Assembly (NCBI GenBank): GCA_009692845.1
Contig: SHYK01000004.1
Span: 62,001-126,000, forward strand
Direction: 5' to 3'
From: Chloroflexota bacterium
Lineage (GTDB): Bacteria; Chloroflexota; UBA6077; SHYK01
DNA length: 64,000 bases
A program made the translations under genes and the position numbers. Each line of letters begins with the position of its first letter. Position 1 is the first letter of the stretch. The notes beneath the pieces were generated by a model. It had not been told where the DNA came from. It saw only the letters and a list, made by a program, of their open reading frames with translations, and made no database searches. This document shows, in pieces, positions 1 through 64,000 of this stretch.

Positions 1-35
1 AAATACTGCTTCCCCTGGTACTCGAAAAGATCCAA
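1..35 (-). CDS. sucC: Succinyl-CoA synthetase beta subunit, first codons only (runs off the window)
   Basis: Reading leftward from a TTG at 35, the first twelve codons give LDLFEYQGKQYF, which matches the conserved N-terminus of the ADP-forming succinyl-CoA ligase beta subunit (ATP-grasp domain, TCA cycle). A strong GGGGAGG ribosome-binding site lies a few bases upstream of the TTG, which supports the start. The rest of the gene lies outside the window. It is divergent from valS, and the 252 bp between them should hold both promoters. Only a short peptide is visible, so the call rests on one very recognisable motif. Confidence 0.7.
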   Translation of the reverse strand, partial: MDLFEYQGKQY

Positions 36-287
36 ACTAGCCTCCCCTGAGCCGTCGTGGACGGACCGGCCGTAAGTTCTTGTAGCGAAAAGCACGCCAC
101 CCCGGCAGGTTGCGGTTCATCAATAATCTGCGGGAGATACCCGTCCTGAGGCGGGGAGGGATTGTACCGGACAGGGGACAGTCGAGGGCCATTTCGCCTT
201 ATAGGCGCACGGCGAAGCCTTCATCTATTATTGTTGCCTGCCCCAGACATCACCGAGTGAACCCGAACCGATTGAGGTGCCCCATCA
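36..287. other. Divergent intergenic region sucC/valS
   Basis: Contains no convincing gene. A 61-codon open frame at 110-295 overlaps the valS start and has no protein-like character. I looked for a T-box leader upstream of valS, in particular the conserved GGGTGGNACCGCG box, and did not find one. Promoters for both genes are expected here, but I cannot point to a clear -35/-10 pair. Confidence 0.5.
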
Positions 288-3011
288 GTGACTGAAATCG
301 CCAAAGCGTACGAGCCGGCCGAGGTCGAGCAACGCTGGTACGAGCATTGGCTCGAAGCAGGCTATTTCAAGCCTGATCCGGACCCATCCAAGCCAACCTT
401 CTGCCTCATCATGCCGCCCCCCAACGTCACCGGCGAGCTGCACATCGGCCACGCCCTGGTAATCGCCATCGAGGACGCTATTACCCGCTGGCACCGGATG
501 ATGGGTGATTCGACCCTCTGGCTACCTGGCCGCGATCATGCCTCGATCGCCGCTCAGGTGGTCGTCGAACGCGAGCTGGCTAAGGACGGAAAACTCCGGC
601 AGGACCTCGGCCGCGAACGCTTCCTCGATCTGATGTGGGAGTGGATGCAGACCTACGGCCAACGGATCAGCCACCAGCTCCGGGCGCTAGGCACTTCGGC
701 TGACTGGGACCGCGACGCCTTCACCATGGATCCCGGGCCATCCCGCGCAGTTCGCGAGGCTTTCGTGCGCCTCTACGACAAGGGGCTCATCTACCGGGGC
801 CATCGCATCACCAACTGGTGCCCCCGCTGCGAGACCGCCCTCTCGGATCTGGAGGTGGTTTACGACGAAGAGCCCGGCACCCTGTGGTACGTCCGTTATC
901 CGCTCGAAGCGGTCCCGGGCGAAACCGACACCCATTACATTCAGATAGCCACGACCCGACCGGAGACAATCCTCGCCGACACCGGCATTGCCGTCCATCC
1001 GGACGACGAGCGCTTCGCCGCGCTGGTCGGCCGAAAGGCAATCGTGCCCGTGGTGAATCGCCCGATACCCATCCTGGCCGACGACGTGGTCGAGAAAGAG
1101 TTCGGCACGGGTGCGGTCAAGGTGACTCCGGGCCATGATCCGACCGACTTCGAAATCGGCCAACGGCACGACCTCCCGACCTTGCTGGTGATCGGCCTCG
1201 ACGCGCGTATGAACGCGAATGCTCTGCACTACGCGGGCATGCCGACTCAAGAGGCCCGTAGGGCCTTCGTTGAAGAGCTGCGCTCGCTGGGCAATCTGGT
1301 GCGCGAAGAAGCCCATCCGCATCGCGTCGGCCATTGCGATCGCTGTAAGACGATTGTCGAGCCACTGGTCACCGACCAGTGGTACCTGACCATGGCGGGC
1401 ATCGCGGCGAATGCCCTGGCCGCCGTGCGAGATGGTCGGATTCGCATCATTCCGGAGCGGTTTACCAAGGTTTATTTCAACTGGCTGGAGAACATTCGAG
1501 ATTGGTGCATCTCCCGCCAGCTCTGGTGGGGCCATCGAATTCCGGTCTGGACCTGCTCGAACGGGCACGTATTCGCTTCCGTGGACGAGCAGCCGGCCGT
1601 CTGCGCTACCTGTCAATCCCCTCATTTGATGCAGGACCCCGATGTGCTAGACACCTGGTTCTCATCGGCACTGTGGCCCTTCTCCACCCTGGGCTGGCCG
1701 GACGACACCGAGGACATGCGGCGCTTCTACCCGACCGCCGTGATGGAAACCGGCTACGACATCCTGTTCTTCTGGGTGGCTCGCATGATCATGATGGGCC
1801 TGGAGATGACGGGCGACGTGCCGTTCCGCGACGTCTATCTACACGGGCTGATCCGGGTGGACGGCCAAAAAATGAGCAAGACCAAGGGCAACGTGATCAA
1901 CCCGCTCGAGATCATGGAGGAATTCGGGACTGACGCACTGCGCCTCTCGATGATCACCGGGACGACCCCAGGCAATGACACTCAGATGTCTCAAGAGCGA
2001 TTGGAAGCGAACCGCAACTTTGTGAACAAATTGTGGAACGCGGGTCGGTTTGTGCTGGCCAATCTCGATGGGTGGCCGGAGCGCGACCTGGGTGGGCCAC
2101 TGACCGTCGCCCCCGGAGCCGAGTCCGAGGCTGACCGCTGGATAGTGAGCCGGGCGAATGAGGCCACCGCGCACGTCACCCGCCAATTCCAAGAATTTCA
2201 GTTTGGTGAAGCGGCCCGAACCATTCACGATTTCCTGTGGGGTGAGTTCTGCGACTGGTACGTCGAGATCGCCAAGATCGAGATGCGGGATGCCCCCACC
2301 GATGACCAGCGGCGGGCGATTGGAACGAACCTCGCCTGGGTGTTCGAGCACACTTTGCGCCTGCTCCACCCTTTCGCTCCGTTCGTCACCGAGGAGATAT
2401 GGCAGCGCCTAGTCCGAGGCCTGGGCCGAGACCGTTCGGAGAATGTTCCCCTTCCCCTGCCCATGAGCGGCAGCTCACCGCCCTCGATCGTCATCTCACC
2501 CTGGCCGAACGCGGACGGAGATCGAGACGTCGAGGCGGAGGCGCGCCTCGACTCGGTGATGGAGATCGTGCGAGCGATCCGGAATGTGCGGTCCGAGTAC
2601 CGGGTGGACTCGGGTCGCTGGGTCCCAGCGACGATCGTAGCTGACGGCGCCGCTGATTTCTTCCAACGGGCCGCCCGGATCATCGGCGAGCTGCCCGGCA
2701 GCCGGCTGCGACCGATCAGCGTAGTCGACCGAGCCGAAGGCTCCGGCGAGAACGAAGTGCAAATTGTAGCGGGGGGGGTGACCATCCATATCCCGCTGGC
2801 CGGCCTGGTCGATGTTGCTCAGGAACGGACCCGCATCGAGCGGGAGCGCGGGCAAGCAGTCGCTGAAGTCGAACGGGCTGAAAGCCTGCTCAGTCGACCG
2901 GGCTTCGTGGAGAAGGCCCGTCCCGACGTCGTCACCAAGGAGCGTGAGAAATTGGAAGGCCTCCGCGAACGGCTCGCGAAGCTCGACGACCGGCTCGCCG
3001 CCCTCGGATAG
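288..3011 (+). CDS. valS: Valyl-tRNA synthetase
   Basis: Class I aminoacyl-tRNA synthetase that charges tRNA-Val and edits misactivated threonine; cytoplasmic. The 907-residue protein has the PPPNVTGELHIGH signature (HIGH at about residues 52-55), an editing domain in the middle (about 200-340), zinc-ribbon-like Cys pairs (CPRC, CDRC, CSNG/CATC), and the KMSKT loop at about residue 528. The C-terminal 70 residues are charged and heptad-like, as in the ValRS tRNA-binding coiled coil. Length is normal for the family. The GTG at 288 begins the protein-like sequence (TEIAKAYEPAEVEQRWY). It is monocistronic as far as seen. Confidence 0.97.
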   Translation: MTEIAKAYEPAEVEQRWYEHWLEAGYFKPDPDPSKPTFCLIMPPPNVTGELHIGHALVIAIEDAITRWHRMMGDSTLWLPGRDHASIAAQVVVERELAKDGKLRQDLGRERFLDLMWEWMQTYGQRISHQLRALGTSADWDRDAFTMDPGPSRAVREAFVRLYDKGLIYRGHRITNWCPRCETALSDLEVVYDEEPGTLWYVRYPLEAVPGETDTHYIQIATTRPETILADTGIAVHPDDERFAALVGRKAIVPVVNRPIPILADDVVEKEFGTGAVKVTPGHDPTDFEIGQRHDLPTLLVIGLDARMNANALHYAGMPTQEARRAFVEELRSLGNLVREEAHPHRVGHCDRCKTIVEPLVTDQWYLTMAGIAANALAAVRDGRIRIIPERFTKVYFNWLENIRDWCISRQLWWGHRIPVWTCSNGHVFASVDEQPAVCATCQSPHLMQDPDVLDTWFSSALWPFSTLGWPDDTEDMRRFYPTAVMETGYDILFFWVARMIMMGLEMTGDVPFRDVYLHGLIRVDGQKMSKTKGNVINPLEIMEEFGTDALRLSMITGTTPGNDTQMSQERLEANRNFVNKLWNAGRFVLANLDGWPERDLGGPLTVAPGAESEADRWIVSRANEATAHVTRQFQEFQFGEAARTIHDFLWGEFCDWYVEIAKIEMRDAPTDDQRRAIGTNLAWVFEHTLRLLHPFAPFVTEEIWQRLVRGLGRDRSENVPLPLPMSGSSPPSIVISPWPNADGDRDVEAEARLDSVMEIVRAIRNVRSEYRVDSGRWVPATIVADGAADFFQRAARIIGELPGSRLRPISVVDRAEGSGENEVQIVAGGVTIHIPLAGLVDVAQERTRIERERGQAVAEVERAESLLSRPGFVEKARPDVVTKEREKLEGLRERLAKLDDRLAALG

Positions 3012-3022
3012 CCGAAGGGGCC

Positions 3023-3244
3023 ATGATGGACCGTCGCGAAGAAAGACGGAAGGGCACGATGCGGGTCGTGGGCCTGCACGACGACGATGGGTCGTTCGAC
3101 CGAGAGTTCTGGGCGCCTTTCTAAGTTGGGCGACCAGGCGAGCACCTGGGAGCGGTCTGAAGCCATTGCTACCGAGATCGAGCGCAGGCAGTTCCGCGAG
3201 GCGCAGGGCTTGAACACTTCCTCACCCCGTGGGCCGAGCAGCTA
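3023..3244 (+). pseudogene. Decayed small gene with FDREFW motif (stop plus frameshift)
   Basis: An ATG at 3023 opens a protein-like frame (MMDRREERRKGTMRVVG, then DGSFDREFWAPF) that stops at TAA 3122-3124. Shifting by one base gives a protein-like continuation (KLGDQASTWERSEAIATEI, then ERRQFREAQGL) that ends at TAG 3242. Together they resemble the short bacterial proteins with an FDxEFW core followed by a W..EEA/EIE-type helix, which are often found near nucleotidyltransferase genes; this family match is from memory and uncertain. Function unknown. It lies 11 bp after valS and is probably a remnant. Confidence 0.4.
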
Positions 3245-3255
3245 GTCAATCCGCC

Positions 3256-4062
3256 CTACCGGCAATCTTTCAGGAGATCGAGCAGCGGAGGATGGAGCAC
3301 CCCGTTGCTCGCGATGGTCTGGCCGCTGTAGACACTAGAGCTCCCGCGGAAATCGCTTAGACGGCCGCCAGCTTCCTCGACGATCACTTTAGCTGCGGCC
3401 ACATCCCAGGGAGACTCGCCGACCATCACCACCGCGTCCACTCGACCGCAAGCGAGGCAGGCGTAGGAATACAGGTCGAGAAAGCCGGGATTGTGATAGG
3501 CATGCTCAACCAGTCGTTGGAGGCTCTGGCCCCAACCGCGTCGATAGAACTCGATCTCGTTGTCGTGGACGACGTACGCCTGGCTGAGATCACGCTGCGC
3601 TGAAACATGGATCCGCTCGCTATTGAGAAAAGCCCCCGCCCCTCGGTCGGCCCAAAGCGTCTCCCCCAGCGCAGGCAGATGCATGACCCCGAGCACCAGC
3701 TCCCCGTCCTGCTCCAAGGCGATACATGGGCCAAAAAAAGGCAAGCCGCGCACAAATTTCTTAGTCCCATCCAAAGGGTCGACTATCCAGCGGGAACCGG
3801 AGCGCAGCGGCCCTGCGTCCTCCACGCTACTGGACTCTTCACCCAAGAATCCAAACCCGGGCGCGGCTTCAGCCAAAACACGACGGATTGCCACCTCGGA
3901 GTCGCGATCTATCTGAGTCACTGGAGTTGCATCGGCTTTCATTTCGACCGTCATCGTCTTACGGAAGTGGGCCAACTGGAGCTGGCCGGCCGCCCCGGCG
4001 GCGGCCAGAGCCGCTTCCAGCAAGGGCGACCGTTCGGAGCGGGGCACCGACTGAATCATCAA
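3256..4062 (-). CDS. hisN: Inositol monophosphatase family protein, histidinol-phosphatase-like
   Basis: Mg-dependent phosphatase of the inositol monophosphatase superfamily. The metal-binding motifs are GEES (about residues 74-77), DPLDGT (95-100) and WDVAA near residue 215. The sequence GTKKFVRGLPFFG after the second motif resembles actinobacterial-type histidinol-phosphate phosphatases (GTKNFVRG), so the best guess is histidinol phosphate to histidinol in histidine synthesis. An inositol-1-phosphatase role cannot be excluded. The 268-residue length is typical. Two adjacent ATGs (4062, 4059) are possible starts. It is divergent from the TPR gene that follows, with no other his gene nearby. 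Confidence 0.85.
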   Translation of the reverse strand: MMIQSVPRSERSPLLEAALAAAGAAGQLQLAHFRKTMTVEMKADATPVTQIDRDSEVAIRRVLAEAAPGFGFLGEESSSVEDAGPLRSGSRWIVDPLDGTKKFVRGLPFFGPCIALEQDGELVLGVMHLPALGETLWADRGAGAFLNSERIHVSAQRDLSQAYVVHDNEIEFYRRGWGQSLQRLVEHAYHNPGFLDLYSYACLACGRVDAVVMVGESPWDVAAAKVIVEEAGGRLSDFRGSSSVYSGQTIASNGVLHPPLLDLLKDCR

Positions 4063-4202
4063 GAATCCCTCAATGGCTTGCTATCGAATACCGGGGACGC
4101 GCAATTCTCTCCAGTTTGCCGGGCACGTCGATCGCACACTATCTTCCCTTTGACGATGGTGCCAGGTAGAATCGGGGGATCATAGGACGAAACGGGGAAT
4201 TC

Positions 4203-5051
4203 ATGGCGCATTTCGATACTGAAGAGCGGGCCCGGGTCAAGCGGGTCAAGATTGAACAGGCCGTGAACCTCGCGATGCAAAGTCGCTGGGCCGAAGCCGC
4301 AGACCTCAACCGTCAGCTCATTGATTCGTATCCAAAGGAAGTTGAAGCGTACAACCGGCTCGGGAAATCGCTCTTGGAGCTCGGTCAATATGACGATTCA
4401 CTGGAAGCATACAACCACGCACTTCGGCTGGAGCCGATGAACACCATCGCCCAGAAAAACGCTCAGCGCCTCGAAATGCTGCGGACGGAAATGATCGCGG
4501 CGATCCCATCCTCTGGACCCGTCGATCCTTCCCTATTCATCGCGGAGACCGGGCGGGCCACTGTGACCGCTCTCGTCGAGCTAGCGACCTCGGAAGTATT
4601 AGCCACGGTCAATGCTGGTGACAGCGTTTCCCTGCTCATGGAAGATAGCATCGTGTCGGTCAGCAATTCGAATGGCGACCGGTTGGGCAAGCTGGAGCCG
4701 AGGCTGCGTCAGCGACTCATCCGGTTGACCCAGATGGGGAACGAGTACTCGGCGGTTATCACCGGGGTGGACGACCAATCGGTCCGGGTCATCATTCGGG
4801 AGACTCACCGCGATCCGTCCATGGGCGACCGGCCCTCCTTCCCCACTAGCGGGGAGACTTTCCGCGGCTATATCCGAGACTCGCTGATTCGCTATGAGCT
4901 GGACGACGAGGACGATGACGAGCTGGAGGAGAGCGAGGCCGAGCCTGAACACGACCACGATATCGAACCTGAGGCCGAGGTCGATCCAGACGCCGATCTG
5001 GTCCACGAGGTGCTGGCTGGAGCCGAGGATGTCGACGACGAAGAGCCGTAA
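4203..5051 (+). CDS. TPR-repeat protein with acidic tail
   Basis: A soluble 282-residue protein without a signal peptide. Residues about 15-90 form tetratricopeptide helices (SRWAEAADLNRQLIDSYPKE, EAYNRLGKSLLELGQYDDSL), so it probably binds another protein. The middle (about 100-220) is a compact alpha/beta region I cannot assign. The last 50 residues are almost all Asp and Glu. It is transcribed alone and ends in a strong terminator. The partner and role are unknown. Confidence 0.8.
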   Translation: MAHFDTEERARVKRVKIEQAVNLAMQSRWAEAADLNRQLIDSYPKEVEAYNRLGKSLLELGQYDDSLEAYNHALRLEPMNTIAQKNAQRLEMLRTEMIAAIPSSGPVDPSLFIAETGRATVTALVELATSEVLATVNAGDSVSLLMEDSIVSVSNSNGDRLGKLEPRLRQRLIRLTQMGNEYSAVITGVDDQSVRVIIRETHRDPSMGDRPSFPTSGETFRGYIRDSLIRYELDDEDDDELEESEAEPEHDHDIEPEAEVDPDADLVHEVLAGAEDVDDEEP

Positions 5052-5072
5052 GAAAAGTCATCTGTTCGCAGA

Positions 5073-5106
5073 AACCGCCTCCCCAACTGGGGAGGCGGTT
5101 TTGTTT
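5073..5106 (+). terminator. Rho-independent terminator of the TPR gene
   Basis: A perfect 12-bp stem (AACCGCCTCCCC at 5073-5084 with its complement at 5089-5100) and an AACT loop, followed by TTGTTT. It lies 21 bp after the TPR stop codon. Confidence 0.9.
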
Positions 5107-5126
5107 GGGCGACCGGGCAAAACGGG

Positions 5127-5198
5127 AGCGGTCGACGGGATTCGAACCCGCACTATCCAGCTTGGGAAGCTGGCGTGTTGCCGTTACACCACGACCGC
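5127..5198 (-). tRNA. tRNA-Gly (anticodon CCC)
   Basis: The reverse strand folds into a full cloverleaf of 72 nt: acceptor GCGGTCG/CGACCGC, D-arm, anticodon stem CCAGC/GCTGG around the loop TTCCCAA (anticodon CCC), and T-arm GTTCGAATC. CCA is not encoded. A -10-like TATAAT (plus-strand 5211-5216) lies 12 bp upstream on the minus strand. Confidence 0.95.
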
Positions 5199-5318
5199 GA
5201 ACTCGGTCCGATTATAAGCCCACGCTCGGACCTCTAGCCGATCCCGGCGGGCCTGCCCCAAGCACCAAACGGCGAATTTCCTAGCCCAAACCTCCACCGG
5301 GCCCAGGTGCCGACTTGA

Positions 5319-6497
5319 TCAGCTTTGGGCCAGCAGACCCCGGATGACCGCCTCGAGACTGGCCGCGCCTATTGGGAGACAAGACTCGTCGATATCAAAA
5401 GTGGAATCGTGATGGCCGTGGTCAAGACCCTTCGCCGCATTCGACGAGCCCACATGGAAGAGGCAGCCCGGGATCTGCTGAATGAAATGGGCAAAGTCAT
5501 CGCCCACCAGCGAAAGCTGGCTTGGCACGACGTTGTCCTCACCCATGATCGGAATCACCGAGTTTCTGACTAGGGCGGCGAGCTCCGGATCATTGACCAC
5601 TGCCGGGGCGCTGTACCGATCTTCGACCTCGCACGAAGCCCCGAGCGATTCGGCGACTCCCCGAGCGACGCGATGAATCTGCCCCAGGAGGAGGTCGCGG
5701 ACGTGCGGATCGAAGGTACGGAGCGTGCCGTGCATTTCGACCCGATCCGCGATGATGTTCCAGGCGGTTCCGCCCTGGATTGAGCCAATAGACAGCACGG
5801 CCGGGTCGAGAGGAGGCCGAGTGCGAGTGATCACCGTCTGTAGAGCAGTCACGATCTGAGCGGCCGCGACTATCGCATCAATCCCTTGATTCGGCATCGC
5901 TCCGTGACCGAGCGCCCCCCGGACCACGAAGCTGAGCTCATCCACCGCGGCCCAGATTGGCCCGCCAGAAACCCCCACAATCCCGACCGGCATAGGCTGC
6001 CAGACATGCAGAGCCACTGCCGCGTCAACTCGCGGATTTTCCAGGGCCCCGTCAGCAATCATTCGTTCAGCTCCCTCAGCTATCTCTTCAGATGGCTGGA
6101 AAGCGAACTTTATTGTCCCCCGCAGCGACTCGCGCTCTTCAGCTAGCCGCCGGGCGACTAGGGTTGCGATCGCACAATGGGCATCGTGCCCACAAGCATG
6201 CATGACTCCGGGTGAAGTCGACCGGTAGGCAACCGAGCTGATCTCCTGAATGGGAAGCGCGTCGAGCTCGGCCCGCACGAGTATCGTTGGTCCAGGTTTG
6301 TCACCCTGCAGAGTCGCGATAAGTCCGGTGCCGGCCAGGGCTCGGACGACCAGGCCCGATGCCCCCAACCGTTCCCGGATCACTCGTGAGGTTCGGGTCT
6401 CCGCAAAACCCAACTCGGGATGCTGGTGAAGATCTCGACGGAAGCTGATCAGATCTTGGAGTGGGCCACCCGTGTCGTATGGAGTCAAATACGGCAT
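5319..6497 (-). CDS. M20 family metallo-amidohydrolase
   Basis: A zinc-dependent amidohydrolase/peptidase of the M20D group (hippurate hydrolase, N-acetyl-diaminopimelate deacetylase, IAA-amino acid hydrolase). It has 392 residues, beginning with the typical FRRDLHQHPELGF segment, then LDALPIQE, the metal-binding HACGHDAH, a catalytic Glu in PSEEIAEGAERM, the lid-domain GHGAMPNQGIDA, and HHDSTFD near the end. The first metal-site motif reads VRAELDALP instead of the usual LRADMDALP, keeping the second acidic residue. The substrate cannot be told from sequence. It ends 10 bp downstream of the LysM gene's stop region, so the two may form one minus-strand transcript. Confidence 0.9.
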   Translation of the reverse strand: MPYLTPYDTGGPLQDLISFRRDLHQHPELGFAETRTSRVIRERLGASGLVVRALAGTGLIATLQGDKPGPTILVRAELDALPIQEISSVAYRSTSPGVMHACGHDAHCAIATLVARRLAEERESLRGTIKFAFQPSEEIAEGAERMIADGALENPRVDAAVALHVWQPMPVGIVGVSGGPIWAAVDELSFVVRGALGHGAMPNQGIDAIVAAAQIVTALQTVITRTRPPLDPAVLSIGSIQGGTAWNIIADRVEMHGTLRTFDPHVRDLLLGQIHRVARGVAESLGASCEVEDRYSAPAVVNDPELAALVRNSVIPIMGEDNVVPSQLSLVGDDFAHFIQQIPGCLFHVGSSNAAKGLDHGHHDSTFDIDESCLPIGAASLEAVIRGLLAQS

Positions 6498-6506
6498 GGC
6501 AACCGC

Positions 6507-7148
6507 CTACGGGATAACGAGGCGCTGCCCCACGCCCAGAATGGCGTCGTCCGTCAGGTTGTTGATCCCTCGCAGCGCAACGGTAGTCGAGCTGAAGCGC
6601 TGGGCAATCGCGGATAACGTATCGCCGGTGATGACCGTATAGGTCGGCTGCAAGGGCCGGGACTCGAAACGAATCTGCGGAGCGGCTGCTACAGGCTCAG
6701 CAGGAAGCTGCTGCACAATCGGGGCAGGCACTTCGACCACCGGCTGAGAAGCTGGTGCTCCTTCCCCGGTCGCCCAGAGTACGATCGCTCGAACCACCAA
6801 CCCAAATACGATGAGGGCGACTATGGCGCCCAGAAAGATGGCGGTCGGGATCCAGCGTTGAAGCTCTTCGAGCGACGGCAGTTGCAAGGTCAGGGTCGGT
6901 CGATCGTCGGAGGCGGGCTCCTGAGGAGCCCAGGGCCAGGGGATGACGAGCCCTCGATCAGGGCGCGCGAGCGGGCGAACCGAGCTACCTTGGCGGGTCC
7001 GGCGGGCTTCGTTCAAAGAGATCAGGCGGCCATCCGGCGCGGCACGACGCAGGCTCTGTCCGCTCCAGTCTCCTGGAGTGTAATTCGTGGCTGGACTCCT
7101 CGTGGGGCTTCCCGAGAGTACGGCAGTACCCGGAGGCCTGTCAAGCAC
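6507..7148 (-). CDS. LysM-domain membrane protein
   Basis: 213 residues. The N-terminal 95 residues are low-complexity and basic/Pro-rich (probably cytoplasmic), followed by one transmembrane helix at about 100-122 (IPTAIFLGAIVALIVFGLVV), a Pro/Ala-rich linker, and a C-terminal LysM repeat (YTVITGDTLSAIAQRFS to VGQRLVIP). LysM binds peptidoglycan-type glycans, so a cell-envelope role is likely. The true start may be downstream, since the first 40 residues are poorly protein-like. It is followed after 9 bp by the M20 gene on the same strand. Confidence 0.8.
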   Translation of the reverse strand: MLDRPPGTAVLSGSPTRSPATNYTPGDWSGQSLRRAAPDGRLISLNEARRTRQGSSVRPLARPDRGLVIPWPWAPQEPASDDRPTLTLQLPSLEELQRWIPTAIFLGAIVALIVFGLVVRAIVLWATGEGAPASQPVVEVPAPIVQQLPAEPVAAAPQIRFESRPLQPTYTVITGDTLSAIAQRFSSTTVALRGINNLTDDAILGVGQRLVIP

Positions 7149-7201
7149 AAAAGCCTGGCGGAGAATGGTCTGTCAGCCATAATTCCAGGGTTGGAGTTTC
7201 C

Positions 7202-7733
7202 ATGGAAGTAGCGAGCCACTCCGACGATCAGCAGGACCATTTCACGGGCGCCTATGTGAGTCGCGGGACGGCCCACCAATGGCTGGGCCAACGCCATCGG
7301 GCCTTCGTGTGTTCATCGTCGACAACCATGCACAGACCCTGCTGCAGAAACGGAAGCATTGGCTGTAGGACAATCTCTGGGATCTCGTCGCCGTGAGTCA
7401 TGTCTTGCATCTCGATAGTCACGATGAGACGTACGAAGAAGCCGCCGCTCGGGCATTGAGGCGCGAGATGGAGATCCATGGTGTCGCTATCGCCCTTCTT
7501 GGGGGGGCTTCGTCTACTTTGCTCAGCACCCGACCGGAGATGACTGCGAGAATGAGTACTGCGCGATCTTGGCCGGCCGCCACGCGGGCCGGGTGTCACC
7601 CAATCCGGACGCCGTATATGAACACAAGTGGGTCGGCCTCGAAACGCTCCGCTGCGAGGTCGACCTGAATTCGGAGGCCCATACGCCTTGGGCGCTCATA
7701 GCCGCCGACGGCTGGCCCCCGCTTGAAAAATGA
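7202..7733 (+). pseudogene. idi: Isopentenyl-diphosphate isomerase / NUDIX hydrolase, broken
   Basis: Three pieces in two frame changes read as one type I IPP isomerase-like NUDIX protein: DHFTGAYVSRGTAHQWLGQR-HRAF (frame from 7202), VFIVDNHAQTLLQKRKHWL then DNLWDLVAVSHVLHL with the NUDIX-box part EEAAARALRREM (second frame), and GFVYFAQHPTGDDCENEYC to HTPWALIAADGWPPLEK (third frame, TGA at 7731). Lesions are an apparent GT duplication near 7307-7311, an in-frame TAG at 7366-7368, and an extra G in the run 7501-7507. With a stop and two frameshifts the gene is very likely dead. An intact copy would interconvert IPP and DMAPP for isoprenoid synthesis. Confidence 0.7.
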
Positions 7734-7814
7734 TCGGACGCGGGTCGCCTTCCATCGCTGTCCTCTTCTCAGCCATAATCGCCGCGGACCTACGCGCCAG
7801 AGGAGCTTCCCAAC

Positions 7815-8323
7815 GTGACACAGAGTCAGCCGGACTCCCTTCCGGCCACTCCGCTTTTGCCGGCGTCGACAACGAAGATTGGCCCGAGCTGCTGGGCCAT
7901 TCCACTCGGCTCGATCTCGCCCCTGGAGCCGCCATTTTTCGGCAGGGCGAGGCCGGTGACGCCTTCTTCGTGGTTATCGCCGGTCTCGTCGAGGTGCGGG
8001 CCAGGGCGGCGGCGGGAGGCACTGAGAAGACCCTCGCCCATCTAGGGGCGGGCGCCATTCTGGGCGAGACGAGCCTGTTTCTCGGTGACGAGCATTCCGC
8101 CTCCGTTTATGCCGCCGAACCCACGACCGTCCTTCGGTTTCGGACGGACGGATTCATGGAAATGATCCGAACCCGACACCGAGGCGCTATCCAGGTCCTC
8201 TATAACATCGGCTACTCCCTCGCGGTTCGGCTTCGAGCCGCCGACGACCGGCTTACCAGCGGGTCTGTAGCTTCCCCCGGAGCCTTTATTGCTAATACCG
8301 ACCGATCCCGAAGACTGTTGTAG
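7815..8323 (+). CDS. Cyclic nucleotide-binding domain protein 1 (apparent frameshift near N-terminus)
   Basis: A cNMP-binding (CRP-type) beta-barrel domain without a DNA-binding helix-turn-helix. Motifs are IFRQGEAGDAFFVVIAG, a Gly-rich LAHLGAGAILGETSLF phosphate-binding-like cassette, and a C-terminal helix. The GTG at 7815 has an AGAGGAG site and gives TQSQPDSLPATPLL, but the domain itself (FAGVDNEDWPELL) is in another frame. One extra T in the T-run 7855-7858 would join them, and the joined sequence then aligns with the start of the next gene (TPLLANVPTEDWGQVL). The domain frame is open back to an ATG at 7730, but that one lacks a ribosome site and lies in the idi remnant. Ligand unknown. 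Confidence 0.7.
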
Positions 8324-8330
8324 CCCATCC

Positions 8331-8837
8331 ATGACAGATTCAGCTGACCTTGCCCTTACCCCGCTGTTGGCTAATGTCCCGACCGAGGACTGGGGCCAGG
8401 TGCTTGACCTGGCGGTGAGAGAGGAGCATCCCGGCGGCGAATTAGTGTTCCGCCAGGATGACCCGGCCAGTGACCTGCTGGTGTTGATTAGTGGATTTGT
8501 TAAGGTGAGCGTGCGAGGGCGCGCGAATGACGTCGAGTTGGCCGAGCTGGGTCCCGGATCGGTACTGGGCGAGATGGCTTTTCTCCTGGGTGGAACCCGG
8601 TCCGCCACCGTTCGTGCCATCGGCCCGATCGCTCTGCTGCGCTTCCCCAACGCCGCGTTTCAACAGATGCTCAACACTCGGACCCCCGCCGCCTTCCAGA
8701 TTCTCTTCAACATTGCATGCAGCGCAGCGAGCCGCCTTCGGGAGGCAGACCTTCTGGTCAGGGATCTGTCACTCCAGCCGCCCGCCAGCCCGGAGCTCCT
8801 AAACCTTCGGCGGCAACTGCTGAGAAACGGCGGGTGA
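8331..8837 (+). CDS. Cyclic nucleotide-binding domain protein 2
   Basis: A paralogue of the preceding gene, 7 bp downstream, 168 residues from ATG 8331 (MTDSADLALTPLL). It has a single cNMP-binding domain (LVFRQDDPASDLLVLISGFV, then ELGPGSVLGEMAFLLGG) and a C-terminal helix (RLREADLLVRDLSL) but no helix-turn-helix. It is therefore unlikely to be a CRP-type activator and more likely a sensor or adaptor. The open frame extends upstream to 8289, but that overlaps the previous gene and is not similar to the paralogue. Confidence 0.8.
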   Translation: MTDSADLALTPLLANVPTEDWGQVLDLAVREEHPGGELVFRQDDPASDLLVLISGFVKVSVRGRANDVELAELGPGSVLGEMAFLLGGTRSATVRAIGPIALLRFPNAAFQQMLNTRTPAAFQILFNIACSAASRLREADLLVRDLSLQPPASPELLNLRRQLLRNGG

Positions 8838-8927
8838 CTCGAATCGGTGGGCTGGACATTGGCTGCCATCAACATCTCGCTGACCGCCAATGCCCCCGCA
8901 GGCCCGACCGTTCTTCCGACTCTTAAG

Positions 8928-10508
8928 CTACGCAGAAGCAGTACGAACGACGACGGAGTGGAGCCCAGTAACCCCATCCGGCACCTCGTCGCGAACGACT
9001 GAGGTCTGCACGGCGCCGGTCCCGTCGGTGGCCCGAACCAGGATCCGGAAGCTGGCTCCAGGCTCCGGGGGAACCTCCCAAGGGAAGGCCCAAAGCACCC
9101 AGGTGTATGGGCTCAGGGGTGCCTTCAGCACGGCAGGCGCCCAGGATCGGCCGTCGTCGATGCTCACTTCGACCTGCTTGATGCCGCGGTCCCCGGCCAC
9201 GGCCACCCCGCCGACATAGTTTGGACCTGGGGGAAGGATAGAGCGGCCGCGAGGAAAGTCAATCCGAGAAGTCGTGTTCATCGTCGCGATGTCGCTCCAA
9301 CCCTGCTGCTGCCAGTAGCCCTTGTAGTCGTAGCCGACCACCTCGATCTTGGTGATCCACTTGACGTTCTTCATCCCGTAGAGGTCCGGCACGATCAGGC
9401 GAAGCGGAAAGCCGTGGGCTCGCGGAAGCGCCTGGCCGTTCATCTCGTAGGCAAGCATGCTCCCGGGCTCCATGGCCTTGGCAATCGGGATGCTCTCGGA
9501 GTAGTCGTCGGAGGCGCGCAGGATCACGTCAACCGCCCCTAGCTGAACGCCTGCTTGGCCCAGCAGAAAGGCCAACGGAACTCCCCGCCACTCGGCGGTG
9601 CTAATCAGACTGCCGCCTATCGTGTTGCTGATGCATTGCAAGGTCAGGAATTCGGTTTGGGATGGCAGCGCCTTGATCTGGTCGTAGGTCAGACTCAACG
9701 AACGTCGTACATCGCCGCCAACTTCCAATCGCCAGGCAGTGACGTCGACTTCGGGGTCCCGAAAAACATTCTTCGATACCACGTAGAACCGATCGATGGG
9801 AGTGATCTCCGGGGATAGGCCCGGGATGCCCGCCGCCAGCGCGCGATCGAGAGTTGGTGCTTCCTGGATACCCGCCCGGGTCGCCACGACTTCGCTAGAA
9901 AGGGTCGCGTCGTCGACTTCCAGGTTCGAGCGGTCGGCCAACCACCGGATGGCCTGCACTCCGGCCACCAGGCCGGCCCCGACCAGCAGACCGTTCCGCA
10001 ACAGGGCTCGACGGGCTGCAGCGTCTTCCTCAGCGAAGAGGCCGATCGGGGACAGGTACCGCGTGAGCCCCTGGCTCACCAGCGTGAAGACCATGCTCCC
10101 GACCACTAGGTCCTGCACGGTGACGGACGCCCCGCCCTGCGAGGCGGACCCGAGAACACCGGCCCCTACCAACGGGAAGCCAACCAAGCCAACGATAGTG
10201 GCGGCAATTAGGAGCGCGGCAATACGCTCAGCTCCGGAAGTGCCCCGACCCGAGGCTCGGCCGCCGATGAGCGCGCCTAGCAGAGCCTGGCCGAGGAGCA
10301 CTGAGGCAAACAGCAGATGCTTGGCGCTGTCCGCAAAGGCGTGGATCATTCCCTCAATTACGGACAGGGGAATGATACTCGCAATGGCTTGAGCCAGAGT
10401 CTCGGAAAGACTTGGCCGCCCGAGCATTTGGGCCAGCAGCAGAATGGCGGCCGACGCGATCGCCGCCGAGAGCAACCCGGCTAGAGCGTCAGCATTCTTC
10501 GGTGACAT
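8928..10508 (-). CDS. Membrane-anchored molybdopterin oxidoreductase, sulfite-oxidase/YedY-like
   Basis: About 526 residues from ATG 10508. The first 220 residues hold about five to six hydrophobic helices (AGLLSAAIASAAILLLAQML, AALLIAATIVGLVGFPLVGA and others). The rest is a sulfite-oxidase-type Moco domain with the cofactor Cys in LQCISNTIGG, RAHGFPLRLIVPDLYGMKNV, and a C-terminal Ig-like dimerisation domain (WVLWAFPWEVPPEPG). Such proteins bind molybdopterin and oxidise or reduce small substrates outside the membrane; the substrate is unknown. The frame is open to 10580, but that would overlap the divergent HNH gene, so the shorter start is preferred. The membrane part is not seen in plain YedY (MsrP). 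Confidence 0.85.
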   Translation of the reverse strand: MSPKNADALAGLLSAAIASAAILLLAQMLGRPSLSETLAQAIASIIPLSVIEGMIHAFADSAKHLLFASVLLGQALLGALIGGRASGRGTSGAERIAALLIAATIVGLVGFPLVGAGVLGSASQGGASVTVQDLVVGSMVFTLVSQGLTRYLSPIGLFAEEDAAARRALLRNGLLVGAGLVAGVQAIRWLADRSNLEVDDATLSSEVVATRAGIQEAPTLDRALAAGIPGLSPEITPIDRFYVVSKNVFRDPEVDVTAWRLEVGGDVRRSLSLTYDQIKALPSQTEFLTLQCISNTIGGSLISTAEWRGVPLAFLLGQAGVQLGAVDVILRASDDYSESIPIAKAMEPGSMLAYEMNGQALPRAHGFPLRLIVPDLYGMKNVKWITKIEVVGYDYKGYWQQQGWSDIATMNTTSRIDFPRGRSILPPGPNYVGGVAVAGDRGIKQVEVSIDDGRSWAPAVLKAPLSPYTWVLWAFPWEVPPEPGASFRILVRATDGTGAVQTSVVRDEVPDGVTGLHSVVVRTASA

Positions 10509-10521
10509 CGCGAGGCCATGA

Positions 10522-10527
10522 TACAAT
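10522..10527 (+). promoter_or_regulatory. Putative -10 box for the HNH gene
   Basis: TACAAT lies 30 bp before the GTG start of the HNH gene, between the divergent genes. No good -35 at 17 bp is visible, so this is weak support. Confidence 0.3.
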
Positions 10528-10557
10528 CGAGCGATCTCGACGTTTCGGACTCGTTGC

Positions 10558-11067
10558 GTGGGCGCAGTCCTCGTGCTCAATCAAAATTACGAACCCCTCA
10601 ACGTTTGTGCTGCGCGCCGCGCCATCGTCCTCGTTGATCTAGGCAAAGCCGAGGTCCTCGAAGTCGACGGGCTGGTTTTCCGGTCTCCCAGTCGCGAAAT
10701 CCGGGTCCCCGCAGTAATCCGGCTCCAGCGCCTGGTCAAACGACCGCGCCCGCGAGTGCGATTGAGCCGCCGTGAAGTGTTCGTCCGCGATCAGTTCACC
10801 TGTCAGTACTGTGGGCTCAGCACCAAGGACCTGACCGTTGACCACGTGATTCCGCGCCACCGAGGCGGGCCGCACACCTGGAGCAACGTCGTGAGCGCCT
10901 GTCATTCGTGCAACCATCGCAAGGGCGGTCGAAGCACGGAGGAAGCCCAGATGTGGCTCCCCAAAGGACCGGTCGAGCCTAGAGCGACTCCCCGCTACCT
11001 TTTCGGTCAGTACGTCGGGATCAACTCGACCTGGGACAAGTTCCTCCTCCCCCTAGGCGACGACTAG
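10558..11067 (+). CDS. HNH endonuclease family protein
   Basis: 169 residues. The N-terminal half (VLVLNQNYEPLNVCAARRAI) and the C-terminal HNH zinc-finger nuclease (CQYCGLSTKDLTVDHVIPRH, then CHSCNHRKGGR) are exactly the architecture of the very common chromosomal HNH proteins that start with VLVLNQNYEPL. The two CxxC pairs should hold a structural zinc; His in DHVIPR is the expected catalytic residue. The function of this chromosomal group is not established. The start is a GTG at 10558. Confidence 0.92.
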   Translation: MGAVLVLNQNYEPLNVCAARRAIVLVDLGKAEVLEVDGLVFRSPSREIRVPAVIRLQRLVKRPRPRVRLSRREVFVRDQFTCQYCGLSTKDLTVDHVIPRHRGGPHTWSNVVSACHSCNHRKGGRSTEEAQMWLPKGPVEPRATPRYLFGQYVGINSTWDKFLLPLGDD

Positions 11068-11072
11068 GAAGA

Positions 11073-11102
11073 GGAAGGCCTATTCGCCGAGCAAGGCCTT
11101 CC
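11073..11102. terminator. Inverted repeat between convergent genes
   Basis: GGAAGGCCT (11073-11081) and its exact complement (11094-11102) form a 9-bp stem with a 12-base loop. It lies just after the HNH stop and overlaps the last codons of the convergent trkA-like gene. There is no T-tract, so termination is only probable. Confidence 0.4.
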
Positions 11103-11739
11103 GCAGAGGACCTTCGTTTTCGGAGGTAGTGAAAGCGATCAGCGCATCTCCGATGAGTATCGGTGTATCAGGTTCGGGGAAGATCACGGCGTCGTCGCGC
11201 AGGATCACTGCGATGGTGCATGGCTTGGGTAAAGCGACATCGCGGAGCCGACGGCCGGCGATGGTGGATCCCTCTTCGACGATCGCCTCCACGACCTCGA
11301 CATCGGTGTGGCGGAGGCGAAGCAAAGGTATCAAGTGCTGGCGGGGAAGCTCCTGCTCGATGACGGAGAGCACGACGTCGGTCGCGCTCACCGTGTCGTC
11401 TATACCGAGCTTATGAAAGATCTCAGCATTCTTCGGGTTATTAATCCGGGCGATCACCCGACTGGCGTGGAAACGGGCCTTCGCGACCTGACAAATGACC
11501 AGATTGTCCTCATCGTCGCCGGTCACCGCGCAAACCAGATCAGCGCGTTCAGCGCCAGCGTCTCGAAGAACGCGAGCTTCATCGGCGGGGCCGCACATGA
11601 CAATGCTGCCCAGTTGGGCTTCTATCTCGGCCGCTCGGCGGGCATCCGACTCCACAACGAGCACTTCGTGTCCGTGCTCGACGAGCTCTTTAGCCAGATA
11701 GAAACCGACTTTGCCGCCACCCGCAACGATTACATACAC
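11080..11739 (-). CDS. TrkA family potassium uptake regulatory protein
   Basis: 219 residues with an N-terminal RCK/TrkA-N Rossmann fold (VIVAGGGKVGFYLAKELVE, acidic VVESD at the end of strand 2) that binds NAD(H) or adenine nucleotides, and a C-terminal RCK-C domain (EEGSTIAGRRLRDVALPKPC to IGDALIAFTT). Such cytoplasmic subunits gate TrkH/KtrB-type K+ transporters. The adjacent upstream gene encodes a second TrkA-N protein, an arrangement known as paired CeoB/CeoC. No membrane subunit is in the window. Confidence 0.9.
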   Translation of the reverse strand: MYVIVAGGGKVGFYLAKELVEHGHEVLVVESDARRAAEIEAQLGSIVMCGPADEARVLRDAGAERADLVCAVTGDDEDNLVICQVAKARFHASRVIARINNPKNAEIFHKLGIDDTVSATDVVLSVIEQELPRQHLIPLLRLRHTDVEVVEAIVEEGSTIAGRRLRDVALPKPCTIAVILRDDAVIFPEPDTPILIGDALIAFTTSENEGPLRKALLGE

Positions 11740-11772
11740 AGGGTATCCATCCAGACTATTGGCCGTTCACAA

Positions 11773-12207
11773 TCACGCCCGGTCAACGGCAAGCCCCTCC
11801 TGCACAAGGTCGGGGTCCAACACCTCGATGAACCGATCCGCCGCGATGACTGTCGAGCTTATCGCCTCCAAACCCAGCGCCTTGAACGTATCCTGGCGGA
11901 GTGGATCGTAGATCCGCGTGACCACTTTAGAGACATTGAAAATGTGCTGGGCGATCTGGGAGGCCATGATGTTCCGGTTGTCGCCCTGAGTGCAGGCCAG
12001 AAAAGCATCGGCGCGTTCGATTCCAATCCGACGCAGCACGTCCATGTCGATCCCATTTCCGACAACCGTAGTTCCGCCGAAATCAGCGTCGAGCCGATCG
12101 AAGGCGCTGGCATTCACGTCCAGTATGAGCACCTCATGCCCACCCCGAGACATGGCTGAAGCGACTCGGGCACCCACCCGGCCGCAGCCCATGATGATCA
12201 CAAACAT
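11773..12207 (-). CDS. TrkA-N domain potassium uptake protein
   Basis: 144 residues forming one TrkA-N/RCK-N Rossmann domain: IIMGCGRVGARVASAMSRGG, acidic strand end LILDVN, and GNGIDMDVLRRIGIERADAF. It lacks the C-terminal RCK-C domain that its downstream neighbour has. It is 33 bp upstream of that gene and very probably co-transcribed, so the two may form a hetero-oligomeric gating ring. Confidence 0.88.
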   Translation of the reverse strand: MFVIIMGCGRVGARVASAMSRGGHEVLILDVNASAFDRLDADFGGTTVVGNGIDMDVLRRIGIERADAFLACTQGDNRNIMASQIAQHIFNVSKVVTRIYDPLRQDTFKALGLEAISSTVIAADRFIEVLDPDLVQEGLAVDRA

Positions 12208-12337
12208 TCCCTACTCCATGCCCCCGACCAGAGTATCCCATTAACCGGGAGGTCGGATCGCCCGCGGGTAAAAATAGGCAAGCGCCTGACGCCAACTTGT
12301 TGAAAAACAAATGTCCCGCTCTGCCACCCACCGCAGC

Positions 12338-12781
12338 CTAGCGCCCGGATCGGTCGCCGATTTGCTCTCGGCACACCCAGACCTCGCAGGGTGCGTTCTT
12401 GAGCACGTACGGAACCGTTCTGCCGAGGTCAAATTCTCCAAACTTGCGGCGGTACGAGATTCCGAGCAGGATCAGATCGACGTTTGCTTCAACCGCTTCT
12501 TCAACGATAGCCGTGCCGACATCCCGGGCCTGAAGAATTTCGGTCTCGACCTCCTGGTCCCATTCCTCCGCCGCGTGCTCCACGCCATCCAGAACCACAT
12601 CCGCTTCCTGTCGCTCGGAGGGGAGGTCGGCATCCAGGGGCAAAGTTCTCCGGACCTCGATGACATAGATGGCGTAGACCTGCCCTTTTGAGCGTTTCGC
12701 CAGCTGGGAGGCCAAGGCTACAACGGTAGCGTCCTGCGGCCCGCCGTTCACTGGCACGAGAATTTTCTTCGGGTTGAACAT
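12338..12781 (-). CDS. Universal stress protein (UspA family)
   Basis: About 147 residues from ATG 12781 (MFNPKKILVPVNGGPQD). It has the UspA alpha/beta fold start KILVPVNG, central VDLILLGISYRRKFGEFDLG and ending VPYVLKNAPCEVWVCRE. The usual nucleotide-binding G-2X-G-9X-GS/T motif is altered here (GISYRRKFGEFDLGRT), so ATP binding is uncertain. A TTG at 12799 would add six residues. Function unknown beyond family. Confidence 0.85.
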   Translation of the reverse strand: MFNPKKILVPVNGGPQDATVVALASQLAKRSKGQVYAIYVIEVRRTLPLDADLPSERQEADVVLDGVEHAAEEWDQEVETEILQARDVGTAIVEEAVEANVDLILLGISYRRKFGEFDLGRTVPYVLKNAPCEVWVCREQIGDRSGR

Positions 12782-13002
12782 GTGGCGAGCCAAGTGCAAA
12801 TTACGCGAATCAGCGGAGTTGGCCAGTCAGTGACCAAAAGAGGGACAGCCTGCGCCAGGCCGAGTCGATTCTACGCTCGGGCCAAATGCCTGTCAACGAT
12901 CCCGGTCAACCGCCCACGAGCTTTCCACTACAGTGGGACAAAAGTCCCGTGGATGCGACGACGACGGTCGATGCGGTAGCCTCGCACCGGTGCTGGAGAA
13001 CC

Positions 13003-13431
13003 ATGATTCTTCTCGTTTCTCTGCTGATGGCGTTGGCCGTGGCTCCAGCACCAGCTGTCTTTCTCGGGACGATGTTCAGCCCGGACGAGTTCAATGGAGG
13101 GCTGACTTTGGCTTTTTTCGGAGTCAGTGTCCTCCCGCTGTGGGTCTTCTTTGCCCGTGCAAGCCGGGGTCCGACGGCGGCCTTCCGCCGCGGCTTGCTG
13201 ATCCTCGTCATGGAGGCCTTCGTCCTTCCGTTGGTGGCTTACCTCTGGGGACCAACGGAAGGCCTCGTGCAAGGAGCTGGTCCCGGCATCCCGGGCGGCC
13301 TACCGAATGGAGTAGGCAGCCAGGCATTTACTTCAGTCGGGTCGGTCATCGCACTGATTGTTGGGGTGCCAGCCATGGTTCTGTATTTCGTCACCAAACC
13401 CGTTGTGAAAAGCGGAGCCGACCGCGATTGA
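13003..13431 (+). CDS. Small integral membrane protein, unknown
   Basis: 142 residues from ATG 13003 with a GGAG site 5 bp upstream. Four hydrophobic segments are visible: MILLVSLLMALAVAPAPAVF, LTLAFFGVSVLPLWVFFA, LLILVMEAFVLPLVAYL and SVIALIVGVPAMVLYFVT. A Gly/Pro-rich loop (QGAGPGIPGGLPNG) precedes the last helix. I do not recognise the family. The open frame extends to 12886, but that part is not protein-like. Confidence 0.7.
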   Translation: MILLVSLLMALAVAPAPAVFLGTMFSPDEFNGGLTLAFFGVSVLPLWVFFARASRGPTAAFRRGLLILVMEAFVLPLVAYLWGPTEGLVQGAGPGIPGGLPNGVGSQAFTSVGSVIALIVGVPAMVLYFVTKPVVKSGADRD

Positions 13432-13492
13432 GCCTCCGATTTGGGAAGCGACGGCAAGAGTCTCCAACCCATGAGGCACGGTGGTGACCTGC

Positions 13493-13498
13493 TAGAAT
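13493..13498 (+). promoter_or_regulatory. -10 box of the SRP RNA gene
   Basis: TAGAAT seven bases before the predicted 5' end of the SRP RNA. The -35 region is not clear. Confidence 0.5.
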
Positions 13499-13504
13499 CT
13501 GCGG

Positions 13505-13777
13505 CGGCCGTGCTAAGCGGGGAGCTAGCGGTGCCCTGTACCCGCAATCCGCTATAGCGGGGCAGAATTCCCGCCCGAGGTCGCACGTTGTTCGGTCCGT
13601 TATCGGCCAGGCGGTGTCGATAGCTCGGTCCTGCGCGGCGGAGAGCTGTGAACCCCGCCAGGTCCGGAAGGAAGCAACGGTAAGCGGTGTCCTCCGGGTG
13701 CCGCAGGGGTGCCGGGCTGGAGCAGGCCAGCCGGGGAGGCGCGGGGAACGTGCCGATCGACGGTGGGTGCACGGCCG
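13505..13777 (+). ncRNA. ffs: Large bacterial SRP RNA (6S-type scRNA with Alu domain)
   Basis: About 273 nt. The 5' part (GTGCTAAGCGGGGAG, then GGTGCCCTGTACCCGC) matches the Alu domain of Bacillus-type scRNA. The apical SRP54/Ffh-binding hairpin is unmistakable (CCAGGTCCGGAAGGAAGCA at about 13658-13676), as is the closing GGTGCCGCAGG stem partner. Ends are set by the terminal pairing CGGCCGTGC (13505-13513) with GCACGGCCG (13769-13777). With the Ffh protein it targets membrane proteins co-translationally. The long form with an Alu domain is known from Bacilli and several other phyla, not from enterobacteria. Confidence 0.92.
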
Positions 13778-13847
13778 TATTCTTGCTCCCTTGACCGATC
13801 ACTCACCCGCCGAGGGGTGATGTCCGGACGGCAAGGAGCTTCTTCAC

Positions 13848-14717
13848 TTGAGCAAGATCCCCACCTTGCCTCCAGGCGCTGACTGGCCCGGCCCGAGCCG
13901 CCAGCTGCACGACCTCAGCCTGCGGCCAAAACGGAGGCTTTCCCAATCATTCTTGACCTCCCGGGCCATCGCCGCCGCGATGGTCGAGGCAGCCGAGGTG
14001 GGTCCCGCCGATGTCGTCCTGGAAGTCGGACCCGGGCTGGGGATCCTCACCCGCGAGCTGCTCGGGGCAGCCGGAAAAGTCGTCAGCGTTGAAATCGATC
14101 CCCAGTTAGCTGCTGCGCTGCCCGGAGCCCTCGATTCTCCAGAGAACCTTCAGGTGGTGGTGGGTGACGCCACCCGCCTCGATTTCGGCATTTTTCTCGT
14201 CGATCCCTATCTGGCCGTCGCGAGTCTTCCCTACCACGTCGCGACCCCGATCCTGTTCAGGTGGGGGTTTGAGCTGCCGCGCCCTGAGCGCATCGTGGTG
14301 ATGCTCCAGGAGGAAGTGGCGCGCAGGATCGTCGCAGCACCCGGCGCCATGAATTTTCTCGCGGTGGCGCTTAGCACTGTGGCCTCGGCCCGGATCGTCC
14401 GCCGGGTGCCGCCCGGCGCCTTCTTCCCGGTGCCGAAAGTACACTCTGCGATCGTTCGCCTCGATATCCGCGAGACTGGCGCTGTCGCCTTCGATCGAGC
14501 CCAGCACCTCGTGACCTTCCTCCGGGCTGGATTTACCCAGCCGCGCCGCCAACTCCACAATTCGCTGGCGCTGGGTCTGGGAAAGCCAAGCGACGCGGTA
14601 CACCTGCTCGTGACGGCCGAGGGGTTCGACCCGACTCGTCGCCCTTCGGAGCTTTCGCTGGAGGAGTGGGTCGTCCTCTACAAATCAGCTCTCAACGCGG
14701 GTTGGCTCGCGGCGTGA
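13848..14717 (+). CDS. rsmA: 16S rRNA (A1518/A1519) dimethyltransferase
   Basis: KsgA/RsmA dimethylates two adjacent adenines near the 3' end of 16S rRNA, using SAM, late in 30S assembly. 289 residues: the RRLSQSFL N-motif, SAM-binding VLEVGPGLGILTREL, acidic VSVEIDP, VVVGDATRLDF and ASLPYHVATPIL. The catalytic motif IV reads SLPY instead of the common NLPY/NIPY. The FFPVPKVHSAIVRL segment before the C-terminal helical domain is typical. The TTG start at 13848 has an AAGGAG site about 10 bp upstream. The stop overlaps the ispE start. Confidence 0.93.
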   Translation: MSKIPTLPPGADWPGPSRQLHDLSLRPKRRLSQSFLTSRAIAAAMVEAAEVGPADVVLEVGPGLGILTRELLGAAGKVVSVEIDPQLAAALPGALDSPENLQVVVGDATRLDFGIFLVDPYLAVASLPYHVATPILFRWGFELPRPERIVVMLQEEVARRIVAAPGAMNFLAVALSTVASARIVRRVPPGAFFPVPKVHSAIVRLDIRETGAVAFDRAQHLVTFLRAGFTQPRRQLHNSLALGLGKPSDAVHLLVTAEGFDPTRRPSELSLEEWVVLYKSALNAGWLAA

Positions 14718-15607
14718 ATTCATCCGCCCCCCGGATGAGAATCCGTGCCTACGCCAAGATCAATCTCGGTTTCGAGGTGCTCGGCCGGCGTTCCGACGGA
14801 CTGCATGAGGTCGCGACGATTCTTCAGACCATCGATCTGGCCGATAGCGTGACTCTGAGCCCCAGCGATCGGATCACTCTCCACTGCCCGGGAATGGAGG
14901 TTCGGCCCGACAACCTCATTCTGCAGGCGGCTTACCTCATGAAGGAGCGGGCCGGCGTGTCGGAGGGCGTCGCCATCCGCTGTATCAAGCGTATTCCAGT
15001 CGGCAGCGGGCTCGCTGGGGGCAGTGCCGATGCCGCCGCGGTACTTTGCGGCCTGTGGAGCTACTGGGACGTTCGGTTGGATCAGGCGACCGTCTACGAC
15101 GTCGCTGGCCAACTCGGAGCCGACGTGCCATTTTGCCTGGCCGGCGGCACCGCCCTGGCCACCGGGGACGGTCGCCAGCTGGAGTTGCTCCCAGACGCGC
15201 CTCCGCATTGGGTAGTGCTCGTACCCTTGGGCAGTACCGATCCCGAAAAGACCGGCCACATGTACCGCCACCTCACCAAAGCTGATTGGTCCAGTGGGGA
15301 AGCCGTGCATCGTCAAGCTCAGGCACTTCAGGAAGGCCGGATCGATTACGGGTGCCTTCGGTCGGCGTTCGCCGCGACGGCTCGCGAAACGTGGCCCGAG
15401 GTCAATCGAGCGCTGGCCAGCTTAGAAGCATCCGGCGCGCTGGCAGCGTGCGTCTCCGGCGCCGGCCCCTCATGCTTTGGGCTTTTTCGTACGCGGGGAG
15501 AAGCGGTCCGGGCACGGAACCGCCTGGTAGCCCAAGGGTGTCCAGGGATGGTGCACCGCTTTGTGACCGCCGCCGATTGCCGAAGCCGACCTGCTCCACC
15601 TGTTTGA
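14714..15607 (+). CDS. ispE: 4-diphosphocytidyl-2-C-methyl-D-erythritol kinase
   Basis: GHMP kinase that phosphorylates CDP-ME in the MEP (non-mevalonate) isoprenoid pathway. Motifs: AYAKINLGFEVLG at the N-terminus, the ATP-binding PVGSGLAGGSADAAAV at about residue 100, and the C-terminal VSGAGPSCFGLF. The GTG at 14714 overlaps the rsmA stop as GTGA, giving 297 residues; an ATG at 14735 (MRIRAYAKINL) is the alternative and fits many homologues. rsmA-ispE is a common pairing. The isoprenoid pathway link is notable beside the broken idi gene, since the MEP route makes both IPP and DMAPP and does not strictly need Idi. Confidence 0.93.
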   Translation: MNSSAPRMRIRAYAKINLGFEVLGRRSDGLHEVATILQTIDLADSVTLSPSDRITLHCPGMEVRPDNLILQAAYLMKERAGVSEGVAIRCIKRIPVGSGLAGGSADAAAVLCGLWSYWDVRLDQATVYDVAGQLGADVPFCLAGGTALATGDGRQLELLPDAPPHWVVLVPLGSTDPEKTGHMYRHLTKADWSSGEAVHRQAQALQEGRIDYGCLRSAFAATARETWPEVNRALASLEASGALAACVSGAGPSCFGLFRTRGEAVRARNRLVAQGCPGMVHRFVTAADCRSRPAPPV

Positions 15608-15633
15608 CACCCCGTTTGGAGCGCGGCTAGTAT
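15604..15633 (+). promoter_or_regulatory. Sigma-70-type promoter for tRNA-Gln
   Basis: TTGACA (15604-15609), an 18-bp spacer and TAGTAT (15628-15633), 22 bp before the tRNA. The -35 overlaps the ispE stop codon. It could also drive glmU-prs downstream. Confidence 0.75.
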
Positions 15634-15655
15634 CCTGAGACTTGGGGCCATGCCT

Positions 15656-15726
15656 TGCGGTGTAGTGAAACGGTATCACAGAGGACTTTGGATCCTTTGT
15701 TCCAGGTTCGAATCCTGGCACCGCAG
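15656..15726 (+). tRNA. tRNA-Gln (anticodon TTG)
   Basis: A 71-nt cloverleaf with acceptor TGCGGTG/CACCGCA, anticodon loop CTTTGGA (anticodon TTG) and T-arm GTTCGAATC. The first acceptor pair is T-A, typical of tRNA-Gln. CCA is not encoded. Confidence 0.95.
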
Positions 15727-15764
15727 CCGTTCCGCACTGACCCGGGCCGCTCGCCCTCGCGGCC

Positions 15765-17180
15765 TTGGAGGCATTTACGCTCGCAGCGAACCCCTCGCAT
15801 TCCGACTCAACACCGACCGGCGTCGGCGCCATCGTGCTCGCGGCCGGCCGAGGGATTCGGATGAAATCGGGCCTCCCCAAGGTTCTCCATACCGTGGGCG
15901 GACTGCCAATGATTCGACGCGTGACCAATGTTTTGACTGCCCTTGGAATCGTCGATATAGTTGTTGTGGTGGGCGCGGACGGCGACCAGATTCGTCAAGC
16001 CTTTCCCGGTGGCACAGCGGTGGCGCTTCAGCCCGAGCCTCGTGGAACTGGGGACGCGGTCCGGGTCGGTCTGGACAAACTGCCGATTGACCTCGAGACG
16101 ATACTCGTGGTTGGGGGCGACACGCCCCTGGTTTCTGCGGAAACGCTCGGGGCGCTCCTCGCCGAAATGGCGGACGCCGCCATCGGTCTGGCTGCTGCCG
16201 AAATGCCCGATCCAACCGGCTACGGTCGGGTGATCGTCGACGGATCCAATCGAGTCCAACGGATCGTCGAGGAGGTCGATGCCTCGGCAAAAGAACGCGC
16301 AGGCCATTTCGTCAATGGCATGGTCTTTGCCTTCAATGCCGTCTGGCTGCGGGAGGCGATTCAAGGTCTCCGTCCATCTCCCAGCGGAGAGCTTTACCTC
16401 ACCCAGCTCGTGGAAGATGCGGTGGCCCAGGGGCGCACCGTCCAGGCCGTTAACATCGCCGATCCATCGGAGATCGTGGGCGTCAACACTCGCCAGCAGC
16501 TGGCCGAGGTCGAGGCAGCGCTTCGCCAACGAGTCTGCGCTCGCCTTATGGACGACGGGGTGACCATCGTCGACCCGCTCAGCACTTACGTTGACGAATC
16601 GGTCCACCTCGACCCGGATGTCGTGATTTACCCACAGACCTTCTTACGCGGGACAACCCGCATCGGCAGCGGGAGTATCATCGGCCCGGGTGCCGACATC
16701 GCAGATTCTCAGATCGGTAGCAACGTGCGAATCTTGTGGTCGGTGATCGAAGAAACCACGGTTGCCGATCGCGTCCACATCGGGCCATATTGCCGGGTGC
16801 GGGCCGGGGCGGTGCTCGGGGAGGACGTTTATCTCGGGAGCTTTGCCGAGATCAAGAACAGCGTGGTCGGAGCCCGAACCCAGATGCATCACTTCAGCTA
16901 CCTGGGCGACGCGGACGTCGGCTCGGCCGTGAATATTGGCGCGGGAGCCGTCACCTGCAACTTTGATGGAACCGAAAAGCACCGCACGGTCATCTCCGAT
17001 GAAGCGTTCATCGGTAGCGATACCATGCTCATCGCTCCGCTCACCATCGGCAAAGGGGCCGCGACTGGCGCCGGGGCCGTGGTGACCCACGACGTGCCGG
17101 CTGGTCAGCGGGTGGCCGGCGTGCCGGCCCGCCCCATGCCGCCCAAGCCGGCTGAATCGAAAAAAACGGAGGCGCCTTGA
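15765..17180 (+). CDS. glmU: Bifunctional GlmU: GlcN-1-P acetyltransferase / GlcNAc-1-P uridylyltransferase
   Basis: Makes UDP-GlcNAc for peptidoglycan and other glycans. 471 residues: N-terminal uridylyltransferase (VLAAGRGIRMKSGLPKVLH, VVGGDTPLV, PDPTGYGRV), then a C-terminal left-handed beta-helix acetyltransferase with hexapeptide repeats and the catalytic-site region FAEIKNSVVG to MHHFSYLGDADVG, and NIGAGAVTCNFDGTEKHRT. A TTG start at 15765 is the first possible one after the tRNA; there is no clear ribosome site. It overlaps prs by 4 bp (TTGA), so the two are translationally coupled, a common glmU-prs pairing. Confidence 0.95.
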   Translation: MEAFTLAANPSHSDSTPTGVGAIVLAAGRGIRMKSGLPKVLHTVGGLPMIRRVTNVLTALGIVDIVVVVGADGDQIRQAFPGGTAVALQPEPRGTGDAVRVGLDKLPIDLETILVVGGDTPLVSAETLGALLAEMADAAIGLAAAEMPDPTGYGRVIVDGSNRVQRIVEEVDASAKERAGHFVNGMVFAFNAVWLREAIQGLRPSPSGELYLTQLVEDAVAQGRTVQAVNIADPSEIVGVNTRQQLAEVEAALRQRVCARLMDDGVTIVDPLSTYVDESVHLDPDVVIYPQTFLRGTTRIGSGSIIGPGADIADSQIGSNVRILWSVIEETTVADRVHIGPYCRVRAGAVLGEDVYLGSFAEIKNSVVGARTQMHHFSYLGDADVGSAVNIGAGAVTCNFDGTEKHRTVISDEAFIGSDTMLIAPLTIGKGAATGAGAVVTHDVPAGQRVAGVPARPMPPKPAESKKTEAP

Positions 17181-18142
17181 GCGATTTCGACCGACCGACC
17201 GATGAAGGTCCCCTTCGGCTCTTCTCCGGAAACTCGAACGAAGCCCTAGCCCAGCGGGTGGCCCAGGACCTAGGCAGTCCGCTCGGCCAGCTGCTGGCCA
17301 CAACTTTTGCCAATGGGGAAACCCGGATCCGCATTGAGGAAAACGTACGCGGAGCTGACGTCTTCGTGATGCAGTCCGCCCAGGGAGAGACCGTCGATCA
17401 CAGCATCATGGAGCTGCTGGTCATGATCGACGCGCTCCGCCGCGCGTCGGCCCGTCGGATCACCGCCGTGATGCCTTATTTGCCTTATGCCCGTCAGGAG
17501 AAAAAGACGGCCGGCCGGGAACCGATCACCGCCAAGCTGGTGGCGAACTTGATCACGACCGCCGGAGCCAACCGAGTCCTCACGATCGATATGCATGCCC
17601 CCGCTATTGAAGGCTTCTTCGATATCCCAGTCGATCACCTGCGAGCGGCACCTCTGCTAGCTCAGCACTTCATGGATCTCGATCCAGACCAGATCGTGGT
17701 GGTCTCACCCGACGTGGGCGGGGTCGAGCGGGCCAACAAATTCCGCCAGCGACTCGGGGCGCCCCTCGCAATAGTGGCCAAGCAGCGACTTGGCCCAGAC
17801 GCCACCGAAGTCGTCGAAATGGTGGGCGAAGTGCGCGGCAAGATCGCCATTCTGGTGGACGATCAGATCTCGACCGGCTCTACGCTGGTTGGAGCGGCCG
17901 CCATTCTGATCGCCCGAGGAGCGACCGAAGTCCGCGCCTGCGCCACCCATGGCCTCTTTCCACCCGGTGCCACCGAGTACCTGTGCGACTCCCCGCTCGA
18001 GGAGATCGTGGTCACCGACACACTTCCATTTCCTTTCCCAGACATGGACTCGAAGTTCCGGACGGTCAGCGTGGCCCCCATGTTGGCCGAGGCGATCCTC
18101 CGCATTCACGAGAACCGGTCCGTCAGCGCGCTTTTCGACTAG
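17177..18142 (+). CDS. prs: Ribose-phosphate pyrophosphokinase
   Basis: PRPP synthase: ribose 5-phosphate + ATP to PRPP + AMP, feeding purine, pyrimidine, His, Trp and NAD synthesis. 321 residues with LFSGNSNEALA at the start, MPYLPYARQEKKTAGREPIT (ATP and flexible loop, here Ala-Arg-Gln-Glu-Lys-Lys), TIDMHAPAIEGFF, the conserved VVSPDVGGVERA and the PRPP loop LVDDQISTGST. The TTG at 17177 overlaps the glmU stop. Confidence 0.96.
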   Translation: MSDFDRPTDEGPLRLFSGNSNEALAQRVAQDLGSPLGQLLATTFANGETRIRIEENVRGADVFVMQSAQGETVDHSIMELLVMIDALRRASARRITAVMPYLPYARQEKKTAGREPITAKLVANLITTAGANRVLTIDMHAPAIEGFFDIPVDHLRAAPLLAQHFMDLDPDQIVVVSPDVGGVERANKFRQRLGAPLAIVAKQRLGPDATEVVEMVGEVRGKIAILVDDQISTGSTLVGAAAILIARGATEVRACATHGLFPPGATEYLCDSPLEEIVVTDTLPFPFPDMDSKFRTVSVAPMLAEAILRIHENRSVSALFD

Positions 18143-18227
18143 CCCGCAAACCGGAGCCCGCCAAAATGCCAGCCATCAAGGCCACCGGGTCTTGTCCCCT
18201 CGGCCCTCGCGATGGGAAAGAGGCCCT

Positions 18228-19499
18228 ATGAACGATGGCTTCTGGTTCAACGTCGCCGGCTTCGTTGCTTGTGCGCTGGTACTGGGAGTAGCGTCGACGG
18301 CCCAGGCCGCTTTCAGCCACCTCAACGCTGCCCGCCTCCGCTCCCTCATGCAGCACGGCGTTTCTCGTTCGGAGGCCCTGGCGGAGGTCGCTCAAGATCC
18401 CAGCGGGCTGGCCGCCGCCATCAGCATCGCGCACCTGGGCTCGGTGGCAGGCGCGGTCGGGTTGGCGACCGTCGGGATCATGCGTCTCGAATTACGACCC
18501 GGAACAACCACCGCGATCCTTATCGGGGTGGCGATCCTGCTCCTAACCGTCCAGACGCTCGGCCGCGCCATCGGCAGTGTTCGGCCTGAGCCCGTGGCGG
18601 CCCGGCTGTACATCCTGGTGCGCATGGCCGGAGTGGCAGCCAGTCCCCTGGTGAGGCTCGAGAATCTCCTGGTCCGTTCTGCCTTGCGCCCGCTGCTCGG
18701 GGGAAGCCCAGAAGAACGGGAGGCCACGACCGAAGAGGACCTCCGCCTCCTGGTTGACACTGTGGAGGAGACCCAGGCCCTCGAGCGGGAAGAGCGGGCA
18801 ATGATTACCAGTATTTTCGAGATGAGCGATCGCGACGTCAGTGAGATCATGGTTCCCCGGCTGGACGTCGTCGCCATCGATGCCTCAACCCCAATCGTGG
18901 AGGCGCTCGATCTCGCGATAAGTACTGGCCACTCCCGCTTCCCGGTCATCCAGGGGGATCTCGATCACCTGCTGGGCATTGTGCATTTGCGGGACCTCGC
19001 CGGCAGTGTTCGCTCGGGCACTCAGGAAGCGGCGTTGACTTCGTTGACCAGGTCTGTTCACGTGATTCCGGAGAGCAAAAAGATCGACGAGCTGTTGCGT
19101 GACCTGCAGACTCTCCACATCCAAATGGCCATGGTCGTAGACGAGTACGGTGGGACGGCGGGGCTAGTCACGATCGAAGATCTGGTTGAGGAGATCGTCG
19201 GCGAGATCCGGGATGAATACGATACCGAGGAAGACCGCATCCAAGTGATTTCGGATCATGAGGCGATTATGGATGCGCGGGTGAGCATCCATGACGCGAA
19301 CGAAGTGTTGGCGCTCCACCTGGACGACGAACACTATGAAAACCTGGCCGGGCTGGTCTACAGCGAGCTCGGCCGCGTTCCCGCCCTGGGCGATGTGGTT
19401 ACGCTACCCAACTGCCGTATCAGCGTTCTGGCCACGAGCGGACGGCGGGTCCATCGCGTCCAGGTGATCCTAACCGACGAAGACGCTGCGGACAGGTGA
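18228..19499 (+). CDS. HlyC/CorC family membrane protein with CBS pair
   Basis: 423 residues from ATG 18228 with an AAGAGG site. It has an N-terminal DUF21 (CNNM) transmembrane domain (FVACALVLGVASTAQAAF and later hydrophobic segments to about residue 160), then two CBS domains starting at EIMVPRLDVVAIDASTPI, with GIVHLRDL and MVVDEYGGTAGLVTIEDLVE, and a C-terminal CorC/HlyC domain (ILDAR-type region MDARVSIHDANEV). Homologues are Mg2+/Co2+ efflux or homeostasis proteins; the name hemolysin is historical. The stop overlaps the next gene. Confidence 0.92.
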   Translation: MNDGFWFNVAGFVACALVLGVASTAQAAFSHLNAARLRSLMQHGVSRSEALAEVAQDPSGLAAAISIAHLGSVAGAVGLATVGIMRLELRPGTTTAILIGVAILLLTVQTLGRAIGSVRPEPVAARLYILVRMAGVAASPLVRLENLLVRSALRPLLGGSPEEREATTEEDLRLLVDTVEETQALEREERAMITSIFEMSDRDVSEIMVPRLDVVAIDASTPIVEALDLAISTGHSRFPVIQGDLDHLLGIVHLRDLAGSVRSGTQEAALTSLTRSVHVIPESKKIDELLRDLQTLHIQMAMVVDEYGGTAGLVTIEDLVEEIVGEIRDEYDTEEDRIQVISDHEAIMDARVSIHDANEVLALHLDDEHYENLAGLVYSELGRVPALGDVVTLPNCRISVLATSGRRVHRVQVILTDEDAADR

Positions 19500-20887
19500 C
19501 GACGGCGGCATCTCCGCAGCCTCGGATTCTAACGACCCTGAAAATAGTGCTCGAGCTCGCGGGCCCAGTGGTGGCCACTGAGCTCGGCCTGGTCACCATG
19601 GGGGTTGTAGATACCCTGGTGGTCGGACGAATCGGCCCTGTCGCCATCGGCGCGGTTGGCCTCGGGAACGTGCTGCTCATCACCGTCGCGATTTTCGGCA
19701 TGGGTCTGCTGCTCGGGCTCGACACGGTCGTGTCGCAAGCATTTGGGGCTGGTCGGCGCGAAGACTGTGTTCGCTGGATGGTCCACGGCGTGCTGGTCGC
19801 CCTACTCGCGGCCCCGCCGCTCCTCGTGATGATGTGGATTGGCATTCGGCTGTTGCCTGGCTGGGGGATCGACCCGGAAGTCCTCGTGCTGGTCGTTCCT
19901 TACCTGGAAGTTAGCTCCTGGGGGATCGTGCCGCTCCTGCTCTTCGCGTCATTTCGGCGCTACTTGCAGGCGATGGGCATCGTGCGCCCCATCGCCCTCA
20001 TCATTGTGGCCGGCAATATCCTCAACCTGCTCCTGGCCATGGCTCTGGTGTTTGGCGACTTCGGGTTTCCCGCTCTTGGGGCCGTCGGCTCCGGGTGGGC
20101 GACCCTGAGCGTACGCATTGCCCTCGCCATCGCCCTGCTGTTGCTCACGATCCTCCATGCTCGTGGGAACCACTACTCCTTCGGCCTGCAGGAGGGTTTC
20201 GAGCTCTGGCGAATCCGCCGCCTGGTCCGCCTGGGCTTGCCGGCCGCCGTACAGGGGGCGCTCGAGGTAGGCGTCTTCGCCTTCGCCACTGCGTTGGTGG
20301 GAACCCTCGACGCAGCCTCCCTCGCGGCGCACCAGATCGTTATGAACGTTGCGACCATGACCTTTATCGTGCCCCTTGGGACCGGAGCCGCGGCCGCGGT
20401 GTTGGTCGGACAAGCAGTCGGACGGGAAAATCCTCATGAGGCCCGCCGACAAGGATGGACGGCCATATTCTTGGGAGTCGGTTTCATGGCATGTGCCGCC
20501 ATCACATTCATCACCGCGGGACGGCTGATCGTGGCTGCCTTCACCCCGGATCCAGCGGTGGGCGACATCGGAGTCAAGCTGCTACTAGTGGCGGCCGTCT
20601 TTCAGCTGTTCGACGGGCTGCAGGCCGTATCGACCGGTGCACTGCGGGGGCTTGGAGACACGCGCACCGCGATGCTCGCCAACCTGGCCGGTCACTGGCT
20701 GATAGGCTTGCCAACGGGGGCCCTGCTCTGCTTCTTCGCCCAGGCCGGGGTCGGCGGCCTGTGGACCGGCCTATCGGTCGGGCTCATCGCAACTGGAACC
20801 GTGCTGTGCGGGGCCTGGGCCAGACGGTCTGCCATGAATCTGAGTCTTAACCGCTCCCCGTCAGCGCCGCATCGCTTTGCTCCCTAA
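19496..20887 (+). CDS. MATE family efflux transporter
   Basis: 463 residues with about 12 transmembrane helices in two related halves. N-terminal LAGPVVATELGLVTMGVVDT and GLDTVVSQAFGAGRRED, and the second-half counterparts GAAAAVLVGQAVGRENPHEA and GALRGLGDTRTAML, are typical of NorM/DinF-type Na+- or H+-driven exporters of cationic drugs and metabolites. The GTG at 19496 overlaps the previous stop (GTGA), so it is co-translated with the CBS protein. The C-terminus overlaps the convergent zinc-ribbon gene by 4 bp. Confidence 0.93.
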   Translation: MTTAASPQPRILTTLKIVLELAGPVVATELGLVTMGVVDTLVVGRIGPVAIGAVGLGNVLLITVAIFGMGLLLGLDTVVSQAFGAGRREDCVRWMVHGVLVALLAAPPLLVMMWIGIRLLPGWGIDPEVLVLVVPYLEVSSWGIVPLLLFASFRRYLQAMGIVRPIALIIVAGNILNLLLAMALVFGDFGFPALGAVGSGWATLSVRIALAIALLLLTILHARGNHYSFGLQEGFELWRIRRLVRLGLPAAVQGALEVGVFAFATALVGTLDAASLAAHQIVMNVATMTFIVPLGTGAAAAVLVGQAVGRENPHEARRQGWTAIFLGVGFMACAAITFITAGRLIVAAFTPDPAVGDIGVKLLLVAAVFQLFDGLQAVSTGALRGLGDTRTAMLANLAGHWLIGLPTGALLCFFAQAGVGGLWTGLSVGLIATGTVLCGAWARRSAMNLSLNRSPSAPHRFAP

Positions 20888-21369
20888 GGGACGTGAGGTG
20901 TGACCGGAGCCGCAGGGGCAGCCGAACCAGTCATTGATCCGCAATACGGGCATAGCTTCCAGCTCAATAGAACTGGGCGTTCACACCGCGCACACACGCG
21001 TCGCAGACGGGCCTGACAGGCCGGGCAAAAAAGAAAATCGGGCTCGACCAATTGGCCGCAGGCTGGGCAGGCATTCGCATCGCCTACTGAACGCCGCCAG
21101 GCTTCTTCTTCCAGCGACTCGACATAGGATTGAGCGAGCGTCTGCTGCGGACGAAGAATGAAATAGATGAGCAACCCAGGGAAATTGAAAACGGCCACCA
21201 GCAGCGTTGCGGTTACCTGCAGCCAGACGTCACCAGACCGCGCTCGAATGTCTCGGAAAGTCCACCAAATGGTCGCGATCCATACCGCCACCAGGTAGGT
21301 GGCCAGGATCGTGACGCTGACGCGGAGCCCGCGCTCAGCGATCACCATGATATCTTCGAGCGGCGGCAC
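20884..21369 (-). CDS. Membrane protein with double zinc ribbon
   Basis: 161 residues: two N-terminal hydrophobic helices (ILATYLVAVWIATIWWTF and LLVAVFNFPGLLIYFIL) and a cytoplasmic C-terminal part with paired zinc ribbons (CPACG...CPAC, then CARC...CPYCG). The ribbons probably mediate protein or nucleic acid contacts. It is convergent with the MATE gene, with stops overlapping. I do not know the function. Confidence 0.8.
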   Translation of the reverse strand: MPPLEDIMVIAERGLRVSVTILATYLVAVWIATIWWTFRDIRARSGDVWLQVTATLLVAVFNFPGLLIYFILRPQQTLAQSYVESLEEEAWRRSVGDANACPACGQLVEPDFLFCPACQARLRRVCARCERPVLLSWKLCPYCGSMTGSAAPAAPVTPHVP

Positions 21370-21499
21370 GTAGCGATTATAAACGGGGCGGAAGTGTTTC
21401 GCTCACCGGGTGTAGGCAATGACTGGCGGCCCCGGCGTGACCCAGCGACCGTGCGCCGGCCTCAAGCGCGAGCGCTTCCGAATGCGAGCCGACCTGGAT

Positions 21500-22990
21500 C
21501 TAAACGCCGAGATCGGCCAGTTGGGCCGAGAGCCAGTCCTTGGCCGTCCATTGACTCACTCGATTTCGAAAGGCCGACAGGCGAACCGCCCGTTCCGCGC
21601 TTGGCATATCCAGGGCTTTACTCATCGCGACCGCCGTGCCCTCTAGGTCGAGAGGAGAAACGAGCAGGCCCGTTCCCATCGCCGCCTCCGCGACGCCCGC
21701 CGTTTCGGACACTACCAGCACGCCGGGGCGCGTCGAGACGAGCGCCCATTCCTTCGCCACCAGGTTCATTCCATCCTGGAGTGAATTGACCAGCAAGACA
21801 TCGCAGTCTTCCATAGCAGCGAGTGCCTGGTTACGATCGTTGGTATAGAAGACGTCGATCGGGGCTCGACCACACTCGGCCGCGAAACGGCTATTGATCT
21901 CGCCAATGGTCTGGTAGATCGCCTCGGTGCACGACCGATAGATCTTGAGGTCGGTGCGCGAGGGCACCAAGAAAGCCGAAAAACGCAAACGTGAGCGAAG
22001 GTCCGGGCGAAGGTCCAGAAGCCGTTCGAAGGCCTTGAAGCCGATAACCTGATTCTTGCTTGGATCCGCCCGGTCTACTCGGACAATGCTGAGGTCTCCC
22101 ATCAGACCGTGCACCCAGGGACGGGCGAGTTTCACCGCTTCGGACGCCATGGTTTCGGCCACTTCGTCGGGGTCCACACTGGCCGGGTAGACGCGAACCA
22201 AGACGCGCCGACCATCTTCCGCTTCGACCTCCGATGCTTCTGAATCAACCGGGGTGCCGAGCAATTCGGCGCAGCAGCTCAGGAAGGCCCGAGCATCACC
22301 CTGCGTCTGCAGCCCGACCACATCGGCGCCCAGCAGCCCCCGCAGAATCGTCTCTCGCCAATCCTTGGGCAGGAGACGCATCAATGAGGGTTCCGGGAAT
22401 GGGATGTGCGTGAAATGGAGGATCGGCGTGTCAGGAAAAGACCTGCGCAACAAAGCGGGGAGCGGATACAGATGGTAGTCTTGGAGTAGGAAGGCGCGCG
22501 CCGTCGGGCAACATTTCTTGATCGAGTCGGCCACGGTGGCGTTTGCCGCGAGATAGCCGTCCCGCCAAGCCCGATGGCGCTCCGCGTCAAGCGATGGGAG
22601 GACATTGGGGTTGAGCAGGTGGTGCTGGAGCATCCATAGGATTTCGTTGCTGATCAGACCGTAGTACGCATGGTAGACAGGTGACGGGAGCAAGACCGGG
22701 GTAACCGGAAGGGGCCCGCCAGTTTGGTCGTCCTCCGTGGTGAACAAACCGGCAGCCGCGCGCTTCGCATCGGGTGGCTCCGATACGCAGCAAAACCAGC
22801 GGACGTCGGGGCGCCGTGCCAACGGAGCCAGCATGCTGACCAAGCCGCCCGAAGCCGAGCTAGGAATCCATTCCCCGTCTTTCCACACGAAGTCTTTGGG
22901 GCCCCGATTGGACACGATGACGAGTGGTGCTGGGCCACCTGACCCGCGCCGGTCTTCTGTGATTGCTGCTCCCACCCGTCGACGTGCCAT
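21500..22990 (-). CDS. otsA: Trehalose-6-phosphate synthase (GT20)
   Basis: Transfers glucose from a nucleotide sugar to glucose 6-phosphate, giving trehalose 6-phosphate; compatible-solute synthesis. 496 residues. GT20 motifs: IVSNRGPKDF, the SASGGLVSML glycine pocket, LQDYHLYPLPALLR, FTHIPFPEPSLMRLLP, GADVVGLQTQGDARAFL and DGMNLVAKEW with ETAGVAEAA. There is no C-terminal phosphatase domain and no otsB neighbour in the window. The length is close to normal. Confidence 0.92.
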   Translation of the reverse strand: MARRRVGAAITEDRRGSGGPAPLVIVSNRGPKDFVWKDGEWIPSSASGGLVSMLAPLARRPDVRWFCCVSEPPDAKRAAAGLFTTEDDQTGGPLPVTPVLLPSPVYHAYYGLISNEILWMLQHHLLNPNVLPSLDAERHRAWRDGYLAANATVADSIKKCCPTARAFLLQDYHLYPLPALLRRSFPDTPILHFTHIPFPEPSLMRLLPKDWRETILRGLLGADVVGLQTQGDARAFLSCCAELLGTPVDSEASEVEAEDGRRVLVRVYPASVDPDEVAETMASEAVKLARPWVHGLMGDLSIVRVDRADPSKNQVIGFKAFERLLDLRPDLRSRLRFSAFLVPSRTDLKIYRSCTEAIYQTIGEINSRFAAECGRAPIDVFYTNDRNQALAAMEDCDVLLVNSLQDGMNLVAKEWALVSTRPGVLVVSETAGVAEAAMGTGLLVSPLDLEGTAVAMSKALDMPSAERAVRLSAFRNRVSQWTAKDWLSAQLADLGV

Positions 22991-23105
22991 AGAGTTAGCC
23001 TACCACGACGGCCCAGGCTATGCGACGCCCTTTCGCGTAGCTTGCATTGACATCCTCCGGCAAGAAAAGTATGTTCCTTGAATCTTTCCCGCGGAGGCAA
23101 AAGTC

Positions 23106-23489
23106 ATGGCGCGAGAACTAATCACATTTTTCTGGAAGCGCACCTGATCCACCTGCCGAGCAGCGAGGGAGGTTCTCTCGCAAGGTGGTGACATGCTCAA
23201 CGAGCGTGAGTTCTTCAAGGATCGCTTTACCGTCGATCAACTTCGGCAGATCCTCGGCGATCGGAAACCGAGCGAGATCTTCAACTGGAAATCAGTGTCC
23301 GCTCGAAAGATGGGGTTGGCTGCCCAGCGAGAAAAGCTGTCCGGGGACGAGGACGGGCTACTGCAGCTGATGGTCGAGGAGCCCAACCTGATCAAGCGGC
23401 CTCTTATCGTTGTCGGAGGCGAGCTAGTGGCCGGCTTCGATCGAGCCAGCAAGCCCCGCCTAACCGAGCTCCTGGGCCGAAACTTCTAG
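23106..23489 (+). CDS. ArsC/Spx-family thioredoxin-fold protein, predicted selenoprotein (TGA = Sec14)
   Basis: ATG 23106 has a GGAGG site (23093-23097) 8 bp upstream. The frame runs MARELITFFWKRT, then TGA (23145-23147), then STCRAAREVLSQGG and on without a break to TAG 23489. The TGA sits exactly at the first Cys of the family's CxxC motif, giving U-S-T-C. The rest is a full ArsC/Spx domain (SEIFNWKSVSARKMGL; LIKRPLIVVGGELVAGFD), 127 residues in all. A SECIS-like hairpin follows at once (see 23149-23188). These proteins act as thiol-dependent reductases or regulators; arsenate reduction itself is not shown. If TGA were a stop, only a 98-residue fragment from ATG 23193, lacking the redox motif, would be made. 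Confidence 0.7.
23149..23188 (+). promoter_or_regulatory. Putative bacterial SECIS element
   Basis: Inside the coding sequence, one base after the TGA. The outer stem is CCACCT (23149-23154) with AGGTGG (23183-23188). The inner stem is GCGAGGGA (23163-23170) with TCTCTCGC (23174-23181; one G-U pair), capped by a GGT loop at 23171-23173. The loop lies 23 nt after the TGA. Bacterial SECIS hairpins sit just downstream of UGA and carry a G at the start of a small apical loop (GGU in E. coli fdhF), which SelB recognises. Both stems are seen directly; SelB binding is inferred. Confidence 0.65.
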
Positions 23490-23523
23490 GTTTCTGCCGC
23501 ACGGCCAGCCACTGACTTCATCA

Positions 23524-24916
23524 CTAACCGACGAACAAAGGCCGATTCAGGAGCAGATGCGCGCCGACACTTACGGCGTATCCCAGCCCGATCGCCCAGC
23601 TCCACCGAAGGTGCGCTCCGAATGTGTAGCTGCCGCGGGCCAAGCCCATAAGAGCCACCCCACCCGCGCTCCCTACTGACAATAGGGAGCCGCCAACTGC
23701 AGTAGTAAGCGTGACCAGCAGCCACTCGCCCTGGGACAAGCTCAGGCCTGCCGAGAGCACCGCAAACATCACCGGCACGTTGTCGACGATCGCCGACAGG
23801 ATGCCCACAACTATGCTGGCGGAAGTTGGCCCGAGGCCATCGTAGAAGACGGACGAAAAAACCCCGAGATACCCCAAAGCGTTCAAGCCGCCAACTGCCA
23901 TCACAATCCCGTAGAAAAACAAGAGGGTGTCCCATTCGATCTTCTCCATGAGCTCGAAAGTCCGGAGCGGCTTTGTATTAGCCGCACGCGCGACTGCTCC
24001 CCGAGCTGGACGGTCGGCATCGGGTCCGCCTTCGTCACTACCGAGCACGACGCTCAAGCCTTCCTCGAGCTCATCTACTTCTACGGGCACGGAGCCTCGG
24101 TTGAGAATGAAGCTGTAAAGCTTCAGAAGTCCGAGCCCAAACATCATTCCCAGGGCTGCGGGTAGGTGCAGAAAATTGTGGAGTGAAACGGTCAAGGCGA
24201 TGGTTCCTAGAAACAGCAGGATTACCCGGAAAGCCCCCGCTTCCAGCACCGCGGTCTCAGCGACTCCCTGCGGCCTCCCCTTCTCGACTGACCGGGAGAT
24301 GATCGCGGCCGGTACCAGCCAGTTCAGGAGCGACTGGACTAGCAGTGGAATGAAGCCGCTGAAGGACACCATCCCGCTCTGCCACACCATCAGTGTGGTG
24401 ACATCGCCGAAGGGGCTGAAGACGCCCCCCCGCGTTGGCGGCGACCACCACGTTGATACACGTGAGAGTGATGAAGCGCGGACGCCCTTCGCCGACAGCG
24501 ACAGCCACCGAACCGAGGACCAGGGCGGTGGTCAGGTTATCGGCGATGGGCGACATGAGGAAAGCCAGCCCGCCGCACACCCAGTACAGTGCTCGAAGTG
24601 ACAATCCGCGGTTGACCAGCCAGGCGCGTAGTGCGGTGAACACGCCCCGTTCACTCACGGTATTGACGTAGGTGAGCGCTACCAGGAGGAAAAGGAAGAG
24701 CTGAGCGTACTCGAGAAGGTTGTGCAAGGCCGCGTCGGAGGCCCCATGGAGGTCGCCGCCCCCCGCGTAAGAGATCGCTACGAGGACCCAGATAGTGCCC
24801 GCCGCAATCAGAACGGGAATCGACTTATGGAGCCCCAGCCTTCGCTCCCCAAAAACCGCAGCGTAGGCCATGACGAAGATCAACAGGGACGCGATTCCGG
24901 TCCAATGGCGAGTCAG
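23524..24916 (-). pseudogene. nhaD: NhaD-type Na+/H+ antiporter, one frameshift
   Basis: Two minus-strand frames together make one NhaD-type ion transporter with about 10-12 helices. The N-terminal frame (LIFVMAYAAVFGERRLGLHK to SPIADNLTTALVLGS, VVVAANAGG) breaks at a C7 run (plus 24425-24431). One C fewer would continue as GVFSPFGDVTTLMVWQSGMV in the second frame, the expected NhaD motif (NAGGAxSPxGDVTT). The second frame runs to 23524 (EKIEWDTLLFFYGIVMAVGG, SAIVDNVPVMFAVLS). No ATG precedes the first helix. TTG 24883 would cut it; CTG 24916 (LTRHWTGIASLL) would restore it. Either a real frameshift or a homopolymer error. Confidence 0.75.
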
Positions 24917-24984
24917 GTCGAGCGCCTGCGTACAGCCCGACCTATATCTGACTGGGGCCGGCGGCCGGGGCTCTCGTCAGTCGC

Positions 24985-25656
24985 TCAGTGCGCTTCCTGG
25001 TGAATGGCCTGGAACGCCGATTCAGCCATGACCTCCACCACCGATCGGCCGGCCCGCACCGCTTTAATCATTTCGGCCTCTCGCGCCTGAATGCGCTCGG
25101 CAGTCACGATCACCTCTTCGGCCTGTTCGGCCACGACGATGACCACCCCACTTCCATCCGCGATGACGAGATCGCCGGGCCGAACCTGGCTGCCTCCGCA
25201 TTGAATAAGGATGTTGTAAGCCTCTTGCTGGACGCGTCCGCGCGCCGTCTGCATCACCATCGATTTCGCATAAACCGGAAACCCGATGTCTCGGCTTCCG
25301 TCGATATCGCGGGACGCGCCGTCGATCACGACGCCTCGGATGCCCTTCACCTGGGCAGCATTCGAGAGGATGTCTCCCCAACACGACTGATCCGGCCGTC
25401 CCCCGTTGTCGATCACGATCACGTCGCCTTCCTCTGCCCCGGCGACCGCGGGCGTCGCCAGGTGGGCTTCTGGCCGGGTGAGTCCGGCCGGCGCAATCTT
25501 TACGGTCACCGCTCGGCCCACGATCTTCGGGCAAGGCCACATAGGTCGAATTCCTTGAGTCGCGCCGGGCAGTTTGAGCTGGTCTAAAGCATCGGAAACC
25601 GCGCAGGTATCCAGCTTCTCCAGCCGGCCCACGAGTTGGCGAGTCGCGTCATCCAT
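24985..25656 (-). CDS. RraA family protein (demethylmenaquinone methyltransferase-like)
   Basis: 223 residues of the RraA/4-hydroxy-4-methyl-2-oxoglutarate aldolase fold: DTCAVSDALDQLKLPG, GDVIVIDNGG, WGDILSNAAQVKGIRGVVID with the usual GxxxxxD. The family contains aldolases/decarboxylases for oxaloacetate-like acids and RNase E inhibitors, and was formerly misnamed menaquinone methyltransferase. The Arg-Asp pair expected at the metal site is present as DGASRDID. It is downstream of nothing obvious and lies between nhaD and putA on the same strand. The substrate is unknown. Confidence 0.85.
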   Translation of the reverse strand: MDDATRQLVGRLEKLDTCAVSDALDQLKLPGATQGIRPMWPCPKIVGRAVTVKIAPAGLTRPEAHLATPAVAGAEEGDVIVIDNGGRPDQSCWGDILSNAAQVKGIRGVVIDGASRDIDGSRDIGFPVYAKSMVMQTARGRVQQEAYNILIQCGGSQVRPGDLVIADGSGVVIVVAEQAEEVIVTAERIQAREAEMIKAVRAGRSVVEVMAESAFQAIHQEAH

Positions 25657-25826
25657 GGTGTTCTCCTTCAGTCGAACAGCTTCGCTTGAAGCCGCAAGTA
25701 TCCAGCGTCGGGTCGCCCTTCGGATTCATCATCGGAAATCGGTCGGAGCCGCAGTCGGCGGCTCCCCGAAGGAGCGGCCAATCGAAGCATTCTACCGGGC
25801 ACCCAGGCCAGGTGCCACGGAGTATC

Positions 25827-28800
25827 TCAAACTTCGCTGCGCTCAGGAGCGAAGCCTCGCCGCAGCGTGTTCTCAGTTACTGTGCGAGGCTCAAGGAACT
25901 GCAGGAGATAGTCGGGGCCACCTGCTTTCGAGCCGACGCCGGACATCTTGAAGCCGCCGAATGGCTGCCGGCCGACCACCGCGCCGGTGATCTTCCTGTT
26001 GATATAGAGATTCCCGACCCGGAACTCCCGGCGGGCCCGGTTTATGTGCTCGGGGTGGCGAGAATAGAGACCTCCGGTGAGCGCATAGTCCACGTTGGTG
26101 GCCAGATCGAGCGCCTCATCGAAGTCCCGGGCTCGCAGCACGGAGAGGACGGGGCCGAAGATCTCTTCTTGGGCAATGCGGGCTTCTGCCGGAACGTCGG
26201 CAAAAATGGTGGGCCCTACGAAGTACCCTTCAGTCTCAGTCGCCGCCGTTTCGAGAACCAGTCGTGCTTCCTCCCGTCCCAGCTCAACGTATCGCTTCAC
26301 CTTCTCATAGGCAGCCTTGTCGATCAGGGGCCCGACCACAACCCCGGGGTCCTCCGGCGATCCGACCCGCACGCTGCGAGCCGCCTCAACCAGCCGACTC
26401 ACGAAAACATCGTAAACTGGATCCAGCACGATCGCGCGCGAGCAAGCTGAGCACTTTTGCCCCTGATACCCAAAGGCGGACGCCAGGACCCCCAGCACGG
26501 CATCGTCGAGGTCTGCATCGTCGTCGATGATAATGGCGTTCTTTCCGCCCATCTCGGCAATCACCCGCTTTAAGTGTTGCTGGCCGGACTGGAGCTTGGC
26601 GCCCATCTCGTAGATCTCGGTCCCCACTTCTTTCGAGCCCGTAAAGGCAATCATGGCGACTCGAGGATCGCTCACCAGGTAGCTCCCGATCTCCCCGCCC
26701 CGCCCCGGGAGATAGTTCAGCACGCCCGCTGGTAAGCCGACCTCCTGGAAGATTGCCATGAGCTTCGCACCCAGCACGGACGACTGTCCGGCTGGTTTCA
26801 TCACCACCGTGTTTCCGGTGACGATGGCCGCCGCACTCATGCCCCCCAGAATAGCCAGCGGGAAGTTCCAAGGCGCGATGACCGCCACCACCCCGCGGGC
26901 TTCGTAAAGGTACTCATTGAGCTCGCCGGGGTCATCTCCGAGCCGCTGAGGGAAACTGAGTCGAAGCATCTCCCGGGCGTAGTACTCGAGGTAGTCGATG
27001 GTCTCCGCCACGTCCGCATCGGCCTCTCGCCACGGCTTCCCGACCTCGAGGACTTCCCACGCCGCAAGTTCGAAGCGGGTTTCGCGGATGCGCTCGGCTG
27101 CGCGAACCAGACAGGCGGCACGATCGGCAGCAGGCGTGTCGCGCCAGGCGGGAAAAGCTGCCGCCGCCGCCCGAACTGCCTGGTCCGCATGTGCCGGGGT
27201 TGCTGCGCTCACGCGACCGACCACCTCGGAGGGTCGAGCCGGATTAATCGAGACCAGCTGATCGCCGGTGGTCACGGCCTCGCCATTGACCACGAGTGGA
27301 TAGGCCCGGCCAAGCTGGCCACGCACTTCCGCCAATGCGTCCAACATTGCTCGCCGCTGCTCGGCCTCGGAGAAATCTACCAGCGGCTCCGGACGATAGG
27401 CCGGGAGCCCTTGGCCAGACCCTGACTGACTTGCTTCCACTTCGATCTCCTCCACCGGTCGGCGTGCGGTTTTTGGGGCCTCCCGGACCCGGGTCGGGCT
27501 CTCCAGCAGCTGATCCCAGTCCCTCGAATCTGCGGAGCTCATTCGCAAGAACGAATGGTCCGATGTGTTCTCCAGCAGCCGCCGAACGAGATACCCCATC
27601 CCGGGAATGAGGTCTCCAAATGGCACGTAGACGCGCACGCGCTGGTCGAGGGCGACCAAGGCTTCTTTCAACTCGTCACCCATTCCGTACAGCATCTGCA
27701 ACTCAATGCTGCCCTCAGGCAGGCCCTTTTGACGGGCCAACATTACCCCGTGGGCGAGGCTCCGCACATTGTGCGTCCCCAGCCCGGTGTGGATACGAGG
27801 ATATTCGTCCAGCAGCAGGTCGGTCAGCCGCTCATAATTCGCGTCGGTCTCCCACTTGTGGTCGAACACTGGCACCGGCCACTCCCGAAGCCCAGCGATC
27901 ACTGTTTCGTAATCCCAGTACGCCCCTCGGACCAATCGGACACCGATGGATGCTTTCCGATCTTTCACCCAATCGATTAGCGATCGAAGGTCGTGCTCGG
28001 TTTCGCGGAGATAAGCTTGAAGGACGATTCCCACGTGGGGCCAATCGCTAAATTCAGGCTCAGCAAGCACCTCCCGGAAGACTCGCAGAATAAGATTCTT
28101 GTAGTCATGGTGTTCCATGTCGAGATAGAGGAATGCCCCCATCTCGCGGGCGCGCCGCAGGATTGGACGCAACCGATTGGCCAGGATGGACACCATCCGA
28201 TCGGCATCCACCGGATCGATTTGCGGACAAAGCGAGCTCAGCTTCAGGGAAAGGTTCACCCGCGGAATCAGCCCGTCGGGGCCCCCTTCCAGCCGGGCAT
28301 CTGGGGGCCAAGCCGCCACTTGCTCCGGGAGCTGGCGCAGAATGCCCAGATAGCTATCCTGGTAGGCTGCGGCTTCGAGGTCGCTGAGGGTCGCCTCTCC
28401 GAGCAGGGATACGGTGAACGCCTGCCGGCGTCGCCAGAGGCGCCGTAGCTCGGGAACCATCTCATCCAGAGTCGCGCCGGCGATGAAACGGCGGGCCATC
28501 CGCTGGGCATTGCGCCGCACCGCCATGGCCACCCCTCGAGCGGCGACCGAATGCTCCGACGCGAAGTCGAGACCCCAATGAGTCACGGCCGGGAAGGGCA
28601 TGTCCGGATCGTCGAAATAAGCTTTGAGGTGGCGGGCTACCTGGGCGTGAGTGCGCAGGGCCGGTAAGACGTCCACGAATCGAAAGAGCTGGGTCTTGAG
28701 GTCTTCGTCCTCCATGGCCCATTCGAGGATGCGCTCGTCCCACCAGCGCTCGTGGAAAGCGGCCGGCCGGCGCCGATGCGCCCGGCCCAGGATCTCCTTG

Positions 28801-28838
28801 CCGAATTCGACCGTCTCGGCTTCGAGGTCAAGCGCCAC
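25827..28838 (-). CDS. putA: Bifunctional proline dehydrogenase / L-glutamate gamma-semialdehyde dehydrogenase
   Basis: Oxidises proline to P5C with FAD and then to glutamate with NAD+. 1003 residues. The N-terminal PRODH TIM barrel (about 60-470) has VNLSLKLSSLCP, FLYLDMEHHDYKNLIL, GVRLVRGAYWDYE, ELQMLYGMGDELK and YVPFGDLIPGMGYLVRRLLE with the paired Arg for proline binding. The ALDH domain (about 520-990) has IAPWNFPLAI, FTGSKEVGT, AEMGGKNAII (Glu) and GYQGQKCSACSR (catalytic Cys), ending QPFGGFKMSG. There is no PutA DNA-binding domain, so it is not self-regulating. The GTG start overlaps the upstream small gene's stop by one base. Confidence 0.96.
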   Translation of the reverse strand: MALDLEAETVEFGKEILGRAHRRRPAAFHERWWDERILEWAMEDEDLKTQLFRFVDVLPALRTHAQVARHLKAYFDDPDMPFPAVTHWGLDFASEHSVAARGVAMAVRRNAQRMARRFIAGATLDEMVPELRRLWRRRQAFTVSLLGEATLSDLEAAAYQDSYLGILRQLPEQVAAWPPDARLEGGPDGLIPRVNLSLKLSSLCPQIDPVDADRMVSILANRLRPILRRAREMGAFLYLDMEHHDYKNLILRVFREVLAEPEFSDWPHVGIVLQAYLRETEHDLRSLIDWVKDRKASIGVRLVRGAYWDYETVIAGLREWPVPVFDHKWETDANYERLTDLLLDEYPRIHTGLGTHNVRSLAHGVMLARQKGLPEGSIELQMLYGMGDELKEALVALDQRVRVYVPFGDLIPGMGYLVRRLLENTSDHSFLRMSSADSRDWDQLLESPTRVREAPKTARRPVEEIEVEASQSGSGQGLPAYRPEPLVDFSEAEQRRAMLDALAEVRGQLGRAYPLVVNGEAVTTGDQLVSINPARPSEVVGRVSAATPAHADQAVRAAAAAFPAWRDTPAADRAACLVRAAERIRETRFELAAWEVLEVGKPWREADADVAETIDYLEYYAREMLRLSFPQRLGDDPGELNEYLYEARGVVAVIAPWNFPLAILGGMSAAAIVTGNTVVMKPAGQSSVLGAKLMAIFQEVGLPAGVLNYLPGRGGEIGSYLVSDPRVAMIAFTGSKEVGTEIYEMGAKLQSGQQHLKRVIAEMGGKNAIIIDDDADLDDAVLGVLASAFGYQGQKCSACSRAIVLDPVYDVFVSRLVEAARSVRVGSPEDPGVVVGPLIDKAAYEKVKRYVELGREEARLVLETAATETEGYFVGPTIFADVPAEARIAQEEIFGPVLSVLRARDFDEALDLATNVDYALTGGLYSRHPEHINRARREFRVGNLYINRKITGAVVGRQPFGGFKMSGVGSKAGGPDYLLQFLEPRTVTENTLRRGFAPERSEV

Positions 28839-29092
28839 TACATCATCATCTCGCCCATAAGCTTGGTCCGCATATCGGCCAGCTTGGCCTCCTCTTCGGC
28901 TTCACTCCAATCCGACGGGCGATCAGCGACATAAGGTTTACCGCTGGCCATCTCCTTACAGACCAGGCGCAGGCCATTGGGCCCCTCCTCCTGGGCGAGG
29001 AGCTCAAACAAACCTGCTTCCAGCCCAACTCGGCAAAAGAGATAACGGTAGGCCTGCTGGGCCGGGTCGAGATTCTCCACGGGTTGACTCAT
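28838..29092 (-). CDS. Small unknown protein coupled to putA
   Basis: 84 residues from ATG 29092 (MSQPVENLDPAQQAYRYLF), with a GAGGAG site about 11 bp upstream. It is soluble and mostly helical (GLEAGLFELLAQEEGPNGLR, WSEAEEEAKLADMRTKLMGE). Its TAG shares one base with the putA GTG, so the two are translationally coupled. Not recognised; a role with proline catabolism is inferred only from position. Confidence 0.7.
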   Translation of the reverse strand: MSQPVENLDPAQQAYRYLFCRVGLEAGLFELLAQEEGPNGLRLVCKEMASGKPYVADRPSDWSEAEEEAKLADMRTKLMGEMMM

Positions 29093-29142
29093 GACAGCGC
29101 ATGCTCCTCGCTAACAGATCTCGTTACCGACGAGAATAGAAC

Positions 29143-29179
29143 AAAAAGGAGGCCCCCGTTTGCCGGGGGCCTCCTTTTT
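29143..29179. terminator. Strong bidirectional terminator
   Basis: A perfect 16-bp stem, AAAAAGGAGGCCCCCG (29143-29158) with its complement at 29164-29179, around a 5-base loop, giving a T5 tract on either strand. It follows the truncated kinase gene (minus) and separates it from the putA operon. Confidence 0.9.
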
Positions 29180-29183
29180 GTCT

Positions 29184-29990
29184 CTAGTTGATTGGCTTAG
29201 TCGGTGATGATGAGGGATACCGACCAGCAGTCGCCGGTCTCGACCACACAGAGACCGTGACCCCCTTCTCGTGGGCAAACTCCAGCCCCAGGGTCGTCTC
29301 GGTGGCGATCTGGATCGCCCGCTCGATGGACATCCGGTGATCGGGGGCTTGCTCGATGAGACTCTCAACGTCACCACCGCTCATCAGCTCGGTGACGATG
29401 AAGGGCTGCGGGCCATCACCATTCGCCAGTGGCTCGGTGCCCAGATCGAACACCGAGACGATGTGCGGGTGGGTGCCCAGCCGCCCCATCGCCTGGGCTT
29501 CCCGGGTGATGCGCTCTTTTCCCACGTCGTCCAGGCCGTCGGTCTTGATCAAGGCAAAGGCGACGTCCCGGTCCAGCAGGGTGTCGTGAGCGAGATAGAC
29601 CCGCTTCTTGCCACCCTCACCCAGGAAACTTTTGACCTGATACCGGCCTTTCGCAAAAGACGTAGGGAGGGATGGAGGCGAGACGGGTGCTTCGAGAGCC
29701 TCAGCACGAACGGAGCCCGGCGAGGTCGGGGCGGACGCGTCCATTCCAGCCGGCCGAACAGGGGGTACGTCTCCCGGTTGCGCAGCCTCAACGATAGGCG
29801 GAGCCTTCGTCGTTGATTCGGCATTGCCGGCCATGGCCAGGAAGGCGGTCGCGTCCGCATTCCCCGGGTCTGCGCGCAGCACTGCCTGGCACCGATCGCG
29901 AACGACCGCCCAGTCCCCGCGGTCGATCGCCTGCTCCGCTTGATCGAGCAGCCGCTCGATCTGCTGCTGCAGCCGCGTGCTCGGCATCAT
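29184..29990 (-). pseudogene. Serine/threonine protein kinase, truncated before the catalytic loop
   Basis: From ATG 29990 (MMPSTRLQQQIERLLDQAEQ) there is a TPR-like helical region, a Pro/Ala-rich linker, then an Hanks-type kinase N-lobe: FAKGRYQVKSFLGEGGKKRV (Gly loop), VAFALIKTD (Lys), ITREAQAMGRLGTHPHIVSV and LGLEFAHEKGV. The expected HRDLKPxN loop, DFG and the whole C-lobe are missing; the protein ends after about 20 unrelated residues. Another frame over that tail reads HGLCVVETGDCWSVSLIITD and stops, which looks like the end of a different protein. A deletion has probably fused the two. It cannot be an active kinase. Confidence 0.7.
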
Positions 29991-30231
29991 AGGATTGGCC
30001 CCCACTGCTGGTCAGCCGCCTCAGCATCACCGGCGGGCTATTGTATTACCAGCCCCTCCGTCGATTACTCCCCGGTGACCGGGGGGCAGGGCCAAGACCC
30101 GCAATCCATGACGCGTGCCGCGTACCCTAACGCTAGCTAGCTAGCGACTGGAGGCGCGGCCAAATCCAGGGCAGATCGAAATCTATGCTTTGCCTCCGAG
30201 AACCCTAACCCCCACTGTCCGAGGAGGAAGC

Positions 30232-31935
30232 ATGCCCAGAAGACTGCTGCCATTGGCGATCCTGCTTTCCGCCGCACTCCTTTCACTCAGCATTGCACCC
30301 CTTCTGGCGGGTCCCGGAAGCTTCACTTTTGCCCTGCAAGGCCGAGCCTTTCCCCAGGTAGCCGTCGATCCTTCGAACTCCAAGATCGTTTACCTGGCTG
30401 GCAATGATGCGAACCAAACGCCGTATGTGTTCAAGAGCTTTGATTCAGGGAACACCTGGGCGTCGCTGGCCGCCGGCCTGGGCCAGGTCACCGTAAATGC
30501 GCTGGCGGTGAGCAAGCTCAACAGTCAACTGGTCTACCTGGGCGGGTACAACTTCAACACTCGCACGATCGCGCTTTACCAGAGCACGAACGGTGGTTCC
30601 ACCTGGAGCACGGTCGCGGCGAATCTCGGAGACAACAGCGTCCAGGCCATTGCGCTCGATCCGCGGACGCCGAACCTCTCCTATCTCGCTCTCAACCATG
30701 GCGTGGCCAAGTCAACCGATGGAACCAACTGGAGCATCCTGTCCGGCCTCAGCGGCAACAATCTTCAGTCGCTGGTGATCGAGAACAGCGCCATTCCAAT
30801 CCTCTACGCGGGGATGAATGCCGTGTCCAACCCGGGGGTTTGGAAAAGCGCGGACGGCGGTCAGACATGGGCCAGCCTGAACAACGGATTGCCAAGCGGG
30901 AGCGTTTTTTATCTGGCGCTCGATCCAACGATCGAGTCGACGATCTTTGCGGGAGTTGCCAGCCAGCCCGGCCAGCCAGCCCAGATCATGAAGACCGTCA
31001 ACTCGGGCCAAAACTGGAGCTCCCTCATCCAAACTGACGCGCTCACGGCACTCGTGGTCGACCCCTTGAATGGCCTGAACGTCTACTACGAAACGCAGAA
31101 CGGCCTCTACCGAAGCGGAGACGGCGGATCGAACTGGGTGCAGATCCTGACCAGCGGCGGCGGCGGATTTTCACTTGATACGGTCAACCCCCAGACCCTG
31201 TACGCCGGCACCAACAACGGGATTGCCACGTTTACGGCCGCCCCACCTCCAGCAATCTCGGCGACCCCAACCACGGTCCCAATTTCTGTCCAGCCCACCG
31301 TCACCACGCCCGGCGGCAGCGGCCAATCATTCACCTTCGCCCAAACCGGACATACGGTGTCCGGCATCTGGTTCGACTTCCTCAAGACCCACGGGGATAC
31401 CGACAATCTCGGTTATCCCCGCACCGAAGTGATTCGAGACGCGCTGATCCAGAGCCAAACCGTTCAGTACTTCCAACGGCTGGTGCTCGAATACCACCCG
31501 GAGCAATCTCCTGCCTATCAGCTCCAGCGAAGGCTCCTGGGCGACATCCTGGCGCCCGGCGCAGATCCGGCCGTCGATGCCAACAATCGCCCAGCCGGTG
31601 ACGCCGTTTACTTCCCGAATTTACCGAACCAGGGACTCGGCCATTTCGTGGCCAACATTGCTCCGGATGGCAGTCCCACGCTTTTCAAAGCGTATTTCGA
31701 TAGCCATGGGCGGGAAGATGCCTTTGGATACCCCAAGGAGGAACCCAAGCAGCGGCAGCTAGCCGACGAGCAGATCCACTGGACTCAGCGCTTCCAGGCC
31801 GCGGTCTTCGAATATCACCAGCAGAACGACCGCGATGGGTCCAATCCGGACGGCATTCCCTACCGCAATTTCCGGGTCCAGCTGGAGCTGCTCGGCGATG
31901 AGTACATCGCCCGCAACAATCTGCCTTATCGTTAA
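30232..31935 (+). CDS. Secreted protein with BNR/YCF48-like beta-propeller repeats
   Basis: 567 residues from ATG 30232, preceded by GAGGAGG. An N-terminal signal peptide (RLLPLAILLSAALLSLSIAP, cleavage after LLA) is followed by about seven Asp-box-like repeats (KSFDSGNTWASL, QSTNGGSTWSTV, KSTDGTNWSIL, KSADGGQTWASL, KTVNSGQNWSSL, RSGDGGSNWVQIL), indicating a sialidase/Vps10-like propeller to about residue 340. A Pro/Thr linker leads to a C-terminal domain with two similar units (GDTDNLGYPRTEVI; GREDAFGYPKEEP). Extracellular; ligand or substrate unknown. The stop overlaps the convergent gene. Confidence 0.85.
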   Translation: MPRRLLPLAILLSAALLSLSIAPLLAGPGSFTFALQGRAFPQVAVDPSNSKIVYLAGNDANQTPYVFKSFDSGNTWASLAAGLGQVTVNALAVSKLNSQLVYLGGYNFNTRTIALYQSTNGGSTWSTVAANLGDNSVQAIALDPRTPNLSYLALNHGVAKSTDGTNWSILSGLSGNNLQSLVIENSAIPILYAGMNAVSNPGVWKSADGGQTWASLNNGLPSGSVFYLALDPTIESTIFAGVASQPGQPAQIMKTVNSGQNWSSLIQTDALTALVVDPLNGLNVYYETQNGLYRSGDGGSNWVQILTSGGGGFSLDTVNPQTLYAGTNNGIATFTAAPPPAISATPTTVPISVQPTVTTPGGSGQSFTFAQTGHTVSGIWFDFLKTHGDTDNLGYPRTEVIRDALIQSQTVQYFQRLVLEYHPEQSPAYQLQRRLLGDILAPGADPAVDANNRPAGDAVYFPNLPNQGLGHFVANIAPDGSPTLFKAYFDSHGREDAFGYPKEEPKQRQLADEQIHWTQRFQAAVFEYHQQNDRDGSNPDGIPYRNFRVQLELLGDEYIARNNLPYR

Positions 31936-32681
31936 CGGGCCGCAGGCAGCCGTCCGCCCGGCAGAGCACCGGCGCTCTCAAGCGGATGCCATCCTTTTGC
32001 TTCGCAGGTGGGGAAGGTTGGAGCGGCCCGGACCAGGCAGTCCACAAACCAGGCAACCTGGGTCGTCACCCGGGGATCGACGGCTCCGAACCGGAGCGCA
32101 TAGGTTGTGGGTTGCCCGGCCAGGCTTTGTGGAGCGCCCACATTTCCGGACGGAGGGACCGCGATCAACAGCTCGTAGTGGCTCTGGGGATTGGCTACAT
32201 CCACGAACCGGGTGGATGCGCCACTGTTCGGAGCCTCCACCCAGCCTTTCTCAGTAAGCACGCGGCGATAGTAGGCTCGCACATCGTCCGGGCTCGCCCG
32301 CGTGCCAAACCAATCGGTGATATAGGCACCGCTGCTTCCGCCCGGATCGTAAAGGCCGGCGAATTGCTCCGACGGTTCCGTTTGCTGGGAATCAGGGAAG
32401 GCTGGGATCGCCTGAAATTGCTCGCGGATCTGCATTGCGGTGGCGTTGGCCCAAAGTGTGTGCACTGCCGACGGATAGGCCAGCGCTCCGATGAATGCCG
32501 GCAAGAGCAACAGGCGAGCACGTGGAGATGCTGCTTCCAGCTTCTGGCCAAGCGCCCTGACCGGGGTCATGAATCCCACGAAGCTCAGCAGCGATCCCAT
32601 CGTGTAGAGCAGAAGCAGCAACAAGAGACCAATAATTGTCCAGAGCCAGAAGTAGCTAGCGAAAATCGCTACCATGCCCAA
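31932..32681 (-). CDS. Membrane protein, unknown
   Basis: 249 residues. The N-terminal helix (WLWTIIGLLLLLLLYTMGSL) is followed by a second hydrophobic stretch (ARLLLLPAFIGALAYPSAV), then an extracytoplasmic domain of about 170 residues (YITDWFGTRASPDDVRAYYR, VLTEKGWVEAP, VDVANPQSHYELLIAVPPSG). I do not recognise the family. It overlaps the propeller gene's stop by 4 bp on the opposite strand and is divergent from the response regulator. Confidence 0.65.
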   Translation of the reverse strand: MGMVAIFASYFWLWTIIGLLLLLLLYTMGSLLSFVGFMTPVRALGQKLEAASPRARLLLLPAFIGALAYPSAVHTLWANATAMQIREQFQAIPAFPDSQQTEPSEQFAGLYDPGGSSGAYITDWFGTRASPDDVRAYYRRVLTEKGWVEAPNSGASTRFVDVANPQSHYELLIAVPPSGNVGAPQSLAGQPTTYALRFGAVDPRVTTQVAWFVDCLVRAAPTFPTCEAKGWHPLESAGALPGGRLPAAR

Positions 32682-32784
32682 CGCCTCAAAACTCGGTCGA
32701 TCTGCTCACAAATCTTCACAGAGCGAATTGTATGTCCTTCTTGACCCGCAAAAGCGCTTATTTAGCTACACTTCAGTTGGGACG

Positions 32785-33459
32785 ATGACCTCCAACATTC
32801 TCGTCGTTGACGACGATCCGAAAATCACCCGTATGTTGAAGCGAGCGCTTGACCTTGAAGGCTACTCGGTCGAAGCCGCTAGCTCAGGCGCTTCTGGCCT
32901 CGAGGCCGCGCTCCAGCACGAACCCGATCTGGTTATTTTGGACATCCTCATGCCCGGCCTGGACGGTCTGGAAGTCTGCCGGAAACTGCGCGCAGCGGGT
33001 GATACGCCCATCCTTTTCCTGACCGCAAAAGACGAGGTCCAGGACCGCGTGGCCGGTTTAGATAGCGGCGCTGACGATTATCTGGTTAAGCCCTTCGCGC
33101 TCGAGGAGCTACTTGCGCGGGTCCGCGCGCTGCTTCGGCGGCACGAGCCGGTGAGCCAGGAGGTCCTTCGCTACGCCGACGTTCAGATCGACATTGGTGA
33201 ACGGCGCGCGCACCGGGGTGAAAGGGAACTCGCGCTGTCGACAACTGAATTCGCCCTCCTCCATCACTTTCTGCGACATCCTCGACGGGTCCTGGCGCGG
33301 GAAGCCATTCTGGACACGATTTGGGGTCCCGAGTTCGTTCGGCCTACCAATGTGGTCGGCGTCTATGTTGGATACCTGCGGTCAAAGCTGGAGGCGGATG
33401 GCAAACCAAGGCTTCTGCACACGGTGCGGGGAGCCGGATATGTGCTCAGAGAGCAATGA
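32785..33459 (+). CDS. OmpR/PhoB-type response regulator
   Basis: 224 residues from ATG 32785. The receiver domain has VVDDDPK (acidic pocket), the phospho-acceptor Asp in LVILDILMPGLDG, Thr in LFLTAKD and Lys in YLVKPF. A winged-helix Trans_reg_C domain follows (ALSTTEFALLHHFLRHPRRV, GVYVGYLRSKLE, TVRGAGYVL). It controls transcription when phosphorylated by the sensor kinase 3 bp downstream. The open frame reaches 32674, but the receiver begins at the chosen ATG. Confidence 0.94.
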   Translation: MTSNILVVDDDPKITRMLKRALDLEGYSVEAASSGASGLEAALQHEPDLVILDILMPGLDGLEVCRKLRAAGDTPILFLTAKDEVQDRVAGLDSGADDYLVKPFALEELLARVRALLRRHEPVSQEVLRYADVQIDIGERRAHRGERELALSTTEFALLHHFLRHPRRVLAREAILDTIWGPEFVRPTNVVGVYVGYLRSKLEADGKPRLLHTVRGAGYVLREQ

Positions 33460-33462
33460 CCC

Positions 33463-34923
33463 GTGCCCATTCGCTTGCGCCTGGCCATTCTCAACGCCAC
33501 CGTATTGGCGGGGGCCATCTTTTTGCTGAGCACGTTCTCCTATGCGCAAGTGAGCCGGAACCTCGCCGAATCGCTGGATGAATCGCTGAGGACCCAGGGC
33601 GACAACCTGGGAACCCTCTTCGCGGCCCGAGCCGGGCTTCCCTCCCCGACCGATCAGCGAATCATTCCCCAGCCCGGCGTATTCTCGTCGCCCTCGTTTC
33701 TGGTCCAGGTCCTCGACCCCGAAGGCGCAGTCGTAGAGCGCTCCAGTGGACTGGGGAACCGCCTTCTACCGGTGAACCCGGAGGCGGTTCGGACGGCCGG
33801 CAACGGGGAAGCAGTCTACGAAACGGTCATTTTGGATGGGCAGTCGGTTCGGTTGTTTACGGCTCCGCTGTTCGCTGACGAAGAATTCATCGGTTACATC
33901 CAGGTAGCTCGTTCACTCCAGGCGGCTGAGCAGGCACTCAATTTCTTGCGATCGACTCTGATCCCGGCCGGAGCGGCCTTGATTGCTGTCGCTGTCGCGG
34001 TGGCCTGGTGGCTGGCCGGGGCCTCACTCAACCCGCTCAGCCGGATTACCCGGGCAGCGGGGGAAATCGCCCTGTCGGGACGCCTGGACCGACGACTGGA
34101 GCAGTTGAAGACGCGAGATGAAGTGGCCGATCTCACAGCAACCTTCAATCGGATGATGGATCGTCTTGAAGGCGCCTTTGCCGCCCAACGGCGCTTCGTC
34201 GCAGACGCTTCCCACGAGCTTCGGACTCCGCTAACCATCATTCGCGGAAACATTGAAACTCTCCGTCGAAGTGGCTCGGTCACCCATCCTGAAATGCGCG
34301 AGGCCCTCGATGACGTCGTCGCGGAGACCGAACGAATGACCCGGCTCGTCGGCGGTTTACTGGCACTGGCCCGGGCCGACGCTGGGCACGAGCTCACCCG
34401 AACCGTGGTGTCGCTAAACGAGGTCGTCGACAAGGTTTATCGGGAGGTCCTCCTTTCCGCTGACCACGTCGATTTCATCCTGGGAAGGATTGAACCGATC
34501 CAGGTTCGAGGGGACGCGGACGCCCTTAAGCAGCTGTTGCTCATCCTGGTCGACAACGGCCTCAAATACACCCCGGCTGGGGGCACGGTCACTCTGGAGC
34601 TGGAGCGTCGAGCAGAAACGGCCTGTCTACAGGTCGCAGATACGGGGCTGGGGATTTCCGCGGATGACCTTCCCAACATCTTTGACCGCTTCTTTCGGTC
34701 CGCCGCAGCCCGAGGCCGTGAAGGAACCGGGCTGGGCTTGTCGATAGCCCGCTGGATCGCAGAAGCGCATGGCGGGCGGATCACCGTCAAATCCGCCGTA
34801 GGAGCCGGGAGTAGCTTCACGGTGGAAATCCCGGCGATTCCCGCCCAGCATCCGCGTGGGCCCGACGCGGAACCAGCGCGGGCGTCCGAGCCGGCAACTC
34901 TCGGCCGCGACATTCACTCTTGA
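33463..34923 (+). CDS. Two-component sensor histidine kinase
   Basis: 486 residues, GTG start 33463. One N-terminal membrane helix (RLAILNATVLAGAIFLLSTF), an extracellular sensor domain of about 120 residues, a second helix (AGAALIAVAVAVAWWLAGA), a HAMP linker, HisKA with FVADASHELRTPLTII (phospho-His), and HATPase_c with N-box LVDNGLKYTP, DTGLGISADD and GTGLGLSIARW. It pairs with the adjacent response regulator. The signal is unknown; the periplasmic domain has no motif I know. Confidence 0.93.
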   Translation: MPIRLRLAILNATVLAGAIFLLSTFSYAQVSRNLAESLDESLRTQGDNLGTLFAARAGLPSPTDQRIIPQPGVFSSPSFLVQVLDPEGAVVERSSGLGNRLLPVNPEAVRTAGNGEAVYETVILDGQSVRLFTAPLFADEEFIGYIQVARSLQAAEQALNFLRSTLIPAGAALIAVAVAVAWWLAGASLNPLSRITRAAGEIALSGRLDRRLEQLKTRDEVADLTATFNRMMDRLEGAFAAQRRFVADASHELRTPLTIIRGNIETLRRSGSVTHPEMREALDDVVAETERMTRLVGGLLALARADAGHELTRTVVSLNEVVDKVYREVLLSADHVDFILGRIEPIQVRGDADALKQLLLILVDNGLKYTPAGGTVTLELERRAETACLQVADTGLGISADDLPNIFDRFFRSAAARGREGTGLGLSIARWIAEAHGGRITVKSAVGAGSSFTVEIPAIPAQHPRGPDAEPARASEPATLGRDIHS

Positions 34924-35078
34924 GACCTGTCTCTGGCATGCCCGTATCTGCGCGCCACCGGGGTGCTCACTGTGAAGACAACGGCGGCATCCCCGCCGCC
35001 CCAATGTCCCACCTAAGGCATACTCTGCTGCTTGACACATCCGGCTGAGGATAGACATCTGACCGCATTCCGAGAATC

Positions 35079-36146
35079 TTGGTGAACTCCTTCGTAGCCG
35101 CTCGGCTGCCTGCCACTCTAGGCCAGCGAGTCGGGCTTGTCGCCGGCTTGTGGGCGCTGGGTGGACTGCTTCTCGCAGCTGGGGGCCTGCTCTGGCAGGT
35201 GTTTCAAACTGGGCGGCCGCCCACTATCCAGATCGCATTTCTCCTGCCGGCGCTCGTTTTCTCAGGGGCCAGCTTCGGGTTACGGGCCGCTCGCTGGCAC
35301 TTGTTCCTTCGCGCGGCCGGCGTCCGGCCACCGATCCTCACCAGTCTGAGGACCCAGTTCATTGGCTTTGCATTGACGCTAACGCCCGGGAAGGTCGGAG
35401 AAGTTTACAAATGCTATTTAATGGAGCGGGCGACGGGCGCACCCACGGCTCGCACCGCCCCCATCGTGCTCTTTGAGAAGCTCATGGATGGAGCCGCTTT
35501 TAGCGGACTTGCCATAATCGCAGCCGCCGCATTGCCCGGCCTTGCCGACGGAGTTTCGTCAGCCGCCCGGTCGCTGATCGCACTCGCTGCCTTTGCCGCC
35601 GTCCTTGGCTTGGGGCTTCGAAGCTGGCGATCGTCAGCCACTCAGACCTACCTGTTCGGTGCCATCCGCCGAGCACCCCGGGGCCCCCGCATCGCGGCGA
35701 TCCTGGAAACCGCCCTCCAGGGCGGAGCCGACGTCCTGCGACCGCGACTCCTGATTGTGAACACGACGCTGAGCTTCATCGCTCGATCCTGCGACGGGAT
35801 CGCGATGATGTGGGCGGCCTGGGCGGCGGGGTTTTCCCTGCCACCGCTTGGCGGTGTGTTTGTGCTGAATTCTTCTGGCGCACTCGGGGGCTTCTCGATG
35901 TTGCCAGGTGGGATCGGGGTCGTCGAAGCCGGGATGTCGCTACTGCTGGTGAGCCTGGGGGCCAGCACGGGAACGGCCCTGGTCACTACGTTGCTGACCC
36001 GGATTCTGAGCTTCTGGCTGTGGGTCAGCATCGGACTGGGGTTGCTCATGCGCTCCACTTTGGAGCCGAATGTCGCAACTGGCACAAAGCGACCCCTTAG
36101 CGGGGTTTGGGGCAGCGCCCCAACTTCAACCGAGGAAGCCGGGTGA
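35079..36146 (+). CDS. Flippase-like / lysylphosphatidylglycerol synthase transmembrane family protein
   Basis: 355 residues with about eight transmembrane helices, of the UPF0104/LPG_synthase_TM family: GLRAARWHLFLRAAGV, FALTLTPGKVGEVYKCYLM, VLFEKLMDGAAFSGL and GGFSMLPGGIGVVEAGMSL. Members move or help transfer lipid-linked groups; this one lacks the soluble LPG synthase domain. Start TTG 35079 or GTG 35082. Its stop overlaps the GTG of the GT4 gene (GTGA), and a methyltransferase follows, so the three genes probably work in one lipid or glycolipid modification pathway. Confidence 0.85.
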   Translation: MVNSFVAARLPATLGQRVGLVAGLWALGGLLLAAGGLLWQVFQTGRPPTIQIAFLLPALVFSGASFGLRAARWHLFLRAAGVRPPILTSLRTQFIGFALTLTPGKVGEVYKCYLMERATGAPTARTAPIVLFEKLMDGAAFSGLAIIAAAALPGLADGVSSAARSLIALAAFAAVLGLGLRSWRSSATQTYLFGAIRRAPRGPRIAAILETALQGGADVLRPRLLIVNTTLSFIARSCDGIAMMWAAWAAGFSLPPLGGVFVLNSSGALGGFSMLPGGIGVVEAGMSLLLVSLGASTGTALVTTLLTRILSFWLWVSIGLGLLMRSTLEPNVATGTKRPLSGVWGSAPTSTEEAG

Positions 36147-37333
36147 AGATTTGCCTGGCCTCGATTCACCCCCGCATGCTCAGCGGGCAAATCGAAGGAT
36201 TGATCGCCCTGGCCGAGGCGCTGCAGGACCTGGGCCATTCAGTCCAAATTGCGTCGGCGTTTAGCGCCGACCAAATCCTGGCCGAGAAACGGTGGGCGGT
36301 CGCCACCTCGGACGAGAAGACACTCGCATCGAAATTTCTTCGCATCGGTGGGGTCGTCCGAACCATCGCTCAGCTGAGCAAAGATTGCGACCTTCTGCAT
36401 TTCAACCTACCCACCCCGGCGTTTGCCTTCTTGGCTGACGTCGTACAGCTCGCCTTACAGAAGCCGATGGTGGTAGGTTTCGAGGCTCATCTGGCGAGCG
36501 TGCCGCAAATCCTCAGGCGACTCCCTGCCGCGCCACAGTTCTACCTACCCAGGCTCATGATCAACAATAGTCTGGTAGCCCGGGCAACCCTTCGACGGAG
36601 CCGCCGTTGGGTCGTGAGCAGCGAATATCAGCGGCGTGAGCTGGTGGGGCTCGGCTATCCCGACCACCGAGTTGACGTGATCGCGAACCTGATCGACTAC
36701 AAGAAGCTGACGAAAGGCCCGCGCCTGGCTGCTCGTTCTGCCTTGGGCCTGCCCGACGCCCCACTCGTCGTTTTTGCGGGCCACTATCATGACGTCAAGG
36801 GCCATGATCTGCTGATCGAGGCGTTCCGAGAGGTGGTTCGCGAGCGGCCGGAGGCGCGACTCGTCTTCGCCTGGAGTGGGATCGGTAATCGGTCCAAGGT
36901 GCAGGCGCAGATCGCAGCGGCCGGTCTGTCTTCCCACTTCATTGAGCTGGGGCGAGTCGCGATCGGCGACCTATTCTCGGCGGCTGACCTCGTCGTGCTC
37001 CCCTATCGATTCTCGATAGGGCAGGCGGCTTTCCCGGGAACCGTTCTCGAAGCGATGTGGCTCGGAGTCCCCCTGGTGACCTCGCGTCTTCCCCTTCTTC
37101 GGGAGCTGGTTGAAGACGGGAGAGAAGGGCTCCTCGCCAATCCGGGTGACCCTGCAGACCTTGCTCAACAAATGGTCCGCTTGTTGAATGATGAGGCCCT
37201 ATGCGAGCGGATGGTGGAAGCGCAGCAAGAAAAAATGCAGAACGGGTTCAGCGCAGCCCGGCTGGCGGAGGCCTACGTATCGACCTACGAGCGCGCTCTT
37301 GAAGGACAAACGCGAGTTCTACAGCCGGCCTGA
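36143..37333 (+). CDS. Glycosyltransferase family 4 (GT-B)
   Basis: 396 residues from GTG 36143 (VKICLASIHPRMLSGQIEGL). A GT-B fold with N-terminal acceptor domain and C-terminal GT4 domain (PLVVFAGHYHDVKGHDLLIE, FIELGRVAIGDLFSAADLVV, FPGTVLEAMWLGVPLVTSRL with the donor-binding Glu, GREGLLANPGDPADLA). The usual E-x7-E motif is partly present. The sugar donor and acceptor are unknown. It is translationally coupled to the flippase-like gene and overlaps the next gene. Confidence 0.9.
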   Translation: MKICLASIHPRMLSGQIEGLIALAEALQDLGHSVQIASAFSADQILAEKRWAVATSDEKTLASKFLRIGGVVRTIAQLSKDCDLLHFNLPTPAFAFLADVVQLALQKPMVVGFEAHLASVPQILRRLPAAPQFYLPRLMINNSLVARATLRRSRRWVVSSEYQRRELVGLGYPDHRVDVIANLIDYKKLTKGPRLAARSALGLPDAPLVVFAGHYHDVKGHDLLIEAFREVVRERPEARLVFAWSGIGNRSKVQAQIAAAGLSSHFIELGRVAIGDLFSAADLVVLPYRFSIGQAAFPGTVLEAMWLGVPLVTSRLPLLRELVEDGREGLLANPGDPADLAQQMVRLLNDEALCERMVEAQQEKMQNGFSAARLAEAYVSTYERALEGQTRVLQPA

Positions 37334-37982
37334 GATTACCAACGCTTACGACCAGCAACGTTTCGGTGGACGGAGCGGAGCTCGGGTAGGCGAGCGCGAG
37401 ATTGAGCTCGCCCTGGCGCTTCTGCCCGGCAACGGGAAAATCCTTGACCTGGCCTGCGGAACCGGGCGTCTAACCCGGGCGCTGCTGAACGAGGGGCGTT
37501 CCGTAGTCGCTCTCGACTATTCCACTCCAATGGCCGTCAAGACTGCGAGTAGCGGCGCGTCCACCGTCATCGCCGACGCCTTCAGCACGCCATTCCCCAG
37601 CGCCTCATTCCAGGCCGTCGTCAGTCTCCGTTTTGCCTTCCACTGCCCCGATCTCAGACCCCTCCTCCGTGAGATGCAGCGTCTCGCGGTGGCGGGTGGC
37701 CACCTGGTGTTCGACACCTACAGCTGGAGTCCGAGGGCAAATTGGGCCATTGCGCCCGGCCAGTGGGGGAGCCGCGTCTATCGGCACTCTCCATCCAGCA
37801 TTCACTCGTTGGCGGACCAAATGGGCTTGACCGTTGAGCAAGCCGAGCCGTGCTTTTTGTTCTCGCCCTACCTGTATCGGCTCGTCCCATTTCCGGTCGA
37901 GCAGGCCTTCGAGGCACTGGAGAATCACGTCCCAGCCTCGTGGATGTGCAGGGTGTTTTGGAAGCTCCGCAGCGGAAGTTAG
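37299..37982 (+). CDS. SAM-dependent class I methyltransferase
   Basis: 227 residues from TTG 37299, 35 bp inside the GT4 end. Motif I is ILDLACGTGRLTRALL, followed by VVALDYSTPM, VIADAFSTPFPSASFQAVVS (motifs II/III) and a Methyltransf_11-like core. The C-terminal part (LFSPYLYRLVPFPVEQAFEA) resembles small lipid or sugar methyltransferases. The frame is open to 37188, but the upstream part is not protein-like. The substrate is unknown; the gene order flippase-GT4-methyltransferase suggests a modified glycolipid. Confidence 0.85.
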   Translation: MKDKREFYSRPEITNAYDQQRFGGRSGARVGEREIELALALLPGNGKILDLACGTGRLTRALLNEGRSVVALDYSTPMAVKTASSGASTVIADAFSTPFPSASFQAVVSLRFAFHCPDLRPLLREMQRLAVAGGHLVFDTYSWSPRANWAIAPGQWGSRVYRHSPSSIHSLADQMGLTVEQAEPCFLFSPYLYRLVPFPVEQAFEALENHVPASWMCRVFWKLRSGS

Positions 37983-38132
37983 GCCCTAGCGGGCGGCAGA
38001 GTGCAAATTTCATTCGCCAAGATTCTCGCCTTGCTTCCTGGTGCTAGCCGCCTGGATCTCAATTACAACCGGGGGGCTCCCCAGCGGGTCAGGGGGCGCG
38101 CTTCGCTAGAATGTCTCCGCGAGGAGATTCTC

Positions 38133-38909
38133 ATGAGCGGCCTCATTTATGAACGAGGAGATCCGGCGAAACCGGTCGGACACGCTTTTCTGTATTTCGG
38201 CGAGCGGGGAGATCAGGATGTCGTAGCAACCTACCTCGTGGTCCCACCCATCAACATCGACCTGGTCAAATACATGCCACCGATGTTCGCATCGACCCTG
38301 GGCATTGGTGCCATGGTCCCCCAAGCATCGTTCCTACCCATCCCCCCGGTGCCCGAGCCCATGAACCTGGGCCACATACTCGGCCTGGCCGAGCTGCGCG
38401 GAGATGACATTCTCCTCGGGGGGCCCCAACCAGCCGGCGCCGACTCTGCTGCACTGTTGAACGACGTTGTCCAGATCGGGGAAGCCTACGCTCAATCGTA
38501 TCAAAGCATTATTAGCCAGCCGGAGATCGAGGCCACGCAGGTTGAAGAACCGCCTGGACCCGACTCACCTCAAGTACGCGCGCTCATGTACGCGACTGTG
38601 GGGGAACGCGATCGACTGGAAGCTCTAGCCCGAGAGCTCGGCTCTTTGCGTTACGGGCTCGAGGTCGGCGACAAAGGACTCATCGACGCATCGTTGACCG
38701 AGATGAGCGTGATCGCCGACTCCTTGCCCGGTAAATATCGGGCCAAAGAGCTAATCGGAGCCGCTGCGAAGAAGGATCCGGGAAGCATTCGCCTCACCCA
38801 GTTGTTCCTCGATCGAGGATACAAGCTGGCCAGTGAACAGTATGAGACCATTCCCCTCATCGAAGCTGAGATTGCACTGTTGCAAAACCCCGGCGCGCAG
38901 GAGGCCTAG
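38133..38909 (+). CDS. Conserved hypothetical protein at head of redoxin/DsrE cluster
   Basis: 258 residues from ATG 38133 with GAGGAG 7 bp upstream; a TAGAAT at 38107-38112 may be its -10 box. The N-terminal 120 residues are beta-rich (VGHAFLYFGERGDQDVVATY, LVVPPINIDLVKYMPP) and the C-terminal half is helical (YATVGERDRLEALARELGSL, IPLIEAEIALLQNPG). There are no membrane segments, signal peptide or Cys motifs. I do not recognise it. It is 1 bp from the redoxin-like gene, so it belongs to the same operon. Confidence 0.75.
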   Translation: MSGLIYERGDPAKPVGHAFLYFGERGDQDVVATYLVVPPINIDLVKYMPPMFASTLGIGAMVPQASFLPIPPVPEPMNLGHILGLAELRGDDILLGGPQPAGADSAALLNDVVQIGEAYAQSYQSIISQPEIEATQVEEPPGPDSPQVRALMYATVGERDRLEALARELGSLRYGLEVGDKGLIDASLTEMSVIADSLPGKYRAKELIGAAAKKDPGSIRLTQLFLDRGYKLASEQYETIPLIEAEIALLQNPGAQEA

Positions 38910-38910
38910 G

Positions 38911-39681
38911 GTGGGTTCGTTGGCATCAACGACTCTCAAGATCGGGGACCTGGCGCCGACCTTCACCCTGCCCGATCTCGACGGTCGTCCTTTCGAACTG
39001 GCCGACGTGCTGCAGGGTGGCACCGTGCTCCTCGTGTTCGCCCCTGGGGCCTGGTCGACCAGTACCCGCCGGCAGATCGCTGAGCTGGAGGCGATCCACG
39101 AGCAGCTGGACGAGCTGGATGTGATCGCGCTCATGATCGTCACCCAGAAGGCTGCCAACGCCCGAAGAACGCTGCACGCTGCCCTGTCTCGTCCGGATCA
39201 AGACTTGACCCGCCCAGTCTTATCGTTTCCGATTCTGGTGGATCAGCATCGAGAAGTCGCGCGAGACTATGGGGTCTTCCGATCCCTATCACTCCAAGGG
39301 TTTCGCGTGACCCGGCCGGCCGCCTTCTTGATCGATCCAACCGAAGAGATCCATTTCGTCTACGTCGGGCAGAGCGACGCGGACATTCCCGACACCCTGA
39401 GCCTGCTCCGCATTGCACGCTCCCTTGCGCGGCCAACGCTGGTATCAATCGCGCCGCTGCTCCACCGGAGCCAGCGCTTCGTCCAGGGATGGGACGTGTC
39501 AGCGCTGCCCCGCCTGGCGAGTCGATCCGAACCAGTGGCGATCGATCAACCTTCATCAATCATTCAGCTCCCGGCCGCGCGCCCGGACCGGGATCTCTAT
39601 CCAGACGAGTTTCAAGATGAGGCACCAGCGGCCGTCGAGATTGCGGAGATCTCGGTGGCCGAGGGCCATGCTCGGTCTTGA
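38911..39681 (+). CDS. Redoxin/AhpC-TSA-like protein without the peroxidatic cysteine
   Basis: 256 residues from GTG 38911. A peroxiredoxin-type thioredoxin fold: IGDLAPTFTLPDLDGRPFEL, TVLLVFAPGAWSTSTRRQ, ILVDQHREVARDYGVF, RPAAFLIDPTEEIHFVYVG. Where peroxiredoxins have PxxxTxxC, this protein has PGAWSTSTRR, so no Cys is present at the active site, and I see no Cys elsewhere in the sequence. The last 80 residues are an extra region of unknown fold. Peroxidase activity is therefore unlikely; it may be structural or a binder. The stop overlaps the next gene's start. Confidence 0.85.
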   Translation: MGSLASTTLKIGDLAPTFTLPDLDGRPFELADVLQGGTVLLVFAPGAWSTSTRRQIAELEAIHEQLDELDVIALMIVTQKAANARRTLHAALSRPDQDLTRPVLSFPILVDQHREVARDYGVFRSLSLQGFRVTRPAAFLIDPTEEIHFVYVGQSDADIPDTLSLLRIARSLARPTLVSIAPLLHRSQRFVQGWDVSALPRLASRSEPVAIDQPSSIIQLPAARPDRDLYPDEFQDEAPAAVEIAEISVAEGHARS

Positions 39682-40009
39682 CGGGCAACCGCTGCCCGTC
39701 GTCGAATCAAGACAACACTACCTATTCGTGTTGACGAGAAGTCTTGAACACTCATCGAGCGCTCGCTACCTGCTCCGGCAGGCAGCGTCTCTTCTCACCC
39801 AGAATTGCGAAGTGACCCTTGTTCTCATGGGCGACGCGGCTGGAGCGCCGGCGCCTGCCCTTTCACTCACGGCGGCCAGAGTCTGTCTGTGCGGACCACG
39901 TTCGCCGCGCCGACCTCGGAATTCCGAGGATTCCACCGTAGAGCACTTCGATTCCGCCGAACTCGCTGCGCTCATGCTCGAACCCGGAATCCAGACCTGC
40001 TGGTGCTGA
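39668..40009 (+). CDS. DsrE/F-like family protein (1)
   Basis: 113 residues from ATG 39668, overlapping the redoxin-like stop by 14 bp. The N-terminal half fits the DsrE/DsrF/TusD fold (YLFVLTRSLEHSSSARYLLR, ASLLTQNCEVTLVLMGDAA). It ends with EPGIQTCWC, a Cys-x-Cys tail that could take part in sulfur relay or redox chemistry. The assignment is from pattern memory. It is followed after 27 bp by a second DsrE-like gene. Confidence 0.65.
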   Translation: MLGLDGQPLPVVESRQHYLFVLTRSLEHSSSARYLLRQAASLLTQNCEVTLVLMGDAAGAPAPALSLTAARVCLCGPRSPRRPRNSEDSTVEHFDSAELAALMLEPGIQTCWC

Positions 40010-40036
40010 CCTACTCGTGCTGATCTAGATCTGGCG

Positions 40037-40396
40037 ATGCGGCTGACCGCGATCGTCACCACGAGCGTTCGCCCTGAGCTAGAAGAAGTCGTCAGTCGAT
40101 GTCAGGCCGTTGCGCGATCTGGCGCGGCGGTCCGCCTGTTTTTTCGGGATGAGAGCATTCCCTCGATCTGCCAACCGGACGTAGCCGCTGAGCTGGGAGC
40201 TCAGCCGGGTATCGATCCAGCGGCACTCATGGCATTACAAGAGTCCGGCGACGTTCGCCTCTACGCGTGCAGCTCTTCTGTGTACATCTGGGGCGTTACC
40301 GCCGCCGACCTGCTCCCGTCGATCTCGGGCATCCGGGGGCTCATTGCGTTTCTGGCTGAAGATCTTCAGGACGCCGATGAGATCCTCAGTTATTAG
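40037..40396 (+). CDS. DsrE/F-like family protein (2)
   Basis: 119 residues from ATG 40037. The pattern AIVTTSVRPELEEVVSRCQA, AVRLFFRDESI, then VRLYACSSSVYIWGV and GLIAFLAEDLQDADEILSY matches the DsrE-like fold, with a Cys (ACSSSV) where DsrE and TusD proteins carry their conserved cysteine. A partner for the preceding protein is likely, as DsrE/F/H and TusBCD form hetero-oligomers. It is convergent with the DUF402 gene, with 1 bp between stops. Confidence 0.65.
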   Translation: MRLTAIVTTSVRPELEEVVSRCQAVARSGAAVRLFFRDESIPSICQPDVAAELGAQPGIDPAALMALQESGDVRLYACSSSVYIWGVTAADLLPSISGIRGLIAFLAEDLQDADEILSY

Positions 40397-41016
40397 CTAC
40401 CAGGTCTGATCCCAATTGTCCGGGATCGTGGGCTTGGGCCACGTGGGATCGGGCCGCCACTGATCCCACCCGTCGCCGAAGGGTGAGCGACGGTGGCGGA
40501 CATCGTCGATGACCTGCTCCCCCTCGGTGCGAAGCTCGTGGGCACGCTCGGCGGAGATCCAGCCCTTGTCAACGACGAGTACGAGCTCATCTTCATCCTT
40601 CCAGTGCCAACTGGTGAGGTCCGGCGCGACCACGAGGTCCAGGATGAGGTCGGAGCTGTCGAAGCCGATAGCGGTGCGGCGGAGTGGCTCCTGCATGTTC
40701 ACGTACCACTGGAGCAGACGGTCTCCACCCGCTTCCCAGTAGACCCCGACCGAGTGCGAATCCCCTGGCCGGGTCAGCCACAGGGTGTCGGTGGTGTGCC
40801 AGCTCGCATCAATGAAGGTGTAGTCCGCTTCACGAAGGCTCATGGCGCGGAAGCCTTTGGCTTGTTCGCTCCAGGGCAGCTTCGCGGGCATCCCGGCGGC
40901 GAGGTAGTAGGCGACCAGGTCGGGCGGTCCAGGACCACGATGCAGGCCTGGGCAACCCAGCGCCGGCCGCGCCAGTCGTAACGAAAGACGATCGGGTCAC
41001 CCGGCTGGAAGGTCAT
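40397..41016 (-). pseudogene. DUF402 family protein, one frameshift
   Basis: From ATG 41016 the protein reads MTFQPGDPIVFRYDWRGRRW and CIVVLDRP, then leaves frame. The other frame continues as DLVAYYLAAGMPAKLPW to SFIDASW-like DUF402 core (VYWEAGGDRLLQWYVNMQEP, IGFDSSDLILDLVVAPDL, WHWKDEDEL) and ends at 40397. One extra base in the G3 run at 40922-40924 (C3 on the coding strand) would restore a single protein of about 205 residues. DUF402 proteins are nucleoside tri/diphosphatase-like (FomD fold). The lesion may be a sequencing error. Confidence 0.7.
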
Positions 41017-41052
41017 GCTGCCAACTATCCCTTCCAGCGGCGACAAAGCCGG

Positions 41053-42003
41053 CTAGATGGAGTAGTCCTTCTCACCGTCGGCCACTGCAACCGCGTCAGT
41101 AACACTCCAGCCGCCATAGGTGATCGCGCTGATTGCCTTGGTCATTCGGATCGCCTCGGCCAGGGGCTTCTGATGGATGTTGCGTCCGGTCGCGCTACCG
41201 AAGGCACCCGAGATGAAAATCTGGTCGTGCAGGGTCTGCAGGAAGCCCGCGGCGGCCGTGCTCTCGCCGCCCGCGGTGATCACCCGGGTCCGACCCGCCG
41301 CCTGCACCGCCTCCTTGAAGGCCTCGGCCGGCGTGCGTTCCGCGTCACCCTTGGGGTAATTGACCTTACAGAAATCGGCACCTAGGGTCGCGCCCAACCC
41401 AGTGGCGCCGGCGATGAGGTGTGGCGCTAGCTCATCGGGCACCGCGCTCCCCCGCGGGTAGGCCCAGAGCACAGCAAGCAGCCCATGACGGTGTGCGTCG
41501 AGACAAACCTGGGCCGCCTCACATATTTGCTCGCTCTCGAACTCGCTACCCGGATAGAGGGTGAATCCGACTCCGACTACATTCAAACCGGCGTCCTTTA
41601 GAGATAGGGCATCGGCGACGGTCATCCAGGGGAGGCTACGCGGATCCCGTTGATTCGTCTTGATCAGATTGGTCTTGCTATTGAGCTTGATGAGGTAGGG
41701 GACGTCGGGATAGTCGCGACCGTATCGAGCGATGAGCCCGAGCTGGCTGGCAAAGCACCCCACCACCCCGCCCGAGGCGATCCGGAACAGATGCTCCGGA
41801 TCGGCATCGTCTGCTGCGATCGGACCCTCTTTGGTCTTTCCGTAGAAATCGTCGTTGAGATGCTCCACCTTTTGGTCACCCGCGAAGAGCATGAGTCGAC
41901 CAGTGCCCTTGGTAACGTTCTGAAAATTCTCTTCGTATAACGTGGTCTGACTGGATGGAACATCCGCTGGAATATTCACGTTGACCGGAGCCTGGGTTGC
42001 CAT
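41053..42003 (-). CDS. Class I aldolase of the DeoC/LacD/FbaB type
   Basis: 316 residues from ATG 42003, with AGGAG 8 bp upstream; the open frame to 42090 adds non-protein-like residues. A TIM-barrel aldolase: RLMLFAGDQKVEHLNDDFYG, YLIKLNSKTNLI (probable Schiff-base or substrate Lys), GVGFTLYPGSEFE, AVLWAYPRGSAVPDE, GADFCKVNYPKGD (second conserved Lys) and ITAGGESTAAAGFL. Archaeal-type fructose-bisphosphate aldolases have this pattern, so hexose bisphosphate cleavage is the best guess, not proven. Confidence 0.85.
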   Translation of the reverse strand: MATQAPVNVNIPADVPSSQTTLYEENFQNVTKGTGRLMLFAGDQKVEHLNDDFYGKTKEGPIAADDADPEHLFRIASGGVVGCFASQLGLIARYGRDYPDVPYLIKLNSKTNLIKTNQRDPRSLPWMTVADALSLKDAGLNVVGVGFTLYPGSEFESEQICEAAQVCLDAHRHGLLAVLWAYPRGSAVPDELAPHLIAGATGLGATLGADFCKVNYPKGDAERTPAEAFKEAVQAAGRTRVITAGGESTAAAGFLQTLHDQIFISGAFGSATGRNIHQKPLAEAIRMTKAISAITYGGWSVTDAVAVADGEKDYSI

Positions 42004-42102
42004 TTGGTTTCTCCTACCTACAACTACATCGACTGACTGAACTGTTGCCATACGATAACGTTCCGGGCACTTTACTCGCGCTCGCTTCACGTGGCCAACG
42101 GC

Positions 42103-42522
42103 TCATTCCAGAGGCCGCCTACCCGCGAAGCCGCCATCGAGCTCGTGCCAGTAAAGGATCTCGGGCTCGTGCATGAGCCAGCAGAGGTACACGACTCGGC
42201 CGGGCCGTTGGGTGCGGAAATCCACCATGCCCCGGTCCGGATCTTTGAGTTCACAACCGAGCTCGGCGATCCCGCTCGCCGCTGATTGGATTTCTTCCGT
42301 GGCGGCTGCGATCGCCCCATGGACCCGCTGAAGCTCTCCTCCTGGCACCGGGTGGCCATTGCCGCGGCCCCCGTGGAACCGTTCGTCGAGCTCTTGCTGG
42401 GCTTTCGCCCGCTCTTTTCGCGCCTCAGCCAACCGCTCCAGAAGCGGACGTAAGGTCGGGATGAGCGCATTGGCCTCCCCCAGACTAAACAGCCTGGGTG
42501 CAAAAAACCCGGGTTCAGACAT
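42103..42522 (-). CDS. DUF2203 family protein
   Basis: About 139 residues from ATG 42522 (MSEPGFFAPRLFSLGEANAL). The start pattern (LFSLGEANALIPTLRPLLER), the charged helix in the middle and the end (CELKDPDRGMVDFRTQRPGR, VYLCWLMHEPEILYWHELDG) are characteristic of DUF2203, a small helical protein of unknown function found in many Chloroflexota, Deinococci and Bacilli. It overlaps the end of the upstream GT-C gene by 8 bp, so the two are probably co-transcribed. Confidence 0.9.
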   Translation of the reverse strand: MSEPGFFAPRLFSLGEANALIPTLRPLLERLAEARKERAKAQQELDERFHGGRGNGHPVPGGELQRVHGAIAAATEEIQSAASGIAELGCELKDPDRGMVDFRTQRPGRVVYLCWLMHEPEILYWHELDGGFAGRRPLE

Positions 42523-44296
42523 GAGCTGCATCCGCCAATGGATCGGGCGCCCGGAGGTGCCGCCATCCTCGAAGCACCCGACGAGCTACCACCGGGGCAA
42601 CTGCCAGCACGAGCGGCAGAACCAGAGTCAGGCCGGCCCAGTCGCCGACCGGGGAAACATTCAACTGTCGGCCGTACATGATGACCGGTGCGGTAAGACT
42701 GAGACCAGCGCAGATCCGGACCAGCATGGAATCCCAGCCGAGCGCCGCGCAAACCGTCAGCGGCCACAGATAGTACCACGGCATGATCCAGGTATTGACC
42801 AGGAGCAGGAAGACCAGCAGAACCTTGGCGCTGCCAGCGAGCAGCTCCGGGTAAAGTCCCGCTGGCAAGGAAAGCCCCAGGCTCGCCGATGCGGCTGGGA
42901 CCGAGGGGGCGGGGGAGGAGACCAGCGCCCGCCCGACCCGAAACGACTGCCAGCAGATAACGCCTATCAGCAGGAGCCGGGCGAGACTCTTGAAGCCGCT
43001 GAGGATCGGCTCTCGAACCTCCACATAAGGCATCCCGATCAGCGCTGAAGTCCAAGCAGTGAGGCTCATGAGGAGAGGGTCAGGCCAATAGTTCTGTAAT
43101 CGCGGGCCGGTGATCCAGTAAAGCACCGGCCCAAATGTTTCGACTCCGCCTAGCCAGGGCAGATAAAGGGCGAGCAACGTGCCACAGGCGATCGCACTCT
43201 CGACCGCCAGCACGGCCACCAGCTTGTGCTTGGGGAGGCGAGAGTCGGCGGTGCGACCAAGTCCCTGTCCGTGCACGGCGGCGACGCTCAGCGCTATCAA
43301 CAAAAGTGGAGCCACGAGCGCGCTCGTGTACTTCACCGCGATCGATCCCCCCAGCGCCAAGGCTGCGAGCCGAGGCCGGCGGTTCAGCCCAAGCAGAATC
43401 GCCGCCAGCCATAAGGTCAGCATGAAAACGTCGTTGTGGCCGTTGAGCGCGAATTCCAGCAGGGCGGCAGGGTTCCAGGCATAAGTTAGCGCGGCACTCA
43501 GCCCGCTCGAGGGACGGAGCCGACGGGCGATGTGCCAGATCAATACCGTATTAACGAAGTGTCCGGTCGCGGCCAGGAACCGATAGGTCAGCAGCTCCTC
43601 GATCAACGCATGCGATTGGAATACCTTGGCAACCCCCGCCGAAAGGGCAATCCACAATGGGCCGTAGACCGACGGAGCATCGTGCCAGTAGGTAGGAATC
43701 AAGTAGTAGAGCGCACTTTGGGGAAATTCGCCGGGGGTTCTGATGAACGGATTTGCCCCATAGGTCACCGGCATCTCGCCGTAGATCGCGTAGTTGTAGA
43801 TGTCCGTGCTCAGCGTGGCCGGGGTCAACGCCAGGGTGATCTCGAAGACGACCAGCGGGATGAGCACCCACCGCAAGGGAACCTGCGCGGCTTGCGAAGA
43901 GTGGGTCGCGCTCCAGGCGGCCAGGGCATAGGCCACAAAAGCCAGGATCAACAAGTGGAAGAAGAACGTGACCAGTTGCTCCCAGGACCAGAGCGCCCCG
44001 GGGAAGATCCAATCGACTAGAGATTTGGCCGAGTCCGTGATCGCTCCAACGAACCCAAGTCGCCGCCGCACCATCTCGCTGAGAGTGGAGGCTTCTAACG
44101 ACGAATCGACCAGATCGAGAGTCGGCCAGAACAAAATGGCGATGAGCTCAATGAAGGCCGCCGAAGCCACGAGCCGGATCTGGAGGGCGTGCGCCCGTCC
44201 GAGATCGGACCAAAAGAAGCTAGGCGGTTGAGCTCTACGAGGTTCCGAGGGCGACCGAGGCCCGCTAGGCGAAGCGGTGAGAGAGTCTGACGACAA
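42515..44296 (-). CDS. GT-C membrane glycosyltransferase (polyprenol-phosphate sugar type)
   Basis: 593 residues, about 12 transmembrane helices. After a cytoplasmic Pro/Ser-rich head of 30 residues, the first extracellular loop carries STDIYNYAIYGEMPVTYGAN, containing the Asp and Tyr-rich motif of GT-C mannosyl- and arabinosyl-type transferases, and LEFALNGHNDVFMLTLWLAA. The C-terminal half has LVNTWIMPWYYLWPLTVCAA. It probably uses a polyprenyl-phosphate sugar outside the membrane. It resembles the second GT-C protein at 49332-50714 in the first-loop and GHND motifs. It follows a methyltransferase gene by 2 bp. Confidence 0.85.
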   Translation of the reverse strand: MSSDSLTASPSGPRSPSEPRRAQPPSFFWSDLGRAHALQIRLVASAAFIELIAILFWPTLDLVDSSLEASTLSEMVRRRLGFVGAITDSAKSLVDWIFPGALWSWEQLVTFFFHLLILAFVAYALAAWSATHSSQAAQVPLRWVLIPLVVFEITLALTPATLSTDIYNYAIYGEMPVTYGANPFIRTPGEFPQSALYYLIPTYWHDAPSVYGPLWIALSAGVAKVFQSHALIEELLTYRFLAATGHFVNTVLIWHIARRLRPSSGLSAALTYAWNPAALLEFALNGHNDVFMLTLWLAAILLGLNRRPRLAALALGGSIAVKYTSALVAPLLLIALSVAAVHGQGLGRTADSRLPKHKLVAVLAVESAIACGTLLALYLPWLGGVETFGPVLYWITGPRLQNYWPDPLLMSLTAWTSALIGMPYVEVREPILSGFKSLARLLLIGVICWQSFRVGRALVSSPAPSVPAASASLGLSLPAGLYPELLAGSAKVLLVFLLLVNTWIMPWYYLWPLTVCAALGWDSMLVRICAGLSLTAPVIMYGRQLNVSPVGDWAGLTLVLPLVLAVAPVVARRVLRGWRHLRAPDPLADAAHV

Positions 44297-44298
44297 GC

Positions 44299-45273
44299 TT
44301 AAGGATGCGCGCCATTGGAGGCTAGAGCCCGGAGCTCAGGCTTTCTCGCATAAAGTGTGACGATATCGCCAAGATCCACAGTCACCAATCGCGGTCCAAT
44401 TCCTAGCGCGTCTACCAGGCGATTGAGCATTGGATACCACCGCCCGAGCCGCCGCTCGAGGCGCGATACCAAATAAGTGAACCGCACGATACGCTTGTGG
44501 CGACGGATCTCGAGGACTTCAAACCCGGCTCGCTCAACCAGCAAGCGTAGCGACTGGCGCGAGAAATAGAACAGGTGCATTTGCATGTACCAGGGCCAAG
44601 ACCGACCCATCAGCCTAGCGATGGGGGCTTCGACATCCATGGTCGAAAGGGCCAACAGCCCGCCCGGTTTGAGCAGGTGACAGATGGTGTCCAACGTCCC
44701 GGCCGGATCGGTGAGATGCTCAACCACATCCCAAAGCGTCACGGCATCGTACGGCACGTCGCAATGGAAGTTTTCGATGGTTCCCTGCCGAATTGGGATC
44801 CCGCGGTTGCGGGCGGTCCCGGAGGCCCAGGCTGATGGCTCGATCCCTTCCGCCCGCCATCCATTTTTTAGAGCGACCTCGACGAAGAACCCCAGGTGGC
44901 TGCCGATATCTAGCAGCCGTCCCTTGGGCGCAAAGAGCTCCAGCTCCTTGAGACTGCGGCCAAAGGTATGGATCCGTCCCTCGCGCTCTTCGTCGTATAG
45001 CGAGTCCACCACCTGCTCATAGGCAGCGTGGAGATCCTCGGGCACGGGCTGGGGATTCTGAAACACCAACCCACAGTTCTGGCACTGAACGATGGCTTCA
45101 CAGAGCCCGTAGGCCGAGCTAGTGCAGGCACACAGCTCGCCCAACGGCAATTCCGTGTCCAATGTCGAGGGGTATAGCTCGACGGAGTTCGTGGACCCGC
45201 ACAGGTTACAGGCGACAATCTGCGTCCGCCAGACCGGCTGCGCCTCACTAACCTTGGCCGCTGATCGAGCCAT
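44299..45273 (-). CDS. Zinc-ribbon class I SAM methyltransferase
   Basis: 324 residues from ATG 45273 with AAAGGTG upstream. The N-terminus has CNLCGS and CQNCGLVFQNPQP, a zinc-binding head typical of C-methyltransferase-like proteins of sugar biosynthesis, then GRLLDIGSHLGFFVEVALKN (SAM motif I), VTLWDVVEHLTDPAGTL and LKPGGLLALSTMDVEAPI. The open frame reaches 45363 without protein-like sequence. With the GT-C gene 2 bp downstream it points to glycan modification. The substrate is unknown. Confidence 0.87.
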   Translation of the reverse strand: MARSAAKVSEAQPVWRTQIVACNLCGSTNSVELYPSTLDTELPLGELCACTSSAYGLCEAIVQCQNCGLVFQNPQPVPEDLHAAYEQVVDSLYDEEREGRIHTFGRSLKELELFAPKGRLLDIGSHLGFFVEVALKNGWRAEGIEPSAWASGTARNRGIPIRQGTIENFHCDVPYDAVTLWDVVEHLTDPAGTLDTICHLLKPGGLLALSTMDVEAPIARLMGRSWPWYMQMHLFYFSRQSLRLLVERAGFEVLEIRRHKRIVRFTYLVSRLERRLGRWYPMLNRLVDALGIGPRLVTVDLGDIVTLYARKPELRALASNGAHP

Positions 45274-45435
45274 GGACACCTTTCGTGTTCGCCCTGCGGT
45301 CCAGTCCGCGCGCCCCTGCCTAAGAGAGACCGAAGGATAGTGGCCCCAGCGGCTCTCGCGCAAGACACCGCACCCGAGCTTCGCCTGCAGCGGACTTACG
45401 CCACCTACCCAATAATCGCCAATAGCGGGGTGGCG

Positions 45436-45864
45436 CTAATTGAGGCCACGGCGACCCGGCCTTCGCGAGACCCAGATTTTCCCGCCTTCTATCCGAACCG
45501 GATGGCTGCGGAGCCGGTAGCCCGGCGCGACCCGGGCCATAGGCGGCCAAACCGGTTCACCAGTCCGAATATCGTAAGTCCACAAGTGAGCGAAACAGGT
45601 AAGCGTGGGGCCGTGCAGACTCCCCAGGGCGAGTTTCGACCCCAGATGCGAGCACAGCCCGCTTACCGCGTAAAGCTTGCCGTCCACATTTCCCAGGACC
45701 AGGGACTGGCCGTCCACCTCAATCGCTCGGAGTGTGCCGTCCTCCACGTCCTCGACAGCCGCAACTTCTACGAAATCGCCACTCGCCCAATCGAGACTCT
45801 GGTCAAACGTCGCAGGCCACCTATCGTCCCAAGCCGACTCTCGCCCAGCAACGCGAGTAGCCAG
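45436..45864 (-). CDS. Rieske [2Fe-2S] ferredoxin-like protein
   Basis: The Rieske centre is complete: CSHLGSKLALG (Cys, His) and CFAHLWTYDIRTG (Cys, His), in a small NirD-type domain (VDGQSLVLGNVDGKLYAVSG). The first GTG in frame is at 45747, giving 103 residues, but the frame stays open and protein-like further upstream (FDQSLDWASGDFVEVAAVED) with no ATG, GTG or TTG. The likeliest full start is a CTG at 45864 (LATRVAGRESAWDDRW), giving 142 residues. A soluble electron carrier; partner unknown. It lies between tRNA-Met and the methyltransferase. Confidence 0.75.
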   Translation of the reverse strand: MATRVAGRESAWDDRWPATFDQSLDWASGDFVEVAAVEDVEDGTLRAIEVDGQSLVLGNVDGKLYAVSGLCSHLGSKLALGSLHGPTLTCFAHLWTYDIRTGEPVWPPMARVAPGYRLRSHPVRIEGGKIWVSRRPGRRGLN

Positions 45865-45911
45865 GGGCCATGCATGACTCGGGGGCGAGTAGAGTTACTT
45901 TCGGCACCAGG

Positions 45912-45985
45912 TGGCGGGGGTGGGGATCGAACCCACGACCTAGCGGTTATGAGTCGCTCGCTCTGACCGTCTGAGCTACCCCGCC
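45912..45985 (-). tRNA. tRNA-Met (anticodon CAT, elongator-type)
   Basis: A 74-nt cloverleaf on the minus strand: acceptor GGCGGGG/CCCCGCC, anticodon loop CTCATAA, T-arm GTTCGATCC. The first acceptor pair is G-C, unlike initiator tRNA. It reads as elongator Met; an Ile2 tRNA with modified CAT cannot be fully excluded. A TATAAT-like -10 lies upstream (minus strand) near 45998-46003. Confidence 0.9.
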
Positions 45986-46111
45986 CGAAGTATCAATTAT
46001 ACCGGTCACCACTGCCGGCTCCGGTCGAACCGGGCCGGCAGTGGACCAGCCCGGTCCGTGATTCACAGCAGGTGCAAAGACCCTATTACTGCCATCTCCC
46101 GGTAAAAGCTC

Positions 46112-48616
46112 CTAGCAGCGCGAGTAACCGCAGGAGAAGCACTTGTCGCAGCCTTCCTCGTGCACCAGCGCCATGCCGCAGTCCGGGCAAAACGCCCCCG
46201 ACAGTTGGAATCCCTTCCGAGCGGGCTTCGGGGCCGCTGACGGGGCCGGGCTCGAAGTGGCCACCGTTGACGGGAACGGTTCCTGAACCGCTTCGAGATA
46301 TTCCTCCAACACTCTAGCCAGGGCGTCGGGCAACGAACGGGTACGATCAACCCCAAATCCGACTCCGGTCGCGCCCCCCAATCCTCGTAGCTTACGAATC
46401 ATCTCTTCCATCCGAGTACGAGGCGAGAGGCTGGACGGCATTCGCAGCACCAGCGACGCGAGCTTCCCGATCGCCACGGACAACGGCGCCAGGTCACTCC
46501 CGGCTCGACCTTGATTCACGAAGACTTCGAAGGGCTGGCTTTCCTCATCATGATTGATGGTGATGTAAGCCGTTCCGAGTGGAGTTTCGATCTCATAGGT
46601 CAAACCGCGCAAGGCACGCGGACGGGCGGCAATCGCACTATCGAAATGCTCTTCTCCGAGCTCTTCATGCCCGGCCAGGCTACTTGCCTCAACCGCTTCT
46701 AGCTCGTCAAGCTCGCCAGAGCCGACGTGGAGCACCCCTTCCTTACAACCATCCCGGTAGACCGTGATGCCATTGCAGCCAGTCTCGTATGCCATCAGGT
46801 AAGCCCTGGCCACATCCTCGACGGAAGCATCGTGAGCGAGATTGATCGTCTTGGAAACCGCGTTGTCGGTGTCCTTCTGCCACGCCGCCTGCATGCGCAC
46901 ATGCCATTCCAGCGCAATGTCGTGAGCGGTGCCAAAAATCCGCTGCCACTTCTCGGGAATCGCGGCTACGTTGCGCGCGGTTCCAGTCGAGCGGACCTGT
47001 CGAGCCAGCTCCTCGGTCCAAAATCCTTCGCGTTGAGCGATCTCCACAAACATGGGGTTCGTCTCGAGGCTTAGCTTCCCATCTAGCGACCCTCGACGAT
47101 CGAATACGAGCGCAAAAAGCGGCTCGATACCGGAGGAGCAGCCCGCGATGATCGAGATAGTGCCGGTGGGTGCGATCGTCGTCACTGTCGCATTCCTAAT
47201 CGGTTTGCCATTCCGATAAATGCTCTCGGACCAATTGGGGAAGGGACCCCGGACCTCGGCCAGTCGCTCGGATTGATCGTGCGCGGTGGTGTTGATGAAT
47301 CGCATCATCTCTTCGCCCAGCTCGATCGCTTCTTCCGAGTCATAGGGAATAGCCAGAAGCACCAGAAGATCCGACCAGCCCATCACACCCAGCCCGATCC
47401 GCCGGTTCGCCTTGACGGCATGGTCAATCAGATCGTCCGGATACGGATTCACGTTGATCACGTCATCGAGGAATCGGACGGCCAGCCGGACGATTCGCTC
47501 GAGCCGATTCCAATCGATGAATTCGGCAGGCCGCGGGATATGGCCATTGCTGCTCGGCCTCGCCGCTGGCGCCTTGATGAATTGAGCGAGATTCAAGGAG
47601 CCGAGATTACAGGCCTCGTTGGGGTAGAGCGGCTGCTCCCCACATGGGTTGGTTGCTTCTACCGGCCCCATGCTGGGTACCGGATTGGCCGGTCCCGCAT
47701 TAATGCGGTCCAGGAAGACCATGCCGGGGTCCCCGGTTTCCCAGGCACATTGGGTCATCTTGTCGAAGACCTCGCGGGCGCGCAGCTTGCTCTGGACTTT
47801 CCCTGTCCGCGGGTTCACAAGCTCGTACTCTTCATCGTGACTCACGGCCTGCATGAATCCATCGGTGATGCCGACGGAAATATTGAAGTTGCTGATCTGA
47901 GATTCGAGCAGAGCGCGCTTCAGAGACTCGCGGCCCTCCACCGAAAGCGAGGGGGAAGCCGCCTCATAAGCGGCTAGGTTGCGATCGTTCAAATCCCGTT
48001 TGCAATAGATGAAACGAAGGATATCCGGGTGATCAACGCGGAGGATTCCCATGTTGGCCCCCCGTCGAGTACCACCTTGCTTCACGGATTCGGTTGAAGC
48101 GTTGTAGACCTCGAGGAAGCTAATTGGGCCGCTGGCGATTCCGCCGGTTGAACCCACAATATCGCCAGCTGGGCGCAGCTGCGAGAAGGCGAACCCCGTA
48201 CCTCCGCCGCTCTGATGAATGAGCGCAGCGCGCTTATTGGTCTCGAAAATTCCGGCCATCGAATCGGGCACGGGCAGCACGTAGCAGGCGGAGTATTGGA
48301 GTCCGTTTTGTTTGCCTGCATTCATGAGCGTCGGCGAGTTGGGCAAGAACTCCAGGTTGGCCATCGCCATGTAATAGTCTCGCTTCAGTTGCTCAATCGC
48401 CTGCTCGCTCTCCCACTCAGCGCTGCCCCGCGCGATGTCGTTCGCTACCCGCCAAAAAGCGCCGCCACAAGTCTCGAGGAGCGTGGAGCCCTCTTTTCGA
48501 TGCAGATAGCGCGTTTCCAGAACCGTCTTCGCATTCGGGGTTAGCACAGGCTCGGGCAAATCCGCCGGAGGCCGAAGCACACCAGTCTCTAGACGAGTCG
48601 ACGAAATATCGGTCAC
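46112..48616 (-). CDS. nrdJ: Adenosylcobalamin-dependent (class II) ribonucleotide reductase
   Basis: Reduces ribonucleotides to deoxyribonucleotides with a B12 radical, needing no oxygen. 834 residues. The 10-strand barrel has FLPNSPTLMNAGKQNGLQYS, SACYVLPVPDSM (redox Cys), SGGGTGFAFSQLRPAGD, VKQGGTRRGANMGILRVDHP, the catalytic loop ATNPCGEQPLYPNEACNLGS and APTGTISIIAGCSSGIEPLF. The C-terminus has CPDCGMALVHEEGCDKC and a final CGYSRC, the zinc-ribbon plus the Cys pair that regenerates the active site. ATG 48616. Two NrdR boxes lie upstream. Confidence 0.96.
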   Translation of the reverse strand: MTDISSTRLETGVLRPPADLPEPVLTPNAKTVLETRYLHRKEGSTLLETCGGAFWRVANDIARGSAEWESEQAIEQLKRDYYMAMANLEFLPNSPTLMNAGKQNGLQYSACYVLPVPDSMAGIFETNKRAALIHQSGGGTGFAFSQLRPAGDIVGSTGGIASGPISFLEVYNASTESVKQGGTRRGANMGILRVDHPDILRFIYCKRDLNDRNLAAYEAASPSLSVEGRESLKRALLESQISNFNISVGITDGFMQAVSHDEEYELVNPRTGKVQSKLRAREVFDKMTQCAWETGDPGMVFLDRINAGPANPVPSMGPVEATNPCGEQPLYPNEACNLGSLNLAQFIKAPAARPSSNGHIPRPAEFIDWNRLERIVRLAVRFLDDVINVNPYPDDLIDHAVKANRRIGLGVMGWSDLLVLLAIPYDSEEAIELGEEMMRFINTTAHDQSERLAEVRGPFPNWSESIYRNGKPIRNATVTTIAPTGTISIIAGCSSGIEPLFALVFDRRGSLDGKLSLETNPMFVEIAQREGFWTEELARQVRSTGTARNVAAIPEKWQRIFGTAHDIALEWHVRMQAAWQKDTDNAVSKTINLAHDASVEDVARAYLMAYETGCNGITVYRDGCKEGVLHVGSGELDELEAVEASSLAGHEELGEEHFDSAIAARPRALRGLTYEIETPLGTAYITINHDEESQPFEVFVNQGRAGSDLAPLSVAIGKLASLVLRMPSSLSPRTRMEEMIRKLRGLGGATGVGFGVDRTRSLPDALARVLEEYLEAVQEPFPSTVATSSPAPSAAPKPARKGFQLSGAFCPDCGMALVHEEGCDKCFSCGYSRC

Positions 48617-48689
48617 GGCTTCTCCCTCCCGGCTGCAATTGAATGAGTGCAGAACGCACGTTCGTATCTGGTCAAATTTACCTGTGTCC

Positions 48690-48705
48690 CTCTACATATA
48701 GTGCC
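48690..48705 (-). promoter_or_regulatory. NrdR box, gene-proximal
   Basis: GGCACTATATGTAGAG on the minus strand, a close match to the NrdR box (ACACTATATATAGTGT type). It lies 74 bp before the nrdJ start. Confidence 0.65.
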
Positions 48706-48720
48706 TTAATGCTCAACTTG

Positions 48721-48736
48721 GCACAAGATACAGCAG
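48721..48736 (-). promoter_or_regulatory. NrdR box, gene-distal
   Basis: CTGCTGTATCTTGTGC on the minus strand, exactly 15 bp from the other box (31 bp centre to centre, three helical turns), which is the standard spacing of NrdR box pairs. Confidence 0.65.
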
Positions 48737-49018
48737 TATTCGTGCTACTCCACTCAGCTGAGGCGCTTTCGTCAATACACTACCCTCACACTATCCGTCC
48801 CAAGCTCGGCGGCACACCTTCCATCGAATCGCTCGCGGCGGATCGGGAACGTACCCGGCGCCCGCTACTTCGATCACATCGGGAAGACCCTTTTACAGCA
48901 AGTGGCCCCGGCCGGCTCCGCCTGGCTGACAGGAATGACCAGTGCCACGGGAAGGCAGAGGCCGGCGATACGATCATCCCCGAATCACCGCAGGCAGCCT
49001 GAAGGCGCCACCTTCTAT
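48737..49018. other. Stretch without an assigned gene between nrdJ and rpsU
   Basis: Open frames exist on both strands (48643-49002 and 48786-48977) but none looks like a known protein. One plus-strand frame contains a faintly protein-like segment (NVPGARYFDHIGKTLLQQVA, APAGSAWLTGM) that is continuous with the rpsU frame upstream of its promoter. I see no RNA structure I recognise. Confidence 0.4.
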
Positions 49019-49047
49019 TTGACCAAGAGTCAGCACCCTGATAGGAT
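49019..49047 (+). promoter_or_regulatory. Sigma-70-type promoter of rpsU
   Basis: TTGACC (49019-49024), a 17-bp spacer and TAGGAT (49042-49047). It predicts a transcript start near 49054, which supports TTG 49085 as the rpsU start instead of the in-frame ATG at 49046. Confidence 0.7.
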
Positions 49048-49084
49048 GCGCGCTAATGGCACATTTGGAAAAGGGGCTGATTTC

Positions 49085-49291
49085 TTGGTACAGGTGATAT
49101 CTCGACCCGGGGAGGCCTTTGAGGGCTTGCTTCGGCGGTTCAAGTCGGGCGTCGAGAAGGAAGGCATCCTCGGCGACTTCAAGCGCCACCAGACCTACAT
49201 GAGTCGGGGTGAAAAGGCGCGGGCAAAGCTCAAACGAGCAGAGCGAAAGCGCCGGACTCGGATGAAGCGGCGCGGCGCTGACACTAGATAG
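49085..49291 (+). CDS. rpsU: Ribosomal protein S21
   Basis: 68 residues from TTG 49085: VQVISRPGEAFEGLLRRFKS, GVEKEGILGDFKRHQTYM, then a very basic tail (KARAKLKRAERKRRTRMKR), the normal S21 pattern. An AAAGGGG ribosome site is about 10 bp upstream. S21 sits on the 30S platform near the anti-Shine-Dalgarno helix and affects initiation. Single-gene transcript with its own promoter and terminator. Confidence 0.88.
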   Translation: MVQVISRPGEAFEGLLRRFKSGVEKEGILGDFKRHQTYMSRGEKARAKLKRAERKRRTRMKRRGADTR

Positions 49292-49300
49292 GCGATCAGC

Positions 49301-49336
49301 AATGAGCCCCCGCTGCGATTGCAGCGGGGGCTCATT
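49301..49336. terminator. Terminator hairpin of rpsU, shared with convergent gene
   Basis: AATGAGCCCCCGCTGC (49301-49316) and its exact complement (49321-49336) form a 16-bp stem with loop GATT. The 3' base overlaps the last codons of the convergent gene. There is no long T-tract. Confidence 0.7.
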
Positions 49337-50714
49337 CAATCTGCAGAGGCTTAGCATTCCGCTGAGACCGATTCATTTCACTAAGAGCCGCCAGGGCCAA
49401 GAACAGCCAGAGTGGCCCATATTCCAACGTCCGGACCCAGGGCCACAGCTCATTACCCCCTGGCTGGTAGGTTAAGTCGGTAAGAATTGACAGCCCGCTG
49501 AACCAGAGCCACCCGACACCATCGGTCCAGGCAAAGGGCCTCCAGCCCTTTCCGGCCCGGAGGGTCACTGCCATGAGCGGCCCCAACCACGCGACGTACC
49601 AGGGCTGAACCACCGCCGCCACTAGGACGTATGCCGCCAGCACCCGGCTGGCGGCCACGAGAGTGGAAAGGGGGGAAGTTCCCGCCCGGGAAGCGAACCC
49701 GGCGGCCGCGAGCACCAGCCCCAATCCGGCTGCGGTTGCCAGCACATCGCCCCGGTCGCCGAGGGCAAGCCCGGCAAGACGTTGGGCAGCAAAATGGAAG
49801 CTGTCATTAAACTGCGCCTCTCGCCCCTCTTCCAGCAAACCCGAGAGCGCAGACGGCCCAACCGACACGAAGGGCAGAGTCCCGAAGCCGAGAACAAGGG
49901 CAGCGATCGCCAGTCCGCGCCACCCCGTTTCTCGGATGTACACAGGTAGGGCAAGGACCGGCACGACCTTGATCAGCCCGGCCGCGGAGATCCACACCAC
50001 GCTCATCCAGTGGCGACGGAATGTGAGCGCCAACCCTGCCGTGACGAAAGCAACCGTCATGGCCGAATCGTTGTGCCCGCTGTGGGCAAATTGCAAGGCC
50101 CCCATCGGACTCCATGCCACCACCAACGCTCGGCGCGGATCGACTCCAACCCGATGCAGGAACAGGGCGAGCAATCCGCTGGTCACTAGATCCAGCGCCG
50201 CCGCCAAGGCCTGGAACGGCAACGTTCGCCCGGGCAGTAGTGGATAGACCGCCGCGCCAAGGAGCTCGGCCAGCGGCGGATAGGGCGTCCGCTGCTCTTT
50301 GGCATTCACCCTGGGCCAGATGTCGGTGTCTCGATAGGTGGCCAACTCGGCGGCGCCTGGAGCGAGCTCATAAGGATTTATGCCAGCGTGCACCAAACGC
50401 GCGTCCCAGACCGCTCGGAAAATATCGTCGGATAGGGTGGGCGGCGTAAATAGAAGGGTCCCCCGGACGACCAACGACACAACAAAAATCAGGGTCAAGT
50501 CCCGTCGCACCCCACTGCTCGGCAACGTGAGCACCACGCGGATGGCTACCAAGTAGCAAAGCCACGCCGCCAGGAAGAGTGCGACGTGGCGCGCCAGATC
50601 CAGCCCAGGTGGCCAAACCAGACAACTGATTGCCCAAAGCTCGATCAGACCTCCGGCCGCTGCGAGCGCCCAACGTTTTGTGCGTTTCGGATCGGCTGGG
50701 GGCGAGGTCAACAC
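49332..50714 (-). CDS. GT-C membrane glycosyltransferase, GT87/mannosyltransferase-like
   Basis: 460 residues, about 11-12 transmembrane helices. The first large loop carries PTLSDDIFRAVWDARLVHAG and NPYELAPG, the typical Asp-Asp/Asp-Ile motif and YELA segment of polyprenyl-phosphate-sugar-using GT-C enzymes, then AHSGHNDSAMTVAFVTAG. The late VVQPWYVAWLGPLMAVTL resembles the other GT-C gene in this window, so they are distant paralogues. Probably glycosylates a cell-surface lipid or glycan. It ends inside the rpsU terminator. Confidence 0.8.
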   Translation of the reverse strand: MLTSPPADPKRTKRWALAAAGGLIELWAISCLVWPPGLDLARHVALFLAAWLCYLVAIRVVLTLPSSGVRRDLTLIFVVSLVVRGTLLFTPPTLSDDIFRAVWDARLVHAGINPYELAPGAAELATYRDTDIWPRVNAKEQRTPYPPLAELLGAAVYPLLPGRTLPFQALAAALDLVTSGLLALFLHRVGVDPRRALVVAWSPMGALQFAHSGHNDSAMTVAFVTAGLALTFRRHWMSVVWISAAGLIKVVPVLALPVYIRETGWRGLAIAALVLGFGTLPFVSVGPSALSGLLEEGREAQFNDSFHFAAQRLAGLALGDRGDVLATAAGLGLVLAAAGFASRAGTSPLSTLVAASRVLAAYVLVAAVVQPWYVAWLGPLMAVTLRAGKGWRPFAWTDGVGWLWFSGLSILTDLTYQPGGNELWPWVRTLEYGPLWLFLALAALSEMNRSQRNAKPLQIE

Positions 50715-50808
50715 CGGCCGATCGTATCCAGCCAGGGGAGTCGACCGAGCTTAGAGAAGCCACGGTACGCTCGCTTGCGAGCCCCAGGACCTTGCGTTAA
50801 TATTCGCT

Positions 50809-50835
50809 TTAGCAGTCTCGCGCCGCGAGTGCTAA
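50809..50835 (+). promoter_or_regulatory. CIRCE operator (HrcA binding site)
   Basis: TTAGCAGTC, nine bases, GAGTGCTAA. This matches the CIRCE consensus TTAGCACTC-N9-GAGTGCTAA with one mismatch (the C of CACTC in the left arm is G here). The pairing extends outward to CGCTTTAGCA / TGCTAAAGCG (50805-50839). It lies 178 bp before groES and predicts HrcA repression released by heat stress. Confidence 0.9.
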
Positions 50836-51012
50836 AGCGTGCAGCTTCTCGCGCCGGAAACTTACTTCTCATGAAGCTCACTTCTCGGAATGAGAAGCCA
50901 ACTTGGGAGGTGTGCCAAAGAGCACCAGATCATCGTCTTGACTCACCCTATCGGAATCGGAATGGAACCCAAATCGGTTGAGTACCCCTGAACCAACGAA
51001 GGAGGACGGAGC

Positions 51013-51321
51013 ATGACACAAGCTACCAGCACGAAGCTGGCCCCCTTGGCCGATCGTGTAGTGGTACGCCCCACCGAAGAAGCAGAGGTCACCAAGAGTG
51101 GCATCCTTCTTCCAGACACCGCCAAGGAACGCCCCCAGAAGGGCGAGGTGATCGCGGCAGGGCCCGGCCGCGTTCTAGAAAATGGATCGCGGCTAGCGAT
51201 GGAAGTCAAAGTTGGCCAAACGATCCTCTACGCCAAGTACGCCGGCACGGAATTCAAGCTTGATGACGAAGAATATCTGATCTTGCGCGAGGCGGACGTG
51301 CTCGCCATCGTAAACGACTAG
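51013..51321 (+). CDS. groES: Co-chaperonin GroES
   Basis: 102 residues. The 10-kDa lid of the GroEL folding chamber: [20 protein letters not shown], the mobile loop ([20 protein letters not shown]), and [20 protein letters not shown] near the end. GAAGGAGG ribosome site a few bases before the ATG. It is 11 bp upstream of groEL in one operon and controlled by CIRCE. Confidence 0.97.
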
Positions 51322-51332
51322 GAGGAAAACGA

Positions 51333-52961
51333 ATGCCCGCGAAGCAACTGGAGTTCAGCGAGGCCGCTCGCAAGTCACTCAAGAGCGGCATCGATATTAT
51401 GGCAGAGGCGGTGAAGTCGACCCTCGGCCCGCGCGGCCGCCACGTCGCTCTCGACAAGAAATTTGGTGCGCCGAACGTAACCCATGACGGCGTGACGGTC
51501 GCCAAGGAGATCGAGCTCGAAGATCCCTTTGAGAACATGGGCGCCCAGCTACTCAAAGAAGCAGCGACCAAAACGAACGATGTGGCTGGTGACGGCACCA
51601 CCACGGCAACCGTGCTGGCTCAAGCCATCGTCACCGAGGGCCTGAAAAACGTCGCCGCCGGCGCGAACCCCATGCTGATGAAGCGCGGACTCGAGAAGGC
51701 GCTCGCCGTGGTAGTCGACGCGATCAAGGCAATGTCGACTCCCGTCCAGGGCCGCGATGACATCGCCCACATTGCGACGATCTCGGCCGCCGACGACAAC
51801 ATTGGCAACATCCTCGCTGACATCTTCGACAAGGTCGGCAAGGATGGCGTCATCACCGTTGAAGATGGAAAGGGACTCGGGATCGAAGTCGAATTCACCG
51901 AGGGTATGAAGTTCGACCGGGGCTATATCAGCCCCTACTTCGTGACCAGCGCCGAGAAAATGGAGGCGATCCTCGAGGAACCCTATATCCTCGTCACAGA
52001 CAAGAAGATCAGTGCAATCGCTGACCTGCTGCCACTGCTCGAGAAAGTCCTCCAGAGCGGAAAAAAGGACATGCTGATCATCGCGGAAGACGTCGAAGGC
52101 GACGCCCTCGCTACTCTGGTCGTGAACAAGCTGCGGGGAACCCTGAACGCGCTCGCCGTGAAGGCCCCCGGATTCGGCGACCGCCGCAAGGAAATGCTGC
52201 AGGACATGGCCATTATGAGTGGTGCAACCGTGATCTCCGATGAGACCGGCCGCAAGCTCGATTCCGCCACGCTCGAAGATCTCGGCCGCTGCCGCCGAAC
52301 AGTCTCGAACAAGGACGAAACCACGATCGTCGAAGGTCGGGGCTCCTCCGACGCCATCCAAGCGCGGGTCACCCAGATCAAGGCGCAAATCGAGATCACT
52401 ACTTCTGATTACGACCGCGAAAAGCTCCAGGAGCGGCTTGCGAAGCTCTCCGGCGGCGTGGCGGTAGTCCAGGTCGGCGCAGCCACGGAATCCGAACAGA
52501 AGCTGCGCAAGTCTCGGGTGGACGATGCCATCTCGGCGACCAAGGCGGCGGCTGAAGAAGGCATAGTCTCAGGCGGCGGTGTAGCACTGCTCAATGCCGC
52601 CGGCAAGCTAATCGACTTCAAGCTCGATGGTGACGAGGGCGTAGGCGTCCGCGCACTGCGGCGGGCACTCGAGGAGCCGCTCCGCCAGATTGCCGAGAAC
52701 GGCGGCTTCGAAGGGTCCGTCGTCGTCGAAGAGGTCCGACGCCAGCAGAAGGCCCAGAATTCGCTAAACGTCGGGTTTGACGTGCTTGCCGAGGAATACA
52801 CAGACCTGGTGGCGCGCGGGATCATTGACCCGGCCAAGGTCGTTCGCTCGGCCGCGGAAAATGCGGTCTCCATTGCCGCGATGATCCTCACGACGGAGGC
52901 GCTCATCACCGACATTCCCGAGAAGAATCCAGCGGGTGCCATGCCGCACATGGATTACTAA
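51333..52961 (+). CDS. groEL: Chaperonin GroEL
   Basis: 542 residues; ATP-driven folding chamber. Highly conserved: [40 protein letters not shown], the ATP site [17 protein letters not shown] and [19 protein letters not shown]. The C-terminus is [12 protein letters not shown]-like ([12 protein letters not shown]) and lacks the Gly-Gly-Met repeats of many GroELs. AGGAGG ribosome site at 51321-51326. A perfect terminator follows. Confidence 0.97.
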
Positions 52962-52970
52962 CTAGGATCC

Positions 52971-53015
52971 GTACAAAAAAGAGGCCCCCAAGGCGTGGGG
53001 GCCTCTTTTTTGTAC
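52971..53015. terminator. Terminator of groESL, bidirectional
   Basis: A perfect 20-bp stem (52971-52990 with 52996-53015) around a 5-base loop AGGCG, with A6/T6 flanks giving a T-tract on both strands. It also serves the convergent gene at 53017. Confidence 0.95.
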
Positions 53016-53016
53016 C

Positions 53017-53352
53017 CTACTCCAGCGTAACCGAGCCTCGACGGCGCGGTTCACCGTTCAGGTAGACGTGACTCAACGGGACAATTCTGAATAGGACCCA
53101 GACCTCACCAGGGGCCTGAGCCTGAACCACTGCCGAAATCACTCGGGCAAGCTCCTGCCCATGTCGCATGAGCTGCTCATCAGAGCTGAGCTCGATCCAC
53201 ACCTCGGTCGCGGTGTACTCACCTTCCACCACAATGCGGCGGACCACTACGTCTTCTAGCCGAGCGCGGAACACGCCAGCGATGCCCTCGCGCAGGGCCG
53301 ATTGGGCCGCGCCGAACAGCCAGGCGGTTCCGTAGAAATCAGCAAAGATCAT
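53017..53352 (-). CDS. Conserved small protein, unknown
   Basis: 111 residues from ATG 53352 (MIFADFYGTAWLFGAAQSAL). A compact alpha/beta protein without membrane segments or signal (DVVVRRIVVEGEYTATEVWI, RVISAVVQAQAPGEVWVLFR). The last stretch HVYLNGEPRRRGSVTLE follows. I do not recognise it. The start overlaps nothing; the TPR gene stop lies 26 bp upstream, so the two may be co-transcribed. Confidence 0.65.
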   Translation of the reverse strand: MIFADFYGTAWLFGAAQSALREGIAGVFRARLEDVVVRRIVVEGEYTATEVWIELSSDEQLMRHGQELARVISAVVQAQAPGEVWVLFRIVPLSHVYLNGEPRRRGSVTLE

Positions 53353-53377
53353 CTGAACCCAGTTTGAACGATTTGGC

Positions 53378-54505
53378 TCAGGAACGCGAGCGGGCGATCT
53401 TGACCGCTTCCAGCCCATCTCGAGCGCCATCGAGCTGGGGATTGACCGCAAGCGCGGCCTGGAACTGAGCCTGGGCAGCGTCCAATTGGTCGGACTTCAA
53501 ATAGACCCAGCCCAGAACGTGCTGGTAGGTGCTCAGCCGATCCCGGTTGTGCTCCAGCCGAATCGCCGCTTCGAGGGGCTCGCGCGCTCTTTCGTAGTCG
53601 CCCAGAAAATACCGCGCGGTGCCCAGTTGCCCCTGTGCCGTCCCGTAAGCCGGATCCAATTGCGTGGCCTCCTCGAGGTAGGGAAGCGCGGCGGGGACAT
53701 CTCCCTGAGTAAGATAAAGCAGTGCCATACCAACCCGGGGCCTGGCGTCGGCAGGTGCTAGCGTCATCGCCATGCGGAACCGCTGAGTCGCGGCATCATT
53801 CCGACCCAGGGCCCGAAGCACGTTGCCCAGCGAAAAGTAGAGGTGCGAGTAGCTGGGTGCAACGCCAATCGCCCGCTCATAGGCGTCAGCCGCCTCAATG
53901 TACTGCCCGCCCGTCTCGTAGAGGTAGCCCCGGACCCGCTGCGGCTCCACGCCCTCCGGGTCGAGAGCGATAGCTCGGTCGAGGGACCGCCAGCCGTCAG
54001 CAAGCTGGTAGCGATCCGCTTGAGTTTCGGCCAGAAATGCATAGGCTTCGGCTAGGTTCGGATCAAGATCAATGCTTCGACGCGCCGCCGCGGTGGCGCC
54101 GTCCACGTCACCCGCCCAATCCAGTGCGAGCGCGAGGGTCGAATAGGCGGTCGCCTTCCGTGGCGAGAGTTCCACGGCTCGGCGGGCGTGACCTGCTGCG
54201 TCGGGCGCCTTGTACTGAAATGTCAGGGAGCGCGCCCAGCCGATCTCGGCATCTGCTGAGGCGCGGTCGAGGGAAGCCGCCTGAGCATAATTACTTTCAG
54301 CCGTTTGCCACTCGCCCGCCCTGATTGCCTCATCGCCGGCGGCCAGCACCCCGAAAAGCTCGCTGGCCGGAGGTGCGGCCACTGCTTCGAGTGTCTCGGT
54401 TCGTGGCCACAGCAAGTGCATGCTGACGGCCGCGGCCGAGATGCCAATTAGACCGCTAGCAAGAAGCCAACCACCCCGGAAACCGCGGCGCCTACGAAGC
54501 TCCAC
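53378..54505 (-). CDS. TPR protein with N-terminal membrane anchor
   Basis: 375 residues. A basic N-terminus with one transmembrane helix (WLLASGLIGISAAAVSMHLL) is followed by about eight TPR units (EAIRAGEWQTAESNYAQAAS, AYEFLAETQADRYQLADGWR-like units, RFRMAMTLAPADARPRVGMA). The TPR array lies outside the cytoplasm or in the periplasm-like space, where it could scaffold envelope complexes. Partner unknown. ATG 54505. Confidence 0.82.
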   Translation of the reverse strand: MELRRRRGFRGGWLLASGLIGISAAAVSMHLLWPRTETLEAVAAPPASELFGVLAAGDEAIRAGEWQTAESNYAQAASLDRASADAEIGWARSLTFQYKAPDAAGHARRAVELSPRKATAYSTLALALDWAGDVDGATAAARRSIDLDPNLAEAYAFLAETQADRYQLADGWRSLDRAIALDPEGVEPQRVRGYLYETGGQYIEAADAYERAIGVAPSYSHLYFSLGNVLRALGRNDAATQRFRMAMTLAPADARPRVGMALLYLTQGDVPAALPYLEEATQLDPAYGTAQGQLGTARYFLGDYERAREPLEAAIRLEHNRDRLSTYQHVLGWVYLKSDQLDAAQAQFQAALAVNPQLDGARDGLEAVKIARSRS

Positions 54506-54772
54506 GACCCCTCGGATCCACCTTCATGAGCGCGGCGAGTTTACGCTTTCATTATGGCAAGTTGCAAGAAAACTGTGCCGCAATTGTTCTCTATTGGCTG
54601 GGAGCGAACGCTGGTTGGCGCCCACGCGCCACATCCGGCGGTCGAGCAACCAGCTTTTGGCGTCCCACGACTCCGGAGCCTTATAATCGGGCACCGAGCG
54701 GCGAGCGGCATTGGCAATGAAGCAATTCTTCTTGCAACGACGCGACTTTTATCTTATTTTTAGGTATCGTCA
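54506..54772. other. Intergenic region upstream of rpmH
   Basis: 267 bp between divergent genes. A TATAAT (54682-54687) is the best -10 candidate for rpmH, with TTGGCG 19 bp upstream as a poor -35. I looked for DnaA boxes (TTATCCACA-like) because rpmH is often near oriC and found none. No gene here. Confidence 0.4.
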
Positions 54773-54910
54773 ATGCCCAAACGGACTTATCAGCCGAAAC
54801 GCATTCCCCGCAAACGTGAGCACGGCTTCCTCAAGCGCATGAGCTCACCAGGCGGTCGCGAAGTTCTGCATCGCCGTCGGCTCCGAGGCCGTAAGCGGCT
54901 CACGGTTTAG
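54773..54910 (+). CDS. rpmH: Ribosomal protein L34
   Basis: 45 residues from ATG 54773: [20 protein letters not shown] and [20 protein letters not shown], ending KRLTV. This is the standard small basic L34 of the 50S subunit, seen whole in the sequence. It starts the conserved rpmH-rnpA-yidD-yidC-jag cluster. Confidence 0.97.
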
Positions 54911-54936
54911 CGTCGCCGGCCAGCAACCGACTGGCC

Positions 54937-55323
54937 ATGCATCGGGAATCGCGGTTACGTCGGAGCGCCGATTTTGACCGGGCGCGTTCCGGCGGACGAG
55001 GTTGGTCACACGATATTCTGGTGTGCTACGTCTTTCTTCGGGAAGAGCCCGGCCCCCTTCGGGTGGGCATTATTGTTAGCCGACGAGTCGGAAACGCGGT
55101 CGTCCGCAATCTGGTCAAGCGACGAATCCGAGAGGCCACCCGCGCTTTGTACCCAGAGCTTGCTCCACAGCGAGACCTCGTGGTGATCGCCCGGCCGAAG
55201 ATTGTCGACCACTCCCTCGCGGACATTCGCCGCACCCTCTACTCGCTTTTTCGGCGGGCCGGCCTCACAATCGATCCCGAGACGGCGAAGAATGCCTTCA
55301 CCAGCGGTCCGACGGACAGTTAA
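54937..55323 (+). CDS. rnpA: Ribonuclease P protein component
   Basis: 128 residues. Basic protein subunit of RNase P, which trims tRNA 5' ends. The signature RNxVKRRIRE-type region is [20 protein letters not shown], after [17 protein letters not shown] 54937 directly follows rpmH. The C-terminus extends about 15 residues beyond the usual core. Confidence 0.95.
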
Positions 55324-55325
55324 CT

Positions 55326-55595
55326 TTGAAGACAGTGGCGCTCGGCATCATTTCTTTCTACCGCATGGCTATTTCGCCCGCTCTGTCTGCCTCCTGTCGG
55401 TACCTACCCACTTGTAGCCAGTACTGTTCGGAGGCGATCGAACGACATGGAATGCTCCGCGGCGGGTGGCTTACCGTGCAGCGCATCGCGCGCTGCCATC
55501 CATTCCATGCCGCCGGGTACGACCCTGTCCCTGAAATCGAGCCCCTCGGTAGCCAAACACTGCGAAAGGATAAGAACTCCATTTGGAAGCCCTAA
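55326..55595 (+). CDS. yidD: Membrane protein insertion efficiency factor YidD
   Basis: 89 residues from TTG 55326. Diagnostic YidD pattern: [53 protein letters not shown], including the three conserved Cys. It aids YidC-dependent insertion. Overlaps the next gene's start by 13 bp. Confidence 0.94.
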
Positions 55596-56413
55596 CCAGT
55601 CTATGGAATAGCCTGCTCGTTTGGCCGATCGAGGGCGCACTTCTCTATCTCACCCAGAGCCTTGGGAACGCAGGTATCGCGATCATCGTTTTCACGATCG
55701 CCGTGCGTACGCTGATGCTGCCGCTGACCATGAAACAAGTGCAGTCGCAGCGGGCCATGATGCTGCTGCAGCCTCGCCTGAAAGAGCTCCAACGGCGCCA
55801 CAGTGGAGATCGCCAGCGAATCGCCCAGGAACAGATGCGGCTTTACAAAGAGGCCGGGGTGAATCCGGTGGCCGGATGCCTGCCTCTGGTACTCCAAATG
55901 CCGATCTGGATCGCTCTGTATTCCGCCCTGAACAACCTCACCAGCCACACTGAGTCATTTCAGGGTTCGTTTCTGTGGATTGCAAATCTCGCGCAGAGCT
56001 CGACTCCGAACTGGCCCGACGTCCTGACGGAGCCTTCCACCTTAAGCCTGCTTATTCTTCCCGTCCTGGCTGCCGGCACCCAGTGGATGGTTCAGAAAAT
56101 GTCCACCATGCCGACTGTCGATCCTCAGCAGCAACAGATGAACCGCATGATGGAATTCATGCCCATCATGTTTCTGGTCTTCTCGCTGCAGGTCGGTGCA
56201 GGGTTGGCGCTCTACTGGGTGGTCTCGAACGTCTACACCATTGTTCAACAACGAGTATTGGTCGGCTGGGGAAGTCTCCCATTCTTCGGTTCTTCGCTGC
56301 CCGCCACTGGCGGTTCCGCCCAGGAAACGAATGGCACCAAGAACGAACCAAGCGAAGGTCCTCGTCGCATTGGACCAACACCGCCCCCCCGCCGCCGAAG
56401 GAGAGGAAAGTAG
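55583..56413 (+). CDS. yidC: Membrane protein insertase YidC
   Basis: 276 residues, TTG start 55583; short Gram-positive/OxaI-like form without the large periplasmic domain. [20 protein letters not shown] with the conserved Arg, [20 protein letters not shown] (cytoplasmic coiled coil), [50 protein letters not shown]. About five membrane helices and a basic, Arg-rich C-terminal tail. Confidence 0.95.
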
Positions 56414-56416
56414 TCC

Positions 56417-57256
56417 ATGGCTGCTGAAAGTATTGAGGTGCGTGCCCGAACCAAGGAAGACGCAATTCGCCAAGCCCTGGAACAACTCGGTGTATCTCGC
56501 GACGAGGTCGAAGTTGAGGTGCTCGAAGAGGGACGGTCGGGTGTCTTCGGAGTCGGCTCCCAGGACGCTAGAGTTCGGGTGACCGTTCTTGAAGAATACC
56601 TTGACGCGGACGAACCGGAGGACGAGTCCCCCCAACCTTTTACTCGAGATCAACAAGAACCAGAAGACGAGGACGGAGGGGACGAGGACCTAGGCGATGA
56701 AGAAGACGAGGATGATGGAGAAGAACCGGAGGCCCAGCCTCGGTTTAGCGACGAGGACACCGAAACGGCCCGGGGGACGCTCGAGCAAATGCTCGATCTA
56801 CTGGAGTTTCCCAATGTGGTGACCGTATCCGGGGTGGATCGCGATGGAAATACCACGAATATCCATCTCGACGTCGCTGCCGAGGAGGTTGGCCTGATGA
56901 TCGGCCGTCGCGGCGAAACGTTGGCCAACCTCCAGTTTCTTCTCAATGCCTGCCTCAGCAGCACGCTAGGCAGATCGATCAGGGTCATTGTGGACATTGA
57001 GCACTATCGCGACCGTCGTGAACAATCCTTGCGTGGCATCGCGCTTAGAGCCGCCGACCAGGTGCGACGCGAGCGACAGCCAGTGACCCTGGAGCCCATG
57101 CCCCCGAACGAGCGGCGGATCATTCACGTCGCTTTGCAGGCGAGTCCGTACGTGGCCACCGAATCCACAGGAGAAGGCCCCGAACGGAGGGTGATCATCT
57201 CCCCCAAAACCGCCTCATCAGGCCGGCGGCCAAGCAACGGCTATCGCAGAGGGTGA
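56417..57256 (+). CDS. jag: RNA-binding protein KhpB/Jag
   Basis: 279 residues. N-terminal Jag domain (SIEVRARTKEDAIRQALEQL, VEVLEEGRSGVFGVGSQDAR), a long Asp/Glu-rich linker (about 75-115), a KH domain with GLMIGRRGETLANLQFLLNA and a C-terminal R3H domain (RRIIHVALQASPYVATESTG). Known partner of YidC genes and of KhpA. It is 3 bp after yidC. Confidence 0.94.
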   Translation: MAAESIEVRARTKEDAIRQALEQLGVSRDEVEVEVLEEGRSGVFGVGSQDARVRVTVLEEYLDADEPEDESPQPFTRDQQEPEDEDGGDEDLGDEEDEDDGEEPEAQPRFSDEDTETARGTLEQMLDLLEFPNVVTVSGVDRDGNTTNIHLDVAAEEVGLMIGRRGETLANLQFLLNACLSSTLGRSIRVIVDIEHYRDRREQSLRGIALRAADQVRRERQPVTLEPMPPNERRIIHVALQASPYVATESTGEGPERRVIISPKTASSGRRPSNGYRRG

Positions 57257-57340
57257 CCAGGCGCCGGCGTACCTCGTCACCGGAAATTCGCGCATCCCCG
57301 CCCAAGCCGAGGCTTCGAAGCTCCTGGGCGCGGACGGACC

Positions 57341-58066
57341 GTGATCAGCATCTCGGCGGTCCTACCGGCGTATAACGAGGAGGCCGTGATTGGCTCAACC
57401 GCGCGCGCGGTTGCCGATGCGTTGTCGACTTGCACGGACAGCTACGAGGTGATTGTCGTCAACGATGGGTCACGTGATCGTACGGCGGCGGTCATCGACG
57501 ACTTACACGCCTCCCGCCCGGAGATTCGGTGCGTCAGCCACCCCACCAATCGCGGCTACGGAGAGGCCCTGAGAACCGGTCTGAACGCGGGCGGCAAAGA
57601 GTGGCTCTTCATCACCGACGGGGACGGTCAGTTCGATCCGACCGAGATCGAGCGGTTTCTCCCCCAGACAGACAACGCAGAACTGGTCATTGGGTTCCGA
57701 GCGCCCCGCAAAGATCCCTTCATCCGGAAGCTCAACGCCCTTGGCTGGAAGGCAGTAGTCCACCTCCTTTTCGGCTACACGGCTCGTGACATCGACTGTG
57801 CCTTCAAGCTGCTGCGAAAGGACATTTGGCATCACGTCGAGGTGCATTCAGGAGGCGCCACTTTTAGTGCGGAGCTCCTCGTGAAAGCTCGGCAGTGCGG
57901 TTATGAAGTAGTCGAGCTCCCAGTCACCCACCTCCCCCGACGGGCGGGTCAAGCGACGGGGGCCCGGCCGCGGGTCATTCTTCGAGCGTTTCGGGACATC
58001 ATTCGACTCAGGCTGGCGCTTAAGCCCTGTCCTGAGGGCGCTCCCGAGTCACATGGCGAACGCTGA
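57341..58066 (+). CDS. Glycosyltransferase family 2 (polyprenol-phosphate sugar synthase-like)
   Basis: 241 residues, GTG start 57341. A GT-A fold: SAVLPAYNEEAVIGST, VIVVNDGSRDRTAAVIDDLH, the DxD-like FITDGDGQFDPTEIERFL and LTRARDIDC-type region (YTARDIDCAFKLLRKDIW). It ends GQATGARPRVILRAFRDI. Close to polyprenyl-phosphate mannose/glucose synthases, so it could supply lipid-linked sugar to the two GT-C enzymes. It overlaps the GT4 gene by 14 bp. Confidence 0.88.
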   Translation: MISISAVLPAYNEEAVIGSTARAVADALSTCTDSYEVIVVNDGSRDRTAAVIDDLHASRPEIRCVSHPTNRGYGEALRTGLNAGGKEWLFITDGDGQFDPTEIERFLPQTDNAELVIGFRAPRKDPFIRKLNALGWKAVVHLLFGYTARDIDCAFKLLRKDIWHHVEVHSGGATFSAELLVKARQCGYEVVELPVTHLPRRAGQATGARPRVILRAFRDIIRLRLALKPCPEGAPESHGER

Positions 58067-59327
58067 TGAGGGCCAGGTCGCCGAGCAAGCCCGGGGCGGT
58101 GCCGCTTCTCGAGAACTGCTACCGGTCGAAGTGCTCGCAATCGCACCAACCCCTTTTTTTGGCGACTACGGGTGCCACGTGCGGATCCTGGAAGAGAGCC
58201 GGGCACTTCAATCCTGGGGCATCCACACGACGGTGGCAACCTATCCATTTGGCCGTGATGTTGGAACCGTACGCCTGCATCGAGCAGCTCGCTTTCCCGG
58301 CCAGCGTCGAATCGCCCCCGGTTCTTCACGGCAAAAATTTTCGTTAGACGCTGCTCTTGCGTTGACCGCCCTCCGGGCGGCGGCTATCGAGCGACCCGAC
58401 ATCATTCATGGGCACCTGCACGAGGGCGCATTGATCGGCTGGCTAGTCGCGCGGATCTTCCGAGTGCCCCTGGTTTTCGATTTTCAGGGCAGCCTCACCT
58501 CGGAAATGGTCGATCATCGTTTTCTGGCGGTGGGCTCGGGAACCCATCGGGCGTTCAGGCGATTAGAGCAGTGGATCGTCGAGCGGCCGGATGCCACCGT
58601 CACGAGCACCCAGGGCGGCGCTGACTTGCTGATCAACGAGTTTGGCCGGCCTGCCGCGAGCGTTTGCGTGGTTCCCGACGGGGTGGATACCAACGAATTC
58701 AGGCCGATCTGGGAGATGGTTGGCGAAGACGGTCAACTCGAACGCTCAGCACGACTCCGCGCGGAGATGGGGATTCCTCCCGACCGGACCGTAATCGTTT
58801 ACCTGGGGCTCCTCGCGGAATATCAGGGAATCACCCATTTGCTCCACGCTGCGGAACTCCTGGTTCGCCAGGGGCAGACCGTCCACTTTCTTATCATGGG
58901 CTTTCCCGGCGAAGCAGCCTACGAGCAGGTCGCCATCGCGCTCGGCCTAGCAGGACACATAACTTTCACGGGCGCGATTCCCTACGAGCGCGCAGCTGAG
59001 TACCTTGCCCTGGGAGATATCGCGGTCTCTCCGAAGATCTCCGAGACGGAGGGCAACGGCAAGCTACTCGACTACATCGCCATGGGGCTGCCGACCGTGA
59101 GTTTCGACACTAAATCGAGCCGAGAGATTCTTGGAGATCTCGGCCTTTATGCAGAACGCGGCAATCCGGCCGATTTAGCCCGCAAGATTCAGGACCTTAT
59201 CGACGATCCGGACGCTGCCCTGGAGCGAGGACGGCTTTTGAGGAAAAAGGCCGTCGAACTCCACAACTGGGAGCGATCCGCCCAGCTACTCGTGGACACC
59301 TATCGGCGCCTACTCGGCCAACGTTAG
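58053..59327 (+). CDS. Glycosyltransferase family 4
   Basis: 424 residues, ATG 58053. GT-B enzyme: APTPFFGDYGCHVRILEESR, HLHEGALIGWLVARIFRVPL, the donor domain VIVYLGLLAEYQGITHLLHA and SPKISETEGNGKLLDYIAMG (Glu pair for donor ribose), ending ELHNWERSAQLLVDTYRRLL. Donor and acceptor are not known. It is co-transcribed with the GT2 gene before it. Confidence 0.88.
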   Translation: MANADEGQVAEQARGGAASRELLPVEVLAIAPTPFFGDYGCHVRILEESRALQSWGIHTTVATYPFGRDVGTVRLHRAARFPGQRRIAPGSSRQKFSLDAALALTALRAAAIERPDIIHGHLHEGALIGWLVARIFRVPLVFDFQGSLTSEMVDHRFLAVGSGTHRAFRRLEQWIVERPDATVTSTQGGADLLINEFGRPAASVCVVPDGVDTNEFRPIWEMVGEDGQLERSARLRAEMGIPPDRTVIVYLGLLAEYQGITHLLHAAELLVRQGQTVHFLIMGFPGEAAYEQVAIALGLAGHITFTGAIPYERAAEYLALGDIAVSPKISETEGNGKLLDYIAMGLPTVSFDTKSSREILGDLGLYAERGNPADLARKIQDLIDDPDAALERGRLLRKKAVELHNWERSAQLLVDTYRRLLGQR

Positions 59328-59367
59328 GAAATCGAACCGGCTACCAAGTGCCGGTCCGATTTCCTAA
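59324..59367. terminator. Hairpin between convergent genes
   Basis: TTAGGAAATCG (59324-59334) pairs with CGATTTCCTAA (59357-59367) and an inner CCGGC/GCCGG (59337-59341 / 59350-59354) continues the stem. It overlaps the GT4 stop. No T-tract, so termination is inferred from position. Confidence 0.55.
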
Positions 59368-59386
59368 GGGCAAGACTCGCCCGACG

Positions 59387-59533
59387 TTACTTAGCGGTCG
59401 CCCCAATCTTGAACATCTTCGTTCCGCACTTCTCGCAGGTCCCACGAGTCGCTGGCCGACCGTTCTTGAGCGTAACCTGCTCTACCCCCTGCATGCTTCG
59501 AGACGCGCGGCACTTTACGCAGTAACCATCCAT
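59387..59533 (-). CDS. DUF5679 family small zinc-binding protein
   Basis: 48 residues from ATG 59533: MDGYCVKCRASRSMQGVEQV, then TLKNGRPATRGTCEKCGTKM and FKIGATAK. Two CxxC pairs (CVKC, CEKC) form a zinc ribbon. This matches the small DUF5679 proteins found in Chloroflexota and Actinobacteria; function unknown. It is convergent with the GT4 gene. Confidence 0.85.
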   Translation of the reverse strand: MDGYCVKCRASRSMQGVEQVTLKNGRPATRGTCEKCGTKMFKIGATAK

Positions 59534-59736
59534 GAGTGTTGCCTCCGGTTGTGCGATTTTTCGTGCCTACGCAGGCACTGATTGCATTCTACCTATCAAA
59601 CGCCAGGCACGCCCGTGCGTAACACGTCTGTGATCACCGTTTTGGTGTCTCGCAGTCGCCTCGCCTGATCGAACTCGGCGCCGCTGCCCTATACTGCCCT
59701 TCGCTCTGGCGGATTTGGGTTAGGAGAGACGGAGCC

Positions 59737-60192
59737 TTGGAGCGGACGCTCGTCATCGTGAAGCCAGATGGAGTCCAGCGGAGTCTGGTCAGCTCGATTC
59801 TGGGCCGCCTGGAGATCCGGGGCCTGAAGCTAGTGGGACTAAAGTTCATGCGGGTGACCCCTGAGCTTGCCCAACGGCACTACGCAGTTCATCGGGAAAA
59901 GCCCTTCTTTGGCGAGCTCGTAGCCTTCATAACATCCAGCCCCGTGGCCGTCGCTGCTTTCGAAGGGCCAAATGTCGTCGCGGTCGTTCGATCGATCGTC
60001 GGGGCAACAAATCCGGCCGCTTCAGCGCCGGGAACCATCCGGGGCGACCTCGCGCTCGACGTTCTCCACAACCTGATCCACGCTTCCGATGCCCCGGACA
60101 CGGCCCAGGCCGAGCTTGCACTCTGGTTTCAGCCAGATGAGCTAGTGACCTGGCAGCGGGACACCGATCATTGGATAGCGGCCGAGAGCTAA
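59737..60192 (+). CDS. ndk: Nucleoside diphosphate kinase
   Basis: 151 residues, TTG start 59737 with an AGGAG-like site. Balances NTP pools by a phospho-His intermediate. TLVIVKPDGVQRSL at the N-terminus, HYAVHREKPFFGELVAFI, VRSIVGATNPAASAPGTIRG, and NLIHASDAPDTAQAEL with the catalytic His at about residue 115. It fits well with nrdJ in nucleotide metabolism, though the two are 11 kb apart. Confidence 0.95.
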   Translation: MERTLVIVKPDGVQRSLVSSILGRLEIRGLKLVGLKFMRVTPELAQRHYAVHREKPFFGELVAFITSSPVAVAAFEGPNVVAVVRSIVGATNPAASAPGTIRGDLALDVLHNLIHASDAPDTAQAELALWFQPDELVTWQRDTDHWIAAES

Positions 60193-60270
60193 AGCTCTGA
60201 TTGGTGTGGGGGGACCGTCTGAGGCACAAATGCTGGGCCGTCCCTCCGCTCCGCATGGTAAAATTGACGG

Positions 60271-61257
60271 ATGAATCACCCAGCGGTCAGCGCTCCAGCC
60301 AGTGCTGGGCCGACCGGCCTAATCGACACGGTGCAGGCTGGGTTCAACACCATCAACCGCCACCTCTGGTTGCTCCTCCTACCGTTCCTCATCGACGTGC
60401 ATTTGTGGCTCGGCCCTCAACTGCTGATTGGGACCGCGTTCAACGACTGGAACAGCAGCACTAGCCCAGCCGGGGACATCGCGGGGACGGTGGAGAGAGC
60501 GATGTACGATAGTGATCTCCCCATTGCCGACATGCCGCGCGTGCTCGATAGTCTGCGGCGCTACAACCTGTTCTGGTTACTTTCGGTTCCCTTCCTCGGC
60601 ATACCGAGCTTCCGGGCAGGCGTGCTCGGTAATGGAGCGCTGGTTCCATTAGACTCTCTGCCGACGGTGGCGATTGCTTCCGCGGCTATCGTGACCTTGG
60701 GGTTCTCGCTCGCCGTCGTCTTCTACGGGCTACTGGCCCAGGTCATTCGGACCGGCACCGCCGCATTCAGCAGCTTCACGGCTGATTTCGGCGTCCTGTG
60801 GGTTAGGGCCTTCGCGCTCCTACTTATCGTTCTCGCGACCCTACTCACACTGGCTGTCCCGGTCGGCTTCCTACTCGCCGGCACAGTGGCGGCGGCACCG
60901 ACTCTATTGACTATCGTCGCCTCGCTGGTGCTGGGAGCGGGTGTCTGGTTCTTCGTCCACCTGTTCTTTACTCCCGACGCGCTCTTCCTTGGGCGCATCG
61001 GGCCGGTGGCAGCGATCCGCCGCAGCGTAATGGTGGTGCGGAGTTCTTTTTGGCAATCAATGGGCTTCGTGGGGCTGATGGTCATCATTACGAGCGGCTT
61101 CCCCATCATCTTGCATGAGCTCGCCCGCAACCTTCAGACCGCCGGCATGGTCCTGGCCATCCTCGGTCACATTTACATTTCGACGGCCGTCACCGCCGCT
61201 AGCATGACCTATTATAGAAATCGATTCGAGCGGCTCCAGCCCCAAGAAACGAGGTAA
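60271..61257 (+). CDS. Membrane protein, unknown
   Basis: 328 residues from ATG 60271, about six transmembrane helices (HLWLLLLPFLIDVHLWLGP, IVTLGFSLAVVFYGLLAQVI, LLLIVLATLLTLAVPVGFLL, LVLGAGVWFFVHLFFTPDAL). FTPDALFLGRIGPVAAIRRS and IGHIYISTAVTAASMTYYRN near the end look conserved. I do not recognise it. It is 6 bp upstream of gyrB and probably its operon partner. Confidence 0.75.
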   Translation: MNHPAVSAPASAGPTGLIDTVQAGFNTINRHLWLLLLPFLIDVHLWLGPQLLIGTAFNDWNSSTSPAGDIAGTVERAMYDSDLPIADMPRVLDSLRRYNLFWLLSVPFLGIPSFRAGVLGNGALVPLDSLPTVAIASAAIVTLGFSLAVVFYGLLAQVIRTGTAAFSSFTADFGVLWVRAFALLLIVLATLLTLAVPVGFLLAGTVAAAPTLLTIVASLVLGAGVWFFVHLFFTPDALFLGRIGPVAAIRRSVMVVRSSFWQSMGFVGLMVIITSGFPIILHELARNLQTAGMVLAILGHIYISTAVTAASMTYYRNRFERLQPQETR

Positions 61258-63195
<1,938 letters not shown>

Positions 63196-63222
63196 CCGGG
63201 CCGCACCTGGAGGCAGACCACA

Positions 63223-64000
63223 ATCTCGACCCCCAGGATCATCTTAGACGCGGTGGGCGGCGACCATGCTCCATCGGTAGTTGTCGCGGGAGCACTGCTG
63301 GCTCTTCACGAATTTGACCTGGAAGTCATCCTGGTCGGTCCGGACGAGCTGGTCCAGGCTGAGTTGACCAAACAATTGGGGCATCAAGCGCTTCCCAGCG
63401 GACTCCGGACCGTGCATGCGTCCCAGGTCATCGGGATGGACGAGCACCCCCTCTCGGCGATTCGCTCCAAACGAAACTCCTCGATTGTGGTCGGGCTCGG
63501 TCTAGTAGCTCGGGGCGAGGCCGAAGCGTTCGTCACCGCCGGAAGCACCGGGGCCGCCATGGCCACCGCGGTGCTGGAGCTTCGGCGCATCGCCGGCATC
63601 AATCGACCCGCCCTGGCAACACCCTTTCCCACCCGGAGCGGGCCATGCTTGCTTCTGGATGTGGGCGCCAGCGCGGAAGCTCGCCCCCAGAACCTGCTCC
63701 AATTCGCCGTAATGGGATCGATCTACGCCGAGCGAGTATTTGGTCTTCCGTCGCCCCGGGTTGGATTACTCAACATCGGCGAAGAGGAGTCCAAGGGCAA
63801 TCCGCTCTACCAGGAAGCAAACCAGCTACTGCGTCAAGCTCCGATCCGATTTATCGGGAATGTCGAGGGGAAGGACATCCCATCGGGCGTGGCTGACGTC
63901 GTCGTGATGGACGGATTCGTTGGAAACGTCCTCATCAAGCTCGCCGAGGGAATGGCCACCAACCTGCTGGATATCGTTCGGACTGAGATTCGATCGAATC
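63223..64000 (+). CDS. plsX: Phosphate acyltransferase PlsX, 5' part (apparent ATC start)
   Basis: Converts acyl-ACP to acyl-phosphate for phospholipid synthesis. The frame, open to the window's end, reads ILDAVGGDHAPSVVVAGALL, AIRSKRNSSIVVGLGLVARG, FVTAGSTGAAMATAVLELRR, DVGASAEARPQNLLQFAVMG, IGNVEGKDIPSGVADVVVMD: clear PlsX. No ATG, GTG or TTG precedes the conserved N-terminus. A GGAGG site (63209-63213) is 9 bp before an ATC (63223, ISTPRI), which is where the start belongs. The first GTG (63253) would delete the start of the DAVGGDHAP motif. Confidence 0.9.
   Translation, partial: MSTPRIILDAVGGDHAPSVVVAGALLALHEFDLEVILVGPDELVQAELTKQLGHQALPSGLRTVHASQVIGMDEHPLSAIRSKRNSSIVVGLGLVARGEAEAFVTAGSTGAAMATAVLELRRIAGINRPALATPFPTRSGPCLLLDVGASAEARPQNLLQFAVMGSIYAERVFGLPSPRVGLLNIGEEESKGNPLYQEANQLLRQAPIRFIGNVEGKDIPSGVADVVVMDGFVGNVLIKLAEGMATNLLDIVRTEIRSN

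Follow-up and report, generated by a model that had tools for sequence, protein, structure and literature searches.

The question raised by this locus is whether a TGA codon that interrupts an otherwise intact gene terminates translation or is read as selenocysteine. The gene lies on the forward strand of a 64,000-nucleotide stretch of DNA (the window) from a Chloroflexota MAG of 1.88 Mb, in 10 contigs and 89% complete. A sequence-only reading had predicted a selenoprotein here, on the grounds that the gene has a good GGAGG site and an ATG, that its frame is intact around a single TGA with no other lesion, and that this TGA stands where the first Cys of a CxxC redox motif belongs, giving UxxC. 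All of these observations are borne out. The GGAGG site and the ATG at 23106 are read directly, the region forms a single coding frame of 127 residues that ends in TAG at 23487–23489, and the TGA of codon 14 is its sole internal stop. Translation with TGA as U gives MARELITFFWKRT-U-STC..., with the active-site motif USTC, in which the second Cys is the TGC of codon 17. Standard gene callers split or lose genes of this kind, and a simple open reading frame call leaves an apparent gap of 533 bases at this point in the window. The features of the locus are collected in Table 1.

Table 1. Predicted features of the selenoprotein locus, in window coordinates.
Feature	Position	Strand	Basis
Sigma-70-like promoter candidate, TTGACA-17-TATGTT	23047–23075	+	Consensus match only: 10/12; 1 found against 0.2 expected
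GGAGG ribosome-binding site, 8 nt 5' of the ATG	23093–23097	+	Direct reading
Predicted selenoprotein gene, ArsC/Spx-fold UxxC protein	23106–23489	+	PF03960, AlphaFold2, Foldseek
TGA, probable selenocysteine 14, first residue of U-S-T-C	23145–23147	+	Homologues: TGA at the same codon, remainder TGC/TGT
Possible outer pairing extending the SECIS	23150–23190	+	Present in minimum-energy fold, with alternatives
Cys17, second residue of UxxC, predicted resolving Cys	23154–23156	+	Invariant in family alignment
Predicted bacterial SECIS, 8-bp upper stem and GGU apical loop (23171–23173)	23163–23181	+	RNAfold, synonymous resampling, covariation

The genome encodes the machinery for selenocysteine insertion. 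A selA gene is found at 556 bits, selB at 370 bits (its C-terminal part lying within one frame of 658 residues) and selD at 369 bits, while a tRNA-Sec with a UCA anticodon scores 69.5 bits, well above its gathering score of 47, and is called tRNA-SeC(tca) by ARAGORN; SelB and tRNA-Sec, whose absence the sequence-only reading had named as grounds for giving up the prediction, are thus both in place. The selD gene (L019, at G000:C1:31437-32360) is itself predicted to encode a selenoprotein with an in-frame active-site TGA (SLSHCAGUAGKIG), its motif CAGUAGK being the UxxK form known for Sec-containing SelD. The selenocysteine trait looks very common in the phylum, with selA above cut-off in 320 of 400 Chloroflexota genomes.

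Published constraints on bacterial SECIS elements specify a loop of 3-9 nt, a stem of 4-16 bp, a G in loop positions 1-2 and a spacing of 16-37 nt (PMC13188914). The hairpin in Table 1 lies within these limits, with a 3-nt loop that RNAfold places 23 nt downstream of the TGA. The upper stem and loop described from the letters are thereby reproduced, while the outer pairing described along with them is less certain because RNAfold shows two alternatives. As a single sequence, the fold is only modestly unusual compared to shuffles (z from -0.9 to -2.0); when the protein sequence is held fixed, a fold as low as that of the hairpin (-11.9 kcal/mol) is reached in 0.5% of 2000 synonymous resamplings. 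A scan of the gene against Rfam matched no RNA family.

The homologues bear on both the codon and the hairpin. In a first set of 31 distinct homologues from Chloroflexota, Acidobacteriota and Binatota, the Sec codon is TGA in 24 (a count that includes the window's own gene) and TGC or TGT in 7. Every homologue that could be aligned at this codon has either TGA or Cys there, so that relatives with neither, which the sequence-only reading had counted against itself, were not encountered. The nearest homologue (genome G004) is 68% identical and likewise carries TGA here, with protein conservation that spans the codon; its hairpin is identical to that of the window at 18/19 nt, against 81/134 nt further downstream. 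The hairpin is present in 24/24 of the TGA forms in the first set and weak or absent in 7/7 of the Cys forms. On a fixed 24-nt stretch positioned by the window's hairpin, the folding energies run from -6.7 to -12.4 kcal/mol for TGA forms and from 0 to -5.5 kcal/mol for Cys forms (U = 0, p = 8e-5, a value that, like the p-value for co-occurrence given below, is optimistic because the relatives are not independent). The separation is imperfect in a second set, from Chloroflexota: over the same 24 nt, two TGA forms (L064 and L073) form no strong hairpin, and two Cys forms (L060 and L063) reach -6.2 and -6.7.

For a pattern scan, alignment A1 proved too divergent and was replaced by a closer one. 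Among 14 TGA forms the covariation of the stem pairs exceeds that in all 500 shuffles (0/500) and in all slid controls; these rows were chosen for sharing the window's stem register, so that the percentage of paired positions is biased upward, and the informative part of the covariation is the changes on both sides of a pair (AU/CG, AU/GC). The observation goes beyond chance, in that the hairpin beats synonymous resampling and homologues retain both it and the TGA.

The distribution of the two forms gives a further view of the gene. Sec and Cys forms are intermixed in the tree, whose well supported branches require a minimum of three changes. The Cys forms L024, L041, L042, L043, L048, L054 and L056, whose SECIS hairpins are decayed or present as remnants, make up a natural series of conversions from Sec to Cys; the remnant is still visible in L043, and similar remnants are on record from other cases in which Sec gave way to Cys (PMC1794560). 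Close Sec and Cys relatives with intact or decayed SECIS elements amount to a usable natural experiment on selenocysteine loss. The loci L029, L031 and L067-L099 (Chloroflexota family f24) have a hairpin in a different register, AAGGCCCGUGCGGCCUUG, directly 3' of the UxxC codons. The closest Cys form (TGC) comes from G001, a genome of the same family as that of the window, and neither selA nor tRNA-Sec was detected in this 80% complete MAG. If the TGA form is defined by a full-length match that scores 96 bits or more and contains one TGA, 38 of the 400 Chloroflexota genomes have it (the position of the TGA being confirmed at the Sec codon for the loci fetched, not for all 38), and selA is present in 38/38 of them, against the phylum-wide proportion given above (hypergeometric p = 1.3e-4, again optimistic). 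No relative of the gene was found in the viral contigs searched, and the plasmids searched yielded just two ArsC/Spx proteins, both of the Cys type and 25-32% identical.

Two accounts would dispense with selenocysteine. In the first, the TGA is a true stop, and the locus either is a pseudogene or encodes a 13-codon upstream peptide and, from the ATG at 23193, a protein of 98 residues. An open reading frame of that length does exist (23193-23489), and the window gene does come from a MAG, but TGA occupies the same codon in dozens of genomes from several phyla, protein conservation extends to either side of the codon and takes in beta-strand 1 of the fold, and the truncated product would be without its active site; this account is accordingly very improbable. 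The second, a sequencing or assembly error that conceals a TGC, TGT or TGG codon, can draw on one probable error elsewhere in the window, at a run of G in the adjacent NhaD gene, but is scarcely credible given that the independent assemblies of relatives show TGA at the same codon together with the hairpin. With the machinery, the SECIS element and the TGA/Cys pattern of the homologues all in its support, the selenoprotein prediction stands, and the TGA is very probably read as selenocysteine.

The protein also belongs, as had been proposed, to the ArsC/Spx-like group. It passes the gathering cut-off of the Pfam ArsC model PF03960 (52.8 bits against 24), its AlphaFold2 model, built from an 18-row alignment, has a mean pLDDT of 92.4, and the best Foldseek matches of this model are Spx structures (3gfk/1z3e, E 5e-9), followed by YffB- and ArsC-type proteins. 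In the model, U14 lies between strand 1 (6-10) and helix 1 (15-26), which is the active-site placement expected for the ArsC/Spx fold. The best subfamily model in NCBIfam is TIGR01617 (Spx/MgsR), whose cut-off of 75 is not reached at 53.8 bits; TIGR01616 and the Spx models are also among the best and also fall below their cut-offs. Positions C14/U14, C17, R98 and P99 do not vary across the family alignment, and alignment with Spx, whose solved chain begins at position 2, pairs Cys10 with U14, Gly52 with K54, Arg60 with Lys62 and Arg92 with R98.

The full account of the gene, as encoding a 127-residue selenoprotein that acts as a thiol/selenol-disulfide oxidoreductase, is probably correct. From the signal and machinery seen in the sequence, SelB carrying Sec-tRNA(UCA) would bind the hairpin as the ribosome reaches the UGA, and selenocysteine would be inserted there instead of termination. 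The product would adopt the thioredoxin-like ArsC/Spx fold with the active site U14-S-T-C17. As fold and motif suggest, the selenolate at position 14 would attack a disulfide or oxidised substrate, Cys17 would resolve the mixed selenenylsulfide beside the invariant Arg98-Pro99, which would line the site, and re-reduction of the protein would fall to a thioredoxin or glutaredoxin system.

As to its more specific role, that of a general UxxC thiol/selenol-disulfide reductase is the likeliest, to judge by fold and motif; it is preferred because the residue corresponding to Spx Gly52 is Lys54 and because the score falls far short of the arsenate-reductase equivalog cut-off. The protein could instead be a Sec-containing Spx-like redox regulator, in which a U14-C17 switch governs binding to the RNA polymerase alpha-CTD and steers stress transcription. 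The Spx structures and the TIGR01617 score lend this reading some support, as do the use of a CxxC switch by Spx (PMC2801614) and the correspondence of Arg98 to Arg92 of Spx. It is weakened because Gly52, which is essential for the alpha-CTD contact, is replaced by Lys54 and is not kept in the family; in addition, Arg60 of Spx aligns with a lysine and the Spx-type models stay below cut-off, so that a regulatory role appears unlikely. A broader proposal, in which a family of selenium-based Spx-like switches, widespread across Chloroflexota, Acidobacteriota and Binatota, uses a selenenylsulfide to sense redox state, affects transcription and has repeatedly converted from Sec to Cys with subsequent decay of the SECIS, is improbable.

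Slightly less likely than the regulator is a selenium-dependent arsenate reductase of the ArsC type. The PF03960 match, the existence of UxxS ArsC selenoproteins and the similarity of ArsC structures to the predicted model (E 4e-5 or weaker in Foldseek) are consistent with this function, which is weakened by the score of 27.7 bits for TIGR00014 (arsC, arsenate reductase glutaredoxin equivalog) against a cut-off of 106, and by the lack of adjoining ars genes. An ars operon context was rejected: the flanking genes, both on the opposite strand, encode a trehalose-phosphate-synthase-like glycosyltransferase and an NhaD antiporter, so that the adjacent transporter is NhaD and not ArsB. The motif is moreover UxxC, whereas known Sec-containing ArsC is UxxS. 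No conserved neighbour pointing to a substrate was found, and the neighbourhoods of the relatives L034 and L036, read by eye, have no neighbour in common. The NhaD-type Na+/H+ antiporter gene (23524-24883, reverse strand) is itself split into two overlapping frames, covering positions 1-141 and 148-405 of NF038006, with the change of frame at seven consecutive G of the coding strand, near 24425-24431; the probable cause is either an error in this homopolymer or a frameshift of recent origin.

The novelty of the protein must be judged against earlier reports. Sec-containing ArsC proteins of the UxxS type were reported in 2005 (PMC1088965), and the UxxC type in 2008 from Global Ocean Sampling, as Arsenate reductase 2 with domain cd03032, represented by 42 sequences from marine metagenome reads with no function given (PMC2398784). 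Among the families in a 2026 review is a UxxC arsenate reductase-like one with the model NF041106, ArsC_rel_Se_1 (PMC13188914), and a literature search for Sec-containing Spx found nothing relevant. The sequence-only reading had presented the gene as a rare and interesting Sec-containing ArsC/Spx-like reductase; the Sec reading and the fold hold, but novelty and name call for more restraint, since UxxC ArsC-like selenoproteins have been reported since 2008 and since neither Spx-type regulator nor arsenate reductase is an established name for the protein. The window protein is a further member of the published kind, in a clade beyond the reach of NF041106. Although MAGs of Chloroflexota, Acidobacteriota and Binatota commonly contain this clade, it escapes the NCBI model of ArsC-type selenoproteins, so that many genomes are probably mis-annotated.

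Compared by description, Arsenate reductase 2 shares with the window protein an ArsC-family domain, Sec as the first residue of the CxxC motif, a bacterial SECIS and Cys homologues, while the window gene differs in lying in a Chloroflexota MAG with complete selenocysteine machinery. The NF041106 family has the same ArsC fold, UxxC motif and equivalent Sec position and a similar length, but the window protein scores 16.3 bits against its cut-off of 85, which is exceeded in 0/400 Chloroflexota genomes. ArsC1, the UxxS selenoprotein arsenate reductase, has PF03960 and a Sec nucleophile in common with the window protein, which differs in its UxxC motif and in its score far below the TIGR00014 cut-off. 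Spx and TIGR01617 proteins, which include the nearest solved structures, agree with it in fold, CxxC position and Arg-Pro motif; the window protein differs from them in having Sec for Cys10 and Lys54 for Gly52, and in its TIGR01617 score below cut-off.
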